Shown: in pieces, positions 1 to 64,000 of the stretch
Numbering within the stretch: position 1 is the stretch's first letter
Layout of the letters: the number at the start of each line of letters is the position of its first letter
Assembly: GCF_002104995.1 (NCBI RefSeq)
Contig: NW_024468249.1
Location: 2,046,001-2,110,000 of the forward strand
DNA: 64,000 nt
Origin: Linderina pennispora
Taxonomy: Eukaryota; Kickxellomycota; Kickxellomycetes; Kickxellales; Kickxellaceae
Direction of reading: 5' to 3'
The notes under the pieces: model-generated
Told to the model about the DNA's origin: nothing
Database searches by the model: none
What the model saw: the letters and a program-made list of their open reading frames with translations, nothing else
Program-made: the position numbers and the translations under genes

Positions 1-1380
1 ATGCAAATTGCCGGCTCCATACAGATATTACTTTCCTGGCTGCCGGTGTTGTGTATATGTACGACAATGTTCTCGGACCCGCCAATGGATCACGCAGTAT
101 GAACGAGTCCCTCCTATCGCCTTCCACCGACAGATGATGTTCCATGATGAGCACCCTGGTCACTTGAGCACAACATCCCGTCCTGTCTCCGGCCAAGGAC
201 ACCTCCGTCTTGATTTGCATTACTATATGCTGCCTGCGTCCACCAATGCCAAGAGGGCTGAATGAGACACCAAACCAACTACGTGGGCAGTGTTTGAACA
301 CATAAACACAGGACTGCGATTAGTAAGGAAAGGCGGGAGAGGATACTGCCTCCTACCCGCACTGGGATTTGCAACGTAAAGACTGCTCGCTTGCGGATCG
401 TTGCCATAGAAGGGCAATAATGGCTAGAACCATGTTCTTGTGGCAAGCCCACTTAAATTACGGATTGCCCATCGGCAACGCAGGAGGGCGAATCGAATCT
501 ATCGGGCTGTGGACTGGGGACAGGATGCTGAGCCGTCTACCAAGCGTCCTCACCTGTGTTGAATCCCGAATCCACAACAATCCGCGCCCAGGGCTCCCCA
601 TTCTTGACAGCAAGGACAGAGCCGAGACCCGCCCGGTCCAGTAGGCTCATGGCTTCGTGTGCCAGGCTGCATCACCAATTACCAGCCTGTGTGAACGGAT
701 AAAAGGGAGTATCAGCAAGCAGCTTGCAAGCCTGTGTATCTGCTGCCAGAGCTGTCCATAATTCCGATCCGAGTGATGGATAACGTGATTCCGGAGCAGA
801 ACACCCCTGGAGCACTTGCCAACATGCGGCATTCTCGCATCGTCCAAACATTGGCAATCAAGGACCGCTCTATTTTAAGCCTCGTCCTGTCCATTGCTCG
901 CTGCTTCGCCAAGGCAGTGCCTCGCAAGGGGATTGTATCAGCAGGTGTATTGTTCTGCCCATGTGTGTGTGAACTCTGAACGGCACAAGGGGGGTCATCT
1001 GGCCGCCAGGAAATCACAGCTGGATACATGGGTTTGGGAGGATGTGCAACTGGAAAATAGATGGGATAGGCGGCGCGGCAAGTTTTCCTTCAGAAGGAAT
1101 AACAATACGTCGGATTCAGTAAATGGCGATGGTGACCACATGGTGCACAAGGAGATATGGACCCTGTGTCCAGGACAGATACTTGGCACTAACCACCAGG
1201 GGTGGAGCCGTGCTGTGTCAACACCAACAGGTGGCGGATCCTATTGGATAAAACAACAGGCTACATGCCACACCACACTCCTGCCCAGAAAGGTGGCAAT
1301 CGCCCTACCCATATATTCCGTGTGGCTAGAGAAGCTTGTTGATGCCTATACTTATCCAATTGCCCTGGATTTCGACTCGG
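1..1380. other. No recognisable gene
   Basis: Only short open frames with no family resemblance occur on either strand. I see no RNA gene or clear repeat. The stretch could hold distal exons or downstream sequence of the membrane-protein-like fragments that begin just to the right on the minus strand, but nothing here supports that directly. Confidence 0.4.
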
Positions 1381-1389
1381 TTCAGGTGC

Positions 1390-3721
1390 ATGGCGGACAA
1401 TGAGGGCTGCCCAGCAGACAATACCAAATGTGCGCGGCCGCCACATACACGACTCGGCTGTACTAGCAAGAGCCTGCCGAGGTGCGGCTGGCGAATTGCC
1501 ATCGGAAAAGTAGCGACAGGGAGCCTTTGCAGTCAGCACGGCACACGGCTCGCATGTCCGCTATCTTTTTGAGCGGTCACACTCTCCACCAGCTGCCTGG
1601 CGGCGGATCATCGCAGCCCCACAAACATCAAGCCTGTGATGCCAGCCCAGGCATAGGGGTGCTGATACGAAGACTGCGAACTCGCCTCGGTCTTGGCCAA
1701 GCTGTTCAATTAACTCCGTATGCTCTGCTGAAGCGATATGCAGCCAACGCATCCTTCGGCGCTGAGCTGCGGCTTTTAGTGCCAAAAGTCCGCGAACCCC
1801 TACGCCGGTGCCAACAATGTACGCCATCTGCATTCCAGTTAATATATCTGTAATGCCCTTGCTCCTCCCCATGTCCAATGCCGATCGACACATGCCACAC
1901 CAGCAACCTGCAAGACGCAAAACAGCGTGGAACTGTGGTGTAGTCGCCGGCTGCGAAAGCCCGTTGACGAATGGACTCCCCAAAGTGCTGAAAATTCCTC
2001 TATCGGTGCCAGCAACCAGGTTGCTGGCTGACCACAACAGCGGCAGAAGGGTGCTTGAATACATGCACATCATCGACCGGCAACCTGTTTTCCCAATTGC
2101 CCATGCCGTCAGCATACACACGAAAAAGGAAGCCATATGCTCCGCCCTGGCTTCCGCAGAAGGGGGCATCCAAACATGCCGTCCTCGTGAGTACACAGCA
2201 TCGCATATGCATCTCTTCAATCCCACCTATTAGCCAGCTTCGCTGTCGCCGCGGGTCCTTTTCCATGCGGGATGACCTGGTCCAGCAAAGGAGAAAAATA
2301 AAAAATGCTGGCCAGCGAATCAGATGTTTTTCTAGCCATGTACGTTCAATTCGCAGATGCATAGAGGTCGATTGTGTACGGGATTGGGTCCGTACGTTTG
2401 TCACTGCCATATTCTTCTGTATCCGCACGCCTCAGGTACACAAGCGAGGGCAGATAAAGACCGCCTGTCTCTTAGGCCAATACACTACTCCATCCCTGCC
2501 TCTAGCCCGCTGCACTGCTTTCTCCCTGCCACCGGTCAGCTCATATTACGCCGCATACACATCCTCACCCCGTTACATGCCAACAAAAAGAATTTGTTGT
2601 GTGCAGAAAGATCCCGAATACTTCCGCTCAGATAGGTGCGAATAAATCAGCCGTTTCTCCCGATGCTTTTGCCCCCGCACCACATAAAACTGTCAGGCAT
2701 GGGCAATGGGCACATGTGTATAGCGTGGCTGATTTTGCAAGAACGCACAGACATTTACAGCAGAGAATCGTCGTGGGGTACTATCCAATGGCTGAGCGAT
2801 AGGACTGGAAAGGTGCATGTCACGCTTATATTCGGATACGAGCAGGTGCAGAACGGCAAGGCTGGTGATATAAAAAGTGTACCAGGAAATTGTACACCAA
2901 AGGAGTGTACGGACAGCGCAGGAAACGAATAGGAGCCGCAGCATCGCTTTGGTGCGAATAAAAAGGTCGGGCGCTACCTCCAGCAACAGCCGTCGTTTTT
3001 GATCTCCGCCTCCTCGGCATGTCAGTGAGATGGGCAGGAACAGCGCGCATGCAAGTTTCATGCTCAAGCCTGGCTACCTGCAGGAAACTATTACACCCGC
3101 AATAATCGCGTCTCCCCGTGTATACTTGGGCGGCTCTTCCGACTCGGGCCAGCTGCTGCCCAAACTCCATACCCCTTTATTCCGCAATCCACCGTTGGGC
3201 ATCCTTCGCTGCCATGCACAAGCATAAGAGTACATGTAACGTTTCTCTGCCCAAATCTACCTTGCACCCTTTTTGCGTAGTGTCCAGCAGTCTGTATTTT
3301 CATTGCCAAGGATTGGCTACACAGAGCGGATCCTCGCTTCAGCCCATCGAAGCCGTCCAGTATTATGTTCCGCGCTCGCCTCCGTGTGGAAAATAAAAAA
3401 CGTGCTGATTCACAGATTGACAGCCCGCTCGCGTAAGGTTTCCTAAGAACTGAGAGGGCGATTGCTGCTGCCTACCTGAACATCCTTTGGCAGGGAAAGA
3501 AAATTGTAGAAAGGCGCACTTGTTGGACTGCTATCAGGAGCAACCAGCTCCAGTGCAAGTTTACCCGTGTCTAGCCAATCACAGTTGGCTTTCGACATTT
3601 GTCGCGGCCCAAATCCCTGTGTCGGATTCAAACGTGCAATTGTAGAATCGTGCAAGGGAGTGTCCTCTGGGCAACTATCAGGGGCCACCAGGTACAGGTA
3701 AGTTTGCCCGTCCTTGAACAA
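1390..3721 (-). other. Exon-like fragments of a possible spliced multi-pass membrane protein gene
   Basis: No single long frame exists, but reading the minus strand from 3721 downward gives a series of protein-like pieces in changing frames. A 3443-3721 piece ends at a plausible GTAGGC donor (LPKDVQ just before it). A piece near 3130-3200 reads GVWSLGSSWPESEEPPKYTR, followed by the hydrophobic run AIIAGVIVSC. Around 2820-2960 comes a strongly hydrophobic segment (RLLFVSCAVRTLLW, then ITSLAVLHLLV). Further hydrophobic pieces lie near 2080-2130, 1760-1850 and 1620-1690 (HPYAWAGITGLMFVGL). This pattern suits an intron-rich receptor or transporter, or a decayed copy of one. The family is not identified; a family C receptor is only a guess. 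Exon borders are not resolved. Confidence 0.25.
3443..3721 (-). repeat. Short coding-like segment with an imperfect internal duplication
   Basis: The minus-strand translation contains two related blocks. One has LYLVAPDSCPEDTPLHD and the other LELVAPDSSPTSAPFYN, about 44 residues apart. The duplication is also visible in the DNA (attgtagaa ... ctatcagg ... caagtttgcccg). Similarity kept at protein level suggests the block was once, or still is, coding. The piece would be an early exon of the membrane-protein-like series on the same strand. No domain is recognised. Confidence 0.35.
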
Positions 3722-3950
3722 TCATCTGCCGCTGATAGCCAGTGCCGCTAGCTGAACCGGCACCTGTCTCGGATGAACAATGAGCAAGTTGTAGAGACAT
3801 AGCAATAAATGACACATTTCAGCTGCACGCAATATACGGCGCTTGCAGAGTTTGCAGAGCGAAAGGCCTGTTGAGACCACGTTTTATTTTTGCAAATGCA
3901 CAAATGTATTCTTTGGTCTCAAGATCTACCGTGCCAGCCTGTAAGAAAAT

Positions 3951-3980
3951 TTCTAAAAAAACGTTTTTGTTTTTTTAGAA
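3951..3980. repeat. Perfect 12-bp AT-rich hairpin
   Basis: The arms TTCTAAAAAAAC (3951-3962) and GTTTTTTTAGAA (3969-3980) are exact reverse complements around a six-base loop. It lies in a stretch of about 400 bases without genes, between two blocks of minus-strand exon-like sequence. It could act as a transcription-end hairpin or be a remnant of a small mobile element; there is no further evidence for either. Confidence 0.6.
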
Positions 3981-4115
3981 CGCTGCATCAGGAGCTGGCG
4001 TGCTGCAAATAAGGGATGTGAGACGGCTAAAAATTGGACATGGAATGCGAACATGAACCAGGCCATAACCGCTACAATGGGCCACAATAACACGCTCCCT
4101 TCCATTTAACCGCTA

Positions 4116-6240
4116 TTATACCACAACCTTTGCGGTGCGCAAGGGGCTATTGTGCGAATAAAACAAATACAGATGGTACAATAGGGCCCCGACATGCGAG
4201 TCGCGTCGGGATCTCAGCAAATACCTACCCAGCAACAGCACCAACACGGAATTCACAACAACCGCGTTCACAGACTCGTAGTCCGCCCCTACCCGCACGC
4301 TGACGCGGGACCCATGCAAAGATTTGCCGATTCGTGTGTGTGTGTGTGAGGCTAACAAAAATCGGCAAGACAATCATCTCTGCTCAATGCGACGTGGGCA
4401 AGATCGCTGAAGCGAATCTACTTGCCTTATACGTGGGGTTGGCAATTCTCCCATTCGCCTGCTTGTCCCTGACGGCTCTGGTGATGAATACACCCCCGAA
4501 GCATGCTACAGCCCGCAATGCATTGGTTATTGTTATACTGCCACTCCATGTCGGTCCGCCACTCAACACCAATGCAATCATTGCTAAGCCTTGTGCCAAT
4601 GCATTCGAGAAGCACGCTGCCCCATCAGGAAGGTGTCGGAAGCAGCGGGTGAATCGTGCAATACTCAATGCAGATACTACTCCATGCCGATGTACGAATT
4701 CACTCCCCATCCTCAACCAGGCCTTGCCGTCGATGAGACACAGCCTACAGCAGATCGGGTTTCTGTAATCTGCCTCCATGATCCACAAGGTATAGAACTG
4801 CATCTCAAACAGGTACTCGCACTTGGGATCCACATTCGAATCTGCTTTCCAAATTGCGCCGTCGGTCCTATTAGAGGAAACCAATGTCTACTGTTTAATT
4901 GCAGTGTCTGTGGGTCGTCAGCGGATTGTGCAAGTGGTACTCGTCTCCAAGCTGGTCGAAAGCAATCCATTGCCTGGCTTGGGGCACAAATAGGACATTC
5001 TAGGTATTTTCCGGCTGCAGCTCGCACCATTGTTGCCTGTGTCGCCCGCATTCGCCGAGCAAAAACAGCAACCAGAAACATCAGCAGCATGTCTGATGCA
5101 ATGACCATCCTTGCATTGCATGTTTCGCATACGCTCATCCACCCCGCTGCTCAAGCACCAACGGACACAGGTATCAATACAGCCACCCCAGTGACCAGTG
5201 ACATTCTGGAAAAGACAAGGGCAATTGTGAATTTTTGCAGCAATGCGTGTCACTTTGCGGATATGGTGTTGGTGGCGTGTGGCATCTGAGGCATGCGCGA
5301 AAGATCCTGGTGATGCAACGATTTACTATGCCCACAACCAATCCCTCAGGCATGCTGCTGAGGTGCCATGATCAAGCGGAGCATGCTGCATACCCATGGG
5401 GTTAGAATGTGTCGCAACACAGCACAGAGCAGTATAGCAATTCTCGCATGGCATTATCAGGTGTCGTTCAGACTCTGCAGCTTCTTTTGTGCACATACAA
5501 GGCGTGGAGGTACCTAAAGCAGGTACACGGCGGCTGTTGGGTTGGTTCCGCTCGGCGTGTGATGATTTGCCTCAATAGGAATGTGAGTTGAAGTATGGCC
5601 ATTATGTCCCAGCTATCTTCCAGCGCAATACTGGAAGGTCCGTAGTGCCATTCTGGACCCATGAACGCAACACCGTCACCAAAAATAGGATTTTGCGGCA
5701 CAATGCTATGCTACATGAAGCATGTCAGGCTAGCCCGGGTTCACGAAGTGAAGGCTGTGCTGCACTTCCTTTCAGGAACCCATAGATGTAGGAGCGCGAT
5801 TGGGCCATCTCGGCATGGGAAATCAGGCAAAAAGGGACAGGGTGAATGGATTTGCTGCCGCAGTGCAGGTGCTGGACGTCCACACATGGCTGTCTCGGCG
5901 AACATCTCCAATATGCCGATACAGAAATTTTGCGAAGCTCGGCAAGAGTTGGGGATCATTAGCAATATCCCCCGTTTCTCTCTGGACAGCAGCGGACGTA
6001 CCCCATGGGTATCATGTGAGGCAAACTGTGCAGATTGAGGAGGGAGAGTGGGTGGAAGGAGGCGGACGGCACAAGCATAAATGGGGGAGGGCATGCATGT
6101 GGGCAAAGTGTGAAAGACTGCAACAAAAACACCAAGGCTGGGCGGCGATAGCTTACCTTCTGACTGCCGCATGGCAGGCGCTGATCGTACAGCGATGATT
6201 CAGTGATCTCAGCATCGGCCATGCCCTGTGCAGCAGCCAT
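4116..6240 (-). other. Exon-like fragments of a second possible spliced membrane receptor-like gene
   Basis: The first piece begins at an ATG at 6240 (MAAAQGMADAEITESS) and runs to a canonical GTAAGC donor at about 6157, after CGSQK. Later pieces read NDPQLLPSFAKFLYRHIGDV (about 5900-5960), NPIFGDGVAFMGPEWHYGPS (about 5640-5700), the hydrophobic FTIALVFSRMSLVTGVAVLI (5180-5240), MVIASDMLLMFLVAVFARRM (5060-5120) and VNAVVVNSVLVLLLGRYLL (4200-4260). The order, an extracellular-looking N-part followed by several hydrophobic helices, recalls family C GPCRs with a periplasmic-binding-like domain. Stops interrupt some segments (near 5150), so the gene may be spliced, decayed or mis-assembled. Function is a guess. 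Confidence 0.25.
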
Positions 6241-7720
6241 GAACTCAACCGTGAATGCGGCCAGAGTTACTGCATAAACATTTCATGTCTGGCGATGATG
6301 CGTAAATGAATATGAAATGGAGAATAACAGAAGTCAAACGGGAGTCGATGCCATAAAAAAAAAAGCAAAATGCGTGGTAAGCATATAGAGCATTGGGATA
6401 TGAGATATCGGAAGCAAAGAATGTGTGGGGGTGGGAGTGGAGGGAACAGGGTGTAGAAACAGGCAGCCTTTACCTCGCCATTCGCTCAACACGCCCATGC
6501 ACGTATATTATACATGAGCATCACAGACGCCTGACGGTGATTGCGTGCCAATTGGCTATGGAGACAAAGAAACAGCAGAAGTGAGGTAGGTGGAACTAGA
6601 AAATATACAAGCAGGGCATGCACCAGCCAGCAAGCACAGCAACCCGAGTGCACAAGCAAAAGGATATGAAAAGATGACAAAATGAAAAGAAACAGAGCAG
6701 AGGAGAAAACAAAAAGGAGAGCTGCCAGAACTGCGTAGCTGCCAGAAACATCATGTTATGTAGCGCAATTTTCCTGCCAAGAGGGAGTAGCACGTCCTGC
6801 TGGTATAGGAGCTTGCGCCTATTCTACAATTGGAAGCCTTAAGCAATTGTAAATGGCTCAATTTACGCCGGCTGAATTTCTGCGCCTACGTTTCTGTCGC
6901 ACATTCTGCCCCCTTGCCCTATTTTGGCGGACTTTAAAATTACAATTGTAGCTGGCACGCTGGTATAGAGCTGATTTTCAGACGCTTGTACAATTGTGAG
7001 GAAGTGCATTCATCTGCTATGGCGAGCATCCCCAGTAGGCGGTACGGCGGGAAATCCCCATCTTGTGTTTGTATGACTGTTGCTGATTTGTGCTGCAACG
7101 CCCATTACCTCGAGAAGCGCACAGCTGTAGGTGCTACTGAGGCTCGCATATTGGCGTGCAACTGTCGACTGGTCCAGGAATCTGGGCTTTATTAGCTGAC
7201 TGGCCGTTTTATTTGGTAAGCTTGTCCAGGGAAAGGCAGCGCAGATGAAGCCCACACTGGAGTATTGCGCAAAAAAAGCATCTCCGCCAGGTGTCAGCTG
7301 TTTCTAACAGCTTCTAAGGCATACCAGCCATGGGCTCTGCCAGGGAATGTCAGGTTAGAGGATTAATCTTCTACAGCTTGCTCTCTTAGCAGTCGCTACA
7401 CATGTCGTTGCACCACAGCGAATGTAGCGCAATTGTGCTATTGTGGACAGATGGGATCCGTATACAATTCAGCAGCACATATTTACAATTGTGCAATTAC
7501 AGGCAAGTGGCTACATTTCTACACATGGTGACATGCGGACATAGCAGCCAAAATAGAGAACATTGGGATAATAAGAACGCAAAAAGGCTGTATATTTTTA
7601 CAATTGCACAATCTCGAGCGTGCCCACAGCTGCTATTCTGCAAAAAACTATTGTTTTTACACGCGGTACAAGAGCTAACTGCGCTCTTTGGAAATGAAAA
7701 GTCTACAACAGTGCTTGAAA
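6241..7720. other. Gene-free stretch with clustered CAATTG palindromes
   Basis: No convincing coding sequence is present. Seven CAATTG palindromes fall between 6827 and 7606 (starts at 6827, 6844, 6943, 6991, 7430, 7486, 7601), several in the longer form TACAATTGT. Two are preceded by a repeated block GCTGGTATAG followed closely by GAGCT or AGCTT. Chance would give about one per 4 kb. A minus-strand open piece at 7010-7255 ends near a possible GTAATG donor but has no recognisable content. Confidence 0.4.
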
Positions 7721-7721
7721 A

Positions 7722-7741
7722 TAAATAAATAAATAAATAAT
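7722..7741. repeat. Tetranucleotide microsatellite (AAAT/ATAA)n
   Basis: About five consecutive AAAT units lie just downstream of the 3' end of the minus-strand HMG-box gene. A related TTTA run occurs inside the 5' coding end of the Fanzor gene near 62140-62160. Confidence 0.8.
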
Positions 7742-7801
7742 TAGGTGCTTACTTTTTTGGGCGCCGGCGAGACGCTGGGACTGTGCCGACGGTCAACTCT
7801 G

Positions 7802-9490
7802 CTACTTGCGCTGCTTTACCGAGTATTTTCGGAGGCTGATGGAGTTTGAGGCGTCAATGACTTCGATGTCTGGGATCGATGGGTGGATGCTAATCATGCT
7901 GTTGACGACGGTTCCAGTATGCCTTTGGGCCTGGCTGCTGGCGGAGCTGCGGTCTCTCGTCCGTATAGCGGGTGTAGGAGGAGCGGATGTGCCCACGCCT
8001 AGGTGGTGCTCAGTGGCTGGGTGCTGGCTGGAACTGCTGCCCCCATCTGGGTCGCCCAGCGCGGCCATGAAAGCGCTGCTGTCGAGCACACTTGGGTGGC
8101 TCACTGGTGGACCCATTCCTGCCAGCAGCTCATTGAGATTGCTCCATTGGGCCGGCTGTTGCTGCTGCTGCTGCTGCTGCAGCATTTGCCGGGGCGGCGA
8201 TTGTGGTGGAAATGTGATTGTGTCTATGCCCGAGCCCATGCCCTCGCCATTGAAAGAGAACACCAGCGGCTGGCGAGATGAGGGTGCCGTGTTACTCTGT
8301 GAAGTCATTGGTGGGCTGCTGCTTGGCAAGCTTTTGCCTTCAGACACATAAGGGGATGGCTGCTCGGCTATGCTGGATCGGCGTCTCTTTCTCAAAGATT
8401 GGATTGCCGGGACTACAGTAACCGCATGGAAACGAGAGCCGCTGGCTGGTCCGCCAAGTCTGCTGCCTATCAGCGGTGATCGTGGCAGCGTCCCCATGTC
8501 CAGAGGATGCCCCAACAGCCTCTTTCTCGCGGATCCGGGTTTGCTTCTTATATGCCTTCAAGCTCTCCTTGTAGTCTACCATCTCTTGCTTGTACCGCTT
8601 TGTATCCTCGGCTGCTAGCTCCTTGTACTGAGCCTTGTCCTCCTCGGACATGTCTTTCCAGATCTTTCCCGCCGCACCAGATATATTTTTGGCTCGCATG
8701 CGATTTCCAGAGGCATTGGTTGACTTGTGATAGCTGCGGCGGAAGTAGAAGAACGAGTTGCGTGGTTTCTTGGGCTTCGGAACGTCATCCTCGATGACTG
8801 TAGATGCATGCATAAGATATGGGCTGGCAGCAGTCATTGAGGTCGATGCAGCCCCAGTCTCGTCCATAATGGTAACCACCGGAAGGTCGTCGCCATCGTG
8901 TGCGTATGTGTCATCGTCATGCGTTTCATCGTCCATTTGTGCTTGGATTGTACGCAGCATCATCGAAATGTAGCTCGCTGCCCTCATGTATTGGCCGCGA
9001 CGATATGTCGAGCATTGCAAGCCGCCGCCGGCTACTCTGTTGCTGCTGTTGCTGCTGTTGCTGGCCATGGTAGTTGTCTACCTGGCGAGTCCTTGGACCG
9101 CTTACGCTGCATCGGGCCATCCATGATCGAACCTGGTTTTGCTCAATTGGACTCGTCATCCCTGGGTGTCGTGAGCTGGCAGGAGCATAGTGGCTTGCGA
9201 CTCACCATCGGGGATGCAGACAGGTCAGATTCCCGATTGGCTGGGTATATGTCCTTCAGCGGAATCGTCTCTTGTGGGCGGGAGAAACACCACAGCAAGC
9301 ACCCCACTGTTTGGAGGGATTGGAGTTGAGGCTGGAATTGTTATAACAAGCTTGTCGGACCTCACCATGTATATTTGGCGTTTGTATGTAGCGCCAGCCT
9401 GGTGTGGCGGTGGGTTTCGGCGGAAGTCCTGTTCCGATTGCGGAAACTCGACCGGAACCATCTGGGTGTACTGATGCGAGCTCATTAGCG
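7802..9490 (-). CDS. HMG-box protein gene, probably several exons
   Basis: The clearest part (8340-9068) encodes an HMG box of the fungal type, starting KPKKPRNSFFYFRRSYHKS and running to about DTKRYKQEMVDYKES (roughly 8560-8790). HMG boxes bend and bind DNA; the N-S-F-x-x-F-R signature is shared with fungal mating-type and Ste11-like regulators. The downstream frame (7802-8515) gives a Ser/Pro/Gln-rich tail with a short polyQ and a basic patch (LRKRRRSS). The two frames overlap near 8400-8530, so an intron or indel joins them. Upstream, an ATG at about 9487 opens MSSHQYTQMVPVEFPQ, which ends at a GTGAGG donor; a further piece ending ANRESDLSASPM meets a GTGAGT donor near 9206. At least three exons are therefore likely. 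Exact joins are not fixed. Confidence 0.65.
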
Positions 9491-9519
9491 TGTGATGTAA
9501 ACGGAAACCCTGGTGCACA

Positions 9520-10500
9520 AATAATTATCTAATCGGTCTTGCTCCTAGATGGCGGTCCCCTTCTTTAGAATGGCCTGAAAATGCAGTAAATAGAGGTACG
9601 CGTTCAACCGCAATAGTAGTCCTGTTCGTTTTGGCGAATAGTGGCAATAAGCGAAAGAGGAGGATAAAGGTATCAGTAAGAATTGGAGGAGCGGAACAGA
9701 AAGGCAAGTGCGAACTGCTGGGTTAAAGAATGAATCTCGTGCGAAGAGCGAGGGGATAAGAAAAATCGGCACTGGCTACTTGCATAAAAAAGCGGCAATA
9801 TAAGGCTTTAAGGGCTTTTTTGTTTTTCGGTTTAAACAGGATGAACAGAAAACAAGCTGGCCGCGGCGGCGGGAACATATGCGGGCCACACCACACATGT
9901 GGCCCATTCAGAGAAGGTTGAACAGGGTACCAGGAGAGGATGTGTTTTTGGATAGCCCTGTCAGCTGGGGATGGGCGGCTGCGTCAACAAGGAACAAACA
10001 ATTCGATTGGCCTCAATAAAGGCAAACATAAAGAAAGGTCTGCCGGTCCAAACGGCCGCCCCTTTCTGCCGCTGTATCTGCCTCGCCTGTGCATTCTGTT
10101 CGACCCAAGGGCCTTTCCGCTAGACTGTGGCCTGTGTTCCTGCTCTAGCCAGACCGTGCATTAGTTCGGCTTCGCCTTCACAGTCCAGACAAACAGACCG
10201 GACATCAGCCAAGAAGGCAGAGGAGCTTCTACGAGGGATTTTCTGCCCGAACTGCATAGCCAATGTCACTGCAAATTAATATCCTGTTGCCTTCTGACAA
10301 GTGGACCCGCCATCGCAGTGATCACCGCACCGGTTGCCCAATTCGCACGGAACGCCCGCCTCTCTTTGAGCTGGCGAAGGCAGGGAGGCAAGGGAACGAG
10401 GCGCGAGGCAAATCGAGTACGGTAGTCTCATGACGCACCAGAGAAATCAATGGCAATCCCAGCCAGAACACCTTCCTGCCATCCCGGAGAGGAGCTGGCT
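9520..10500. other. No recognisable gene
   Basis: Both strands have only short frames without family resemblance. An A/T-rich patch lies near 9775-9835. Nothing else is apparent. Confidence 0.4.
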
Positions 10501-11060
10501 GGACTGGTGACATGGCGGCACAGGCGGCAAGCGCGCAGCAGTCGATGCTTAATGGTCAATTCATTTCTCGGCACACATCCCCATGCACCAATTGGATGAA
10601 CTTATCGAAGGGAATGCTGGGGAGCAACCAGAGCATCCAGCGCAGAGTAGGCGCACATGCCACATCAGGCTGGGCTGTTGCATGCTTAAATGTGCGTGGC
10701 CACGATGCCTCCTGTGCATATAAGGATGGCAGCAGGCACTTGAAAGCTGCATATATTTTGTTGTCAATTATCGAAGCCGGAAAGCAGCGGCTATTGCTTA
10801 CCTGTCTTTTGTACAAGACAGATCATACAGAAATTGAAAGAAGCCCCCGGTTTCCGATTTCCTCGGCGTGTCATGATACCCATGCCCTTGGCTACACTGG
10901 GCAAATTATATGACTGCAGCATTCTCAGCACAGCCTATTGGACGACATAACTGACAGCCTTTGCCGCACGGGATGCGCCTGGATGCAATGTCTTACCTCC
11001 ATGCGGCTGCCCAGGATGTACATCCATTGTCATGGTACCTTAGATGGGATGTGGTAGGCG
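10500..11060 (-). other. Exon-like pieces with canonical splice signals
   Basis: On the minus strand a short piece ending MYILGSRME meets a GTAAGA donor near 10998, with a candidate acceptor TTTGCCCAG about 95 bases on. The next piece reads GHGYHDTPRKSETGGFFQFL and ends at a GTAAGC donor near 10803. After a 57-base candidate intron ending ATATGCAG, the frame gives the hydrophobic SFQVPAAILICTGGIVATHI and then a stop. The signals look real, but no family is recognised and the reading frame cannot be continued. A broken or heavily spliced gene is possible. Confidence 0.2.
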
Positions 11061-12170
11061 TGCGGCAGGTGAAAAATATCCGAGGTCGCCCTGGCAATCT
11101 AGGGCTGCCAATTACACAGTAGGCAGGCTTTTATTTTGGCATATTCCCGCTTTCGAAAGCGCAGGATGTTCTGCACATGGGCAGCATATATAATGAAGTG
11201 TGGAAATGCTCCTCCGCAGCCCTCTACACCCAGTTTGTGCTTCAAAGGCTTTGAAGGAAATGAACTGCAGTGCAATGAAGCGGGCAATAAGATAGTGGGT
11301 GCGCTTTGACGGTTGCTGCCGAAGCGGCATGTTTTCTGCACCAAATGGGCGGATTTGCCATTGCTGAAAAGACGAAAATAAATTCAAAATGCATCAACTG
11401 TGCGACATGTTGCATGCTATTTACGCAATAGTAAAACGTGAGCTTGCCAGCCGCTCCCAAAGCAAGGATACAGTGCGAATGGAAGCGAGGCAAATGTGTG
11501 CTGTTTATCTCTGCTGCGAGGCCGAGCCCAAAGCACCCAGGCCATGCAAAGACAAACAATGGATTGGCGCCATTCTGCGAAAGAAGGGGCACATCCCTGC
11601 GCTGTGTTCCCGAGCAAGGAGGGGTCTTGTTCGTAGTCAATCCTGAACTATCAATAACCGCTGAACCCGCACAAGGAACGGTCGGGAAATAAGCGGACAG
11701 TACCTGGCAAACACCGAAGCTCTTCGGTGCAGCTCATTCTACTGCTTGCCTGGCCAAAATGGACCGAGATAGCATGAGCTCGGATCAGACAATGGCCAGA
11801 AAACCACATAATGTGTGAACGTAATCCTCGTGTCGGTGCACCCAGAATACACGCCAAGCGCGCCTCGCACACATCTTCAATCACACGTACTGCCGCCTGA
11901 CCAGCAAGGTGAGGGCAGGCGACGGTGCGCCCGTGAATTGTGCGCGATATCAAGTGACCGAGCATCCCCATCCGCACTGCAGGAGCACCCCCACCTGGTA
12001 GCCAAAGCGTCTCGCCTCGTGTCTTTCCCGCCTTGGTTGCATGATCACAACCAAGCCTTCACTCTCTTCGCAACCTTCATATTCACTATTCTCGTCTTGT
12101 TCGGTTGGTATTCGCATTAGAAAATACTCCAGGTGGCATATTCCTAGCCAGAGAAACCACAAAGGCAACC
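11061..12170. other. No recognisable gene
   Basis: Short frames occur on both strands (for example 11242-11640 minus and 11815-12120 plus) without motifs, low-complexity bias or good splice signals. The last 150 bases before 12178 are the probable promoter of the small wall-protein gene. Confidence 0.35.
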
Positions 12171-12177
12171 ATCCATT

Positions 12178-12693
12178 ATGTTCCTCTATTCTATGCTCTG
12201 CAGGCTGCTGCTCTATGCCCTATTGTTGTGGCGCTGTTGCTGCATGCTGTGCAGTGCAGTGCAGACCCTGTATATCCCACTCAAAGGTGCTAGCGAGGTG
12301 GTTCCGGTCGTGATAAGCAGCACCACCACAGTCTACGGTGTAACAACAGTGACGGTGTACCCGGACAACCCAGCCTCAGTCCCACCCGAGAGTACCCAGT
12401 ATAAAGCAACGCCACCAGGAACCGCTGTTGTTATATACAGTGTTAGTACGGTGTTCCTGACGACAATATACCAGACATCGTATTCCACATACCACACAAC
12501 GCTGTACAACTCACCGAGCACGGGCAGCGGGGATGGCCACTATATCACCAGCACAAACTCGGTAGGGTTCCCGGTGGTTATTGTGACAACAAATGATGGT
12601 GTGCTATCAGCTAAGAGAAATGTTGGAGTATATAGTGCAGCATATGCTTGTGCAGCCTTAGTTGTATCATCATTGGCAATACTGCTGTCGTAG
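12178..12693 (+). CDS. Small Ser/Thr-rich secreted protein with GPI-type ends
   Basis: This 171-residue ORF has the three-part layout of fungal GPI-anchored wall proteins. It has a hydrophobic N-terminus (LLLYALLLWRCCCMLCSA, signal-peptide-like) and a middle part dominated by Ser/Thr/Val/Tyr, with short repeated words such as TTVYGVTTVTVYP and SYSTYHTTLYNSP. It ends in a hydrophobic C-terminal tail (AAYACAALVVSSLAILLS) after a KR-containing spacer. The Ser/Thr-rich body is the sort that is heavily O-mannosylated. The N-terminus is uncertain: an overlapping frame (12105-12293) also encodes a signal-like stretch, and CTCTGCAG at about 12201 could be an intron acceptor, so an upstream first exon is possible. 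Role in the wall is inferred from architecture only. Confidence 0.6.
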   Translation: MFLYSMLCRLLLYALLLWRCCCMLCSAVQTLYIPLKGASEVVPVVISSTTTVYGVTTVTVYPDNPASVPPESTQYKATPPGTAVVIYSVSTVFLTTIYQTSYSTYHTTLYNSPSTGSGDGHYITSTNSVGFPVVIVTTNDGVLSAKRNVGVYSAAYACAALVVSSLAILLS

Positions 12694-12838
12694 TATGATC
12701 CCCACATTGGAATAGGTGCATCGTATTGTTTGGACGCTTTGAGTAATACAACAACTCGTAGCGATGATAATATAGCAGCACATTCAACAAGTATTGAAAA
12801 GTGTAATTACATACAGACTGGAAGATGGATACATATGA

Positions 12839-15303
12839 CTATTGGTTGGCACACTCTGTCGGCTTCTGCTTATTCAGGTGTGAGAATGTGAGTATTTCTT
12901 CAACATTAGTATCGCCGTTCTTGCGCGGCCGCTTAGTCGGGGGACTAGCTGGTGAAGGGTCTGATGATGTAGAATCCGACGAGGCTGTAGTGGTGACTTT
13001 GGCTGTACCACTGCAAAGTCCTACCGATTTGGCAGCGCTTGCTAGCGACTTGCAGCAAGAGCGCATGCCGCGGCCCGCCAGCGTGCGCATGTCTAAAAAG
13101 GATAGTGTTGGGCTCTCAGAAGATGTGGTATCGACTTGTGGATGTGGTAAGTGAGAGTCCAGTAAAATCGGATGGCCGATTCCCAAACATCTTGGGGCTC
13201 TGTGCACCCGCTGGTGAGCCACTGACTGAGCGTTTGCGATTCACAGACTCGACTAGGTTTGCGCGGTGTAGTATCGGCTGCATTGACTGCTGCAGTGCCA
13301 GAAACGTTATCCTGCTGGTGCTGGTGCTGCTGGTGCTGCCTACTGCTGTTCTCGCTGTTGATGACAAAAGCCAGGCTCATCGGGCCCGGCTTCCTAACTT
13401 CTTCGGTCGGTGCTTCAGACTTGCTGGTAGCCGGATTCCTGGTCGGCGTGCGCTTGCGCGGTGGCTGCGCCTTCTCTGGCATCTTGGGCTTCGAGTGTGG
13501 TGGTGCAATCTGCATGCTAGCCATCAGTGGTTCGTTGGGTATTGAGTCATGCGAGGGATTCTTTGCTTCCCTTGTCGAGCGCTTCAGCGTCTCAAACTGC
13601 GCCTTCAGCGCTGCTATATCAGCCCCAGGCACGACGCAGCCTATTTTCGGTATCAATAACCTCGCGCTCAAGCTCACGTGTGCGCTGTATTTCGTTTGCA
13701 CGCAGCAAATGCGCAGTTCGCAGTTCGCGCAGTGCCTGGTCACGGTCACCTGCAACTCGCCTGAGTTTGGTGCGCAGTGTAGCTACCAGCACAGTGCCGT
13801 CGGCCGGTGTATCTGCCAAATCGTCAGCCTGCTGCTGCTGCTGCTGTGGCGATGCCATGTTGGCCCATGCCATGGCCTGGCGCTGACACTCGGCCTCGCC
13901 CAGGGCTGCCTCGAGCCGGCGCATGCGGGCCTCGGACGCTCCTGAGGCAGCGAGCTGGGAGAGTCGTGCAACCTGCTGCTTCATGCGAGACTGGGCGCCC
14001 AGGGTGCGCACGTAGGCGCGCTTCAGCTGCGAATGCTCCTTGTACAGCTCCTGCTGCTCAGCTACCGCCCGGTGGCGTTCCAGGATCGAGCTCACCTAGC
14101 AGGCTGGTTGTCGCTTTCTCTGTGCACGGCTGTAATGGATCGCTGATGGTGCTCTTGTCCAAGTTCAGAGAGCCGCACCTCGGCCTGCGCCAACGCATTG
14201 CACGCAGCCTGGTAAGACTCTTGCAAGTCCTGGATCTCCTCTTGCCCCGCTAGCCATTGCATACGTAGCGGCTGCCAGAATGTCTTCTCGGTCTCTTGTT
14301 GCTTGGCCAACTCTGAACGCAGCAAGCCGCACTCGCGCAGTGCTGCGTTATATTTATCCTCCATATCCGCAGCATGTTGCTCAGCTTGCAACCGGGCAGC
14401 GGCATCCGCTGCATGTTGGTCGGCGAGATGCTCTGCATAGTTCGCGTCCATTCTGCCTGCCTGGTATTCCTTCTGGTGGTCTTCAAAGCGCTTGGCCCAT
14501 AGTGTACGCTGGGCTTCGAGCTCCTTTCGCAAATCAGCCCTGTCTTCCTCCAGCATATCAACGCTGTGCTGCAAGGGTCTCGGAGGCTGCTGAGGCCTCG
14601 GTTGCTCGCCGCATCATGGCTGCCTGACCCTGTTTCAGCGTGTATACTTGCGCAGCCAGCTCCTCGCGCTCAGCCAACAGCTCGTCAGTGCGTTCCCGAG
14701 CCAAATCCAGCTGTGCCTTCAGCGGCTTGACATGCGTCTTCACCCATTGCCTCTCGAGCTGCTGCTGCTGGACATCCCTGTGGATTACTCTGAGCTTGTT
14801 TCTACTGGATCATGTGAATCGTCTGTCTGCTGTGCCGCCATGCTGTGCTGCTGTCCGTGCAACTGACTAACATCCTGCGAACCACTGCCAGAAGCGGTCG
14901 ATCCACCATTACTGGAAAGTTGTGGATCGTCAGTATTCGTCGGCTTTTGGCTGGCCAGCTTTGCTCGCATGGTTTCCAGCTCTGCCTGCAACCGGTCATA
15001 GTCGTCCTGCAGTTGCTGGTTTGCGTCCACCAGCTCCTGGCCAACGGTCGCTGCAAGAAACAGATTGCGCTCCTTTTCCTTCAGCAGCCCATACGCTTCC
15101 TTGAGCCGCTCCCGCAGCGCATCGGTACCTAGCTGCCGTATTGCCGGTGAGCTGAACGGTGACTGCGGGACACCGCCTGATGGCCGCGTGGGTGTGCTGT
15201 GCGTATCGGTCTGGTTGAGAACTTTCGAAATGGGCGTGTGCTTTTGCGAATTGCCGCTGGCGGGTGGCCGGGAGCGTCGTGTCGGTGTGTAAGGCTCTTC
15301 CAT
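12839..15303 (-). CDS. Coiled-coil protein with a CC1-box-like motif (candidate dynein-adaptor type), multi-exon
   Basis: The start ATG is at 15303 (MEEPYTPTRRSRPPASG). Exon 1 encodes a basic Ser/Pro-rich head, then a coiled coil with LFLAATVGQELVDANQQL, which fits the CC1 box (AAxxGxxLLxxN) that binds dynein light intermediate chain in BICD/Spindly/HAP1-type adaptors. Later exons continue long heptad-rich coils. Joins fit if introns of about 80 bases are removed: GTATAC at about 14643 to CCTTGCAG at about 14565 (EELAAQ joined to HSVDMLEEDRADL), and GTGCGG to TGCTAG before 14095 (NALAQAE joined to VSSILERHR). Near 14045 QQELYKEHSQL resembles the dynactin-binding Spindly motif (LFxE). The C-terminal part (12839-13755) is basic and disordered with His/Gln repeats; its joins are unresolved. 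The adaptor role is inference. Confidence 0.55.
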
Positions 15304-16146
15304 GCCTATTGCCTATAGACTCCGGTTTGTTGCTAGAGATAGGTTTCCGGCGCGCTTGCTCGTTAGGTGGCGGTAAATAGTGGCACAGAGTATTACAAAT
15401 AATCCTGAGAATGAAGAAAGGAGGGGAAAAAGATGTGGGGATGCGCACTTTCCTATGGCCCTTCCCCTTCCCTCCTCTCAGCAGCACGAGTTGTCAGGTT
15501 AATACAAAAAGAGCAGAAAATGCCATGCGATTCACATCACCGTCCGGCCATGGGGACCACCAGGGCGACGGCCTGTTTGGCCTTCGTCCTCGACGACAAA
15601 TGGCAGAGATGGTGTGGTCCGATCACCACAACAGCGCCCCATTCGCAAAACAGCACCTTGCTGGCAAATCTCACTGGTGAGCGCTGGTCGGCACTGTGGG
15701 ACGGTGGCGGAGAATTATGCTGTTCGTCCTTATCTCGCTGCTTCTCGAGTTACAAAGACGGTGCTTTTCATCTGGCCGTTTTCAGCCCGGCGGAACTCAA
15801 CGGAGGCTACATCTGCCAAGCACGGAAGCTCCGAGTGTCATGAGGAAACACAGATCTAGGAATCGCATAGCACTGATAGATCACCAGGTTTAATTGCGGT
15901 CTTCCTGATCTGCTGGCCACCCAATCATCAGCCGACGCTGTGCTTCTTGAAAAACGCGTGGAATTCTCCAAGCGCGTCTCCGCCAGCATGGGCTAATTGG
16001 CCAAGCACTGGTGCAGTGTAGCCGGAGCTGCTACGCGACTGGATATAAAAGGAGCGGTCTGATTCTGCCTCTTTCTCCTTTCTTGTCTTGCCTATCTCGA
16101 ATAGTTTCTTCTCAGCCTTATTTTATCGCCAAACCTTTCACTCATT
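15304..16146. promoter_or_regulatory. Intergenic region and dUTPase promoter
   Basis: This lies between the divergent coiled-coil gene and dUTPase. A TATA element, TATAAAA at 16044-16050, sits about 100 bases before the dUTPase ATG. It is followed by a pyrimidine-rich leader (ctttctcctttcttgtc), as in many fungal promoters. The left half shows no gene. Confidence 0.55.
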
Positions 16147-16691
16147 ATGCCTGCAGTTAAGAAGATCTGTAAAGCTCTCACCAGCGTCCATGGCCTCCGT
16201 GTGTTCCGCAAGAGCGCCGATGCTCACCTCCCGACGCGCGGATCGCCGTATGCTGCGGGCTACGATCTGTACGCGTCTGTAGACACGCATATTCCGGCCA
16301 AGGGTGGGCGTGAAGCAGTAGAGACCGGCATCGTTGTTGCAATCCCCACTGATACATACGCGCGCATAGCACCTCGCTCCGGGCTGGCCTTCAAGCACGG
16401 TATTGACACGGGCGCCGGCGTTGTTGACGCAGGACTACCGTGGCACTATCAAGGTTATTCTGTTCAATCACGGCGAAGTGGACTTCGAGATCAAGAAGGG
16501 CGACCGGAATTGCGCAGCTGATTCTTGAGAAAATCAGCACGCCTGAGGTCTTCGAGGTGGCGGAGGAAGAGCTTGAGGAGACAGATCGGGGTGCTGGCGG
16601 ATTTGGTTCTACTGGCGTTAGCCTTGAGAAGATTGCGGAAACCGCTGAGGCTGGGGTAGCCTCTGAGGCCACTGATACCACCAAGGTCTGA
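16147..16691 (+). CDS. dut1: dUTP diphosphatase (dUTPase), with two single-base frame breaks
   Basis: This enzyme hydrolyses dUTP to dUMP and pyrophosphate, supplying dTMP precursor and keeping uracil out of DNA; the family is a homotrimer. The first frame contains motif 1 (AAGYDLYAS), motif 2 ([15 protein letters not shown]) and motif 3 up to GAGVVDA. The frame then shifts near 16433 (an extra G in gcaggactac). It recovers [20 protein letters not shown] and shifts again near 16507 (extra base in gaccggaatt), after which [10 protein letters not shown] (motif 4) and GAGGFGSTG (motif 5, the C-terminal P-loop-like arm) are read. With both bases discounted, all five motifs are present in order. 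The breaks are either assembly errors or a young pseudogene; the intact motif set favours errors. It converges with calcineurin copy 1. Confidence 0.85.
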
Positions 16692-16845
16692 GATCAAACC
16701 TGTTGTACCTGCGACTGCCAAGGCAGTGTAAAGTCATTCAACCACGCGCTTCACCTATTTTAATGGACCTCTTCTGACCCTGTTTATAACATTTTCCTAA
16801 CACCCGTTCACTAAATACACGAGATGTCGACGATTAAATACGCGT

Positions 16846-18602
16846 TTACATAGCTGTACATTCGAAAATATAGGGGTTTAGAACTGGATATGCCCCACGA
16901 TCCTTGGCCATATTGCGCGTGTGTTGGTCTAAGTGTTCGCCCAGGGCCACTAATGGGCCATATTCCTTCTCTGCAGCCTCATATGCAGCCTGCTCGTCGG
17001 TGACTGCCTGCATTAGCGCATCGCCAACACGCTGTTCGGCCGATGCCTGCCTGCGCAGCGGCGGCAGCTTCTCGTTGTCGCGGTCGTAGCGCTTGGCTTC
17101 CTCAAACGACATCACCGCTTGCCGCAGTCCGCGTCCACCAGCCGACAGCTGGCCTGCCGGGAGCCGCTGCGTGCCCAGCAGCCCCTTGAGCTCGTTGATC
17201 GTCTCGGCTTCCGACCGGAGGACATGGAAGATCCGCGCCATCTTTGCCGACCGCCAGGATCTTCTTGCGGATTGCCGCGCGCCGCTGCTCGTGCTCCGTG
17301 CTCTGCGCCTCCGCCAGCACCTGCTGCAGGTCCGTCGCGCTCTCCTCCAGCTCGTCCTTGGTGCAGATGTCGAGAATCGCCAGCAGCATGTCCGTGACCT
17401 TCTCGCCGACAAACGGCAGCGACCACGTAAACACATCCATGAAGTTGGGCAGCCAGTACGGGTGCGCCGAGCTGTTGAACTGGCGGATGTTCATGACGTT
17501 GTTCTCGTACTTCAGCACCGCCGCCTTGTTGTTGTACACGTCGAGGTAGTTTGGCGCCGAGAACAGCGTGATGACCGCAGGGAACCCCGTGGTCTTGCTC
17601 TTGCGGTACATGCGGTATCCGGCGTCCTGCGCCTCGTGCGCGCGCACCAGCGACAGCAGGTTGTTGCGCTCTAGGAATGCACACACCGCCGCGTAGTTGA
17701 AAAAGTACGAGCAGCCGCGCGCAAAGTTGTGGATAAAGTAGCTCTTGTTCTTCTCGTGCCCAAAGTCCTCGACCGGGTCGGCCCACAGCAGGTCGCACAT
17801 CAGCCCGTGCGTCGGCGGCTCGCGGAACCGGTCCAGCTGCCGCAGGTCGTCCAGCGTGTGCAGCTCGGGACTCAGCCCGCCGTGGATGCACAGGAACTGC
17901 TTGTTGACCACCGCCGCCAGCGGTAGCGCGCAGAACGACCCCAGCGCTGCCTCATACACCCGCTCCGAGTACTTGTGCGTGCACTCCAGCTTGAACGTAA
18001 AGTAGTCCGTCAGGTGCTGGCACTCGTGGTTGCCGCGCAGCATAAAGAACGACGCCGGGTGCCGGATCTTGAGCGAGTACAGGTACAGCAGGCACTCTAT
18101 CGAAAAGTACCCGCGGTCGACGTAGTCCCCCAGGAACAGGTACTGCGTGGTCGCCGGGTCGCCGCCCACCTCAAACAGCTTCATCAGATCGTAGTACTGC
18201 CCATGCACGTCGCCGCAGATCGTCACCGGCGAGCTCAGGGTCAGCAGGGTTGGCTCGCTCTTGAGGATTGCAGTGGCCTCCTCCAGGATGGCCAGTGCGT
18301 CGGACTCGCGCAGCCGGCCTTCGCGGAAGAAGTGGTCCTTCAGGAAGTCGCAGTTGGGCTTGGTCTGGTCGCCGTTCTCAAACACATCCGAGTGTTCTGG
18401 GATGGCTGTTGCTGGCGGAGCCACCTCAGGCATCATGCGGTCGGTTGTTGCCACCTGCTGGCCCCTCGTCTGTCGTCTGCACGGTGAAGCCGACGCGCGG
18501 GATTGGTGACCCGATGACTGGCGGCGCGTCAGCCATGGTGGCATCGCCAGACTCATCGATGCTGTCGGTAATGGACTTGTTGGTAGGGCTGTCAATGTCC
18601 AT
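16846..18602 (-). CDS. cna1: Calcineurin A catalytic subunit, copy 1 (two single-base insertions)
   Basis: This is the Ca2+/calmodulin-dependent Ser/Thr phosphatase (PP2B). Metal-site motifs are present in order: [28 protein letters not shown] and [10 protein letters not shown], then the PP2B-specific [14 protein letters not shown]. Next come the calcineurin-B-binding helix region, the calmodulin-binding segment (RKKILAVGK then [11 protein letters not shown]) and the autoinhibitory segment ([18 protein letters not shown]). The best start is ATG 18602 ([19 protein letters not shown]). The frame breaks at an extra G in GAGGGGCC near 18474 and again at an extra G in GCAAAGATGG near 17247. Copy 2 has the normal base count at both sites, so the expected protein is clear. 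C-terminus here is [14 protein letters not shown] and on to ECTAM. Its core is almost identical to copy 2 at 29.1-30.9 kb, in inverted orientation. Confidence 0.9.
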
Positions 18603-19949
18603 TTCAAGGCGCCGTTCAAATGGTGGTAGGACTGTTGTTATGTTGTTGCACTGGAGGCTCCAGACTCAGTGTAGGAGGAGTTCAACAACTGCTACTGTCG
18701 GGCTACTTCAAAGGCGAGTGTGGTATGTATCGTGTAAACGCCAGGAGACCTCAGCAGGGAGCACAAAGATAGTCTATAGAAAGTGACAAGAAATACAGGG
18801 AGACAGAAAGAGAAACAAGGGAATCTCTTTTCTTTGCCAGTGGCGTCAGCAAAAAACCTTTCATGATTGACATGAGGGGGACACAGGTTGAGGACTGGGG
18901 GTCAGCCCAGATTTTCCACACAAGATCAGGGCAGCTGTCCCGCTTTTCTTCCTGCGAGAAGTGGGATCGCCGTGTGCGCCTTGGTTCCAACTCCTTCTAG
19001 CAGTCACTGCTGGCGCTTACCAATGCGCCTTCAGTCAAGAGTCAGCGAGAGAAGCCCCAGGATCGGCTTGCCATTCAGGATGCCAACACAAACGCATAAA
19101 CCCTTTGGTCCTCCGAAAGGTAATCACCTGGTGTTGCACCACTAGCCCATTCTAGGACTCAGTTTCATATGTCGAGAAGAAGGGATCTCTAATTAGCTAA
19201 TGGCAGGAGGGACCTATGCTGGGACCTGCACCCATCCCGCGTATCGGTAATTTCTGCTGACCCGGTTCCCCACCAGCTCCGCCAATGCACAGGCACAAAC
19301 ATCCTCAGCTGCCACATATAGAATCTCCTCTCCACTTTCATGCTCTGGAGATGTGAGATGCGTTGGCGGTGCACATCTCGGAGGATGCACATTAAATTGA
19401 GAGGCCACTCCCCATTCCCTTCCTCAATACAAGGCTCGCTGGCTTCTGCATCAGATTTCTCGCCGCTGGCATCCTATTCCCACCTCTAGAGTTGCCGCTA
19501 GAAAATCAACCCACTCCTCTTTGCTTTTGACACACCAATCTTTTCTCTGTTCTAGCCAGCCTACCCCACCAGCCTCCAGCCTTCAGCCCTCTGTTCTTTT
19601 TGCCCGCCGCCTTATTTGCCTACATTGCCCTGCCTGAGCGCTTGCTGACACTTCAGACATTAACCCTGCTGATAAGCGGCAATTGTCCTAACAAATAACC
19701 GAGCACCGGTGTGGGGCAAACCACCTTTTTGACGTTGAACAATCAGCCAACGAAAAAAAAAAAAAAGAGTAAAATCAACCGTTTTTCTCTCTTGCTCAGC
19801 TCTGTCGAGATACGGAGGAATATTTGTCCCTTTATCCAAACTCCCCCACCCATCCCTATTCCTCCTCCCCACCTGTATTTCAGCAAGCAAATAGCGGTCT
19901 ATCATCTCGCTTCTCCACTTCTCGACCCTCTTCAGTTTATGTTTGTTAG
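18603..19949. other. Intergenic region between divergent calcineurin copy 1 and F-box-like gene
   Basis: No convincing gene is seen. A 64-codon minus frame at 19214-19408 has protein-like composition (ILYVAAEDVCACALAEL) but no start context or family match. The last 350 bases are C/T-rich with an A13 run near 19755, consistent with promoter and leader of the plus-strand gene at 19950. Confidence 0.4.
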
Positions 19950-21584
19950 ATGTGTGGTTCAGCACTAGCCAGCCGCACCGAACAGCACGCCAACAGCGCT
20001 TCCCACAGATGGCAGTCTCAATTGCCCAGTGAGCTCGCGCTGCGGATCGCCCGGCAGCTCTGGTACAACAGCAGCGCATCAGACAGCACAAGGCGGCGAG
20101 TTGCGCTGGGCAGCAGCATCGGCAGCCAGTTCAAGCAGCTGGATGAGCGGCAGCGGTCGGTTATGAATACGTGCAAAGCCTGGCGTACGGCTCTTTTGGG
20201 CGAATTCAGCCGGTACGCGATCGGCGACTGCACGATTGACGCCGCACAGGCGCCGCACCCGTTCCTCAGCCAAGCCCACACACAGGAGCTGTGGCTGAGG
20301 TTCGATGGTGCCTTGTTGTTTGGCGAGTGGGCGACCACATGGACGCGCAGCGCGCTGGAGAACTCGGGGCAGTGCCACGTCGACACGCTGGTAATTGTTA
20401 TAGTCGAGTCGCCAAACACGATCACCACTGCTGCCGAGGACCACAGGGCGATGACGCTGGCGCAGGCGATTCTCGGTACAGTACGTGCCAGACGGCTGTG
20501 GTTCCTGGGGCAAGCTAGCGTGGAATATGCCCCAGGTGTTTTGCACGTTGGAATTGGAGACAAGTTTGTGCGCTTGTACACGCACATGCGGAGCATAGAC
20601 CCGCACATGCACCTGACAGCATTCGACCAGCGGCACCTGAGCCACGATAGCGCAGTGTGGCTGATCATAAAGAGCGCACAGACCCTCGAATATCTGCGTG
20701 TTGGATCTGTGCGGCCCAGCGAGCTGCAAAAGATCGTCAGCGGTGCCTCTGGCGAAATTGTGTTTCCGCGTATGCGCGAATGTCTACTGACGCTCAATGT
20801 TGACGACTCCAAGCTCAAGCAGTTTAACATCGCCCAGTCGCATTTCCCCGCTCTGGAGTTTCTGCACGTTGCTATCCCACCCAGCGATGTCTCGCCAGAC
20901 CACGAGACAACGCTATCGATATTCGAGCACACGTTCCTGGCGGACCTGTTCTTCTTTGGGTCCATGACACAGCTGCGCGTGCTGAACTTCCCGCTTGCCT
21001 GGGACACGGTCGAGGTGCTCGGTACATCCACGTTGGCAAAGGCGCAGGAACTGGTGTTTCCTACAATCTGTATGGAGAACGAGCATGTTCTGGATAATGA
21101 GGAGTCGAACCAGATCATGCAGGCGTGCTTGGCTATTCGCGGCCTTCGCACATTCTGTATTGACAGCGCGTGTCCACAGCCTAGCCTGCAAATGGTCCCG
21201 CAGTGCAGCGATCTTGGAATGCTATGTGCGCCATCATATGCCTTCACCATCGACCAGATTTCGATGCTGCTGACGCACCTTCCGAATCTCTACTACTTCC
21301 AATGCGAGCTTGCCCTTGGCTGTCCTGGGCCAGTCATGCTGAGCAGTCCGCACGATGCCATGCTGTGGTTCATGCTGAATATCCCGTTCCATCCCCCGCA
21401 GATTCTGAGTGAGAGCATTTTTAGTATCATATCGCATTTGCCGCGGGTGCTGCAGGTTCGTTTGCCGTTCTCGCTGTGCAGGTCTCTGTGCGAAAAGATC
21501 GAGCGCGATGCCCGAGAATCGACATACCCATGGAGCCGGCGGATATATGAGAATGCATGTGTTGCTCCCAATAGCCCATCATAG
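19950..21584 (+). CDS. F-box-like protein with LRR-like body
   Basis: This is an intact 544-residue ORF. The N-terminus fits a degenerate F-box: LPSELALRIARQLWYN at residues 25-40 and VMNTCKAWRTALL at 71-83, separated by a longer than usual loop. The remainder alternates hydrophobic strands and helices with phrases such as LEYLRVGSVRPSEL, FPALEFLHVAI and MTQLRVLNFPL, the spacing seen in irregular leucine-rich repeats of fungal F-box proteins. Such proteins are usually substrate adaptors of SCF ubiquitin ligases, but large fungal families have unknown targets. No signal peptide or membrane segment is seen. It lies inside the segment bounded by the inverted calcineurin genes. Confidence 0.65.
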   Translation: MCGSALASRTEQHANSASHRWQSQLPSELALRIARQLWYNSSASDSTRRRVALGSSIGSQFKQLDERQRSVMNTCKAWRTALLGEFSRYAIGDCTIDAAQAPHPFLSQAHTQELWLRFDGALLFGEWATTWTRSALENSGQCHVDTLVIVIVESPNTITTAAEDHRAMTLAQAILGTVRARRLWFLGQASVEYAPGVLHVGIGDKFVRLYTHMRSIDPHMHLTAFDQRHLSHDSAVWLIIKSAQTLEYLRVGSVRPSELQKIVSGASGEIVFPRMRECLLTLNVDDSKLKQFNIAQSHFPALEFLHVAIPPSDVSPDHETTLSIFEHTFLADLFFFGSMTQLRVLNFPLAWDTVEVLGTSTLAKAQELVFPTICMENEHVLDNEESNQIMQACLAIRGLRTFCIDSACPQPSLQMVPQCSDLGMLCAPSYAFTIDQISMLLTHLPNLYYFQCELALGCPGPVMLSSPHDAMLWFMLNIPFHPPQILSESIFSIISHLPRVLQVRLPFSLCRSLCEKIERDARESTYPWSRRIYENACVAPNSPS

Positions 21585-21824
21585 CCTGCGTTTGTGAATA
21601 CAAGACCATTTTTTTAGAAACATTGTGACGGACGGTAAAAAGGAAGAGTCTACGTCCTGTAACTGGAGGGGATGAAACAAGTATGACAAAGATAGATGTA
21701 TACATGGGGAGAGGAGATGAGGATAGATAGATGTGTATCGTTTGATGGGGGGAGATATGGACACAGGGGGGAAGAGGTTGGAGGTTGGGGATTTGTGACA
21801 ATATTTACACCACACAGTGATTTT

Positions 21825-24800
21825 TTAGTTGCCATCCGTGGACTCGGCAGCCTTGGACACGACAGTGGCCGGACTGGGCTCGCCAGCCATCTCCTCAGGC
21901 ACCGACGGCAGGCTGTGGAAGTGCGCCGAAACACTGGATGCCGACAGATCAGACTTGTTGTCGCCCATTAGATTGGGGGTCAGCAGCGGCGTGGCACTGG
22001 GCGTGCTGAACGCAGTCGACAGGGGCGTGCTGGCAGCAATGGCCAGCAGCAGCTCGTGCGAGAACCCATCACACACGGCCGCACTCGCCGGCACACTATC
22101 GACGCCCACGGCGGAGGTCTGCTCGGCCAGCGAGATGTTCAGCCCCATGGTTACGGCCGACTGGCCGCTGGTGTCGTTATTGCTGGCGCTGGTCGAGCTA
22201 CGCCTGCGGTGGGTCTTCTGGTGCTTGTTGGGGAACTCGTCGGGATGGGCGTCCTCGTACTCGCGCATCTGCCTCGTGAACCGCTCCTTGTCCACGTCGG
22301 CCAGCTTTTGGTACGGCGCCTTCTCGGCATCACTCATCAGCTTCCACTTGGCCGACATGTCCTTGATGAACTCGCGGTTATGCACCTCGACATTGGTCGG
22401 CGTGCCGTCGGCGTTGTACATCAGCGCACGCCTTCTGTCGTTGACAAAGTAGATGAACGAGTTGCGGAACCGCTTGATTGATGACGGCAGGTTTGTCATT
22501 GGCTGTCCGTCGCTCGAGCTCTTGCGCTTCGTGCCCACCTGCGTGTGGATCAGCGGACCATTGGCGCTGGCTGCTGGCTCGGCTGGTTCATTGGGCGTGG
22601 TTGACGTGCCCGTCAAATCAAAGCACGACGCGTCAAAGTCCATTGCCTGCGGAGACACCTCGTGCGACGCTGGCTGCTGCATGTGCATCATCTGGTATGC
22701 CTGCAGCGTAAGCGCCGTCTTGCCCAGCTCCACTGGGTCAAACGCCGCCAGCGGGTTGGTCACTAGTCCAGTGAATCGGGGGGTCGTCTGCCCGCTGCCA
22801 AGCGAGTGGCTCGTGGGTACCAGCGTCGCACTGGTCGGGGCTGGCGCTGTTATCATGGCGGCAAGCGCTGGGGCGGACTCGGCTGCGCGTGGCAGGATGG
22901 CTGGCTGCGGTGGCAGCTGGATGTGCTCAGGACGCGCAGCAATGCGAGGCGGAACTGCCGCCGCCGGCTTCTGAGGCTCCAGGGGCAGTGCCGTGGCCTT
23001 GGCCTCCACAGAGACGCTGGCCGGCACTACCTTCGGTTTGGGCGCAATCGAAGCAGGCGCAACTGAGCTGAGCGCAACGGCCGGGCCCAGCGACCCCTCG
23101 TGCTTGGAAGCCTTGGCAGCTTTGGCAGCTGCAGAGCTGGCGGCATTTGTGTATGTGGTCGGGGTGCTCTGCGGCAGTGGGCCGTACTTTTTGACATCGG
23201 CCTCGTACCGCAGCTTGTCCTCATCGGCCATGCGCACGTACGGGATCTTCTCCTCGTCGGTCATCTGGTTCCACACCTTGCTCATTTCCTGGATGAACTC
23301 GCGGTTCTGGATCTTGGTATCCTCGGGATGGTCGCGCCGCCACTGCGCACGCCGGTCGTTGGCGAAGAAGATAAACGAGTTGCGGAACCGCTTATACGGC
23401 GCCTGCTTCTTCTTGGGTCTGGGCTGCTGCGCACTCGCCTGCTTGGCAGCGGCGGCGGCGGCTGCCTTATTGGCGGCATCCCGGGCTTCCTTGTCGGACG
23501 CGTGCTCGTCCTCGTCCTCCTCGAACTCCTCTTCAATGTCGTCGAGGTTCAGGGCGTCGCTTCCGGGTGCGAACGCCGGCATCAGCTGCTGCGGTGCCAC
23601 CAGGGTAGCTGGCTGGATCATGCTGCTCATACTCAGCATCGAGCCCGAGTGCAGCGCGGTCGGCGTCATTTGGCCCGACAGCGTTCCGTCAAACTGTCCG
23701 CCAAATGGCGTGGCAATGGCTGACAGATTGGGCGGCGAGGTCTGTGCCATCAGCTGTTGCTGTACTAGCGACGGGTCGCCAACAGACGCCTGCTGCTGTT
23801 GCTGCTGCAGTGGCATGAGCCCGAAGGTGAGCAGACTCGCCTGCTGTGGGGTGACTGGCACCGTGTGTGGTATCAGTGCAGCAGTGGGCTGCGTCTGCAC
23901 CTGTGCGAGCGCCTGGGCCTGCTGCAAATGCTGTAGCTGCTGCAACTGGGCCTGAAGCTGCAGCTGTTGTTGCTGTTGCTGTTGCTGTTGCTGCTGTGCC
24001 AAGGCTAGTGCCGCGTTGTTCAGCTGCATTGCCGCATTAACTTCGGTTGGGTGCTCTGGGATCGTCTCATGCATGGGCAGCGATGTTGCCAGCGTCGGGT
24101 CAGCTGCCATCAGTCGCAGGTTGGCTGCATCAAGCGACAGGTGTCGGATGTGGCCCGAATGCTGCTGCTGTTGCGGGTGCTGTGCCTGGAACGGCAGCTG
24201 GCCAAACGACGTTGGCGTGCCCGGCACGATGGTCGCGGGTGCCGTGGCCAAAGTAACCGGGGTCTCAAGTGGCAGCATCGGGTGCTGCATGGGTGCCGGG
24301 AACGTGCTGCTGAGCTGACGACGGTGGCCTGGAGGCATGGCATTTCCGGAGCCCGGCAGGGGTGTGGCAAACGGCGACGGGACCCCGCTCTGAAGGGCGC
24401 TGATGGCAGCGCTGACCGATGATGTTGCCTGCAGCTGCTGCAGCTGGTGCAGCTGGGTCATGGACTGGGATAGCTTAAGTTGCGCGTTCTGCTTGTCAAT
24501 TGTCTGCTGCTCCTGGAGCTGTGCCTGGAGCTGTGCTTGCTGGAGCTGCATCACCATGGATGTGGCAGTGGCAGTATTGTTGGGCTGTTCATTCGGGTAC
24601 ATGGCGACCATGCCGTCGACAACCGAAATGGACCGGGTATGCGAGTGACGTGGCTGCGAAGTCTGTGATGCAACTGCAGCGGCAGTGGCCGCGGCAACCG
24701 CTGCCTCTGCACTGGCCATGGTTTGCTGCTGTTGTTGCGGTTGCTGCTGCGGCTGTATCGGCGCTGCCGACTGGGCTGTCCCTGGGTTATTGATGGCCAC

Positions 24801-25541
24801 AGCGATCGCCGCCTGCTGAGCCAAAAGATTGTCCGCCGCATGCTGCTGGAGCTGAGCCGTGATTCTGCCTGTGGACGAGGATCCAGCCAGCGTGTGCGGT
24901 GCGCTAATCCCGAGCCCGTCGGCTGAACCAGCTGCTGCGACAACCGCTGCGTACGCTGCAGCCATAGCCACATCGTCGCTGTTGCCGACGGTCGAGGTCG
25001 CAGTCGGAGGCAGGCCGGCCAGCGGAGATGCCATCGACGGCGCCGCAGTAACCGCAGCGGCGGGATGCAGCAGCGTGGCAGCGATGGCGGGCTGGACCGA
25101 GAGCGCCGCGGCTTGCTGCTGCGAGCTAATCAGCGGAGCCGTCATCTGAGTAGACGGCTGGGTTGTTTGTGAAAACGCTGGGGCTTGTGTTTGTGTCATG
25201 GTTTGCTGCATTTGGAGAGTAGAAGAAGGTGAGGCGTGCGCAGGCTCTGTCGACGGCGCGCCAGCGGATAAAAGCGTCGCAGGCTGCTCGTTCGAAACAT
25301 GCGGCGAACCCGCGGCCGGTGTATTCAGCGCTGCCGCCTGCATGCGCTCGATGAGCTCTGACTTTGGCGTGGTTCCGCTGGCTTCCTGAAGTGTCTGTGA
25401 AGCGTCCTGCAGCGAGGCATTCTTTGCCCCCGACGCTGCTGCTGGGGCGTGGTCATCTGAGTCCGCTCCTGCTGCGTGCTGTGCAGCCAGCGATGCAGCC
25501 GGCCCATTCTGCTCGGCGTCAATGCTCTCGCCGGATATCAT
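21825..25541 (-). CDS. Large glutamine-rich protein with two HMG boxes
   Basis: This is an uninterrupted 1238-residue ORF. The N-terminal ~700 residues are Ala/Gln/Ser/Pro-rich and probably disordered, with several polyQ runs (the longest near residue 515-530) like those of activation domains. HMG box 1 starts APYKRFRNSFIFFANDRR at about residue 710 and includes NREFIQEMSKVWNQMTDEEK. HMG box 2 starts SSIKRFRNSFIYFVNDRR at about residue 1017 and includes NREFIKDMSAKWKLMSDAEK. An acidic stretch (DDIEEEFEEDEDEH) precedes box 1. Both boxes keep the N-S-F-I-x-F signature and the central Trp, and resemble each other more than the box at 8.6 kb, which suggests internal duplication. A nuclear transcription or chromatin factor is the likely role. 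It lies between the inverted calcineurin copies. Confidence 0.85.
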   Translation of the reverse strand: MISGESIDAEQNGPAASLAAQHAAGADSDDHAPAAASGAKNASLQDASQTLQEASGTTPKSELIERMQAAALNTPAAGSPHVSNEQPATLLSAGAPSTEPAHASPSSTLQMQQTMTQTQAPAFSQTTQPSTQMTAPLISSQQQAAALSVQPAIAATLLHPAAAVTAAPSMASPLAGLPPTATSTVGNSDDVAMAAAYAAVVAAAGSADGLGISAPHTLAGSSSTGRITAQLQQHAADNLLAQQAAIAVAINNPGTAQSAAPIQPQQQPQQQQQTMASAEAAVAAATAAAVASQTSQPRHSHTRSISVVDGMVAMYPNEQPNNTATATSMVMQLQQAQLQAQLQEQQTIDKQNAQLKLSQSMTQLHQLQQLQATSSVSAAISALQSGVPSPFATPLPGSGNAMPPGHRRQLSSTFPAPMQHPMLPLETPVTLATAPATIVPGTPTSFGQLPFQAQHPQQQQHSGHIRHLSLDAANLRLMAADPTLATSLPMHETIPEHPTEVNAAMQLNNAALALAQQQQQQQQQQQLQLQAQLQQLQHLQQAQALAQVQTQPTAALIPHTVPVTPQQASLLTFGLMPLQQQQQQASVGDPSLVQQQLMAQTSPPNLSAIATPFGGQFDGTLSGQMTPTALHSGSMLSMSSMIQPATLVAPQQLMPAFAPGSDALNLDDIEEEFEEDEDEHASDKEARDAANKAAAAAAAKQASAQQPRPKKKQAPYKRFRNSFIFFANDRRAQWRRDHPEDTKIQNREFIQEMSKVWNQMTDEEKIPYVRMADEDKLRYEADVKKYGPLPQSTPTTYTNAASSAAAKAAKASKHEGSLGPAVALSSVAPASIAPKPKVVPASVSVEAKATALPLEPQKPAAAVPPRIAARPEHIQLPPQPAILPRAAESAPALAAMITAPAPTSATLVPTSHSLGSGQTTPRFTGLVTNPLAAFDPVELGKTALTLQAYQMMHMQQPASHEVSPQAMDFDASCFDLTGTSTTPNEPAEPAASANGPLIHTQVGTKRKSSSDGQPMTNLPSSIKRFRNSFIYFVNDRRRALMYNADGTPTNVEVHNREFIKDMSAKWKLMSDAEKAPYQKLADVDKERFTRQMREYEDAHPDEFPNKHQKTHRRRSSTSASNNDTSGQSAVTMGLNISLAEQTSAVGVDSVPASAAVCDGFSHELLLAIAASTPLSTAFSTPSATPLLTPNLMGDNKSDLSASSVSAHFHSLPSVPEEMAGEPSPATVVSKAAESTDGN

Positions 25542-28500
25542 TGGGCTTGTGCTGTGGACGAGGGGAGAGGGGGAAGGCGTGGTTGTCTAATTTTTATTTC
25601 CGGAATGGGGGAGCCGACGCGGGTCTCTGCTGGTCGTCTGCGGGATAAAAGCCGGTTTTCTGCCCTATCTTTGGAGATGCAAGTTGTGCGTCAGCGCAGG
25701 CAAACGGAATGGGGGAGGGGAGTGGAAATAAGAAAGGGATGGAACAGAAGGCAGGATACACAAGGGACGAACAGAGAATAAAGGAGACAAAGGAGGGGGA
25801 AGCGGTCTTTGCGCAGACTGCTGAAGGAGCTGCCCAGAGGATCAGTAAGATAAAAGGGGAAATGGACTGGCAGCTTGTGAGCGTGGGCGCCTGCCGGCTG
25901 TTCAATGAACGATGCGAAGAATGCGCTCACGCTGCACCGGCTAAAGCGGACAGCTGTTGTATGGCCGGGCCCAGTCTCCTTTTGTGGCCTGCTGTGAACT
26001 GTCTATAACAATCGAACAGCATACAGGATTTAGAGCTTTTTTGAAACGAGATGTGCAGGATCCACACACATAAATCCAAACAAGACTTCTTAATCCTTGG
26101 CAGGCAGTACGCAATAGGCGACCAGGCGACCAGGCGACCCCGGCACAAAAGCGCAGCTCGTTTCGTGGGCTTCCAAGAGCCCAAGTGGTTTTAATATCCT
26201 GGCTGCCGATGGCACAAACTGTGCCTCCCGACAAAGGCCATGCCTCCCGATTGTTCCCAGACCTGCACTGACAAAACAGCACGGGATGCATGGGCTTCCA
26301 GCGACAGCCTGCACACAAAGCTCGAGAGCGCCTCCCGCGCCGCTCTCTGGCCCTCCCCCAAAAATATAGCCTGAGGTTGCAATAAAACCTCGTGGCCACT
26401 CACCGCCCCTCTTGTCCAAGCACATGCCGGCACAATTGCCGGCGGTTGTGCGAATAGTAGTCGCTGAAGGGCAGTCCAGCATGTGGCAAACCGGCGACAC
26501 TTCATCAGGCGTAGAAAAAAAAGCAAGGCAGGGAGGGGAAGCAGGTGGGGGTGGGTGCAATGGATCATGCTAGACAGGGCAAGGTAGCCTTTTGCAGGGC
26601 CTAGCGGGTCCCTCTATTTGGAAGGACACCCGGATCGGGCGCACAAAACCTGCTGGCCACGTATGCTGCTGAACCAAACCGAGCCAGGACCGCCAGATAA
26701 AGGGATCCGGCTCCCGGGAACAGAGCACCGCAGGTCCAAAATAGGGTTTCGGTAAATAGGAGGAAAAGCACAGGTGCGGAACATACCTTCTGCTGGATTG
26801 GTTCTTTGCGATAGTCCGCTACCGAATAGACACTGATTGATCAGTCCCGGGCGTATAAATGGTTCTGCGGGCGGCTGCTGTCTCCGAAGGCGCAGGCGGT
26901 GCAAGGGATCGGGGAGGGAGGCCAGGTAGAAACTGTACGCGGTCAGAAGCACGTGGCACAGTTCGGTTCTCAGAACACGTAATTAATAGGCAGTTGCGAA
27001 TCGATGAGAAAAGTCGGTCGTAACTGGAAGGCAGGAGGAGATGAAAAGATAGAAACGGAGCGAGCCTAAGAAATGAAATGAACCGAAGGCTGCACCCTGC
27101 GGTTTCCACGGAGAGGGTAGTAGCTGCGGTGTCTGGGAAGGACGCTTTGCTGCGTAAATACTGCAGGACTCTGGTAGGCGAGGCGGGCTGCGAAAAACAA
27201 AATCGAATACAAGTCTTGAAAAATATAGCTGGTGTGCGTAGGAGTGGCAGGAGAAATAAAGACGAGAGAGGGGGCATCAGAGGTGGGAGGCAGGAGCGCT
27301 GGGCGAGATATAAAAAGACTTGGCCAGCAGCCCAAAGGCGGGCTCCCAAGAGGGCTGGCCGGGCCAAGCCAGTGGACTCCCCTCTCGGTGGTGAATTTCC
27401 TCAAGACCTAAGAGTACAAAAAAGCGGCACCCTCTGAGTAGCGAATATCCGTCCAATCACCGCCTGGCTCCTGCTGGCCAGTCTTTTTTCGCGCCCAAAG
27501 TCCACCAGCCGCCGGCAATAATATTTTTCGGCTCTGCGAGCCGAGCCAACTCGGTGGAAGGGCCAAGAACCCGTTTCCTTTTTCGCCACAATGAGGAGGG
27601 GCGGCTCGCCTGTGCTGATTGTCGGAGGAGCGAGCGGCTCGGTGGCCGACTTGGAGCGGAGAGGGGCCGTCTGAATGCATGTGTCGAGCCCGCCTGATGA
27701 CTGCCGATATGAGTACGTGCCGTGGCCAGATTTTGTTCCTGAACATGCCTGACGTTTCCCTAGTGGCCAGCCGGCAGCGCACTGCGTCGTTGGCCGCATG
27801 GGTGTGGTACGTCAAATCAGCGGGCCATCAAAAGACAACAAACCGAGATCGCCGTGCCCCACCTGTGCCAAACAAACACCCACCCTGCCGAGTTATTTCT
27901 TGTTTCACACAACACCCCGCATCGCATCATAGATTGTGTGGGTGACATCTCCGTGTTCAGTCGTAGCGTGCACTCTAACAATTGCGCAAACACTGTGCCA
28001 GCCGCGCGCCTTTTGTTGGCCACTCGCGCTCTCTCTGCACGAATAATGCTTAGAGCTGCGGCACGACATGGACATCGCTCTCAGCATTCCCTCTTCCTTT
28101 TTTGCTCCTATGCACACGGGAACACCCGATGCAATGATTTTGCTTCTTCACCCACAGATGCAGGTTCAGATGTTGGTTTGCCACGTCGACGTCAGCACCA
28201 CCACCAGCTGGCCCTGACTAAGAATAGAACACATCCGCATACTGACATTTATCTACCGCCCTCTCCCCTCACCTGCGTTTGGCCAGCCCCAACCATCACT
28301 GCCAAGCACCAAATGTATCCCCCTCTCGAACCACTGCGCCCGAGAAATCATGCGCCGTTTATTCGAACATGCATCCGGATCTCCCTTGTCGCCTGAGAAC
28401 AATCGAGACAGCGTGCATCGTCGTCGCGCCAGGGCACTGATAACAAGCGAGACACCGAAATGGTCCGCCTGCTCGGGCGATCGACGTTAGAACGGCACGC

Positions 28501-29096
28501 AGGCTGCATATTTGGGGGCCGAGCGAGCCGAGAAGGGCGACCCAGTCCTCCTGGTTCTTGTTCTTTCTACGTCGGCCGAATCCTGCATCTTTGAACATGG
28601 AGATCCGACGATTAAGTGATCGCACCTATGCATGCTATACAGATCGATGTGTGTCTCTCGACATGTGTGAACGCATCATGGCGGCTTTCTGAACCCCAAA
28701 CAATGTTGACGTCAAGTGCGGGATTGGAATACCTATATGCCGTACCACAAGTAATTTAAAGACCGCGCTAGGCACACCCGCTTAAAGATCCACGGAGCTG
28801 CTGATCCAGATCTGTGGAACGGCCATGCATGCTGCCCCCAGTCTGATGTCTGTAGTGTCAGGCAGTGGTGATGGGGGGGGAACAGATACCGACAACGTAC
28901 GTTTCTCACCCCCTCCCTCGCCCCCAGGTTCAATAAGCGCAGGCTTTCACGCAAACTGAAACCCTCTCCCCCACCAGCCCATGGAACATTCTGTGCGCAA
29001 ACACTGATTTCCTTCCAGCACTACTCTTCTTTCGCCTCCAGCCAATATTAATTTCCTTACTATCCAAGTCTCTAGATGCGACTAGGACCAGCGGTA
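25542..29096. other. 3.5-kb stretch without a recognisable gene
   Basis: Short frames occur on both strands, but none shows a domain, signal peptide or consistent codon bias. A GTGAGT donor-like site lies on the minus strand near 26400 without a convincing flanking exon. The left part should contain the promoter of the HMG gene and the right part that of calcineurin copy 2. Confidence 0.4.
28707..28714. promoter_or_regulatory. CRE-like palindrome TGACGTCA upstream of calcineurin copy 2
   Basis: The full eight-base cAMP-response-element consensus bound by ATF/CREB bZIP factors lies about 385 bases upstream of the calcineurin copy 2 ATG. One such site in a non-coding stretch is suggestive only. 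Confidence 0.3.
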
Positions 29097-30862
29097 ATGG
29101 AAATCGACACAGATAGTAGTAGCTCAAGCAGCAGAAAGGCCGACCAAGACCAGAATTCTGCTGGCTACAGGAGCGATCGATGAAGTCTAGGCGATGCCAC
29201 CATGGCTGACGCGCCGCCAGTCATCGGGTCACCAATCCCGCGCGTCGGCTTCACCGTGCAGACGACAGACGAGGGCCAGCAGGTGGCGAACAACCGACCG
29301 CATGATGCCTGAGGTGGCTCCGCCAGCAACAGCCATCCCAGAACACTCGGATGTGTTTGAGAACGGCGACCAGACCAAGCCCAACTGCGACTTCCTGAAG
29401 GACCACTTCTTCCGCGAAGGCCGGCTGCGCGAGTCCGACGCACTGGCCATCCTGGAGGAGGCCACTGCAATCCTCAAGAGCGAGCCAACCCTGCTGACCC
29501 TGAGCTCGCCGGTGACGATCTGCGGCGACGTGCATGGGCAGTACTACGATCTGATGAAGCTGTTTGAGGTGGGCGGCGACCCGGCGACCACGCAGTACCT
29601 GTTCCTGGGGGACTACGTCGACCGCGGGTACTTTTCGATAGAGTGCCTGCTGTACCTGTACTCGCTCAAGATCCGGCACCCGGCGTCGTTCTTTATGCTG
29701 CGCGGCAACCACGAGTGCCAGCACCTGACGGACTACTTTACGTTCAAGCTGGAGTGCACGCACAAGTACTCGGAGCGGGTGTATGAGGCAGCGCTGGGGT
29801 CGTTCTGCGCGCTGCCGCTGGCGGCGGTGGTCAACAAGCAGTTCCTGTGCATCCACGGCGGGCTGAGTCCCGAGCTGCACACGCTGGACGACCTGCGGCA
29901 GCTGGACCGGTTCCGCGAGCCGCCGACGCACGGGCTGATGTGCGACCTGCTGTGGGCCGACCCGGTCGAGGACTTTGGGCACGAGAAGAACAAGAGCTAC
30001 TTTATCCACAACTTTGCGCGCGGCTGCTCGTACTTTTTCAACTACGCGGCGGTGTGTGCGTTCCTAGGAGCGCAACAACCTGCTGTCGCTGGTGCGCGCG
30101 CACGAGGCGCAGGACGCCGGATACCGCATGTACCGCAAGAGCAAGACCACGGGGTTCCCTGCGGTCATCACGCTGTTCTCGGCGCCAAACTACCTCGACG
30201 TGTACAACAACAAGGCGGCGGTGCTGAAGTACGAGAACAACGTCATGAACATCCGCCAGTTCAACAGCTCGGCGCACCCGTACTGGCTGCCCAACTTCAT
30301 GGATGTGTTTACGTGGTCGCTGCCGTTTGTCGGCGAGAAGGTCACGGACATGCTGCTGGCGATTCTCGACATCTGCACCAAGGACGAGCTGGAGGAGAGC
30401 GCGACGGACCTGCAGCAGGTGCTGGCGGAGGCGCAGAGCACGGAGCACGAGCAGCGGCGCGCGGCAATCCGCAAGAAGATCCTGGCGGTGGGCAAAATGG
30501 CGCGGATCTTCCACGTCCTCCGGTCGGAAGCCGAGACGATCAACGAGCTCAAGGGGCTGCTGGGCACGCAGCGGCTCCCGGCAGGCCAGCTGTCGGCTGG
30601 CGGCCGCGGACTGCGGCAGGCGGTGATGTCGTTTGAGGAAGCCAAGCGCTACGACCGCGACAACGAGAAGCTGCCGCCGCTGCGCAGGCAGGCATCGGCC
30701 GAACAGCGTGTTGGCGATGCGCTAATGCAGGCTGTCACCGACGAGCAGGCTGCATATGAGGCTGCAGAGAAGGAATATGGCCCATTAGTGGCCCTGGGTG
30801 AGAACCTTGATAACCATGTTAGGAAGATGGAGATGGGCATAGACAATGCATACAGCTATTAG
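29097..30862 (+). CDS. cna2: Calcineurin A catalytic subunit, copy 2 (single-base insertions)
   Basis: Same domain order as copy 1: [35 protein letters not shown], the calmodulin-binding [11 protein letters not shown] and autoinhibitory [18 protein letters not shown]. The best start is ATG 29097 ([20 protein letters not shown]), an N-terminus unlike copy 1. From about 29176 to 30799 the DNA is nearly identical to copy 1. Beyond that the C-terminus diverges ([21 protein letters not shown]). Frame breaks are an apparent extra base cluster at about 29175-29191, an extra G in ggcgaacaac near 29287, and an extra G in cctaggagcg near 30066; copy 1 is normal at the last two. The two genes read outward from the segment between them. 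An intact gene with assembly errors or a decaying duplicate are both possible. Confidence 0.85.
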
Positions 30863-30909
30863 GTACTATGAGACCTTATATAATAGAGTGATCTAGACTT
30901 AGAAAGTGG

Positions 30910-31842
30910 CTAGGCAGCAGGGCCGCTCCATCCGCGGGTTTTCCAGAAGTCGGCAGGTGATGTGAACTTTCTCTCGGTTTGATAGTCACGGTTCAAAAAG
31001 TCAGTCCTGCCTCCAAACATGCCAAAGTCGTCGAACCCCTTGAACATTTGGACGAGTTGCTCTGGGCCCAGTGCCTCATAAGGGATTTCCACATAACGCG
31101 ACGGCCTACCAGTAACCTCAGTAAATACCTTGGCCATGTGTTGCGCCTCGTAGTAACCACCGCTGACTTCGAGCGAGCGGCAGATGCACTCCTCTGGGTG
31201 CTCGATAATGTAGCGCACGACAAGCCAATGTCGTTGGCAGTATCAACAAGCGGCATCATGGTCGTGGGCTTGAGTGCCATTGTAAATTCAACGGTCTTGT
31301 TGTCTTCGGGCGAGATACGCGAAAAGGTGACGTAGTTCTCCATATAGAACCCGAGGTAGATGAAGAACGGTTTGATCTTGTCAGACTTGCTCGTCAGATA
31401 CTCCTCAACCTTGTGCTTGTCCTCAAAGTGCAACACACCAGTGTACTTTGCCACCGGATAGCTGCTTCATCGAGTCCAGGCTGCTGTAGATCATTGACCC
31501 GACCTTGGCCTCAATTGCTGCGTCAACCATGTTCTTTCCCTGTTTGTATTCGGTGCCAGAGTGTCCTCCCTTGATCTCGTCTTTATCCTTTGGAATGTAC
31601 ATCGAAGTCACACCGAACACGATGTCCGCGCCCTGAAACGCCTTAACCAACGACGCGTAGTCATCAAGTTCGGCAGAAACCCACTCAACGTCTGGGTACT
31701 TGCTCTGCAGGCTCTTGGCCTTTTCGCTCAAAGTATTGCGCGTGATGGCGCGGAGCTTGTACCCTCCTGCCTCATGCAGCGACTTGAGAACACTGCCCCC
31801 CTGAAGACCAGTGGCACCGGTGATAACGACAAGCTTGGACAT
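30910..31842 (-). CDS. NmrA-like NAD(P)-binding protein, with two compensating frame breaks
   Basis: The true start is ATG 31842 (MSKLVVITGATGLQGGSVLK), giving the Rossmann glycine motif of NmrA/HSCARG-type atypical short-chain dehydrogenases, which sense or bind NAD(P) and often lack dehydrogenase activity. The body continues GADIVFGVTSMYIP and SMIYSSLDSMKQLSGG. An extra A near 31450 (GGCAAAGTACAC) shifts the frame. The second frame carries VLHFEDKHKVEEYLTSK, YMENYVTFSRISPEDN and MALKPTTMMPLVDTANDIG. A missing base near 31220 restores the first frame, with VRYIIEHPEECICRSLEVSG to the end FWKTRGWSGPAA. The total of about 310 residues matches the family. An insertion plus a deletion that cancel leave the conserved blocks intact, so assembly error is likely, but decay cannot be excluded. 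Confidence 0.85.
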
Positions 31843-32260
31843 TGTTCTCTGGATAGTATGTGGGAATGCTGTAAGCGTAGAAACAGTAGGTTGAAGACAA
31901 AGAGTGAACGAGAAATAAACGAAGGCAGAAGAATATTGCAATTCCAAGCTCATGTGCCCAGGCCTACTCATCAATGACTGATTTATAGTCAGCCTGGCAC
32001 GCAAAGCTAACCGTGTGCAACCCCCGATCCTCATACTACCATCACCTGGCTATGTGATTATGCAGCCCTATAGGAAAACAGCAAGAACCACAGATCGTGC
32101 ACGGAGCGGCGGACTGGTTATTTGTTTGCAGACCCACAGGGTCCTGCGCCGTTGCTGCTTCAGTCTTCTAGAACACAAAAGACTTGACACCATTATCATA
32201 CGCTCAAGTGCCTTTACTGTTTATTTTCCTACGAAATGCATCTGACAGAGCCCCCAATAT

Positions 32261-33802
32261 CTAGAGCTTCGGCGAGAAATGGAAGCGCTGGCGGATGTAC
32301 TCCCCCTTGATGGCAGCAATCTCGACAAGGACACTGCCGACCAGCGCTAAACCAGCAAAGATAGTGAATGTCGGCCCCCAGTTTATGCTGGTAGTCATAG
32401 TCGGCAGGAGCTCGATGCACGCGCCAGTCCATGAATTACGGACTAGGTTCTGAACCGAGGTGATGCTGGCCGCGCTGGTGGGAAACAGGTCAACAAAGTA
32501 GCTGCACATCTGGTTGAACTGGAAGCTGGTGCCAACACCGATCATAAACTGAGCAATAATGACGCCAGCCAAATGGACCCTCTTCTGGATAAACCACCCG
32601 TTCATCAGAGTTCCAGCAAGCAGGACAAGTCCGCCGACCCACGACGAAGCAATGCGGATCTCGGGACTCCTTCCGGGTGACTGCGGACTAGTGATTCCCC
32701 CAGTCTCGACAGTGGCAGGCTTGATCTGGCGTTGCTCGCGACGAATCTGAAGGTCGGTAACGCGGCCACCAACAAAGGCACCAATAATGTTTCCACCACC
32801 CATGCCGATATAGCCCAAGCCGGTCTGCCCGGGGCTAAGGTTGTAGATATCCTCAATGGCCGTAGCATTGATGCTGGCAAGGCCGTACAGGATGCCAAAC
32901 GACATTGCAATCTGAAAGCAGACAATGGAGACATTCGGGAGCTTGAGGAGCTTGATTGCCCGAAGCGGATTGCTGCGCTTGCCAATGAGGCTGCGCTTAA
33001 CCGGGATGTTGATCGGCTGGGTGTCATACTTTTCGGACATAGCGCGGCGGTGGGTCTCTGGAAGGCCAAAGTACGTGGCGACAACATAACACCGCCAAAG
33101 ATGGCTAGAATCCAGAAAATCCAACGAAAGCCAAGTTTCTCTGCGCAGAATCCACCGATCAGAGGAGCCAGCGAGGTGCCAAACAGTGGACCAAGGCAAT
33201 ACAGGCCCAAGGCTGTACCGCGACGCTCGCGCTCGTAGATATCGGCAATAGTTCCTGCACCAGAACCCTGCACGGCAGACGCGCCGCATGCCTGGATGAT
33301 ACGGCAAACAATCATACCAGCGAGGTTCTTTAATCCAGCACATCCAGCGCTGCCAGCGATGAAGACCATGAGCGACCCAAGGTATACAAAGCGTCGGCCG
33401 AAATTATCCGAGAAAACACTCCAAAGCAACGGGAATACAGCCTGGCTAAAAGGTGAACACTGACATGGTAGCATCGATCCCGCCCTTGGATGTGTGAAGC
33501 TCTCTTTGTGTCTCGTGAATCGCTGGGTAGTATGTGTTGGCAGCGAGCGGGCTGATAAGCGCGGAAACTGCAATGACCAGAACGATCGTCATTTTACGCC
33601 TGTTTGAGAACGGCGAGTAAGGGAGATATTTAATGGCCAGCTTTTCTGGATGTGCAGAAGAGAGCGAAGGTGACGAAGAACAGGCCAGCACCAATTTACC
33701 CCCGTCAGTGTGTTTGTCCTGGCCTGGTGCCATCTTTAATGCGTCACTCATAATGGCGAAACTTTGGACCGCCGTTGGCCCACCATAGTTGTGCTCGAGC
33801 AT
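32261..33802 (-). CDS. Major facilitator superfamily transporter (DHA1-like), with two compensating frame breaks
   Basis: Start ATG 33802. The first membrane segment includes ISPLAANTYYPAI, typical of fungal drug:H+ antiporter-1 transporters. After an extra T near 33453 the frame continues with WSVFSDNFGRRFVYLG (motif A, D-x-x-G-R-R) and RIIQACGASAVQGSGAG, then AEKLGFRWIFWILAIFGG. A missing base near 33082 returns to the first frame with FGLPETHRRAM, IKLLKLPNVSIVCFQIAM, GLGYIGMGGGNIIGAFVGGR and the final helices to HFSPKL. About 12 hydrophobic segments are visible in the combined reading of about 513 residues. It is probably a plasma-membrane exporter of small molecules; substrate is unknown. 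It lies tail-to-head with the NmrA-like gene on the same strand. Confidence 0.85.
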
Positions 33803-34546
33803 GATGTGAGAATTGAAAGTGATATGTAGGGATGCTTTAAGGTTGCTGAACTAGAATTTCAGGGCGTTGGAAATACAGGCAACTCCTGCTATAAATACAG
33901 GCAATTCCTGCTTTAAATACAAGACGTTTCTCTATGTTCTCTGACCACCAGCTATCGGCCAAGCTATTCTTCCGGCCTCAAGCCTTCTACAACTCAGGCA
34001 TATGATATGCCAATGCTGGGTCAAAGCAACTGGTGGTTATGACTCTGAGCCTGTACGGCACCAAGCCGGCCGAGGGGTTTAGGCCGCCACTAGTGCGTGG
34101 CGGGTAAGAATAGCACTGGATCATTCAGACCCTTTGGGGATACCGGCGGAGTAAACCAGGACGATGCGCATTCGGATGCTCTACCCAAATATCTTTCAGT
34201 ACTTTTGCGTCTGATATTCACGCATGCAACCGAATCTTGATCAATAAAGTGGATCCAGGGTAATTGCTTCCCCGATAGTGATTCCCGCACAGTCAATATT
34301 CCACAGATTACTCGGAGCCAGAGATATGCTTTCCAGAGTGACCATGACCAGACGAGACTTTCAGACACCAATTCTGGCCTGTAGTTTTGCATGTTGACCG
34401 CTGGGGCTGAGACCAAGGGTAACCTGACCTCGGTGTGCAATCCGTTTATATTTCAAAAATCCCCAACAGCCGAAATCCTGCTGTGTCAACTGACATGGGG
34501 TAATGAATTTCTTGTGAAACATGCTATTTAAGATTACAAGGATATT
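33803..34546. other. No clear gene; possible faint enzyme remnant
   Basis: A minus-strand frame at 34090-34440 has protein-like stretches, and a neighbouring frame contains IVLVYSAGIPKG, vaguely like the AMP-binding-enzyme signature. It is too short and broken to call. Confidence 0.3.
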
Positions 34547-35006
34547 CTAGTAGACGGGAGCGGCGACTGTATGGTAGGCATGCTGCCCAGACATTTTGCT
34601 GCCTGCATTGTACCTAATAGGGATGGGTGCATGGCGATGTCCATTCCCGTGATTACCATAGGACTTGTTTGGTTCGTTCTTGACATTGTAGCCACCCTTG
34701 GCTTCGAACCCACTCTTGGTGCCATCACCATATATAAGGATCTTGTTCGCTCTTTGTGCGGGCACTGTTCGAGGGAACGGCGACATGGCTGCCAGCACCA
34801 TCGCCTGTACCCTTTTCCAAGTAACCACTGCTGACAACATGTGAGGCAGTTGCTGGAATCAGCGGGACAGCATGGAACACTAGGTCCATGACCAGACTGA
34901 TGCTTGGTCTTGTGCTCAATGTTTGCTTGATAGGCGATCTGAACAGAAGCAGCATTTGCGGCGACAGCCGCAGTAATGATAGCAGGGTGAGAAGGGTAAA
35001 TTTCAT
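34547..35006 (-). CDS. Small secreted protein, frame-broken
   Basis: ATG at 35006 gives MKFTLLTLL. In the shifted frame this continues IITAAVAANAASVQIAYQAN, together a standard signal peptide ending ANA-A. Frame changes are needed near 34980 and again in the middle to reach the C-terminal reading KSGFEAKGGYNVKNEPNKSY, then the end AYHTVAAPVY at 34547. The mature protein would be short and rich in Gly, His, Asn and Lys, similar in flavour to the KYK-repeat protein at 35.4-36.7 kb. At least two indels or a small intron are needed. Function is unknown. Confidence 0.4.
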
Positions 35007-35420
35007 TTTAGCAGTTGGCAGACCTGGGAAATAGGAGCATATGGTACTCTAATAGGCACATTTATGATTTTGGAATGGTAGGTAGCCTCGCTCTGTTGGA
35101 GTTCTGCTCAGCTTTTATATGCCAACATCTTGCATACTGCTTTAAGAGTGTGGCTATGGAGCTATAGCCCTCAGGCAAAGAGGATCGTTTCTTTAGCTGT
35201 CTAAACATAGGTATTTCCTCATCTCCCTATCTATATCCACAGGTGAGAATGGTTTAGAAATGCTAGTAAATATGTATCGTGTGTCAATAACTAACTGATT
35301 ATAGCAGAGCTATATAAGTGGGATACGGTACAACCAAACCATTATTCACTCCTAAGTCAAATTTTATTGACGAGCTGCAGATAGCTTACATTTGCAATGG
35401 AACGCTGCAAATGGGCTTGG
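35007..35420. other. Short intergenic region
   Basis: No gene is seen. It should contain the promoter of the small secreted protein on the minus strand and the 3' end of the repeat protein. Confidence 0.4.
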
Positions 35421-36724
35421 TCACGTCAAAATTAAGAATCCTGGCATAGTCATGGGGTAGGACATTGTTGAAAAGCATAAAGCCAAAAGTATAGAGGGGT
35501 GGGTTGAAGGGATGCCTGGTGTTAATGAAAGGTTTTGAGACCATGGCTGATAGTGCTGAGAAAATACAGCTAGTTTGTGGGGGGGACGCTTGCTGGAGCT
35601 GGAGCTGGAGCTGGAGCTGGAGCTGGAGCTGGGGCAGGGGCTGGGGCAGGAGCTAGGGGCTGGGGCAGGGTTGGCAACATACGTTGGCCCAGGGGCAGGA
35701 GGAGTTCTAGTAGTGCAGTCCCCCTTGCCTTTCCCATCATGGTAACCACCCTTACCATAGCCGCCGTTGGTCTTGTACTTGTCACCATCGTGGTCAGCCT
35801 TGTACTTATCGCCATCATGATCGGCCTTGTACTTGTCACCATCGTGGTCAGCCTTGTACTTGTCCGCCATCGTGGTCAGCCTTGTACTTGTCGCCATCGT
35901 GGTCAGCCTTGTACTTGCCACCATCGTGGTCGGCCTTGTACTTGCCACTGTCGTTGTCGGCATGATAGTCACGGTTACCACCGTTGGTCTTGTACTTGTC
36001 GCTATCGTGGTCAGCCTTGTACTTGCTACCATCGTGGTCGGCCTTGTACTTGTCACCATCGTGGTCAGCCTTGTACTTGTCACCATCGTGGTCGGCCTTG
36101 TACTTGTCGCCATCGTGGTCAGCCTTGTACTTGCCACTGTCGTTGTCGCATGATAGTCACGGTTACCACCGTTGGTACTTGTCCGCTATCGTGGTCAGCC
36201 TTGTACTTGCCACCATCGTGGTCGGCCTTGTACTTGCCACTGTCGTTGTCGGCATGATAGTCACGGTTACCACCGTTGGTCTTGTACTTGTCGCTATCAT
36301 GGACAGCCTTGTACTTGTCACCATCGTGGTCAGCCTTGTACTTGCCACTGTCGTTGTCAGCGCGATAATCGCGGTTACCACCGTTGGCCTTGTACTTGTC
36401 ATCGTGGTCGGCCTTATACTTGTTGCCATCGTGATCAGCATGATAGCCGCCGTTACTGCCGCTGGTCTTGTACTTATCATTGTCGTTGCTAGCATGGTAA
36501 TCACCGTTGCCACCCTTGGATTTATACTTGTCACTATCATGATGGTCACCACCATTACCAGTATGGTAGCCACCATCGTGGACGTATGTCGGAATCACAT
36601 GGCCGCCAGAATAAACGGGGTATGCGGGTTGGTTCGAGTATGCAGGGGAGGGAGCCGGGTTGGCTTGGTAGTTTGACGCAGCAGCAATTGCAGAGAGAAG
36701 AGAGATCGTAGCAACAAGACGCAT
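35421..36724 (-). CDS. Secreted Lys/Tyr/Asp/His repeat protein, frame-broken
   Basis: ATG at 36724 starts a signal peptide (MRLVATISLLSAIAAASNYQ). This is followed by a Pro/Tyr-rich linker and then a long array of imperfect nine-residue units of the type DKYKADHDG, mixed with longer units ending NGGNRDYHADND. The array is a 27-base minisatellite family covering about 35755-36510. The tail has GKGGYHDGKGKGDCTTRTPP, a Pro-rich stretch and a poly-Ser run encoded by GGAGCT repeats at about 35591-35660. The frame breaks near 36140-36190, where one repeat unit is mangled by several small indels; downstream units are open again. A TATATAAAG element lies at 36889-36881 on the coding strand. The mature protein is extremely charged and probably unstructured. 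Function is unknown. Confidence 0.6.
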
Positions 36725-36889
36725 TGTAGGTCGCAAGAAGTGGGTGCTCGCTGAAGAGTGGCTAGTAATTGAAGAGGGGGCTATGAGGGAAGGGGTAGAA
36801 GTGGCTGAGAGATTGGTTGTTTGGTGGGATGTGGTATGGAATGGTGAGGTGGGCAGATAGGTAGGCAGCTTACCTGGACTTTATATAGA

Positions 36890-37630
36890 AACCATCAAAC
36901 TAACCACTCTACACAGGTGCCGCCTAGTGTAGCTGCATGAAGCTGGCCATAGACACCTGGCAAAGAGAAGCCTGTTCCTTGGTTGGTAGTATAAAGAGAC
37001 CGGGTTCAAATTTTACTGAAAATGGAACTGGACGCAAAAGACCGTCGACTAGCCATTGTTGGTGCCGATCATATTGACAATGGGCTTGAACCAGGACAAT
37101 GATTACGGAACCTTGGCCAGCAAAATACCCCGGTCCGTTAGGATATGACCGCTACTGTAAATAGAACGGTCCATTTCGATATAGTGCACGCATGTCCGGA
37201 TGTACAGGCCGCCGCACATACTGGCAGATCTTTTTTTTGAAGCCTGCCCGAGTCACAACGCCTCATTGACTATATTTGAATGCTCGTATCTCCGGTCTGG
37301 CATGGTCCCTGAAATACCCTTGCAGCGAAAGTGCCAGTGTAGATACCTTGCTCTTGTCTTCTGCCAAACACCTCTTGAAAATAAACATATGTAAGTATTG
37401 TGTGCAACAGCTTTGGTTCAAAAAGGATCTGTTTGAATAAATTACCTCTCATTTTGCATATTTGGACCAAGTATGCTGTTTCGCCAATGGTCCATTTCTT
37501 TAATTGATCTGATTGTGAGGGGTGCAAACAACATGCACAGACATATTTGCTACGGGCTGGTGGTCATGATAATAGTTTGTTCATCAAAATTAGATACCAT
37601 AAAAAAATGTGGTTGACAAGAGTCGGCTTG
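36890..37630. other. No recognisable gene
   Basis: Only short frames are present. No repeats or RNA genes are apparent. Confidence 0.4.
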
Positions 37631-37632
37631 TT

Positions 37633-38062
37633 TTACAAAATGGGAGGAACACCGAGAGGGTAGTCCGTTAAAGGAAGGGGTTCAGCAAGCATGGCACGCA
37701 TTGTAGACGCTGCTGCTCCCGCTAGAAGCAATGTAGGTGCCGCTAGAATCAGTGTAGGCATCGTTGACTCCGTCGGTACTCGCAGAAGCATAGCTGACAT
37801 GGTCGTAGTCGGTGAGGCGCCTGCCGCCGTCCCACTTGGTGATGTACTTGGTTTTTCGTGCTTCGACCAGTCGCACTTTTTGCTATCATGGCCCTTGGTA
37901 TGATAGGTGCCCTAGAAATGCTTAGACTTTTCGCCGTAAGCCTTGGAGTATGGGGCAGACAAGTACTCAGGAGTAGGCCAGTAGGTCTCATAGGGCGCAC
38001 TGGTTGTGTAGACATCGACGGCTAGAGCGGTAGCAGCACCAACGATGATGGTGGTGGAAGAA
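37633..38062 (-). pseudogene. Remnant of a small secreted, GPI-type protein
   Basis: One minus-strand frame reads SSTTIIVGAATALAVDVYTT (signal-like, but with no in-frame ATG after an upstream stop), then APYETYWPTPEYLSAPYSK. A TAG follows at 37914-37912. After it come GTYHTKGHDSKKCDWSKHEK, a Ser/Thr/Pro stretch and a hydrophobic C-terminal segment (MPTLILAAPTLLLAGAAAS) before the end at 37633. The layout is that of a small wall protein, but the missing start and internal stop argue for a broken copy. An overlapping frame (37682-37876) is Ser/Tyr-rich, so a frame change rather than a true stop is also possible. Confidence 0.4.
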
Positions 38063-38519
38063 AAGTGGATATCTCATATCATTGGAACGGTCAAAGAAAG
38101 TTGTGAGCTGAATGTGCATGCGAATTTCTGGATGCTGAAGATGATGAATACCAAACAGCGAAAGGAACGGGCAGCCTACTGGTCTTTTATACCTATTTGG
38201 CCTGCCAGATGTTGCGGGCGTCGCTCGGCGCTCGCCAATCCCAGAAAAAAGTGATGGCAGTCAGAGTCTGGGTCACCATATAGTCTTGGTCTTGGCGACA
38301 CGGTTTAGGGCTATCGCAACTGTTGCTAGCGGTTCTATCAGACATGCCCACGCCCAAATTAGGCTCACACCAGCGTATGTGGTGTGTAATGATGTACAGC
38401 TCTAGAGCAAATGTACACAAGACAAGGTTTCTATTCTCCAAAAAAAACTACAAAAAAGTTTTACACAAAGGGGAGGGGATTGGTAAGAATAATGCACGTG
38501 GCTCACTATAGGAGAGATA
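38063..38519. other. Short intergenic region
   Basis: No gene is seen. It separates the 5' end of the secreted-protein remnant from the 3' end of the endonuclease III gene. A/T-rich runs near 38440-38465 could hold the latter's 3' end signals. Confidence 0.35.
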
Positions 38520-40790
38520 TCACCCAGACACAGGGGCTTCGACGTCAGACTCGAAATCGAGATCACTTAGATCCGACAGCGACGAGTCATTGTCCGGGTC
38601 CCAATCCTCACCAAGTGCCCACTGCATGTCGGATTTGCTCAGCCTCCTCGAGTACAGCTTTGCATTGCGGGCCTTGGCCCGAGCAATCACAACAGCATCG
38701 GTCTTGGCCTCAGGGCGCACCTCCTCGCTGGCGGCATTTGACCGCGACCGCATGAAATACTGGGACGCTGATGGCGTAATCGTCCTTGACCCAGGCGATT
38801 CCCTCGGCTCGGTCTCTGGCTCCGATTCAGACTCGGCGTCCCATGAATTAACCTGCTCACGTTTCACCACAACTGGGGCTTCGTCCGTATCGGGCAATGC
38901 AGGCAGCCCATGCACAGGCGGTGGACGGCGGCGACGCAGGCTGCGCAGAGGCTTTTCGTTGTCGTCCGTAACAGCGGCGGGCAGTGGAAGGGGTTGGGGT
39001 GGGGGAACCTGGTAGGCGGGTGAGTTGGGCATCTGCGGGAACGCTGTCTTGGGTGGGGGCAGGGGCTGGCGCGTGCGTGTGCTGCCACTGAGCTTGCGCG
39101 ACCTCACGGCATGCTCGGCACCATTCAGGATGCTGGCCAGGTCCTCCACATCCACGCTCTCCAGATGACTGTCTACCGAATGCACGCTGTAATTGCACGC
39201 CTCGTCGTCCCCTGCCTCTGCTGGGAACCCGACGATTGCGGGATTGCGGGATCTGCGCACTGGAGCTTTTGTGGCCTTCTTGATCGTTGCGCTGGGGCAA
39301 AAGTTGGCCACTGGGCATTCGCCGCACTTTGGGCCCACAGCACGGCACACTGTCTGGCCAAACCCAACCAGCATCGGGTTGATCTCGCGCCACAGCGACT
39401 TGGGGAGCCACGACTCGAGTGCATGGCGTGTGGCCTCGGGAGTCTTGGCGGCTGCGCTGACCCAGCCGAGCCGGTGCGAGATGCGCTCGACGTGCGTATC
39501 GACGCCGATACCCTGGTTGTCGTGCCACGCTGCGTGCATCGTCAGGTACGCCATCTTCGGGCCGACGCCCGGCAGCGACAGCAGCTGCGGTACAGTGCGC
39601 GGAATGTCGCCGTTGTACTGTTCCAGGCACGTGCGTGCTGCCTCTTTGATATAGTTGGATTTGCGCTGCCAGAACCCAACGCGCCGCACGCACTCATGCA
39701 CTAGATCGATCGGCGCGCTGCTCAGAGACTTGGGCGACAGTCCGCCCGGCAGCCGCTGGCTGAGGTTGCGCACGGCTTCTGCAGTGATCTCATCTTTTGT
39801 CTGCGCCGACAGCATCAGCGATACCAGCGACCGGAACCGCCGCAGCTTCGGGTCCTTCTCCTCCTCGGTCAGCGCCTCGCATCCGACTGTATCCACGGGC
39901 GCCTCATGCGCTGCGCGGTATTCGCGGATCCGATCCACCACAATGTCCCAGTCGTCACGAGGCGGTGCGCCGCGCAGCGCGTTGTTATCTGAGTCCTGGC
40001 TGTGTGTGCGCTTCGAACTCGGTGGCCGGGCTTCGCTCTTGATCGGTGGGCTACGGGTAACAGTGGGAGATACAGAGACTACAGAGCAGGCAGCTGAGTG
40101 GGATATTGTTGACTGTGGCGAGCCCGGTAGGGGTGTTGAGGGAGGAGGGGGTGTTGTGTCATGAGAAAACGACCGCAGGCGGTCAGGGATACATCCGGCA
40201 GCGCCATGCATGCCTGTCAGCGTGCCAGCACGACGCAGGCGGGTGGTAGTTGGGCGAGGGGAAACGATTGCAGATGCTGGGGATTTGGGCGAGATGGGAG
40301 TGAGTGGATGTGAGTGCAATTGTTGGTAGACAGTATCTGGCATGTCGGCAGTATTGAGCAGCCCAACTGCGCTGGATATGGAGTTTGCAGCAGTGCTCGT
40401 TGGCGATGGCAGATATGACTCGCTGTCGATTGACCCAATTGTGCCTGCTCGCCGCCGATTCACTGCACATTTGCGTGTCGACGGCCGCGGCGACAGCGGG
40501 GAGGGGGCGGTGGCCTCGTATTTTGGGCTGGTTATTGTCCGCGCATATACCCCCGCCTCCCTGCGTGCTTCGAGCGACTCTTCCAGTGCAGTACCGACTG
40601 GCCCCATGGCCGCGCGTGTCTCCAGGTAGTCATCATCATGCCGGATAGTCTGCACTTTGGTGGCCTTTGGCGGGCTGTTAGTCACCACCCTGATGGACGG
40701 GAAGTTTCGCCGCCTCTCACTCTGCTGCTTCGAGTGCCCTTGTGAGGACGAGCCCGCCATTTGCTGCTTGAGTGAGCTCAGTAGGCGCAT
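38520..40790 (-). CDS. nth1: Endonuclease III homologue (bifunctional DNA glycosylase/AP lyase) with long tails
   Basis: This is a base-excision repair enzyme that removes oxidised pyrimidines and nicks the abasic site. The catalytic core includes LVSLMLSAQTKDEITAEAV, the helix-hairpin-helix LPGVGPKMAYLTMH with the catalytic Lys (about residue 407), and GVDTHVERISHRLGW with the catalytic Asp. The [4Fe-4S] cluster motif is C-x6-C-x2-C-x5-C in CRAVGPKCGECPVANFC. Start ATG 40790 (MRLLSSLKQQMAG) is chosen; the frame stays open to 41225, but that part is Phe/Ser-rich and looks like leader sequence. The 756-residue product is more than twice the usual size because of disordered Ser/Pro-rich N- and C-terminal extensions of roughly 280 and 250 residues. 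It is nuclear or mitochondrial by family. Confidence 0.9.
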   Translation of the reverse strand: MRLLSSLKQQMAGSSSQGHSKQQSERRRNFPSIRVVTNSPPKATKVQTIRHDDDYLETRAAMGPVGTALEESLEARREAGVYARTITSPKYEATAPSPLSPRPSTRKCAVNRRRAGTIGSIDSESYLPSPTSTAANSISSAVGLLNTADMPDTVYQQLHSHPLTPISPKSPASAIVSPRPTTTRLRRAGTLTGMHGAAGCIPDRLRSFSHDTTPPPPSTPLPGSPQSTISHSAACSVVSVSPTVTRSPPIKSEARPPSSKRTHSQDSDNNALRGAPPRDDWDIVVDRIREYRAAHEAPVDTVGCEALTEEEKDPKLRRFRSLVSLMLSAQTKDEITAEAVRNLSQRLPGGLSPKSLSSAPIDLVHECVRRVGFWQRKSNYIKEAARTCLEQYNGDIPRTVPQLLSLPGVGPKMAYLTMHAAWHDNQGIGVDTHVERISHRLGWVSAAAKTPEATRHALESWLPKSLWREINPMLVGFGQTVCRAVGPKCGECPVANFCPSATIKKATKAPVRRSRNPAIVGFPAEAGDDEACNYSVHSVDSHLESVDVEDLASILNGAEHAVRSRKLSGSTRTRQPLPPPKTAFPQMPNSPAYQVPPPQPLPLPAAVTDDNEKPLRSLRRRRPPPVHGLPALPDTDEAPVVVKREQVNSWDAESESEPETEPRESPGSRTITPSASQYFMRSRSNAASEEVRPEAKTDAVVIARAKARNAKLYSRRLSKSDMQWALGEDWDPDNDSSLSDLSDLDFESDVEAPVSG

Positions 40791-41262
40791 TTGAACGAGA
40801 GGAGCAGGAACTGCGCGAATTCTGCGAGTGTGGTGTAGAAAGGAAAATGGAAACGGACTGAAAAAGAAGACCCGGTTCGCACTCGAGCAGCTTGGTGCAG
40901 CTGTGGTACTTTTCTGAACTTTTTCTGTTTGGCCGTTCCACCCACCAGTAAACAAGGTTGCTGAGGCCCGCACAATGCAGCGAGCGCGCGTGGGGATAGC
41001 GATTAAACTGAGGGGATGGCAGAATGGATAAAGCAAAAAAGTGGGGGACGGCGAATGCGCAGAAATACAACTGAAGAGCAGCAAACAAGCGAGAAGGAGA
41101 GCAGTAAAGCTACTTTGCATGGCGCTCCCTCGGCCAGCTGAGCGCACCGCGTGATAAGCACGGCATGCATGGGCGGATCGTAATCGTTGTGAGAAAGCTG
41201 CAGTGGCGAATGAAGAGACGCACACCCAAAAAAAAGTTTTTTCTCTGCCAAAGAAGCCAGTT

Positions 41263-41668
41263 TCACAGTATCTGCATAGCTGATTTCAGGCAAAGCATCA
41301 GGTCCCAGCCGATTAAAGCGGTCTCCGTCACCTTGAGATCCAGGAGACCCAGCCCATCCCTATTCCCACAACACAGAGCCAATATCCCTCCCTTCCCACG
41401 ACTGGCAGCATCTGCATCGAGAGAGCAATGGAGAACTCTATTGCGATAATCGAGGGAGAGAGGGGATGGGCATTTGCCACATCTCTCCCCCAGCCCTGCG
41501 ATATCCCCGTGTCTTACCATCTTTGATTTTGCGTTTGGCGATGATCGCACGCCTGCGAGTAAAGACAGTAGGCGTTGGCTCCGGCGCATGCTCAGTGTTT
41601 TGCCGCTGGACGATTCCGTCCACAAGCTTGCCAACCCGACTAGTTTGACTGCGCGTAACTACTGCCAT
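41263..41668 (-). CDS. Possible small two-exon gene, unknown product
   Basis: ATG at 41668 opens 50 codons (MAVVTRSQTSRVGKLVDGIV to RRAIIAKRKIKD) that end exactly at a canonical GTAAGA donor (exon end 41518, phase 1). A candidate acceptor is the CAG of cgatgcag near 41413, after which the phase-compatible frame reads AASRGKGGILALCCGNRDGL and ends at 41263. An alternative acceptor lies slightly upstream (atcgcaatag). The first exon is basic and Ser/Thr-rich, like a nuclear protein tail. No family is recognised, and the second exon is not conserved-looking. Confidence 0.35.
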
Positions 41669-42003
41669 GCCCGCTGTGAATTTGAGCCGACCAATTAGCA
41701 AAAGAGCCAACCTTGCGTAATTGCAGAAAAGGAGGTGGGAAATGGGGGAAATAGCGAAGAGGGGTTTGGAGCGAGAAAAGAGGGAGGACTGGGAGAAGGA
41801 GAGCATAAATAAACATGCTCGCAGAAGCTTCGCAGCCACCACATACCGGAAAAAGACCGGCTCTGTTGATCCCCCTGTCCAGCCTGGCCGGGGGTTCAGG
41901 ACCGCCTCACCAACAACAAACGCTCTAGTCTGCCACAGAAATACTTGCTGCGGCATTGTTCGCCTGCGGATGAATACCCAGAGTCAAAGGTGTTTATTTG
42001 CTA
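41669..42003. other. Short intergenic region
   Basis: No gene is seen. It should hold the promoter of the possible small gene to its left and the 3' end of the methyltransferase to its right. The 41720-41800 part is purine-rich on the plus strand. Confidence 0.35.
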
Positions 42004-43161
42004 CTAACAGCGCTCAAAAATATACGTGCGGTACCTCCATGTATCGTTCGCATCGGCGGTCAGCGTCTGCGTAATCGCCTCTGTCTCGGCCGCACCAACC
42101 CTTTCCACCCAGCCAGACAAATCGTCAGCCAGCGTCGTATCGTCCCTCGCTACCAGCCTCAGGCTCCCGATCTTGGCCATCTCGGCCTCGAACGCGCTAA
42201 CCTCCTTTTTGTGTGTCGCACGCAGCGGCGTGGTGACGACAAACCGGGGCGTCACTTTGCCAGATGTTGCCAAAAAATAGTCGGCAAGAATTGGTATTAC
42301 CTTCGCGTGCTCCAGCTCGTACAGCACATCGGCAGCAACCACCAGACTGAATCCGCGCTGCATGCCTGCCACATCGAGCTGGCGTGCTCCCGCAGTGGCT
42401 TCGCGCTGTGCTGTCACATCACTATAGTTCGCTTTGGGAGCCGCCACGCCTGCTTCGGCATTCTGCATCCGCTGAGCCACTTCAAACCAGTCAAGGTGCC
42501 GGATCTGTGCTGTGCCGTCGTCAACGCTGTTGTCTCTGCTGCTCGCTGTCAGCACGTCTAACAGCGACGCCAGGTAGTCAGTCATGACCACCACTCCGCC
42601 CACATGCTGCAGCTCACGGGCAAGCACCATGCCCGCCAGTCCCGTACCACTGCCTAGCTCCAGGCAGCTTGAGAACTGCCTGACGGGGATGTCATGCCGG
42701 GAGATTCTCCGCGCCATCAGTGTAGCAGAGCCCCACGTCTGGCACCCCACGTCTGCTTCGACGAAGCTCGGCTCGTTGATAATGACCCCGGGTAGCTCCT
42801 CTGCATCCGGTCCCCACACTTTCACACTGCGCTTCACCTTCCCTGATGCGCCCTTCCCACAGAGCTCCGCGAGCTGCATGGCTGCTGTGTCCATTATCCA
42901 TGTCCAGTCGTCCGAGTCGCCGACCAGGATGCTGCGCTTTGTGGCCCATTCAATCGAGTGCGTCAGCCACTGAACACAGAACCGCCGCTCAACTGGATCC
43001 TCTATATCCCAGACGTATCCCTCGGGCCACAGGTCGTCTTCGGGCTTGCTGATGCCGCGCTTCTTATCCAGTGTGCCTTGTAGAATGTGCAGCGTGCTAG
43101 TTACGCTGGGAGAAGGGGTGGTAGCTTTGCTGTCAAATGAAGGAGGAACTAGCGTGCTCAT
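42004..43161 (-). CDS. Family 16 (METTL21-type) protein lysine methyltransferase
   Basis: This is an intact 385-residue ORF. The SAM-binding motif I is CLELGSGTGLAGMVLA. An Asp-containing post-I strand follows (VVVMTDYLASLL), then HLDWFEV and the family signature VVAADVLYE (the D-x-x-Y motif next to the substrate site). The segment QTWGSATLMARRI before motif I matches the W-G-x-x motif of the family, whose fungal members methylate lysines on elongation factors and other proteins. A roughly 130-residue N-terminal part includes PEGYVWDIEDPVERRFCVQW. The protein substrate is not predictable. It starts at 43161 with MSTLVPPSFDSK. Confidence 0.85.
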   Translation of the reverse strand: MSTLVPPSFDSKATTPSPSVTSTLHILQGTLDKKRGISKPEDDLWPEGYVWDIEDPVERRFCVQWLTHSIEWATKRSILVGDSDDWTWIMDTAAMQLAELCGKGASGKVKRSVKVWGPDAEELPGVIINEPSFVEADVGCQTWGSATLMARRISRHDIPVRQFSSCLELGSGTGLAGMVLARELQHVGGVVVMTDYLASLLDVLTASSRDNSVDDGTAQIRHLDWFEVAQRMQNAEAGVAAPKANYSDVTAQREATAGARQLDVAGMQRGFSLVVAADVLYELEHAKVIPILADYFLATSGKVTPRFVVTTPLRATHKKEVSAFEAEMAKIGSLRLVARDDTTLADDLSGWVERVGAAETEAITQTLTADANDTWRYRTYIFERC

Positions 43162-43500
43162 TTTTCAAGCTATGTTTCTGGTGCCGGTAGAGGATGCGAA
43201 CTGGATGGTGAGTAACGGACATGATAAAGCAGTATTATTGTTGGCCCGGGCCGTGGTATTTCACCGGTCGCAGCAGCATCCGGATTGCACGGAAAAATTT
43301 TGGGTAGCTTGGAACTATTCATTGTCATTTGTAGTTTCCGAAGCTGACAAAAAGCTGCGTTTATTTTGCAAACCAGCCAAGGCGAAGTCGCTAGGGAGAT
43401 ATGTGCTATCGATTTGAGAAAGTAATTGAACGTGAATGTCTGAAAAATGAAAATGAACAAGTGGTCACAACGACAAGTGCAAGACAGTGCCTCTTCACGT
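43162..43500. other. Short intergenic region
   Basis: No gene is seen. It should contain the promoter of the methyltransferase gene and the 3' end of the proline-rich secreted protein, both on the minus strand. Confidence 0.4.
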
Positions 43501-45945
43501 TCAAGCGTCAACATCCTGAGCACTACTGCCTGGGCGCTTGAGCTTGTACCCAATGTCCATCACAAAGTCTGGCTTTAGCTTGGCATCGACGAGCTTTATC
43601 TTGTCCACCCTCTCAATGGCCTCAGGGCCACCAACCTTCACGTAATTCGCCTTGCCCACTCGCACCGGGCGACTCCGCTGGAACTTGTTGCTCAGCGGCT
43701 TCGGCTTCTCTTGCAAAATGGCTCTGGCAGGCGCCTTGGAAGCTGGGTGCGCTTTGGCCTTACCCAGCGCTTTGGCCTTGCCCAGCGCTTTGGCCTTGGC
43801 GAGCTCGAGCGACTGGAACCGGGACATGATTGCAGCCTTCTGATCCTCTACCTTCATGGCAGGCTTGCGTGTGGTGGTGGCGAGAGCTGCTTTCCGCACT
43901 ATCTTCTTGATCACCTTCTTTTGCGTGACCCGCTCATGGAGCCCCTCGTCATCGTCATTGTCGTAGTCATTGTCGTAGTCATTGTCGTAGTCATTGTCGT
44001 GATCATTGTCTGCGAATGTCGCAGTTGGACCAGCCTCAGGAGAGGCACCGGGCACAGCATATGGGGTCGATGCGGGGGTAGCAGGCGTGGAATAGGGTGT
44101 AGATGTGGACGCAGGTTTAGAGGCGTACGAGGATGTGCGTGTAGGAGCGGGTGTGCCCGAGTACGTGTCCTTGCTGGAATAGTCTGGTTCAGGATCATCA
44201 ACCGACACGATTAGCGGTGGGGCGGTGGTCTCGTTGATAATGTAGCTGGTGATGAAGTTGTACGTGGTATCACCTCCAGTGTCACCATTAGACGAAGGGT
44301 GGTTAGAATAGACACCGCTGGTGCCCATGGAGCGGGTGGTGTAGATCGACCTGGTCGGGTAAGGTGCGCTTGAAATACCAAACTCATCAGAGCTGTTTTC
44401 AGATGACGCGGCTGTAGAGCTGCTTTGTGCGCTGCCACTGCTAAAAGGAGAAGTCGACATACGTGGCACGTTGCCGGTTCCGCCACTGGGTCCACTGCCA
44501 TATGGAGGCGGGCTGGAACTACCACTCTCAGATCCATCACCAGTACCACCTGCCGGGTATCCACCAGTACCACCTGCCGGGTATCCACCAGTACCACCGG
44601 CTGGGTATCCACCGCTGTCACCAGCATCTGGCCCTATACCATACGGCGGCCCATACGGCGTGCTATAAGGCTCTCCATATGGAGGGCTGTATGGTGGTGC
44701 ACCGTAGGGAGGACTATATGGCGGTGCGCCATAGGGAGGTCCGTAGGGAGGTCCGTAGGGAGGTCCGTATGGGCTGCTGTTTGATCCTCCGTACAGGGGA
44801 CTATATGGGCTGTATGGCGCATTATCGTACGGACCATGGTATGGTACCGTTGGGTATGGCCCACCATTAGGGTTGTAGGGAGCAGCTGGATAAGGAACAG
44901 AATCAGGGCTGTAGGGAGGAGCTGGATAGGGACCGAGACCGGGGCCAGAACTGTATGGACCAGAAACTGGAACGGGAACCGGAACCGGAACAGGAACAGG
45001 AGTAGGAACAGGCCCAGGACCAGGACTGGGACCGGGACCGGGACCGGGACTGGGACTGGGACTGGGACTGGGACCATAGGGCCCAGTGGGATACGGCCCA
45101 TTTCCGGAAGAGCTCGTCGAGTGCGAGCCAGTACCATGTTCATACGGGTGATCGCTTGTTTGGCTGGCGGAATAGCTCGTCCCTTTGCTCGACGAGTACG
45201 AAGAGTAGCCGGCGCCAGTAACAGATGAGGTCACTGTTTTTGTCACCGTGCTAACATACGGGGCGCTAGTTGAGTATGCAGCTGCTTCACTTGTGTGGGG
45301 AACAGTAGCAGGGTACACTGATGTCGTGATGGTGATATACGGAAGGAACGGCTCGTTTGTTGCGCAGTACGAAGTGTGAGTGACAATAGGAGGAGGTGGT
45401 GCCTGAGATACCACATATGACGTGGACGTAGCACACCACGATGTTGTACACGCCGGCGCAGCTGTCGATGATGCGCAAACAGCGTCGGCATTGTACGCTG
45501 CGCTCGGTGCTGTGCCGCACGAACAACAGGATCCACAACAGGATGAAATGATAACATACTCAGTCGTGGTATACGTCTCCAGGAGCGAATCGTCTTCGGT
45601 CTCTGTTGTTGTCTCGGTATACTCGATGTACTCGGATGTGTTAATGGACATGATGTCGTCTGAAATGCCGTCAGGTGCGTTGTATTTCTGGCCATGCGCG
45701 CTGCCGACACCTCCCTGTGGTGCCTGCCCTTCGTATTCAGCCTCAGAAACGGCCAATGCCTTGCCCCGGGCAACCTGTGGATAATGTGCCTGGATTGGAC
45801 GGGCGCCTGTGTGATCCTGTGTGGACCAGCCATTTCGTGCCCAAGGGACAGGCACCCGATCTATATCATTGGGCCAGTTGGGCGGCAGGTCGGCGTACCC
45901 AGACGCCAGCATAGCCACCAGAGTAACCAAAGATCCAACTTTCAT
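43501..45945 (-). CDS. Large proline/glycine/tyrosine-rich secreted protein with basic tail
   Basis: Start ATG 45945 is chosen (MKVGSLVTLVAMLASGYADL, signal peptide); upstream codons in the same frame lack that logic. The 814-residue product has a unique N-part and a Cys cluster (SSCCGSCCSCG plus four further Cys). Next come Ser/Thr-rich linkers, a PSPSPSPGPGPGP / VPVPVPVPV tract, a repeat-rich domain (YGPPYGPPYGAPPYSPPYG, then three GTGGYPAG units from a 24-base repeat at about 44545-44610), a Ser-rich part and a DNDYDN run. It ends in a strongly basic tail (KKVIKKIVRKAALATTTRKP, KAKALGKAKALGKAKAHP). There is no GPI or membrane signal. This looks like a wall or matrix protein whose basic tail may bind polyanions; that role is inferred. 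Confidence 0.7.
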   Translation of the reverse strand: MKVGSLVTLVAMLASGYADLPPNWPNDIDRVPVPWARNGWSTQDHTGARPIQAHYPQVARGKALAVSEAEYEGQAPQGGVGSAHGQKYNAPDGISDDIMSINTSEYIEYTETTTETEDDSLLETYTTTEYVIISSCCGSCCSCGTAPSAAYNADAVCASSTAAPACTTSWCATSTSYVVSQAPPPPIVTHTSYCATNEPFLPYITITTSVYPATVPHTSEAAAYSTSAPYVSTVTKTVTSSVTGAGYSSYSSSKGTSYSASQTSDHPYEHGTGSHSTSSSGNGPYPTGPYGPSPSPSPSPGPGPGPSPGPGPVPTPVPVPVPVPVPVSGPYSSGPGLGPYPAPPYSPDSVPYPAAPYNPNGGPYPTVPYHGPYDNAPYSPYSPLYGGSNSSPYGPPYGPPYGPPYGAPPYSPPYGAPPYSPPYGEPYSTPYGPPYGIGPDAGDSGGYPAGGTGGYPAGGTGGYPAGGTGDGSESGSSSPPPYGSGPSGGTGNVPRMSTSPFSSGSAQSSSTAASSENSSDEFGISSAPYPTRSIYTTRSMGTSGVYSNHPSSNGDTGGDTTYNFITSYIINETTAPPLIVSVDDPEPDYSSKDTYSGTPAPTRTSSYASKPASTSTPYSTPATPASTPYAVPGASPEAGPTATFADNDHDNDYDNDYDNDYDNDDDEGLHERVTQKKVIKKIVRKAALATTTRKPAMKVEDQKAAIMSRFQSLELAKAKALGKAKALGKAKAHPASKAPARAILQEKPKPLSNKFQRSRPVRVGKANYVKVGGPEAIERVDKIKLVDAKLKPDFVMDIGYKLKRPGSSAQDVDA

Positions 45946-46851
45946 TAAAGGGTATGTATGCGAGGTATGGAAAGGGACAGTATTATACCAAGTTGTAGCA
46001 GGTATCAATTAGAGGCGTATAACGATCGAGTTGATAAAGAAACGCTCATAAATAGTAAAATAGAGAATGATATGGTCAGTGGTGCAAGAGAATGCAGGCG
46101 ACTATGAGATTAGGTAGACTAGTGTAGAGTGGACAAGTATGCGCAAGCCTTATTCACGGGATTTGAGTCAGACCAGTTGGTATATATCAGAACTGTCTCA
46201 AATTCAGTGTGTTTGACGGACCTCATGATAAGTTTGATATGTCTGTACTCCACGCAATAGAAGAACCACATCCATACCTACATTGTTTTACCTAAAGTAC
46301 GGAGGATATTGACCTGGAGAAATAGGCTTTATGAAAACAGGAGGCAAGCTGTGTTCTCAGTCTTCCTGTCTGAGAATCTCCACAGAAACATGAATACCCC
46401 AGATACGCGTGCAAGCAAATACCCAGGCTGGTGGATTAAACCATTCGAACAATTATTACATCGTGTGAGTTAGCAATATCGGAGAAATACCGCAAATCTA
46501 CAACACTGGCTTGTCTAAATGTCCTGAAAAACAGAAAATCATAGCAGATGGTGCTCTCCATGCCCGGATGGAGATAGACCGGAGAGTATAAGATGTAATT
46601 TATATGGATGTCGGGTATTTCGGATGGCGAGTCCCAACACATAAGAGCAGCTCTAAATGCGTATAACCCATGGGAAAGTTTGTTGACACATTCTGAAAAG
46701 CTCCTTTGGCAGCAAGGCAGACCGAGTGCCAATATCTCTATTGAGAGGATATGTGGTGTGACGTGATATAGGGTATATTAGGAGTAGCGAAATTAAAAAG
46801 AATGACATTAAGACAGGATAACGAGCGGCGCACTTGTCATTCAGGACTAGT
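45946..46851. other. No recognisable gene
   Basis: Short frames only. The left side includes the promoter region of the minus-strand secreted protein gene. Confidence 0.4.
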
Positions 46852-47010
46852 CTATCCAAACAGGCTCTTGAGGCAGCTTTCAGTGGTCCGCTCGATCTGG
46901 CGGTACTTGGCGGTGCTGGCGGTCTCAGAATATGTAGTAGTCACCGACTGATCAGCAGGTGCAGCATTAGCAACAATAGCGAGGAGAAGGGCTGGAGCAA
47001 GGAATTTCAT
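46852..47010 (-). CDS. 52-residue secreted microprotein
   Basis: This short ORF runs from ATG 47010 to TAG at 46852-46854. It begins MKFLAPALLLAIVANAAPAD, a textbook signal peptide with likely cleavage after ANA, followed by a 35-residue mature part (QSVTTTYSETASTAKYRQIE and on to CLKSLFG) with a single Cys. A TATAAAAGGC element on the coding strand at 47160-47151 lies about 140 bases upstream of the ATG, at the right distance for a promoter with a leader of about 110 bases. It resembles the starts of the other small secreted proteins in this region (MKFTLL, MRLVAT, MKVGSL). Function is unknown; a small effector or wall peptide is possible. Confidence 0.6.
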   Translation of the reverse strand: MKFLAPALLLAIVANAAPADQSVTTTYSETASTAKYRQIERTTESCLKSLFG

Positions 47011-47150
47011 TGCTGGCGGATAGATGAGTTGGATGGTAAACGCGGGAAGGATAGAGGATAGAGGATAGAGGCTGTATCACGAGTAGCTGGCTGTTGGTTC
47101 TATTGGTGCCGTTGGTGAGGGATTCTGTTTGGAGACTAAGCATGAACCAT

Positions 47151-47160
47151 GCCTTTTATA
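47151..47160 (-). promoter_or_regulatory. TATA box of the microprotein gene
   Basis: The coding-strand sequence TATAAAAGGC fits a strong TATA box and is the only such element in the 300 bases upstream of the 52-codon ORF. Confidence 0.5.
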
Positions 47161-47834
47161 GCAGTGGACTAGTGATATTGCCGAGGTTGGTGGGCTGCTA
47201 GATCCAGTTTCTAGGATTGTAAAAGCAGTTTTATGTGCATTTTAGAATTATATCCAGGCACTGGGGTGATATTGTTGCCAATGGGGACTGTAAGCAACGT
47301 GGTGGTGTCATTTAGTACGCGATCGACTTGATCCGCATGCCAAACATCGGGCTTTGCCGTGGCATATCGCCTGAGATTTCATGGCAGGTCTTGCTATACA
47401 AGTAAATGCTACAATGACTTGTGCTAACAGCCGGCCAAGCCATTGGCAGCCGCATATGTGCCAAGAACTTGATGCTGCATTTCAAACCATTGCTGCTTAT
47501 TATTGGCAGCACTGCCAGGACAACAGCTCCGCCGCAGTACTGAGATTTGCGCCCATCGGCAGCGCACAAGCTATTGAAAGGGTGTGTTCATACTGCCACG
47601 GCGGTCTGGCCTGGAAGCCAACCAGCACAAACACCTGTTCTAAGAATAGCTGCTGGTTACGCGCACTTACAGGGCCGCCATTAGTGTGATCATTTAATAC
47701 GGTAATCACACCATGTCAATGACGTCGAGGGTGGCACCAAGACTCAGTACGGGGTACTCAGGGAACTAGCCAAGAATGAGCCGCAAAATACGCACTTTTG
47801 TCTCCAAAGTCAACTCTATCGCATTTATCTCACA
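47161..47834. other. Intergenic region before the metallopeptidase gene
   Basis: A 102-codon plus frame at 47381-47689 has no features that support it. The rest is promoter and leader sequence of the gene starting at 47835. Confidence 0.35.
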
Positions 47835-50633
47835 ATGTCCACATTTGACAATCTCAGGTCAAAGTTTGAGAAGCTGGGCGTCACGGGCGGTTCTCGCAGT
47901 ATCGACCGCGACAAGCAACAGCCACCGCCGGTCCCTTCGTCCAACACGAAGCCGCCACAGTATAGCAATCAGGGATATCCAGCGCAACCACCCCCGAACC
48001 AGGGTTACCCACCAAACCAGGGTTATCCTCAGCCAGTGTACCCGCCTCCACCGGGCGATTTTGGTCCAGGAGGATTCTTTATGCCGCCGGCACCGCAGCA
48101 GCAGCCTGGATACGGCCAGGGCTACTATGGCGGATACCCTGGTCCTCAGGGGATGTCTGCGTATCCAGGTGGCCAGTATCCACCGCCACCACCTCAGAAT
48201 CAGCAATGGCAGGGCCAGCCGCCCCCGTATTGGCAGGGTCAGAGCGTGCCGTACCCACCGCCGGGTGGCAATGGCGGATACCCGCCACCACAGCAGGGGC
48301 CTCCCTCCCAGAACAGCACTCCCTCTCAGCAAGGCCCTCCTTCTCAGCAGGGCGCTCCACCGTTGTCGGCACCCGGCGATGGACCTCCGCCTAAACCTCG
48401 GCGGACGAGCAACGGCCCACCACCAACCCAAGATACCCAGCATCAGTCACGTGGCGGCGATGCAAGGCATCATGCGCCTGCAGGCAGTAGCCTTGGGCAG
48501 AGCCTCGGCTCGTTTTCCAGCGACCAAGTGCCGCCCGGAATTCCACTGCCGCTGGACCAGCATGACATCCAGCCGGAGACGGCTGACGGCGAGAAGAAAC
48601 ACCATCGCAAGCGGCGCGACGACAGGCGGCCTGATCAGCAGATGGAGTTCCTGAATGTCAAGCATGAGGAGCTTGTGCACCAGCGGTTCCTGATTGTGTA
48701 CGGGCAGGTACCGGGGCTGCGCACCAGCAGCGAAGACAAGATCGTGGTTCACCACCCGTACTTCCCACCCCTTACGTTCCCAGCCATTGACGGGTTCTTC
48801 AAGGTGCTGGTGGAGCTGGAGAACGGCGACAACAACTTGCGTTTCGACTACCGACAGGGCGGCGAGATAGCCAGCCAGGGCACGCTGTGCATCAAGATGA
48901 TGCCATATCTGGACAAGCCACCGCTCAACCTGGCGGTGATTGTCGGCAGAGACTCGCAGGGCGTGTTTGACGCGCCACCCGACGCGCGTGGCCCGGGCAT
49001 CAGCGACTTGGACGCGGCAGTACGCAAGTTTCGGTGCTGCGCATACCTGTGGCAGGCGTACATAGCCGAGCAGCTCTACCGCAACGGATTCGGGCGACGC
49101 ACGTTCCGGCTCGACGAGTCGTATGAGCCGGATACGATGGCCAAGGACAATGTGCCGCGGATGACGGCGCGCGTGCATGTGGTGCGGTCCAAGCGCACGG
49201 TGGCCGAGATCCAGGACAAGGAGCGTGCGCAGCAGTGGAACCCGCCGCCCGGCTACAAGCGCAAGACCGACGAATCGCAGTTCAGCATTGCCAACGAGGC
49301 GTTGGATGACTACGGGGCATTCAAGGACAAGCACTATGTTGTGTGCTTGTCGGTGGACTCGCGCTGGGACCCCGAGCTCGGCGTGATCCTCGGCCATGCC
49401 GCACTGGGCGGTGGTGTGGGCAACCGCCGGCTGGGCGTGTTCGGCTCACATACCACACACGCGTGGCCTGGCAACGCCGAGGAGGTTGCGGCCAAGTTCC
49501 TGGACACAACCAAGACCGACACGCGCTACCTGGCCAACGACTGCAACGAGTGCGGTGAGTACTGGCGTGCGGCCAACATCGGCATGGGTGCGTTTCTGCA
49601 TGAGGCCGGCCATCTGCTGACGCTGGCCCACACTCCCTCAGGCATCATGTCGCGCGGCTTCAACTTTTACAACCGCACGTTCATGGCGCGCGCGCCTGAC
49701 ATGGCCGGCCCGGTGCGCCAGCGCGATGAGAGCGGCTCGCACTGGCACCGTACCGACGTCATCCGCCTGCGACACCACCCGTGCCTGCGCCTGCCCACAG
49801 ACCCGCCGCTGGAGAAAGGTGAGACGGAGGAGAGCGGCTTCGAGGCCCTGCCTACCGAGGATGGCCTGCTATTGCAGTGCGCTGCGGGTATCACCATGAT
49901 CGAAGTGTGGGTCAATGACCACTACCGCTGCCACCGCGAGTACACCGTCGAGAACCTCGAGCGCCGCCGCAACGGCGCCGTGCCAGCGGCACCAGACGAG
50001 ATGGTCTGCGCCCACCCGCGCTCGATCCTCGTCAACCTGGGCGCCTGGAAGGGCTGGGCTGGCGGCTGGTCCAGCACTGATAAGCTGCAGCTTGTGCTGA
50101 CTTCGCGCAGCACCGACACCGACACGCTCGAAGACATTGGCGCCCTGATGAACGACAGATCGCGCCGCGACCGCGACGGCATCCTTGTATTCCAATCTAA
50201 CCAGCTAGGCAAGGGCCAGATGAAGGACTCGCAGAGATTCGACGCCCTGTTTGCCGGCAAGGATATGCCGCGCTCGTCCCTGCCCAAGCTGCGCTGCATT
50301 GAGCTGCGCGCCGGCCAGTTCGTCGACGGATTCATCCTACACATGGACGATGGCTCGAGCTTCCCCGTAGGCAAGTGCCAAGGCGGCCACCGCTCCGAGG
50401 TGCTCATTGCGCCTGACGACGACCTGGACCATGTTGTGGTGCGCTCGGGCTGGTGGATTGACGGACTGGAGTTCGTCACCCGCAAGGGCCACCGCAGCGG
50501 CTGGAAGGGCGGAAGCGGCGGAAGCGAGCATATCCTAAAGCCCCCGCAGGGGTATGGCTGGATGGGCATTTCCGGCAGCGGCGCAGGCTGGCTTGACTCC
50601 ATTTCGATGCACTATGCAAAGCTACACCAGTAG
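47835..50633 (+). CDS. Zinc metallopeptidase (YIL108W-like) with Pro/Gln-rich head and jacalin-type C-terminus
   Basis: This is an intact 932-residue ORF. Residues about 25-190 are Pro/Gln/Tyr/Gly-rich and disordered (NQGYPPNQGYPQPVYPPPP). The following ~480 residues match the fungal putative metallopeptidase family typified by yeast YIL108W. The zinc site is LHEAGHLLTLAH with His589, Glu590, His593 and His599, i.e. HExxHxxxxxH spacing like metzincins, followed by SGIMSRGF as a possible Met-turn (Met605). From about residue 775 a jacalin-like beta-prism region is visible (RCIELRAGQFVDGFILHMDD, HVVVRSGWWIDGLEFVT, GWLDSISMHYA), probably carbohydrate-binding. No signal peptide is seen, so cytosolic or unconventional location is likely. 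Substrate is unknown. A 60-base leader with tttatctcacaATG precedes it. Confidence 0.85.
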   Translation: MSTFDNLRSKFEKLGVTGGSRSIDRDKQQPPPVPSSNTKPPQYSNQGYPAQPPPNQGYPPNQGYPQPVYPPPPGDFGPGGFFMPPAPQQQPGYGQGYYGGYPGPQGMSAYPGGQYPPPPPQNQQWQGQPPPYWQGQSVPYPPPGGNGGYPPPQQGPPSQNSTPSQQGPPSQQGAPPLSAPGDGPPPKPRRTSNGPPPTQDTQHQSRGGDARHHAPAGSSLGQSLGSFSSDQVPPGIPLPLDQHDIQPETADGEKKHHRKRRDDRRPDQQMEFLNVKHEELVHQRFLIVYGQVPGLRTSSEDKIVVHHPYFPPLTFPAIDGFFKVLVELENGDNNLRFDYRQGGEIASQGTLCIKMMPYLDKPPLNLAVIVGRDSQGVFDAPPDARGPGISDLDAAVRKFRCCAYLWQAYIAEQLYRNGFGRRTFRLDESYEPDTMAKDNVPRMTARVHVVRSKRTVAEIQDKERAQQWNPPPGYKRKTDESQFSIANEALDDYGAFKDKHYVVCLSVDSRWDPELGVILGHAALGGGVGNRRLGVFGSHTTHAWPGNAEEVAAKFLDTTKTDTRYLANDCNECGEYWRAANIGMGAFLHEAGHLLTLAHTPSGIMSRGFNFYNRTFMARAPDMAGPVRQRDESGSHWHRTDVIRLRHHPCLRLPTDPPLEKGETEESGFEALPTEDGLLLQCAAGITMIEVWVNDHYRCHREYTVENLERRRNGAVPAAPDEMVCAHPRSILVNLGAWKGWAGGWSSTDKLQLVLTSRSTDTDTLEDIGALMNDRSRRDRDGILVFQSNQLGKGQMKDSQRFDALFAGKDMPRSSLPKLRCIELRAGQFVDGFILHMDDGSSFPVGKCQGGHRSEVLIAPDDDLDHVVVRSGWWIDGLEFVTRKGHRSGWKGGSGGSEHILKPPQGYGWMGISGSGAGWLDSISMHYAKLHQ

Positions 50634-51015
50634 CACTTCTTTCTGCATGTAGGTTGCACCATTCAGCAATAGTAGCACCGTACATATTATAGTGTGGGTG
50701 GTGGAGTGGAGAACATGCGCTTGAGGGGGTAAATGTGGCAGTAGATACACGTCTGTCGCCCGGTGGAGCATGGCTGCTGGTGCTCAATTCCCAGCCGTAT
50801 ACAGGCAGACCTGGTTGAAGAAAGAAAGCCACACGCACATTGGGAGAAAGCGAGGCCAGCAGACTGTATTTGTTGTTTACACAAAGCAGCCCAGCCCGCG
50901 AGTTTCCCAGAGAGCGCCAGAATAAAAACAAGCAGCTATCTGTCCCGGAAACTGTCCTCCAGCCTCTACAGCGCGCATGCGATTTTGCTCTATTATCACA
51001 ACTCGAGACATCAAT
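50634..51015. other. Short intergenic region
   Basis: No gene is seen. It contains the 3' end of the metallopeptidase gene and the promoter and leader of the plus-strand transporter gene. A minus frame overlapping this stretch (50476-50931) has no supporting features. Confidence 0.4.
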
Positions 51016-52513
51016 ATGACTCCTCCTAATGGCACCACTACCAGTAGCCCTCGCATATCATCGTCGTCGTCTGTGTTTGCTGCTTCACAGATATCGTCCG
51101 CCCTACTCGGCAGCCCTGAAACAGAGAAGGCACTAATCTCCAAAGACAGTAGCGATTCCGGCGATGGCCAGTTCCATATCAGTGACGACGATGCGGGGAA
51201 GGGTTCATCGCTCAGCGCCTTTTTGAACATCATGTAAGTGCTGTCCTGAAACCACTGAATTGCATTCACAAAAGACAGTGCAGAGGAATTAAGCGCAAGC
51301 AGCCTTCAATAGATGTGTGGCCATCGGCGTAGGATCTCTGCAGCTCTCGTATACGCTCCGGCAGAGCGGTTGGGTTGGCCTCTTGTTTGTATTCGTTGCT
51401 GGCACCGTTGCATTCATCACCTCCATAATTACTGTCCGGTGTATGTATCTGAAGGCGGGCGGCGGGAAAATCAGCGGGTTCCACGAAATCGGACTCGAGG
51501 CCTTTGGCAAGCCTGGCTATTACATCGTGTCTGCCTTCAACATGCTCGGCATTATCGGCTCTGTCGGCATCTATGCCATCCTCTCTGCCAACAACATCTC
51601 CGAGATGCTTGCACGAGTGAACATCCACCTGAGCTCGCGCTTTCTGATGCTCATTACCACCGCTACTATGTGCATTCCAACGCTGCTTACGCGGACGCTG
51701 GGAGAGACGTTCCTGGTCAGCCTGATCGGCACTGCCACCTCAATCATAGCCACGCTGATAGTTATTGTCATGGCAATAGTTTACCCGATTCGCAATGGCG
51801 AGATGCACATCAGCAGTAACGTCGCGCACTCAAGTCCGATCCACCATTTTGCAGCCTTGCCTAGCGGCTTTGCTGTCTCGCTTTCCACCATGTCATTTGC
51901 ATACGTTGGATCTACAATTGTCCCCCACCTGGAGAGTGGCATGCGGCACCCAGAGAAGTTTGGTAGAGTATTTGGTTCTGCGCTTTTCGTCGTCACCTGC
52001 ATCTACGTGGTCATGGCATCGACCGGATACAGCGCATATGGTGATAGGACGCTGTCGCCAATAACCCTAAATTTCCCAAGGACATGGCCGACGTTACTCG
52101 CAGATATATGTATTACCATTCATGTGCTGTTTGCTGGCCCGCTGTTTCTGGTACAGATGGCACTGGAAATTGAGAGCGGCCTTGATATCGCCAGCAAGGG
52201 CAAGCGGGCCGAAGTCATTTGGCGTCTGTGCGTTCGGATTGGTGCTGCGTTGGTTATCCTGGGCATGGCAGAGGCTCTGCCTTTCTTTGAGGATGTCATT
52301 TCGCTTGTCAGCGCACTAACCAGCCCGGTTCTTGTCTATCTGACACCAATTGCAGCATATATCAAGCTGAAGGGTTGGCGTAATATCCGCAAGCGCTCTC
52401 TGCTGGGCCTGATGCTGCTGCTGGCGTTTGGTATTGTTGTCAGTGCATTTGGGCTTGCTGAAACTATCCGGGCCATTGTCGGCGATTTTAGAAATGAGAA
52501 ATTAAGCACATAG
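51016..52513 (+). CDS. Vacuolar-type amino acid transporter (AAAP/AVT family), two exons
   Basis: The gene is exon 51016-51233 joined to exon 51313-52513, removing a 79-base intron with a GTAAGT donor and a CAATAG acceptor. The join restores LNIICVAIGVGSLQLSYTL, the usual first membrane helix of amino acid/auxin permeases (compare the family pattern N-I-x-x-x-x-x-G-x-G-x-L-x-L-P-Y). The product is 472 residues with about 11 hydrophobic helices, including GLLFVFVAGTVAFITSIITV and SFAYVGSTIVPHLESGM. The N-terminal ~60 residues are a Ser/Thr-rich cytoplasmic tail, as in AVT proteins. It probably moves neutral amino acids across the vacuolar membrane; direction and substrate are not readable. ATG 51016 is in frame and followed by MTPPNGTTTSSPRISSS. 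Confidence 0.85.
51234..51312 (+). other. Intron of the AVT-like gene
   Basis: It begins GTAAGTGC and ends TTCAATAG. It is 79 bases, phase 2, and gives a useful model for the intron length and signals to expect in the other split genes of this window. Confidence 0.85.
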
Positions 52514-53476
52514 CACTGATATCCCGAAATTCTGGTTTGTGGTGGATGTCGCTAATTTTTAGTGTTTGTTAGTATTTAGGAATATGGAAATATAGCCCAA
52601 TACATTGCGAGAACAGGAGGGGAAGTGGAGGAAACTGAGCGTATCCAAATGCAGGGTATATAGCCGCCTAGATGCTTCTGACAATGATCCCCCGCCTCGC
52701 AGCCAGAGAGATGCCAGCTAGAATTCCGTGCGAACATACAAAATGGTGGAGCGCGAAAATTATCCTGGGGTGTTTTTGCGAAATACGATGTTTCATAATT
52801 TCTGCATCCCTGGGTATATGCGCAAAGCCTGTCCACAGATCGCACCATCTCCATCCTCAGGGTTTTCCATGCCTAATGAAATGCGCCGGGGTATGCGGAA
52901 AGCAATTGCGATGTTAATATCTGCAGCAGAAAATAGTCGCACACGCTTACTAGACGAGATAGCGCGGAGTGCTCATGGTGAGTGGATCTGCAAGCTGCTT
53001 GCTGCTAGCTACATTCCATCTTCTCTAAAATCGAACCCCTCCGCAATAGGCATTGCCTGGTCCCAAACTGCTGACCCCGTCCACAAACAGAAGGTGAGCG
53101 TACGGCTGTATCCGGGGAAATACGTTCTTAATTAGAAACCAAGCGGCCAAGGCTATCTGCAGCTGAAGAAAGCGTTTATAAAGGATAGAGTACGAGCAAC
53201 CTTGATTTGACTTATCATCCCTTATTTCTATTGCAGCTCCTCAATCTGCTGGCAACTGCCTTTTAATAACTAGCCCTCCTCCTATCCCCTCTCCCTCCTT
53301 CTCTCCCTTTCCGTCATATAAATACGCATATTGAATCTCCTTGAACCTCGCTTCACCCGACGTTCAATCCACCCTTGCATTTTCATTATTCATTTCATCT
53401 GATCAAGCAAGCCTTTGCTCCAAGCATTACCGCATTCATCAAATCACCAAGCATTCAAACAAAACCTGCATAAGTC
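52514..53476 (+). promoter_or_regulatory. Intergenic region with promoter of the large secreted protein
   Basis: A TATAAATA element lies at 53317-53324, about 155 bases before the ATG, preceded by a C/T-rich stretch (tcccctctccctccttctctcc). A second TATA-like site (tttataaagg) is near 53175. A 135-codon frame at 52728-53135 has no recognisable feature and is not called as a gene. Confidence 0.45.
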
Positions 53477-56400
53477 ATGAAGGCTAGTTTCTCTCTTTCT
53501 CTCCTGGCTGCTCTTGCCTCGCTGGCGACGACATTGGCTGAGCCGATCCCAGTGGGCGGTCTTGCCTACGCAGACAACCAGATGCAGCCCTTTGGCTTGG
53601 TGCGAATGGGCCGCATGTTCTCTGCGCAGGACTACACTGCCGACGCTTACGATGCTGAGTCGTCATCCGATGATGTCGATCAGTCATCTACCGATCTAGA
53701 TTCGTCTGACACACCCGACTACAGTAGTGTTGATGTCGTTGCAGCGAGCTTCGACTCTTCGTCGTTGGCACCGCCGTGCGAGTCGTCGGCTGCCCCTGCG
53801 GCGACTTCTGATACTGCTTCGCCCCCTGCTGCTGACAGCAGTGATAGTGCTGCTTCGGCTGATACTGGAGCGTCGGCGAGCAATGGCTCATACTCTGCCT
53901 CACCGGCAGCGGCTCCTGCTGCTGCTCCGGCTTCGTCGGCTGCTCCAGCGACGGCTGCAGGCCCAGCTTCTCCACTTGCCACCGCTATTCCTTCGTCGGA
54001 GGCTGCCCCGGCTGCTGCCACAGGCTACGCATCAGCTCCCTCAGGTACTGTAGCCACTGTGTTTGTGCCTGCCCCTGCTCCTGCTGCTCCGTCGGCTGAG
54101 GCTACTCCATCTCCGGTTGCTGTTGCCGTTCCAGTCTCGGCTCCAGCCTCTGCTTCCGCTCCAGTATCTTCCTCTGCTTCAGTTCCAGCTTCTGCTCCAT
54201 TTGTTGCTCCGTCGACTGAAGCTGCTCCCGCTCCAGTATCTTCCTCTGCTTCAGTTCCGGCTTCTGCTCCATTTGTTGCTCCGTCGACTGAAGCTGCTCC
54301 CACTCCGGTATATTCTTCTGCTTCAGTTCCGACTTCTGCTCCATCTGTTTCCCCGTCGACAGAAACTGCTCCCACTCCGGTATATTCTTCTGCTTCAGTT
54401 CCGACTTCTGCTCCATCTGTTTCCCCGTCGACTGAAACTGCTCACACTCCGGTATATTCCTCTGCTTCAGTTCCGACCTCTGCTCCATCTGTTTCCCCGT
54501 CGACAGAAACTGCTCCCACTCCGGTATATTCTTCTGCTTCAGTTCCGACTTCTGCTCCATCTGTTTCCCCGTCGACTGAAACTGCTCACACTCCGGTATA
54601 TTCTTCTGCTTCAGTTCCGACCTCTGCTCCATCTGTTTCCCCGTCGACTGAAACTGCTCACACTCCGGTATATTCTTCTGCTTCAGTTCCGACTTCTGCT
54701 CCATCTGTTTCCCCGTCGACAGAAACTGCTCCCACTCCAGTATATTCTTCTGCTTCAGTTCCGACCTCTGCTCCATCTGTTTCCCCGTCGACAGAAACTG
54801 CTCCTCCAGTTGCTACTTCCACTCCAGTATATGCCTCTGCACCAGCACCAGCTTCTGCCCCTGCTGCTGCCCCTCCCCCTGTCTCTGCCCCAGTCCCTGC
54901 TGCCGCTCCTTCCTATGCGGCCTCCTCGGCCGCCGCCCCCGCCTCTGAAGCCGCCCCTGCTGTCTCCCCGGCTCCTGCTGCTGCGCCTGTCCCTGTTATT
55001 GCACCAGTTCCTAATGCTGGTCCTTCGTACGGAGCGGGGCCAAGCAATGCTTCGGGTTACAGTGGGTCCTATGGCAACCCTGACAACAGTTCGGGGTCGT
55101 ATGGATCTGGAGCTGCCCCTGCTCCTGCTTCTAGCTACGGGTCTAGTTCAGGATCTGGCTATTCTGCTCCTGCCCCTAGTTCCTCAGATATTCCTGCCAC
55201 TACCTACATGAGTTCTCCGGCTCCTGCTTCCAGCTACGGGTCTAGTCCAGGATCTGGTTATTCTGCTCCTGCCCCAGCTCCAGCTCCAGCTCCAGCTCCT
55301 GCTCCAGCTCCTGCTCCTGCTCCTGCTCCAGCTCCAGCTCCTGCCCCTTCCCCGGCTCCTGCTCCGGCTCCAGCCCCAGCCCCAGCCCCAGCTCCTGCTC
55401 CTGCTCCTGCTCCTGCCCCGGCTCCGGCTCCGGCTCCTGCTCCGGCTCCTGCTCCGGCTCCTGCTCCTGCCCCAGCTCCAGCCCCAGCACCTGCTCCGGC
55501 TCCCGCCTCTTCGTACTCGTCTTCTGCCCCCGCACCGCCTCCAGCACCAGCCCCGGCACCAGCTCCTGCTCCTGCTCCTGCTCCTGCTCCGGCTCCAGCC
55601 CCTGAACCAGCTCCAGCTCCAGCTCCAGCTCCAGCTCCAGCTCCAGCTCCAGCTCCAGCTCCAGCTCCAGCTCCTGAACCAGCCCCGGCTCCAGCCCGGC
55701 TCCGGCTCCGGCACCAGCCCCTGAACCAGCTCCTGCCCCAGCTCCAGCTCCAGCTCCAGCTCCAGCCCCGGCACCAGCCTCTTCCTACTCGTCTTCTGCC
55801 CCCTCGGCTCCGACTCCTGCCCCTGCACCGCCTCCGGCACCAGCTCCTGCTCCAGCTCCAGCTCCTGCTCCTGCTCCTGCTCCAGCTCCAGCTCCAGCTC
55901 CAGCTCCAGCTCCAGCTCCAGCTCCTGCCCCTGCTCCTGCCCCTGCTCCTGCCCCTTCCCCGGCTCCTGCTCCGGCTCCGGCTCCTGCTCCGGCTCCGGC
56001 TCCTGCTCCAGCCCCAGCTCCAGCCCCAGCTCCAGCTCCAGCCCCAGCCCCAGCTCCAGGCCCAGCCCCAGCTCCGGCTCCGGCTCCGGTTCCTGCCCCG
56101 GTGCCTGCCCCTGTCCCATCATATTCGACTTCTGCAGCTCCTGCTCCCAGCTCGTCTGAAACTCCTTCTCCTAGCTCATCTGAAGCTCCTTCTCCCAGCT
56201 CGTCTGAAGCTCCTGCTCCTAGCCCGTCATACTCAACTTCTGCTGCTCCATCTCCTAGCTCTTCGGAGACTCCTGTTCCATCTCCTAGCTCTTCCGAGAC
56301 CCCTGCTCCACCTCCTAGCTCTTCCGAGACCCCTGCTCCCAGCCCATCATACTCAACTTCTGCTGCTCCATCTCCTAGCTCTTCGGAGACTCCTGTTCCA

Positions 56401-57123
56401 TCTCCTAGCTCTTCCGAGACCCCTGCTCCACCTCCTAGCTCTTCCGAGACCCCTGCTCCCAGCCCACCATACTCGACTTCTGCTGCTCCATCTCCTAGCT
56501 CTTCGGAGACTCCTGTTCCATCTCCTAGCTCTTCGGAGACCCCTGCTCCATCTCCTAGCTCTTCCGAGACTCCTGTCCCATCTCCTAGCTCTTCAGAGAC
56601 CCTTGCTTCATCCTCTGGGTCTTCAGAGGCCTCCTCGAGCGCTGCGTACTCGTCGGCTGCTCCCACATCATCAGCTCCCAGCTCATCAGCAGCTCCCAGC
56701 TCATCAGCAGCTCCCAGCTCATCAGCAACTCCTAGCTCATCAGCAGCTCCCAGCTCATCAGCAACTCCTAGCTCATCAGCAGGTCCTAGCTCATCGTCTG
56801 CTGCCCCGTCATCAACTACCGGCTACTCCTTGGCTGCCCCTACTACCCCTGCTGAGGAGTCCTCGACTGATGCTTCTTCTGCTGCCACCTCGCCCGTTTA
56901 CACTGGCGCGCAGCCCGATGGTGACTACAGCCCCAAGCGTGCTCGTACTCGCCGAGGCGTCAAGCGCGCCCGCAAGGGTGCCAGAGGCCAGGCTCAACGC
57001 CAGAACCGTGGTCGTGCCAACCGCAGGCGTGTCATCTACAACCCGCGCGTCAAGCCTGCTGCCCATGCCGCCAAGCGGGCTGGCCGTGCAGCTGTCGCCT
57101 CCAAGGCCCAGGCCCAGGCCTAA
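53477..57123 (+). CDS. Very large secreted Ala/Pro/Ser repeat protein with basic tail, one frame break
   Basis: MKASFSLSLLAALASLATTL is a clear signal peptide. It is followed by a short unique acidic region with DYSSVDVVAASFDSSS, then Ala/Ser/Pro-rich sequence. About nine copies of a 24-residue unit (APTPVYSSASVPTSAPSVSP plus STET; 72 bases) occupy roughly 54150-54805. Long (Ala-Pro)n tracts cover about 55265-56090. A missing C near 55695 inside the Ala-Pro tract shifts the frame; the correct reading resumes as PVPSYSTSAAPAPSSSETP and includes repeated SPSSSETPVPSPSSSETP units. The end is a basic tail (SPKRARTRRGVKRARKGARG and on to SKAQAQA). The total is about 1215 residues. It is probably an O-mannosylated wall or matrix protein. 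It shares its signal / repeat / basic-tail plan with the gene at 43.5 kb. Confidence 0.75.
54150..54805 (+). repeat. 72-bp tandem minisatellite
   Basis: About nine tandem copies encode a 24-residue Ser/Pro/Thr unit. The first two copies are of an older type (PVSSSASVPASAPFVAPS). The next seven are almost identical (PVYSSASVPTSAPSVSPS) and differ mainly by APT versus AHT at the unit border. The near-identity of the later copies indicates recent unit gain or homogenisation. Confidence 0.85.
55265..56090 (+). repeat. Long (GCTCCA/GCTCCT)n tract encoding Ala-Pro
   Basis: Hundreds of bases of hexanucleotide-type GCTCCN repeats encode Ala-Pro dipeptides with rare interruptions (SSYSSS, EPAP). The tract contains the single-base loss that breaks the host gene frame, the place where either replication slippage or assembly error is most expected. 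Confidence 0.85.
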
Positions 57124-58938
57124 GAGCATTGGGGGGATACGGATACGGATGTGGATGCGGATGCGGTTGTCTCATCGCACCTGACATTTGCGGCTGTTTG
57201 CCATGATTTCCAATTCTTTTTGCCCCTAGTCTGGACACTCCCCTTCTCTTCATATCTTCTCTACCTCAAGTAAACCTCACTGCTATTTTAACTGCGGTAT
57301 GTGTCGAGTGTATATAAGCGTCGTGCCATATGCGGCATTGCTTGCAATATGCCCGTCGAGTTGAGCCAGCTGGCAAGATATCCAAGTAGGCTTGGATATG
57401 CGTGGGCCATATGCAAAGAGTTGGTCCAGTGATGTCGAGAGTGACAGGCGGGAAGACATTCGCCCGCTACTGTCCTCACTGTCACCAGTGTGGGTGTCGC
57501 TGAAACAAACATTCTCACTGCTAAAAATTCCCATCACTGATATCAGCTGACTGGGCATGTGCTTGCTTGCACCCCGCGGATGTTATAAATAGTGCCAGGT
57601 TGGAGGCTCTCTTCTCTCTCCTCACCCCCTCAGCATCCCTCTTCGCACACTACTCGTTTTTCCCTCTCGAAGAACTGCTGCTGCTGCTGCTCGTCCAATG
57701 TCATTGCGCGCAAGGCTTTCTGTGCTAGCCAGCGTCTGCTTCTCTTTGTTGGCTAGCTGACAGCTAAAGTGGTGAGATGGCCGTGTCGTCCCGCTTGCTC
57801 TGTTTTGCGCACTAACCTTGCCCACTGTCTTTGTGGCCTCTCCGATGCGTTGCATTCCGTCTGCGTGTTTCTGCCCAAAAGCATGTTGTAGCAGTGTAGG
57901 GGATAACATCCGTCGTATCCGCCTGCAGTTGTCATGGGCTCCCCGTTGCGGGCCACAAGCTTTTGCCCTTCGACACTGGTAAACCAAGTGCTTTAAGGGG
58001 GGGCTGTTCAGGCTGCCAAGCATCGGCCCTGTGTGTGAATAGTGTCTGCCTTTTGTCGACTGGTGTTTTCGGGATCCCTTCCCTCGCCTTAGGCATCTCT
58101 CGTGCTTGGATTTTTTTCTTTCGTGCCTGTCAAGCTACGGTTCTTGCGCCCTCCCTTCGTCTATTGTCGACTTCAAGCCATGCATCTCGATTGATATCGC
58201 TCGTGCTTCCCGCAACCCAAGCGCCTCGTTTTGTTTCCGCTAGCCATTTTTTGCCTGTGCTTCGCCACGTTGATAGGGGAGCTAGGGATGAGCGTGCCCG
58301 CCGCCTCCAAGCGTTATCTACATTGCTCAAGGATCCAAACCTCCCGCTGCCTGCTTTCTCTGGCTGGCTTCGTCCATGCGTACCCTTTCTCTCTCTTTGC
58401 ATTCCTGTTATTTCTCTCAATGTCGTGCGACCTCGTTGTCTCGCTGCTTTTTTTTACCTTATTTTATTATTCTCGAACCCTTTCTCTTCTTTGCTACACC
58501 ATTCGCCTAATTTTTGCTTCACTGCTTTCGTTACATTTTCGGTCCAGATCGATCTTCTCCCCTCGCCGGCACCGGCCGTTTCGACATGTGGTCATGATCA
58601 GCGAACGGAGACGGCACATCAGCTTTCGGCACATCTTGGCTACCTTCCCCCTCCAGGAAAGACATGATGAGTGTTTGTTGAAATGTGTTTGTGGATGCCT
58701 ACCATTTTTGCTATCCTGTAGCCACCGGGAGTCACTCCCCTTTGCACCGCGTTTCCATGCTATGTTTCTGCATAGGATAGTTGTGTGGAGTGCTTTGTAG
58801 CACCCTGCGTGTGTTCTCTACTATAGTACAAGAGATCGCTTTTTGGGTACAAGCTGCACGATTGTTGCTCTTCGGTTAAATGCTGCGGCGATGTTTAGAA
58901 GGAGTATACAGAAAGACAGCGCACTGCGCGAAGGTTAA
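57124..58938. other. Non-coding stretch with a strongly pyrimidine-rich plus strand
   Basis: From about 57590 to 58600 the plus strand is dominated by C and T, with runs such as ctctcttctctctcctcacc and tcttctttgctacacc. Plus-strand open frames here (57963-58667, 58231-58800) arise from the skew and have no domains. On the minus strand a piece (HAFGQKHADGMQRIGEATKT) ends at a GTTAGT donor-like site near 57817, but no second exon is found. A long leader or non-coding transcript is possible. Confidence 0.35.
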
Positions 58939-59736
58939 GTGGCGACGGTGATGTCAGCTAGGGTGCAAGTTGGACAGGCGATATATTTAGCATTGGCGAT
59001 GTGGTTGTTACATGTACAGAGCATGTGTGGAGTAGTATATAGGATTTTGTATTTTTATGTCTTTGCTCGCGTTTTGGACGGCTCTCGACAGTTGGCCGGC
59101 ACCAGTCAAATTGGACAGGCAACTCGCGCTTCGATGCTTCCTCGCAGCTTTGCGGCTCGACCAAGATTCGCACGGCGGTTCAAGCACACTCGCTACCAGG
59201 ACAAGTCCTGCGGCTCGTCGCTCGCTTGCTCGTTGGAATCACCGCGGTTAACGGTCGTCATTGAGCAGTCAGAATATGATCGCCTTGCTGCTCGGCACGG
59301 TTCGGTTTCGGCACGACGCCACAAGCCTCTCAGCGTCATCATCAAGCCCCAAGGCATTCCAAGGACTTCTTTTTCCGTGTCTGACACTTATTGCTGACAC
59401 ATCATCTTGGAGCTCAAGCTTTCAGCTCTTCTGTATTTTTCTGTGTATGCTTACGTTTTTTTTACAGGCATGTGGGAAGGACGGGTGGTGGGATGGTGGG
59501 CACAACAACTTTCAAACAACTCTTCAATAATATCAACCCTTCTTCCAAATCAAAACCATTCAATTCATCATAGCAGCACTTCCTGTTGGTAACGATTACG
59601 GATAATGGCAATTACTAGAATTACCCCACCCGCGATGCGAGCTCGGCTGCTAGTCAGCATGGGTTGACACGTCGATAAGAGCATCACGGCGAACCGGTCA
59701 TTTGAACGTGTCGGATGGTTGTTGGTGCAATGTCGA
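58939..59736. other. No firm gene; region 3' of the Fanzor gene
   Basis: A 152-codon plus frame (58939-59397) has no recognisable domain. The part from about 59580 to 59736 lies immediately 3' of the minus-strand Fanzor ORF. In this family that is where the guide (omega-type) RNA scaffold and element end are expected. No clear hairpin stands out by eye. Confidence 0.3.
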
Positions 59737-62223
59737 TCATGGACATCTCCTGTCTTGATGGCTTGCTCTGCGTAGGCGCTTCAGCGCTGGCTCGCTGCTG
59801 CTAGCAGCAGAATCGCCTGCTGCTGCACGCCTCTTGTGCAGGTTCTTTGTTGCAGGGGTGGTGCCAGAAGTATTGGCAGCAATGGCTGTAAAGCGATGGA
59901 ACCGTTCAGGAATACTGCCTGAATCACAGAGTGACTGGAAAATGAGCCTGAAGTTTAGAACTGCTGCGAGGTCGCGGTTCAAGAGCCGAGACGAATAGGC
60001 TCGCCTGTATTGTGCCATGGCCCGCTTACATGACTCGCTTGTACAGCGGAGAAGGCCATGGCACTTCACAGTTGGGTTCTTCGATCTCTGGTAGGGCTGC
60101 GGGTTGGGAACATGCCGGAATGTCTGCAGCGACTTTTCGCAGCAGAACGGGCATATCGACAATGTCCGGAATTCGTCGATCAGATAGACCTCAAAGCCAT
60201 GGTGTTTGAACTTGTCGCGCCATCCCTTGCCACGAATCGGCGCATGGTGTCGGGCCATCGGCGCACTCCAATTGCCCATGATCAGCACTGGGTCTGGACC
60301 GAACTTGCTCCGGAGTTTCGCGGCAAGCCTGTGGTCTGCACGGGCCTGGTTCATGAATGAATCAAGGCGCAGCTTGCGGTGAAGCGGGTACACCTTGGGA
60401 CTGGTACTGACACCTGGATGGGCCTTCCAGCGCCTTTGGTGCTGCTTGTTTGACTTAGTGAGTTGCTGCTCTGGTAACCTTCGCGCTGTCATCGTGTTGG
60501 CATAAAACGGTGCTAGGACACACCGCACAGATGCACGGGTAGCAACGTAGGCACGGAATTTTGCTGGGCTAAGGGTCCGGCAGCAGTGCTTGGAAAGCTC
60601 TGCCTCTGCTCTGCGGACAGCATCTTCTGGGACTTGATCCTTTGTATCCCAACGAATCCTGTCATAGTGGCGCAGCTTGAGCTCCTTGTTGCGCTGCTGC
60701 CGTGTGTAGCGGTAGAGCATTTTTTCACCCTCTTTCCCATTGCTGCTATTTTCGTGCATCATGTATAGCAAATCGCCCCGACCTGGATCGATGAATACAC
60801 AGCGGCCTTTCAGATTCTGCAGCTCTGGCTGTGGGATCTGGTGGATATAGCGACAGTCAGCTATAGTACTGCCTCCCACAGCATCACCTCCTGCAACATC
60901 GCCTGTAGCATCGCCTGTAGCATCGCCTCCCACAGCATCGCCTGTAGCATCGCCTCCCACAGAATTGCCTCCCGCAGCATCGCCTCCCGCAGCATCGCCT
61001 CCTGCACCATCAGCATCTACTGCACCATCAGCCTTGGATATCTTGTCTTGTAACAGAATGCATATCGTTACACCATCTGTTGTCGCCATTCCGTGGAATT
61101 TTCTATCACCATGCGCCTTAAATGGCTTTGATGTTAGATCTGCGACCCGGCCCCACACATCCCACACAGGTTGTGTGATCCCTTGGACCGGGTCGTGTGC
61201 ACAGACTGGGGGTGCTGATGCATATGCATTGTTAAGTGCTGCAACAGTGTCTGCTGCTGCTGCCGATGCAGCAGCAAGTGAATCAGCCGCTACTGCTGCA
61301 GTTGCTGCAGTGGCCTCTGTTGCATCCGATGGCATCTTCGCTGCTTCGCGTGCAGCCTTCTTGGCCAATTTTTCGCCCTTTTCTGCTGCTTTCCTTGCCT
61401 CTGTTGCTGCCCTCTTTGCTGCGTTGATCTTGGTAACCTCCTCACGTGTTTTCGAAACAAACACCTGCTTGATTATTTGCTTGTCCAAACGCACATGGCC
61501 TGGGATCCATGATGTCCGCAGAGGCAAGCATTGGGGAGGAGACTTGCTAAGCTGCTCATTCTCGATAAGCTGGCATAGGCGAATGTATGCACGCAGATGC
61601 TTAAGTGGATTTACCTTGGCATCATAGTATCGGCTGTCTTTGGTGAATCTGTACTTGGCATCATAGGCATTGAGGACTGGTGCCAGCTTGTTGTAGATTG
61701 CAAGCATCGGTGGGGTGAGCACACTGAGATCAGGGTGCCTAGAGGCAACTGCCTGGCGGAGCTTCTGTGCAGGTGTATAAATACACATTTGACATGCATT
61801 ATTGAACTCAGCCTTAGACACATTGCCCATTGTACTGCGCAGTGTGTTTTTGCGGCAGCAAATATCAATCAATTTGGCCAGAATCCGCTGTAGGCAAGTG
61901 CCATAGTGCAACACAATGTTGTTCTTGTATGTTGTCATCAGCTCGGTATCCACGTATGTCGCTACCTGATTCATTTCGCGTACGCCATGTAGCTCAATAT
62001 CGCCATTATGCAATAGATAATCATAAATGTGATATCTAACTACATCACTGAAATCGGCGGTTAACAGTTCTGACCTGTCCTTCCGGTTAACGAAATCCTC
62101 GGCAGATATGACAGTCTTTGCCTTCAAGTTGCGATAAATGAATAAATAAATAAAACGAAAAAACCCCTTTTTCACAAATGTTGCTGGGTCAAAGGCATCA
62201 TCGTAAGCTAGCTGATGGAGTAG
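59737..62223 (-). CDS. Fanzor (TnpB-related, eukaryotic RNA-guided nuclease family)
   Basis: This ORF has about 827 codons open after an upstream stop; the 812-residue reading from the GTG at 62175 is numbered here. No ATG is well placed, so a spliced first exon is possible. RuvC-I is CVFIDPGRGDLLYM with Asp463. The usual TnpB RuvC-II Glu site reads LIMGNWSAP, without Glu. As in Fanzors generally, an alternative Glu sits before the zinc finger in YLIDEFRTLSICPFCCEK (Glu668). RuvC-III is LLNRDLAAVLNFRLI with Asp735. The zinc finger uses CPFC (675, 678) with Cys711 and Cys716. Residues 250-315 form an Ala/Lys-rich helix and 383-436 a Gly/Asp/Ala repeat. The C-terminus is basic (KRLRRASHQDRR), a possible nuclear signal. 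Fanzors use a guide RNA to cut DNA; activity here is inferred from intact motifs. Confidence 0.85.
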   Translation of the reverse strand, partial: LLHQLAYDDAFDPATFVKKGFFRFIYLFIYRNLKAKTVISAEDFVNRKDRSELLTADFSDVVRYHIYDYLLHNGDIELHGVREMNQVATYVDTELMTTYKNNIVLHYGTCLQRILAKLIDICCRKNTLRSTMGNVSKAEFNNACQMCIYTPAQKLRQAVASRHPDLSVLTPPMLAIYNKLAPVLNAYDAKYRFTKDSRYYDAKVNPLKHLRAYIRLCQLIENEQLSKSPPQCLPLRTSWIPGHVRLDKQIIKQVFVSKTREEVTKINAAKRAATEARKAAEKGEKLAKKAAREAAKMPSDATEATAATAAVAADSLAAASAAAADTVAALNNAYASAPPVCAHDPVQGITQPVWDVWGRVADLTSKPFKAHGDRKFHGMATTDGVTICILLQDKISKADGAVDADGAGGDAAGGDAAGGNSVGGDATGDAVGGDATGDATGDVAGGDAVGGSTIADCRYIHQIPQPELQNLKGRCVFIDPGRGDLLYMMHENSSNGKEGEKMLYRYTRQQRNKELKLRHYDRIRWDTKDQVPEDAVRRAEAELSKHCCRTLSPAKFRAYVATRASVRCVLAPFYANTMTARRLPEQQLTKSNKQHQRRWKAHPGVSTSPKVYPLHRKLRLDSFMNQARADHRLAAKLRSKFGPDPVLIMGNWSAPMARHHAPIRGKGWRDKFKHHGFEVYLIDEFRTLSICPFCCEKSLQTFRHVPNPQPYQRSKNPTVKCHGLLRCTSESCKRAMAQYRRAYSSRLLNRDLAAVLNFRLIFQSLCDSGSIPERFHRFTAIAANTSGTTPATKNLHKRRAAAGDSAASSSEPALKRLRRASHQDRRCP
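60868..61029 (-). repeat. Minisatellite inside the Fanzor gene
   Basis: Tandem units of about 15 bases (ggcgatgctgtggga type on the coding strand) encode GGDAAGGDAAGG / GGDATGDAVGG. The array adds about 54 residues shortly before the RuvC-I motif, in frame. Confidence 0.8.
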
Positions 62224-63219
62224 TATCCATCATGCAAGCATGTATGTATGCTCTTTGATGATATTGACACTATGTACAAATTGCTCTAGGTGGGGCAACA
62301 TAGAATCACGGAAGCCAATACCACCAAGCGATGTCTTTATGACAGTAGTGCTGCGGGTAATATTCATTTGAGAAATTCAATAGGCAAAGTAAGAAGAGAA
62401 ATGATGCTGTTCAGTTTTGCTTTATTGCGTATGCATAGCATTAAGAACTTTTTATTAAAAATTATCTGGCTTGCATGGTTCTTGAGGCCTTTAGCACTCA
62501 TACAGTCTCTTGAATCAGTCTATACAGACTGGATCCATTGTGACCCAAATACTACCGCTTACGCATGTTCATAAGACAAATTAATTTATAAAATAAACCC
62601 ACAAATATTGCATGACCGCTAGAAGAGCTATATGGCCCTATTCAATAGGTGCTCATAAATAACTATCCTAAGAGTGTTGCGCAGCCGGTGATGACCACCA
62701 TGATGATGCTATGGAAATTATCAGGCCGACCGACAATGAGAGCAGCTCTTGCGCTGAACCAATGGAGATATCCAGTGGAGACCTGTGACCACTACAATAA
62801 CAACTCGTCACCCTGGTTTCACCGATGAGGTCAGATGCCGCACAAGATCAAAAGGAGTTTACAGAGCAAGTCACTCGAACCTGTGTTGAAGCTTAAGAGT
62901 TTTATTTTCTTTTTAACCAATTAAATAATTTCTAGCGGACGGTCGGACACTTTTTGGACTATAAAATCTTATATAAAGGTAACTAGCAGTCTCATGCTTG
63001 CGATGCAAGCGCACCTCTATGTGTGCCAAACGCTGTTTGTCACACATTTCGGTGGAGACTGCTAGCGCCTGCAGCGGGCTGAATACATAAATACAAATTT
63101 GTTTTTGAATATAATAGGTTTTAATATAAAATATTTAATAATTTTAATACTAATAATAGTATATGGTAGAAATTAGTATTAGCTAATAAAAATATATTTA
63201 ATATAAAGATAAAATTAAA
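62224..63219. other. A/T-rich spacer between the Fanzor gene and the helicase
   Basis: No gene is recognised; a 94-codon plus frame at 62290-62574 is featureless. Composition is clearly more A/T-rich than the host genes to the left, strongest at 63080-63220 (runs of aatatttaataatttt). It contains the structured inverted-repeat element at 62983-63065. Confidence 0.5.
62983..63065. repeat. Nested inverted repeats, three-way-junction fold
   Basis: The outer arms CTAGCAGTCTC (62983-62993) and GAGACTGCTAG (63055-63065) pair perfectly over 11 bp. Inside are two more hairpins. One is GCTTGC/GCAAGC (62996-63001 with 63005-63010, loop GAT). The other is ATGTGTG/CACACAT (63019-63025 with 63041-63047), extended by CAAAC/GTTTG (63027-63031 with 63035-63039). 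Together they make a compact 83-base cloverleaf-like three-way junction. It lies 155 bases beyond the helicase stop codon. Read on the minus strand it ends CTAG followed by T, as Helitron 3' ends do, though in Helitrons the hairpin normally sits about ten bases inside the end. It may be a transposon end or a structured RNA. Confidence 0.6.
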
Positions 63220-64000
63220 CTAAGAAAATATCTCCTTATAGACTATGTTTTTAGTCTTAGGTTCACTATCAGGATAATGTGTAGCTGACCCTAACATTAT
63301 CTTGAGATTACTAAATGATTGTATGCGAGAAAGTGCCACATAGAGTTGGCCATGAGTAAAGATGGGTGATGGAAGATAAAGCCCAACTCGTTCCATTGTT
63401 TGACCTTGGGCCTTATTTATAGTCATTGAGAAGGCAAGGCGGATTGGGAACTGGCATCGGCGTAGAACAAATGGTAATTGCTGGTGCTTAGTTGTTAATA
63501 TCATTTGGGGTATAAATACCCTGGTACCATAAGCAGCACCAGTTATAATTTCAGCATCAATCACATGGGGCTGTAATCTATGGCATATAAGTCGTGTGCC
63601 ATTACATAGACCATGGGCAGAATCCAGGTTACGTAGGAGTATGATTGGTGCCCCTACTTTGAGGCGGAGGTGATGAGGTGGTAGGGTTCCACCAACATCT
63701 AGTGAATTAAGAAATTCAACTGGGAACAGCTGCTGGGTCTCTGTAGTTGCACCATCAGTATCTGCAATTGAGTCAGCGCTATAGTAGTTAATGATAGTGC
63801 CTGGTAGATGGTCAATGATCTTGTTATTTAGATCATTCACTGAGGCATTAGTTGGTGATAGGATGCTACGATTGACCATATAGTTGGCTTGATTATATTG
63901 ATATGCTAAATTAGTATAAATTGCATTGATCAATAGCTCAACATTATCTGAGGGTATTACAGTACCCACAGGTAATTGAATTTGGTCATATTCATCGCTG
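63220..64000 (-). CDS. Pif1/Helitron-type helicase, C-terminal part (runs off the window)
   Basis: The frame is open to the window edge and continues past it, so the N-terminus is missing; the visible part is about 259 residues. It shows the C-terminal half of SF1B Pif1-like helicases as found in Helitron Rep-Hel proteins: QLPVGTVIPSDNVELLINAI, LRLKVGAPIILLRNLD, NGTRLICHRL, then motif V region AFSMTINKAQGQTMERVG and motif VI HGQLYVALSRIQSFSNL. The nuclease and N-terminal helicase motifs would lie beyond 64000, so free-standing Pif1 versus Helitron origin cannot be proved here. Low GC and an A/T-rich flank unlike the neighbouring host genes favour a mobile element. It has the same orientation as the Fanzor gene. 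Confidence 0.85.
   Translation of the reverse strand, partial: SDEYDQIQLPVGTVIPSDNVELLINAIYTNLAYQYNQANYMVNRSILSPTNASVNDLNNKIIDHLPGTIINYYSADSIADTDGATTETQQLFPVEFLNSLDVGGTLPPHHLRLKVGAPIILLRNLDSAHGLCNGTRLICHRLQPHVIDAEIITGAAYGTRVFIPQMILTTKHQQLPFVLRRCQFPIRLAFSMTINKAQGQTMERVGLYLPSPIFTHGQLYVALSRIQSFSNLKIMLGSATHYPDSEPKTKNIVYKEIFS

Follow-up and report, generated by a model that had tools for sequence, protein, structure and literature searches.

The Fanzor-like gene in the 64,000-nucleotide stretch of DNA analysed here (the window) raises two questions: what kind of mobile element carries it, and does the nuclease take part in the spread of that element? Fanzors are eukaryotic relatives of CRISPR nucleases, and Helitrons are rolling-circle transposons. 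The host is a fungus, as the preliminary description of the window had it; a transporter encoded in the window is 98% identical to a Linderina pennispora protein, which points to this species as the host.

The Fanzor gene of the window

The plus strand of positions 59737-62223 contains 24 stops, and the Fanzor gene lies on the minus strand. Its features are listed below, where residue numbers refer to the 812-residue frame counted from position 62175.

59737-62229, minus strand: Fanzor1 open frame of 830 codons, its N-terminus lost to a stop
62230-62232, minus strand: in-frame stop of the window copy, a sense codon in all 26 other copies that cover the stretch
62365-62367, minus strand: ATG of the full frame (MNIT...), as in intact copies, located from the aligned copies
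60787-60789, minus strand: RuvC-I catalytic Asp463 in the DPG motif (FIDPG, residues 461-465), from alignment to solved Fanzors
60172-60174, minus strand: relocated RuvC-II Glu668 (IDEFRT), six residues ahead of CxxC, from alignment and the definition given in PMC10711439
59971-59973, minus strand: RuvC-III catalytic Asp735 in the NRD motif (NRDLAAVLN), from alignment to solved Fanzors
60865-61445, minus strand: Ala-rich helix and Gly/Asp-rich repeat ahead of RuvC-I, with approximate limits set by inspection

The zinc ligands are C675 and C678 (CPFC), C711 and C716, followed by NRD735, and the second Cys pair has the CxxxxC spacing of PpFz1 instead of CxxC. At the classical RuvC-II place the protein reads MGNWS (at 633), without Glu. 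All these motifs (FIDPG with Asp463, MGNWS at 633, IDEFRT with Glu668, CPFC at 675-678, Cys711, Cys716 and Asp735) were found at the residues given for them in the preliminary description. The sequence matched a solved Fanzor1 with an E value of 1.1e-73, the whole predicted model matched solved Fanzor folds, with the Gly/Asp-rich repeat as a low-confidence loop, and by sequence and fold the protein grouped with Fz1, not with Fz2 or TnpB. In the sequence alignment the three catalytic residues fell on the catalytic motifs of solved Fanzors, and the arrangement of DPG, a Glu six residues before the first CxxC, and a C4 zinc finger followed by Asp (RD) is the Fanzor signature set out in the relevant part of PMC10711439. 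Judged by sequence comparison, the gene is a Fanzor1, with a match beyond chance, and its proposed identity is supported. The relocated Glu had rightly been called a family hallmark, and the same part of PMC10711439 defines this alternative Glu; being a hallmark of Fanzors in general, it is not new in itself.

A Pfam scan of the Fanzor protein gave no match, and PF26935, which is precomputed for relatives, was absent from the scan of P0001. With the whole protein as query, none of the 7996 candidates scored reached E <= 0.001; crowding of the candidate list by low-complexity words is the probable reason. When the search was restricted to residues 440-770, relatives were recovered, and the named ones came mostly from Coemansia and otherwise from Mucoromycota.

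The gene had been described as an uninterrupted frame of about 2.5 kb. The frame is indeed open for 830 codons between two stops, but the stop at 62230-62232 separates it from the true ATG at 62365-62367, so the window copy cannot encode the full Fanzor protein, and its longest ATG frame, which begins at an inner Met, is 745 aa. Neither 62175 nor 62223 is thus where coding begins in the family. The comparison at this stop was made in an alignment of 30 element copies, in which 3 of the 29 non-window rows lack the stretch.

Copies in the genome and selection

Searching the 26.2 Mb assembly gave at least 83 matches, and 49 Fanzor-bearing loci were fetched. A full Fanzor frame (857-889 aa) was present in nine of these loci and missing in 40, at least one of which (L026) is cut by a contig end. 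For 10 long-frame copies (45 pairs), mean dN was 0.029 and mean dS 0.095, with a dN/dS of 0.30; 300 codons from the nuclease part gave a dN/dS of 0.28. By these values, selection acted on the Fanzor protein during the spread of the family; the window copy has decayed since. A TGA recurring in other copies, which was first thought odd, proved to be where one subfamily normally terminates, about 20 codons ahead of the stop in the window copy.

Ends of the element

The genome search for other copies that the preliminary description had proposed was run, and it defined the ends of the element, a Helitron with many copies.

59615-62982, minus strand: non-autonomous Helitron with Fanzor1 as its only gene, 3368 bp (3.37 kb) in this copy, delimited by similarity across loci
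59628-59642, minus strand: hairpin at the Helitron 3' end, preserved in most copies but broken in the window copy
59613-59618, minus strand: CTAG terminus and the near-invariant TA after it, TA following 109 of 111 exact CTAG ends

Similarity ended at a common 3' limit in 28 of the 29 other loci and at a common 5' limit in 21 of them, with one more off by a single base. The 5' end of the Fanzor Helitron reads TCTTTACCTWTATATAAG, and the 27-base 5' pattern TCTTTACCTWTATATAAGATTTTATAG, which starts with TC, occurs in the genome 65 times exactly and 127 times at two mismatches or fewer. The 3' end CATCGCGAGCAGAGNNNTTCTAG, a hairpin and CTAG of the CTRR type, occurs at 111 exact places, and fold prediction set the hairpin of the family 13 bases before the end of CTAG. 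First-look searches with the 3'-terminal 120-150 bases produced 242-245 unscored candidates genome-wide, 40 being scored each time, so shorter derivatives are probably numerous. The window copy has lost three terminal bases at the 5' end, including the TC start, and one arm of its 3' hairpin is changed, so that folding no longer predicts the six pairs formed in other copies. The suggestion that this may be a recently active copy therefore did not hold, in view of its premature stop and two damaged ends; it is a degraded member of the Fanzor-Helitron family.

The asymmetric inverted ends of Helitron2 elements were looked for in four copies, where the longest inverted match between the 5' and 3' ends was 6-8 bases; shuffles gave a mean of 5.5-5.7 bases and reached 8 bases in 4-5% of cases. 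No stable 5' hairpin was predicted in the four copies tested. The ends are canonical and of Helitron1 type. That the element might be an IS607-like or terminal-inverted-repeat transposon resembling a Helitron by chance was considered because Fanzor1 genes are also carried by Mariner, MuDr, Sola and IS4-like elements, according to the survey sections of PMC3627910. This explanation is contradicted already by the lack of a long terminal inverted repeat in the same four copies, the TC start, the hairpin and CTAG end, and a RepHel element with the same termini, and we consider it hardly credible.

Insertion sites and the right flank

Among 37 distinct right flanks the first base was T in 36 and the second A in all 37, with no strong preference further out. 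The left flanking base was A at 13 of 20 clean ends, and at all 10 other ends after TCTTTA-like repeats had been trimmed with an ad hoc pattern. Unoccupied sites were sought by joining flank pairs; of 183 candidates in one junction search and 58 in the other, 40 were scored each time, so that further empty sites may exist. Six of the 25 joined pairs tested (15 + 10) gave an empty or paralogous unoccupied site. At L005, L048 and L014 the right joint of the host reads TA, and the occupied copy lacks 8, 7 and 11, respectively, of the bases lying between the joints. At L037 about 102 bases were missing, in an alignment placeable two ways there. At L047 and L011 the joint was nearly exact and the host had TC and AA, respectively, where the occupied copy has TA; for L011 the evidence comes from the right flank plus only about nine left-flank bases, the extent of the L011/L065 match. 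No target duplication was found at the six sites, and at four of them 7-11 bases (once about 102) were missing instead. An apparent empty site for L013 (C2:453813) was discarded, because it falls within the L013 locus, across the 5' end of that very element.

The idea that the TA after CTAG is host sequence was rejected, since the host differs at L047 and L011, and this mismatch means that TA may belong to the element. These observations, which come from few sites and could include chance differences between paralogues, suggest that the 3' end in its functional form includes TA and that a few target bases are often lost on insertion.

The RepHel partner

The RepHel domain is absent from the Fanzor element itself. 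In the genome, the Helitron_like_N domain (PF14214, over the cut-off) gave 13 matches in about seven loci. At five of these about seven loci the 27-base 5' end was found 1.7-1.8 kb upstream on the same strand and was therefore taken as the RepHel 5' end; in one example the 5' end lies at C157:1120589-1120615 and the 3' end at C157:1115020. The RepHel 3' hairpin has the geometry of that of the Fanzor element and differs from it by one compensated pair (GCTCGC/GCGAGC versus GCTTGC/GCAAGC). One such Helitron, which is interrupted by other transposons, stands beside the window element:

62983-64000, minus strand: 3' part of a RepHel-type Helitron, with a PIF1 helicase domain, adjoining the Fanzor Helitron
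62996-63010, minus strand: RepHel hairpin beside the window element
62983-62986, minus strand: RepHel CTAG beside the window element

This adjacency recurs: each of the eight RepHel 3' ends found genome-wide is followed, with 0 bp in between, by a Fanzor-Helitron-type 5' end. Five of the joints are exact, and three have lost about three or four bases. In six of the eight, similarity to the Fanzor element extends past the joint for about 1.5 kb or as far as the element end. At L062 the match is 325 bp; the remainder of that element is apparently L033, located some kilobases away and beginning at element base 416. At L057 the match is only 52 bp. Because the 5' end is common to RepHel and Fanzor elements and these matches are short, L057 and L062 are less surely Fanzor elements.

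The eight joints out of eight could mean that one autonomous Helitron, a composite of RepHel and Fanzor, moves as a unit and gave rise to the Fanzor-only elements, and the pair formed by the window and C171, 99.2% identical in the Fanzor half, fits such a unit. The two halves differ in similarity, however. Identity is 97.9-99.1% among four RepHel halves (1630 bp compared) and 98.3-98.8% for others along shorter alignments, whereas the Fanzor halves of six loci, the window/C171 pair excepted, are 93.9-96.6% identical; yet the L063 RepHel half reaches only 94.4% over 535 bp. Nor do the six testable joined Fanzor copies form one clade: they required 5 changes on the tree against a shuffled mean of 5.6 and so are not clustered, and a joined-copy clade appeared in 0% of 200 bootstrap trees and had an AU p of 0.0002. 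Five copies (L013, L014, L048, L029 and L041) were dropped from the second tree as truncated or on long branches, and with them kept the AU p was 0.0099; L057 and L062, with too little Fanzor sequence, were left out of both trees. Joining therefore occurred several times, or conversion mixed the Fanzor halves, and a single composite element appears unlikely.

Several origins together with the adjacency at all eight ends fit better with a preference of RepHel Helitrons for inserting at Fanzor-Helitron 5' ends (A^TCTTTACC), the head-to-tail pairs being separate events. The three or four bases lost at three joints resemble the loss of target bases elsewhere, joints of CTAG and TC from successive insertions are described for maize in part of PMC2267711, and in the portion of PMC5148889 concerned a Helitron beside the 5' end of another was observed in Fusarium and suggested in Metarhizium. 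Against this, the same joint is what a rolling-circle circle junction would look like (PMC5876387, in its account of such junctions), so joining in trans before insertion is possible, and two of the eight joints (L057, 52 bp, and L062, 325 bp) are less surely to Fanzor elements. We give targeted insertion about an even chance.

The 3' end as candidate guide RNA and the proposed mechanism

If the layout described for TnpB and Fanzor in the relevant part of PMC10711439 applies here, two stretches would form the guide RNA:

59615-59719, minus strand: 3' non-coding end, candidate omegaRNA scaffold
59593-59612, minus strand: right flank, would-be guide

The putative guide-RNA stretch at 59613-59737 overlaps the interval 59500-59800, which had been put forward for a non-coding transcript. 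Diversity was about 0.04 over the inner 80 bases of the 3' end (mean of eight bins). The 5' non-coding part had a value of 0.065, third codon positions had 0.061, and the 3' non-coding stretch taken as a whole had 0.063, which makes it no more conserved than third codon positions. The single-strand fold of the 3' end was no better than that of shuffles (z -0.34). A consensus fold of 39 of the 41 3' ends (L019 and L025 were left out) had a two-sided change in 1 of 57 predicted pairs, the copies being too alike for covariation, and the only Rfam match was at chance level (E 0.94).

Our preferred reading, with a probability of roughly 0.7, is that Fanzor1 is the sole gene of a non-autonomous Helitron1-type element that would be moved in trans by RepHel, with the 3' end supplying the RNA of the Fanzor. 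Its family, fold, catalytic motifs, ends, many copies and purifying selection are observed, as is a RepHel element with an identical 5' terminus and a matching 3' hairpin. The RepHel protein would nick the common 5' end and copy the Fanzor Helitron in trans by rolling circle. Fanzor would bind RNA from the 3' end of the element, with a scaffold running through CTAG and the fixed TA, and the next 15-20 bases of the right flank, from the third flanking base, would serve as guide. The placing of these limits follows the logic of IS607, where the fixed right-flanking base belongs to the guide-RNA scaffold, as stated in a section of PMC10711439. Fanzor would then cut the same site where it is still empty, and repair would copy the element in. 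The nearest tested Fanzor requires ATN before its target, by the targeting results in PMC11423790, and we propose that the element itself is spared because its would-be guide is preceded by GTA, not ATN. Against this reading stand the fold, covariation and diversity results above, the ATN and shared-flank comparisons below, the interruption of the neighbouring RepHel copy by other transposons, and the incomplete protein of the window copy.

Taken to its full extent, this would be an RNA-guided homing Helitron, with a guide RNA of ...CUAGUA plus right flank, an insertion that turns ATA into GTA, and RepHel steered to the 5' ends of Fanzor Helitrons. By eye, the bases ahead of the would-be guide at the six unoccupied sites are ATA, ATA, ATA, ATC, AAA and AAA, and at occupied sites GTA. 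ATN is thus present at four of six sites and absent at L011 and L037, in a comparison that the preference of Helitrons for A^T confounds. At L005 the empty copy has different bases at the first two positions of the would-be guide. An insertion that removes the motif fits the ATN data, but the liking of Helitrons for A^T may explain much of it. Five locus pairs with shared flanks gave a mixed picture without a consistent signal of homing. For L032/L034 the elements were 96.3% identical and the flanks 92-93%, and for L002/L019 the values were 99.9% for the elements, 97.1% for the right flank and 100% for the left, with 1 mismatch in 3.7 kb, a left flank of 971 bp identical throughout, and 25 mismatches from 222 bp rightward. 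Element and flanks were about equal for L003/L020 (97.9 and 97.6), and the elements of L023/L041 and L029/L040 were no more alike than their flanks. The full homing scheme is offered as a tentative one, with the odds against it.

The Fanzor might instead be captured cargo that is made without any part in the spread, the fixed TA reflecting only RepHel 3' joining. Gene capture by Helitrons is known (abstract of PMC2267711), TA also follows 3' ends that seemingly outnumber Fanzor genes (111 exact ends and 242-245 unscored candidates, against 49 fetched loci and at least 83 matches), and the full frame is missing in 40 of the 49 fetched loci. A useless passenger would, however, be expected to drift towards a dN/dS of 1, and the 10 long-frame copies gave 0.30, which makes mere cargo doubtful. 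This one genome offers together a family of Fanzors on which purifying selection has acted, the ends of their Helitrons, a RepHel that matches them, unoccupied sites and a right flank that is fixed. The natural role of Fanzors becomes easier to test in this setting, with exact predictions for scaffold end, guide start and motif, and the pair may be a eukaryotic counterpart of the bacterial pairing of HUH transposase and TnpB. If the homing scheme were true, a rolling-circle transposon and an RNA-guided nuclease would cooperate in a eukaryote.

Comparison with known systems

The closest solved relative by sequence and fold is PpFz1, a Fanzor1 of Parasitella parasitica (PDB 9cf0-9cf3; PMC11423790), with catalytic motifs alike. 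By eye, the window Fanzor lacks the RuvC insertion (FRI domain) of PpFz1 and has, unlike it, an Ala-rich and Gly/Asp-rich insert ahead of RuvC-I. In bacteria, the TnpB proteins of IS200/IS605 and IS607 follow the same proposed logic, in which HUH or recombinase mobility is combined with RNA-guided cutting of the empty site (PMC10711439, in the part on these elements). A typical TnpB has the canonical Glu position and is paired with TnpA, whereas the Linderina element has the relocated Glu and a eukaryotic RepHel; in IS605-type TnpB the canonical RuvC-II Glu lies about 50 residues before the zinc finger, where the window Fanzor has MGNWS (at 633) without Glu.

The Fanzor Helitrons published in the entries of PMC3627910 concerned are Helitron2 elements of a green alga. 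CRe-1, CRe-2 and CRe-3 of Chlamydomonas likewise carry Fanzor1 in many-copy non-autonomous Helitrons whose ends are common with a RepHel of the same genome, but they have asymmetric inverted ends and frequent target duplications, in contrast to the Helitron1-type ends and target-base loss of the Linderina element. SPu-1 of Spizellomyces punctatus (SpuFz1) is likewise a fungal Fanzor1 family with several intact copies; by its descriptions in PMC3627910 and PMC10432273 it has 33-bp inverted ends and TA duplications, unlike the Helitron ends found here. Helitrons standing end on end are known from maize, where CTAG is followed by TC, from bats, and from Fusarium and Metarhizium (PMC2267711 and PMC5148889, in the passages on such arrays). 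The examples in those passages are single or few cases, and neither there nor in the corresponding part of PMC5876387 was an example found in which all partner copies are so placed, whereas in Linderina all eight RepHel 3' ends found are so joined. The new part is the vehicle: a many-copy Helitron of canonical type whose right flank is fixed and whose genome also contains a partner joined to it head to tail.

Copies of the Fanzor Helitron and their flanks

Additional TCTTTA units were found at the 5' end of several copies of the Fanzor Helitron, such as those at genomic loci L007, L011 and L003, and look as if the end had slipped while being copied. The same insertion was common to contigs C57 (loci L002 and L067) and C175 (loci L019 and L066), with 1 mismatch in 3.7 kb. 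When the two contigs were compared, its left flank had 0 mismatches in 971 bp, and 25 differences were present on the right side, starting 222 bp out. The insertion and its flanks are a mosaic, possibly arising from conversion or recombination.

The flanks of L012, L030 and L007 were found again elsewhere in the genome, spaced 1.2-1.9 kb apart:

C212:691898-693692, recurrence of the L012 flanks
C13:316355-318281, recurrence of the L030 flanks
C1:1089790-1091089, recurrence of the L007 flanks

Given this spacing, shorter elements may lie in the same position at these paralogous sites.

RepHel copies

At locus L031 (C1:2108001-2118000), sequence of RepHel, the candidate trans partner, was located upstream of the window element. 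After it lie a DDE_Tnp_4 transposase gene and part of a Ty3-like retroelement with a dUTPase domain; this RepHel therefore looks interrupted. A more distant Helitron_like_N match (C68:198243-198650), within an open frame of 1989 codons, possibly represents a second RepHel lineage.

Other features of the window

The greater part of a gene for a serine/threonine phosphatase, which looks calcineurin-like on inspection, lies within an inverted duplication of 1.63 kb (16940-18563 and 29172-30798, 99.1% identity). The open frame of one copy appears to shift frame partway along. A long frame at 53477-57184 encodes an Ala/Pro-rich repeat protein which becomes Leu/Arg-rich partway along, as after a frame change within the repeats.
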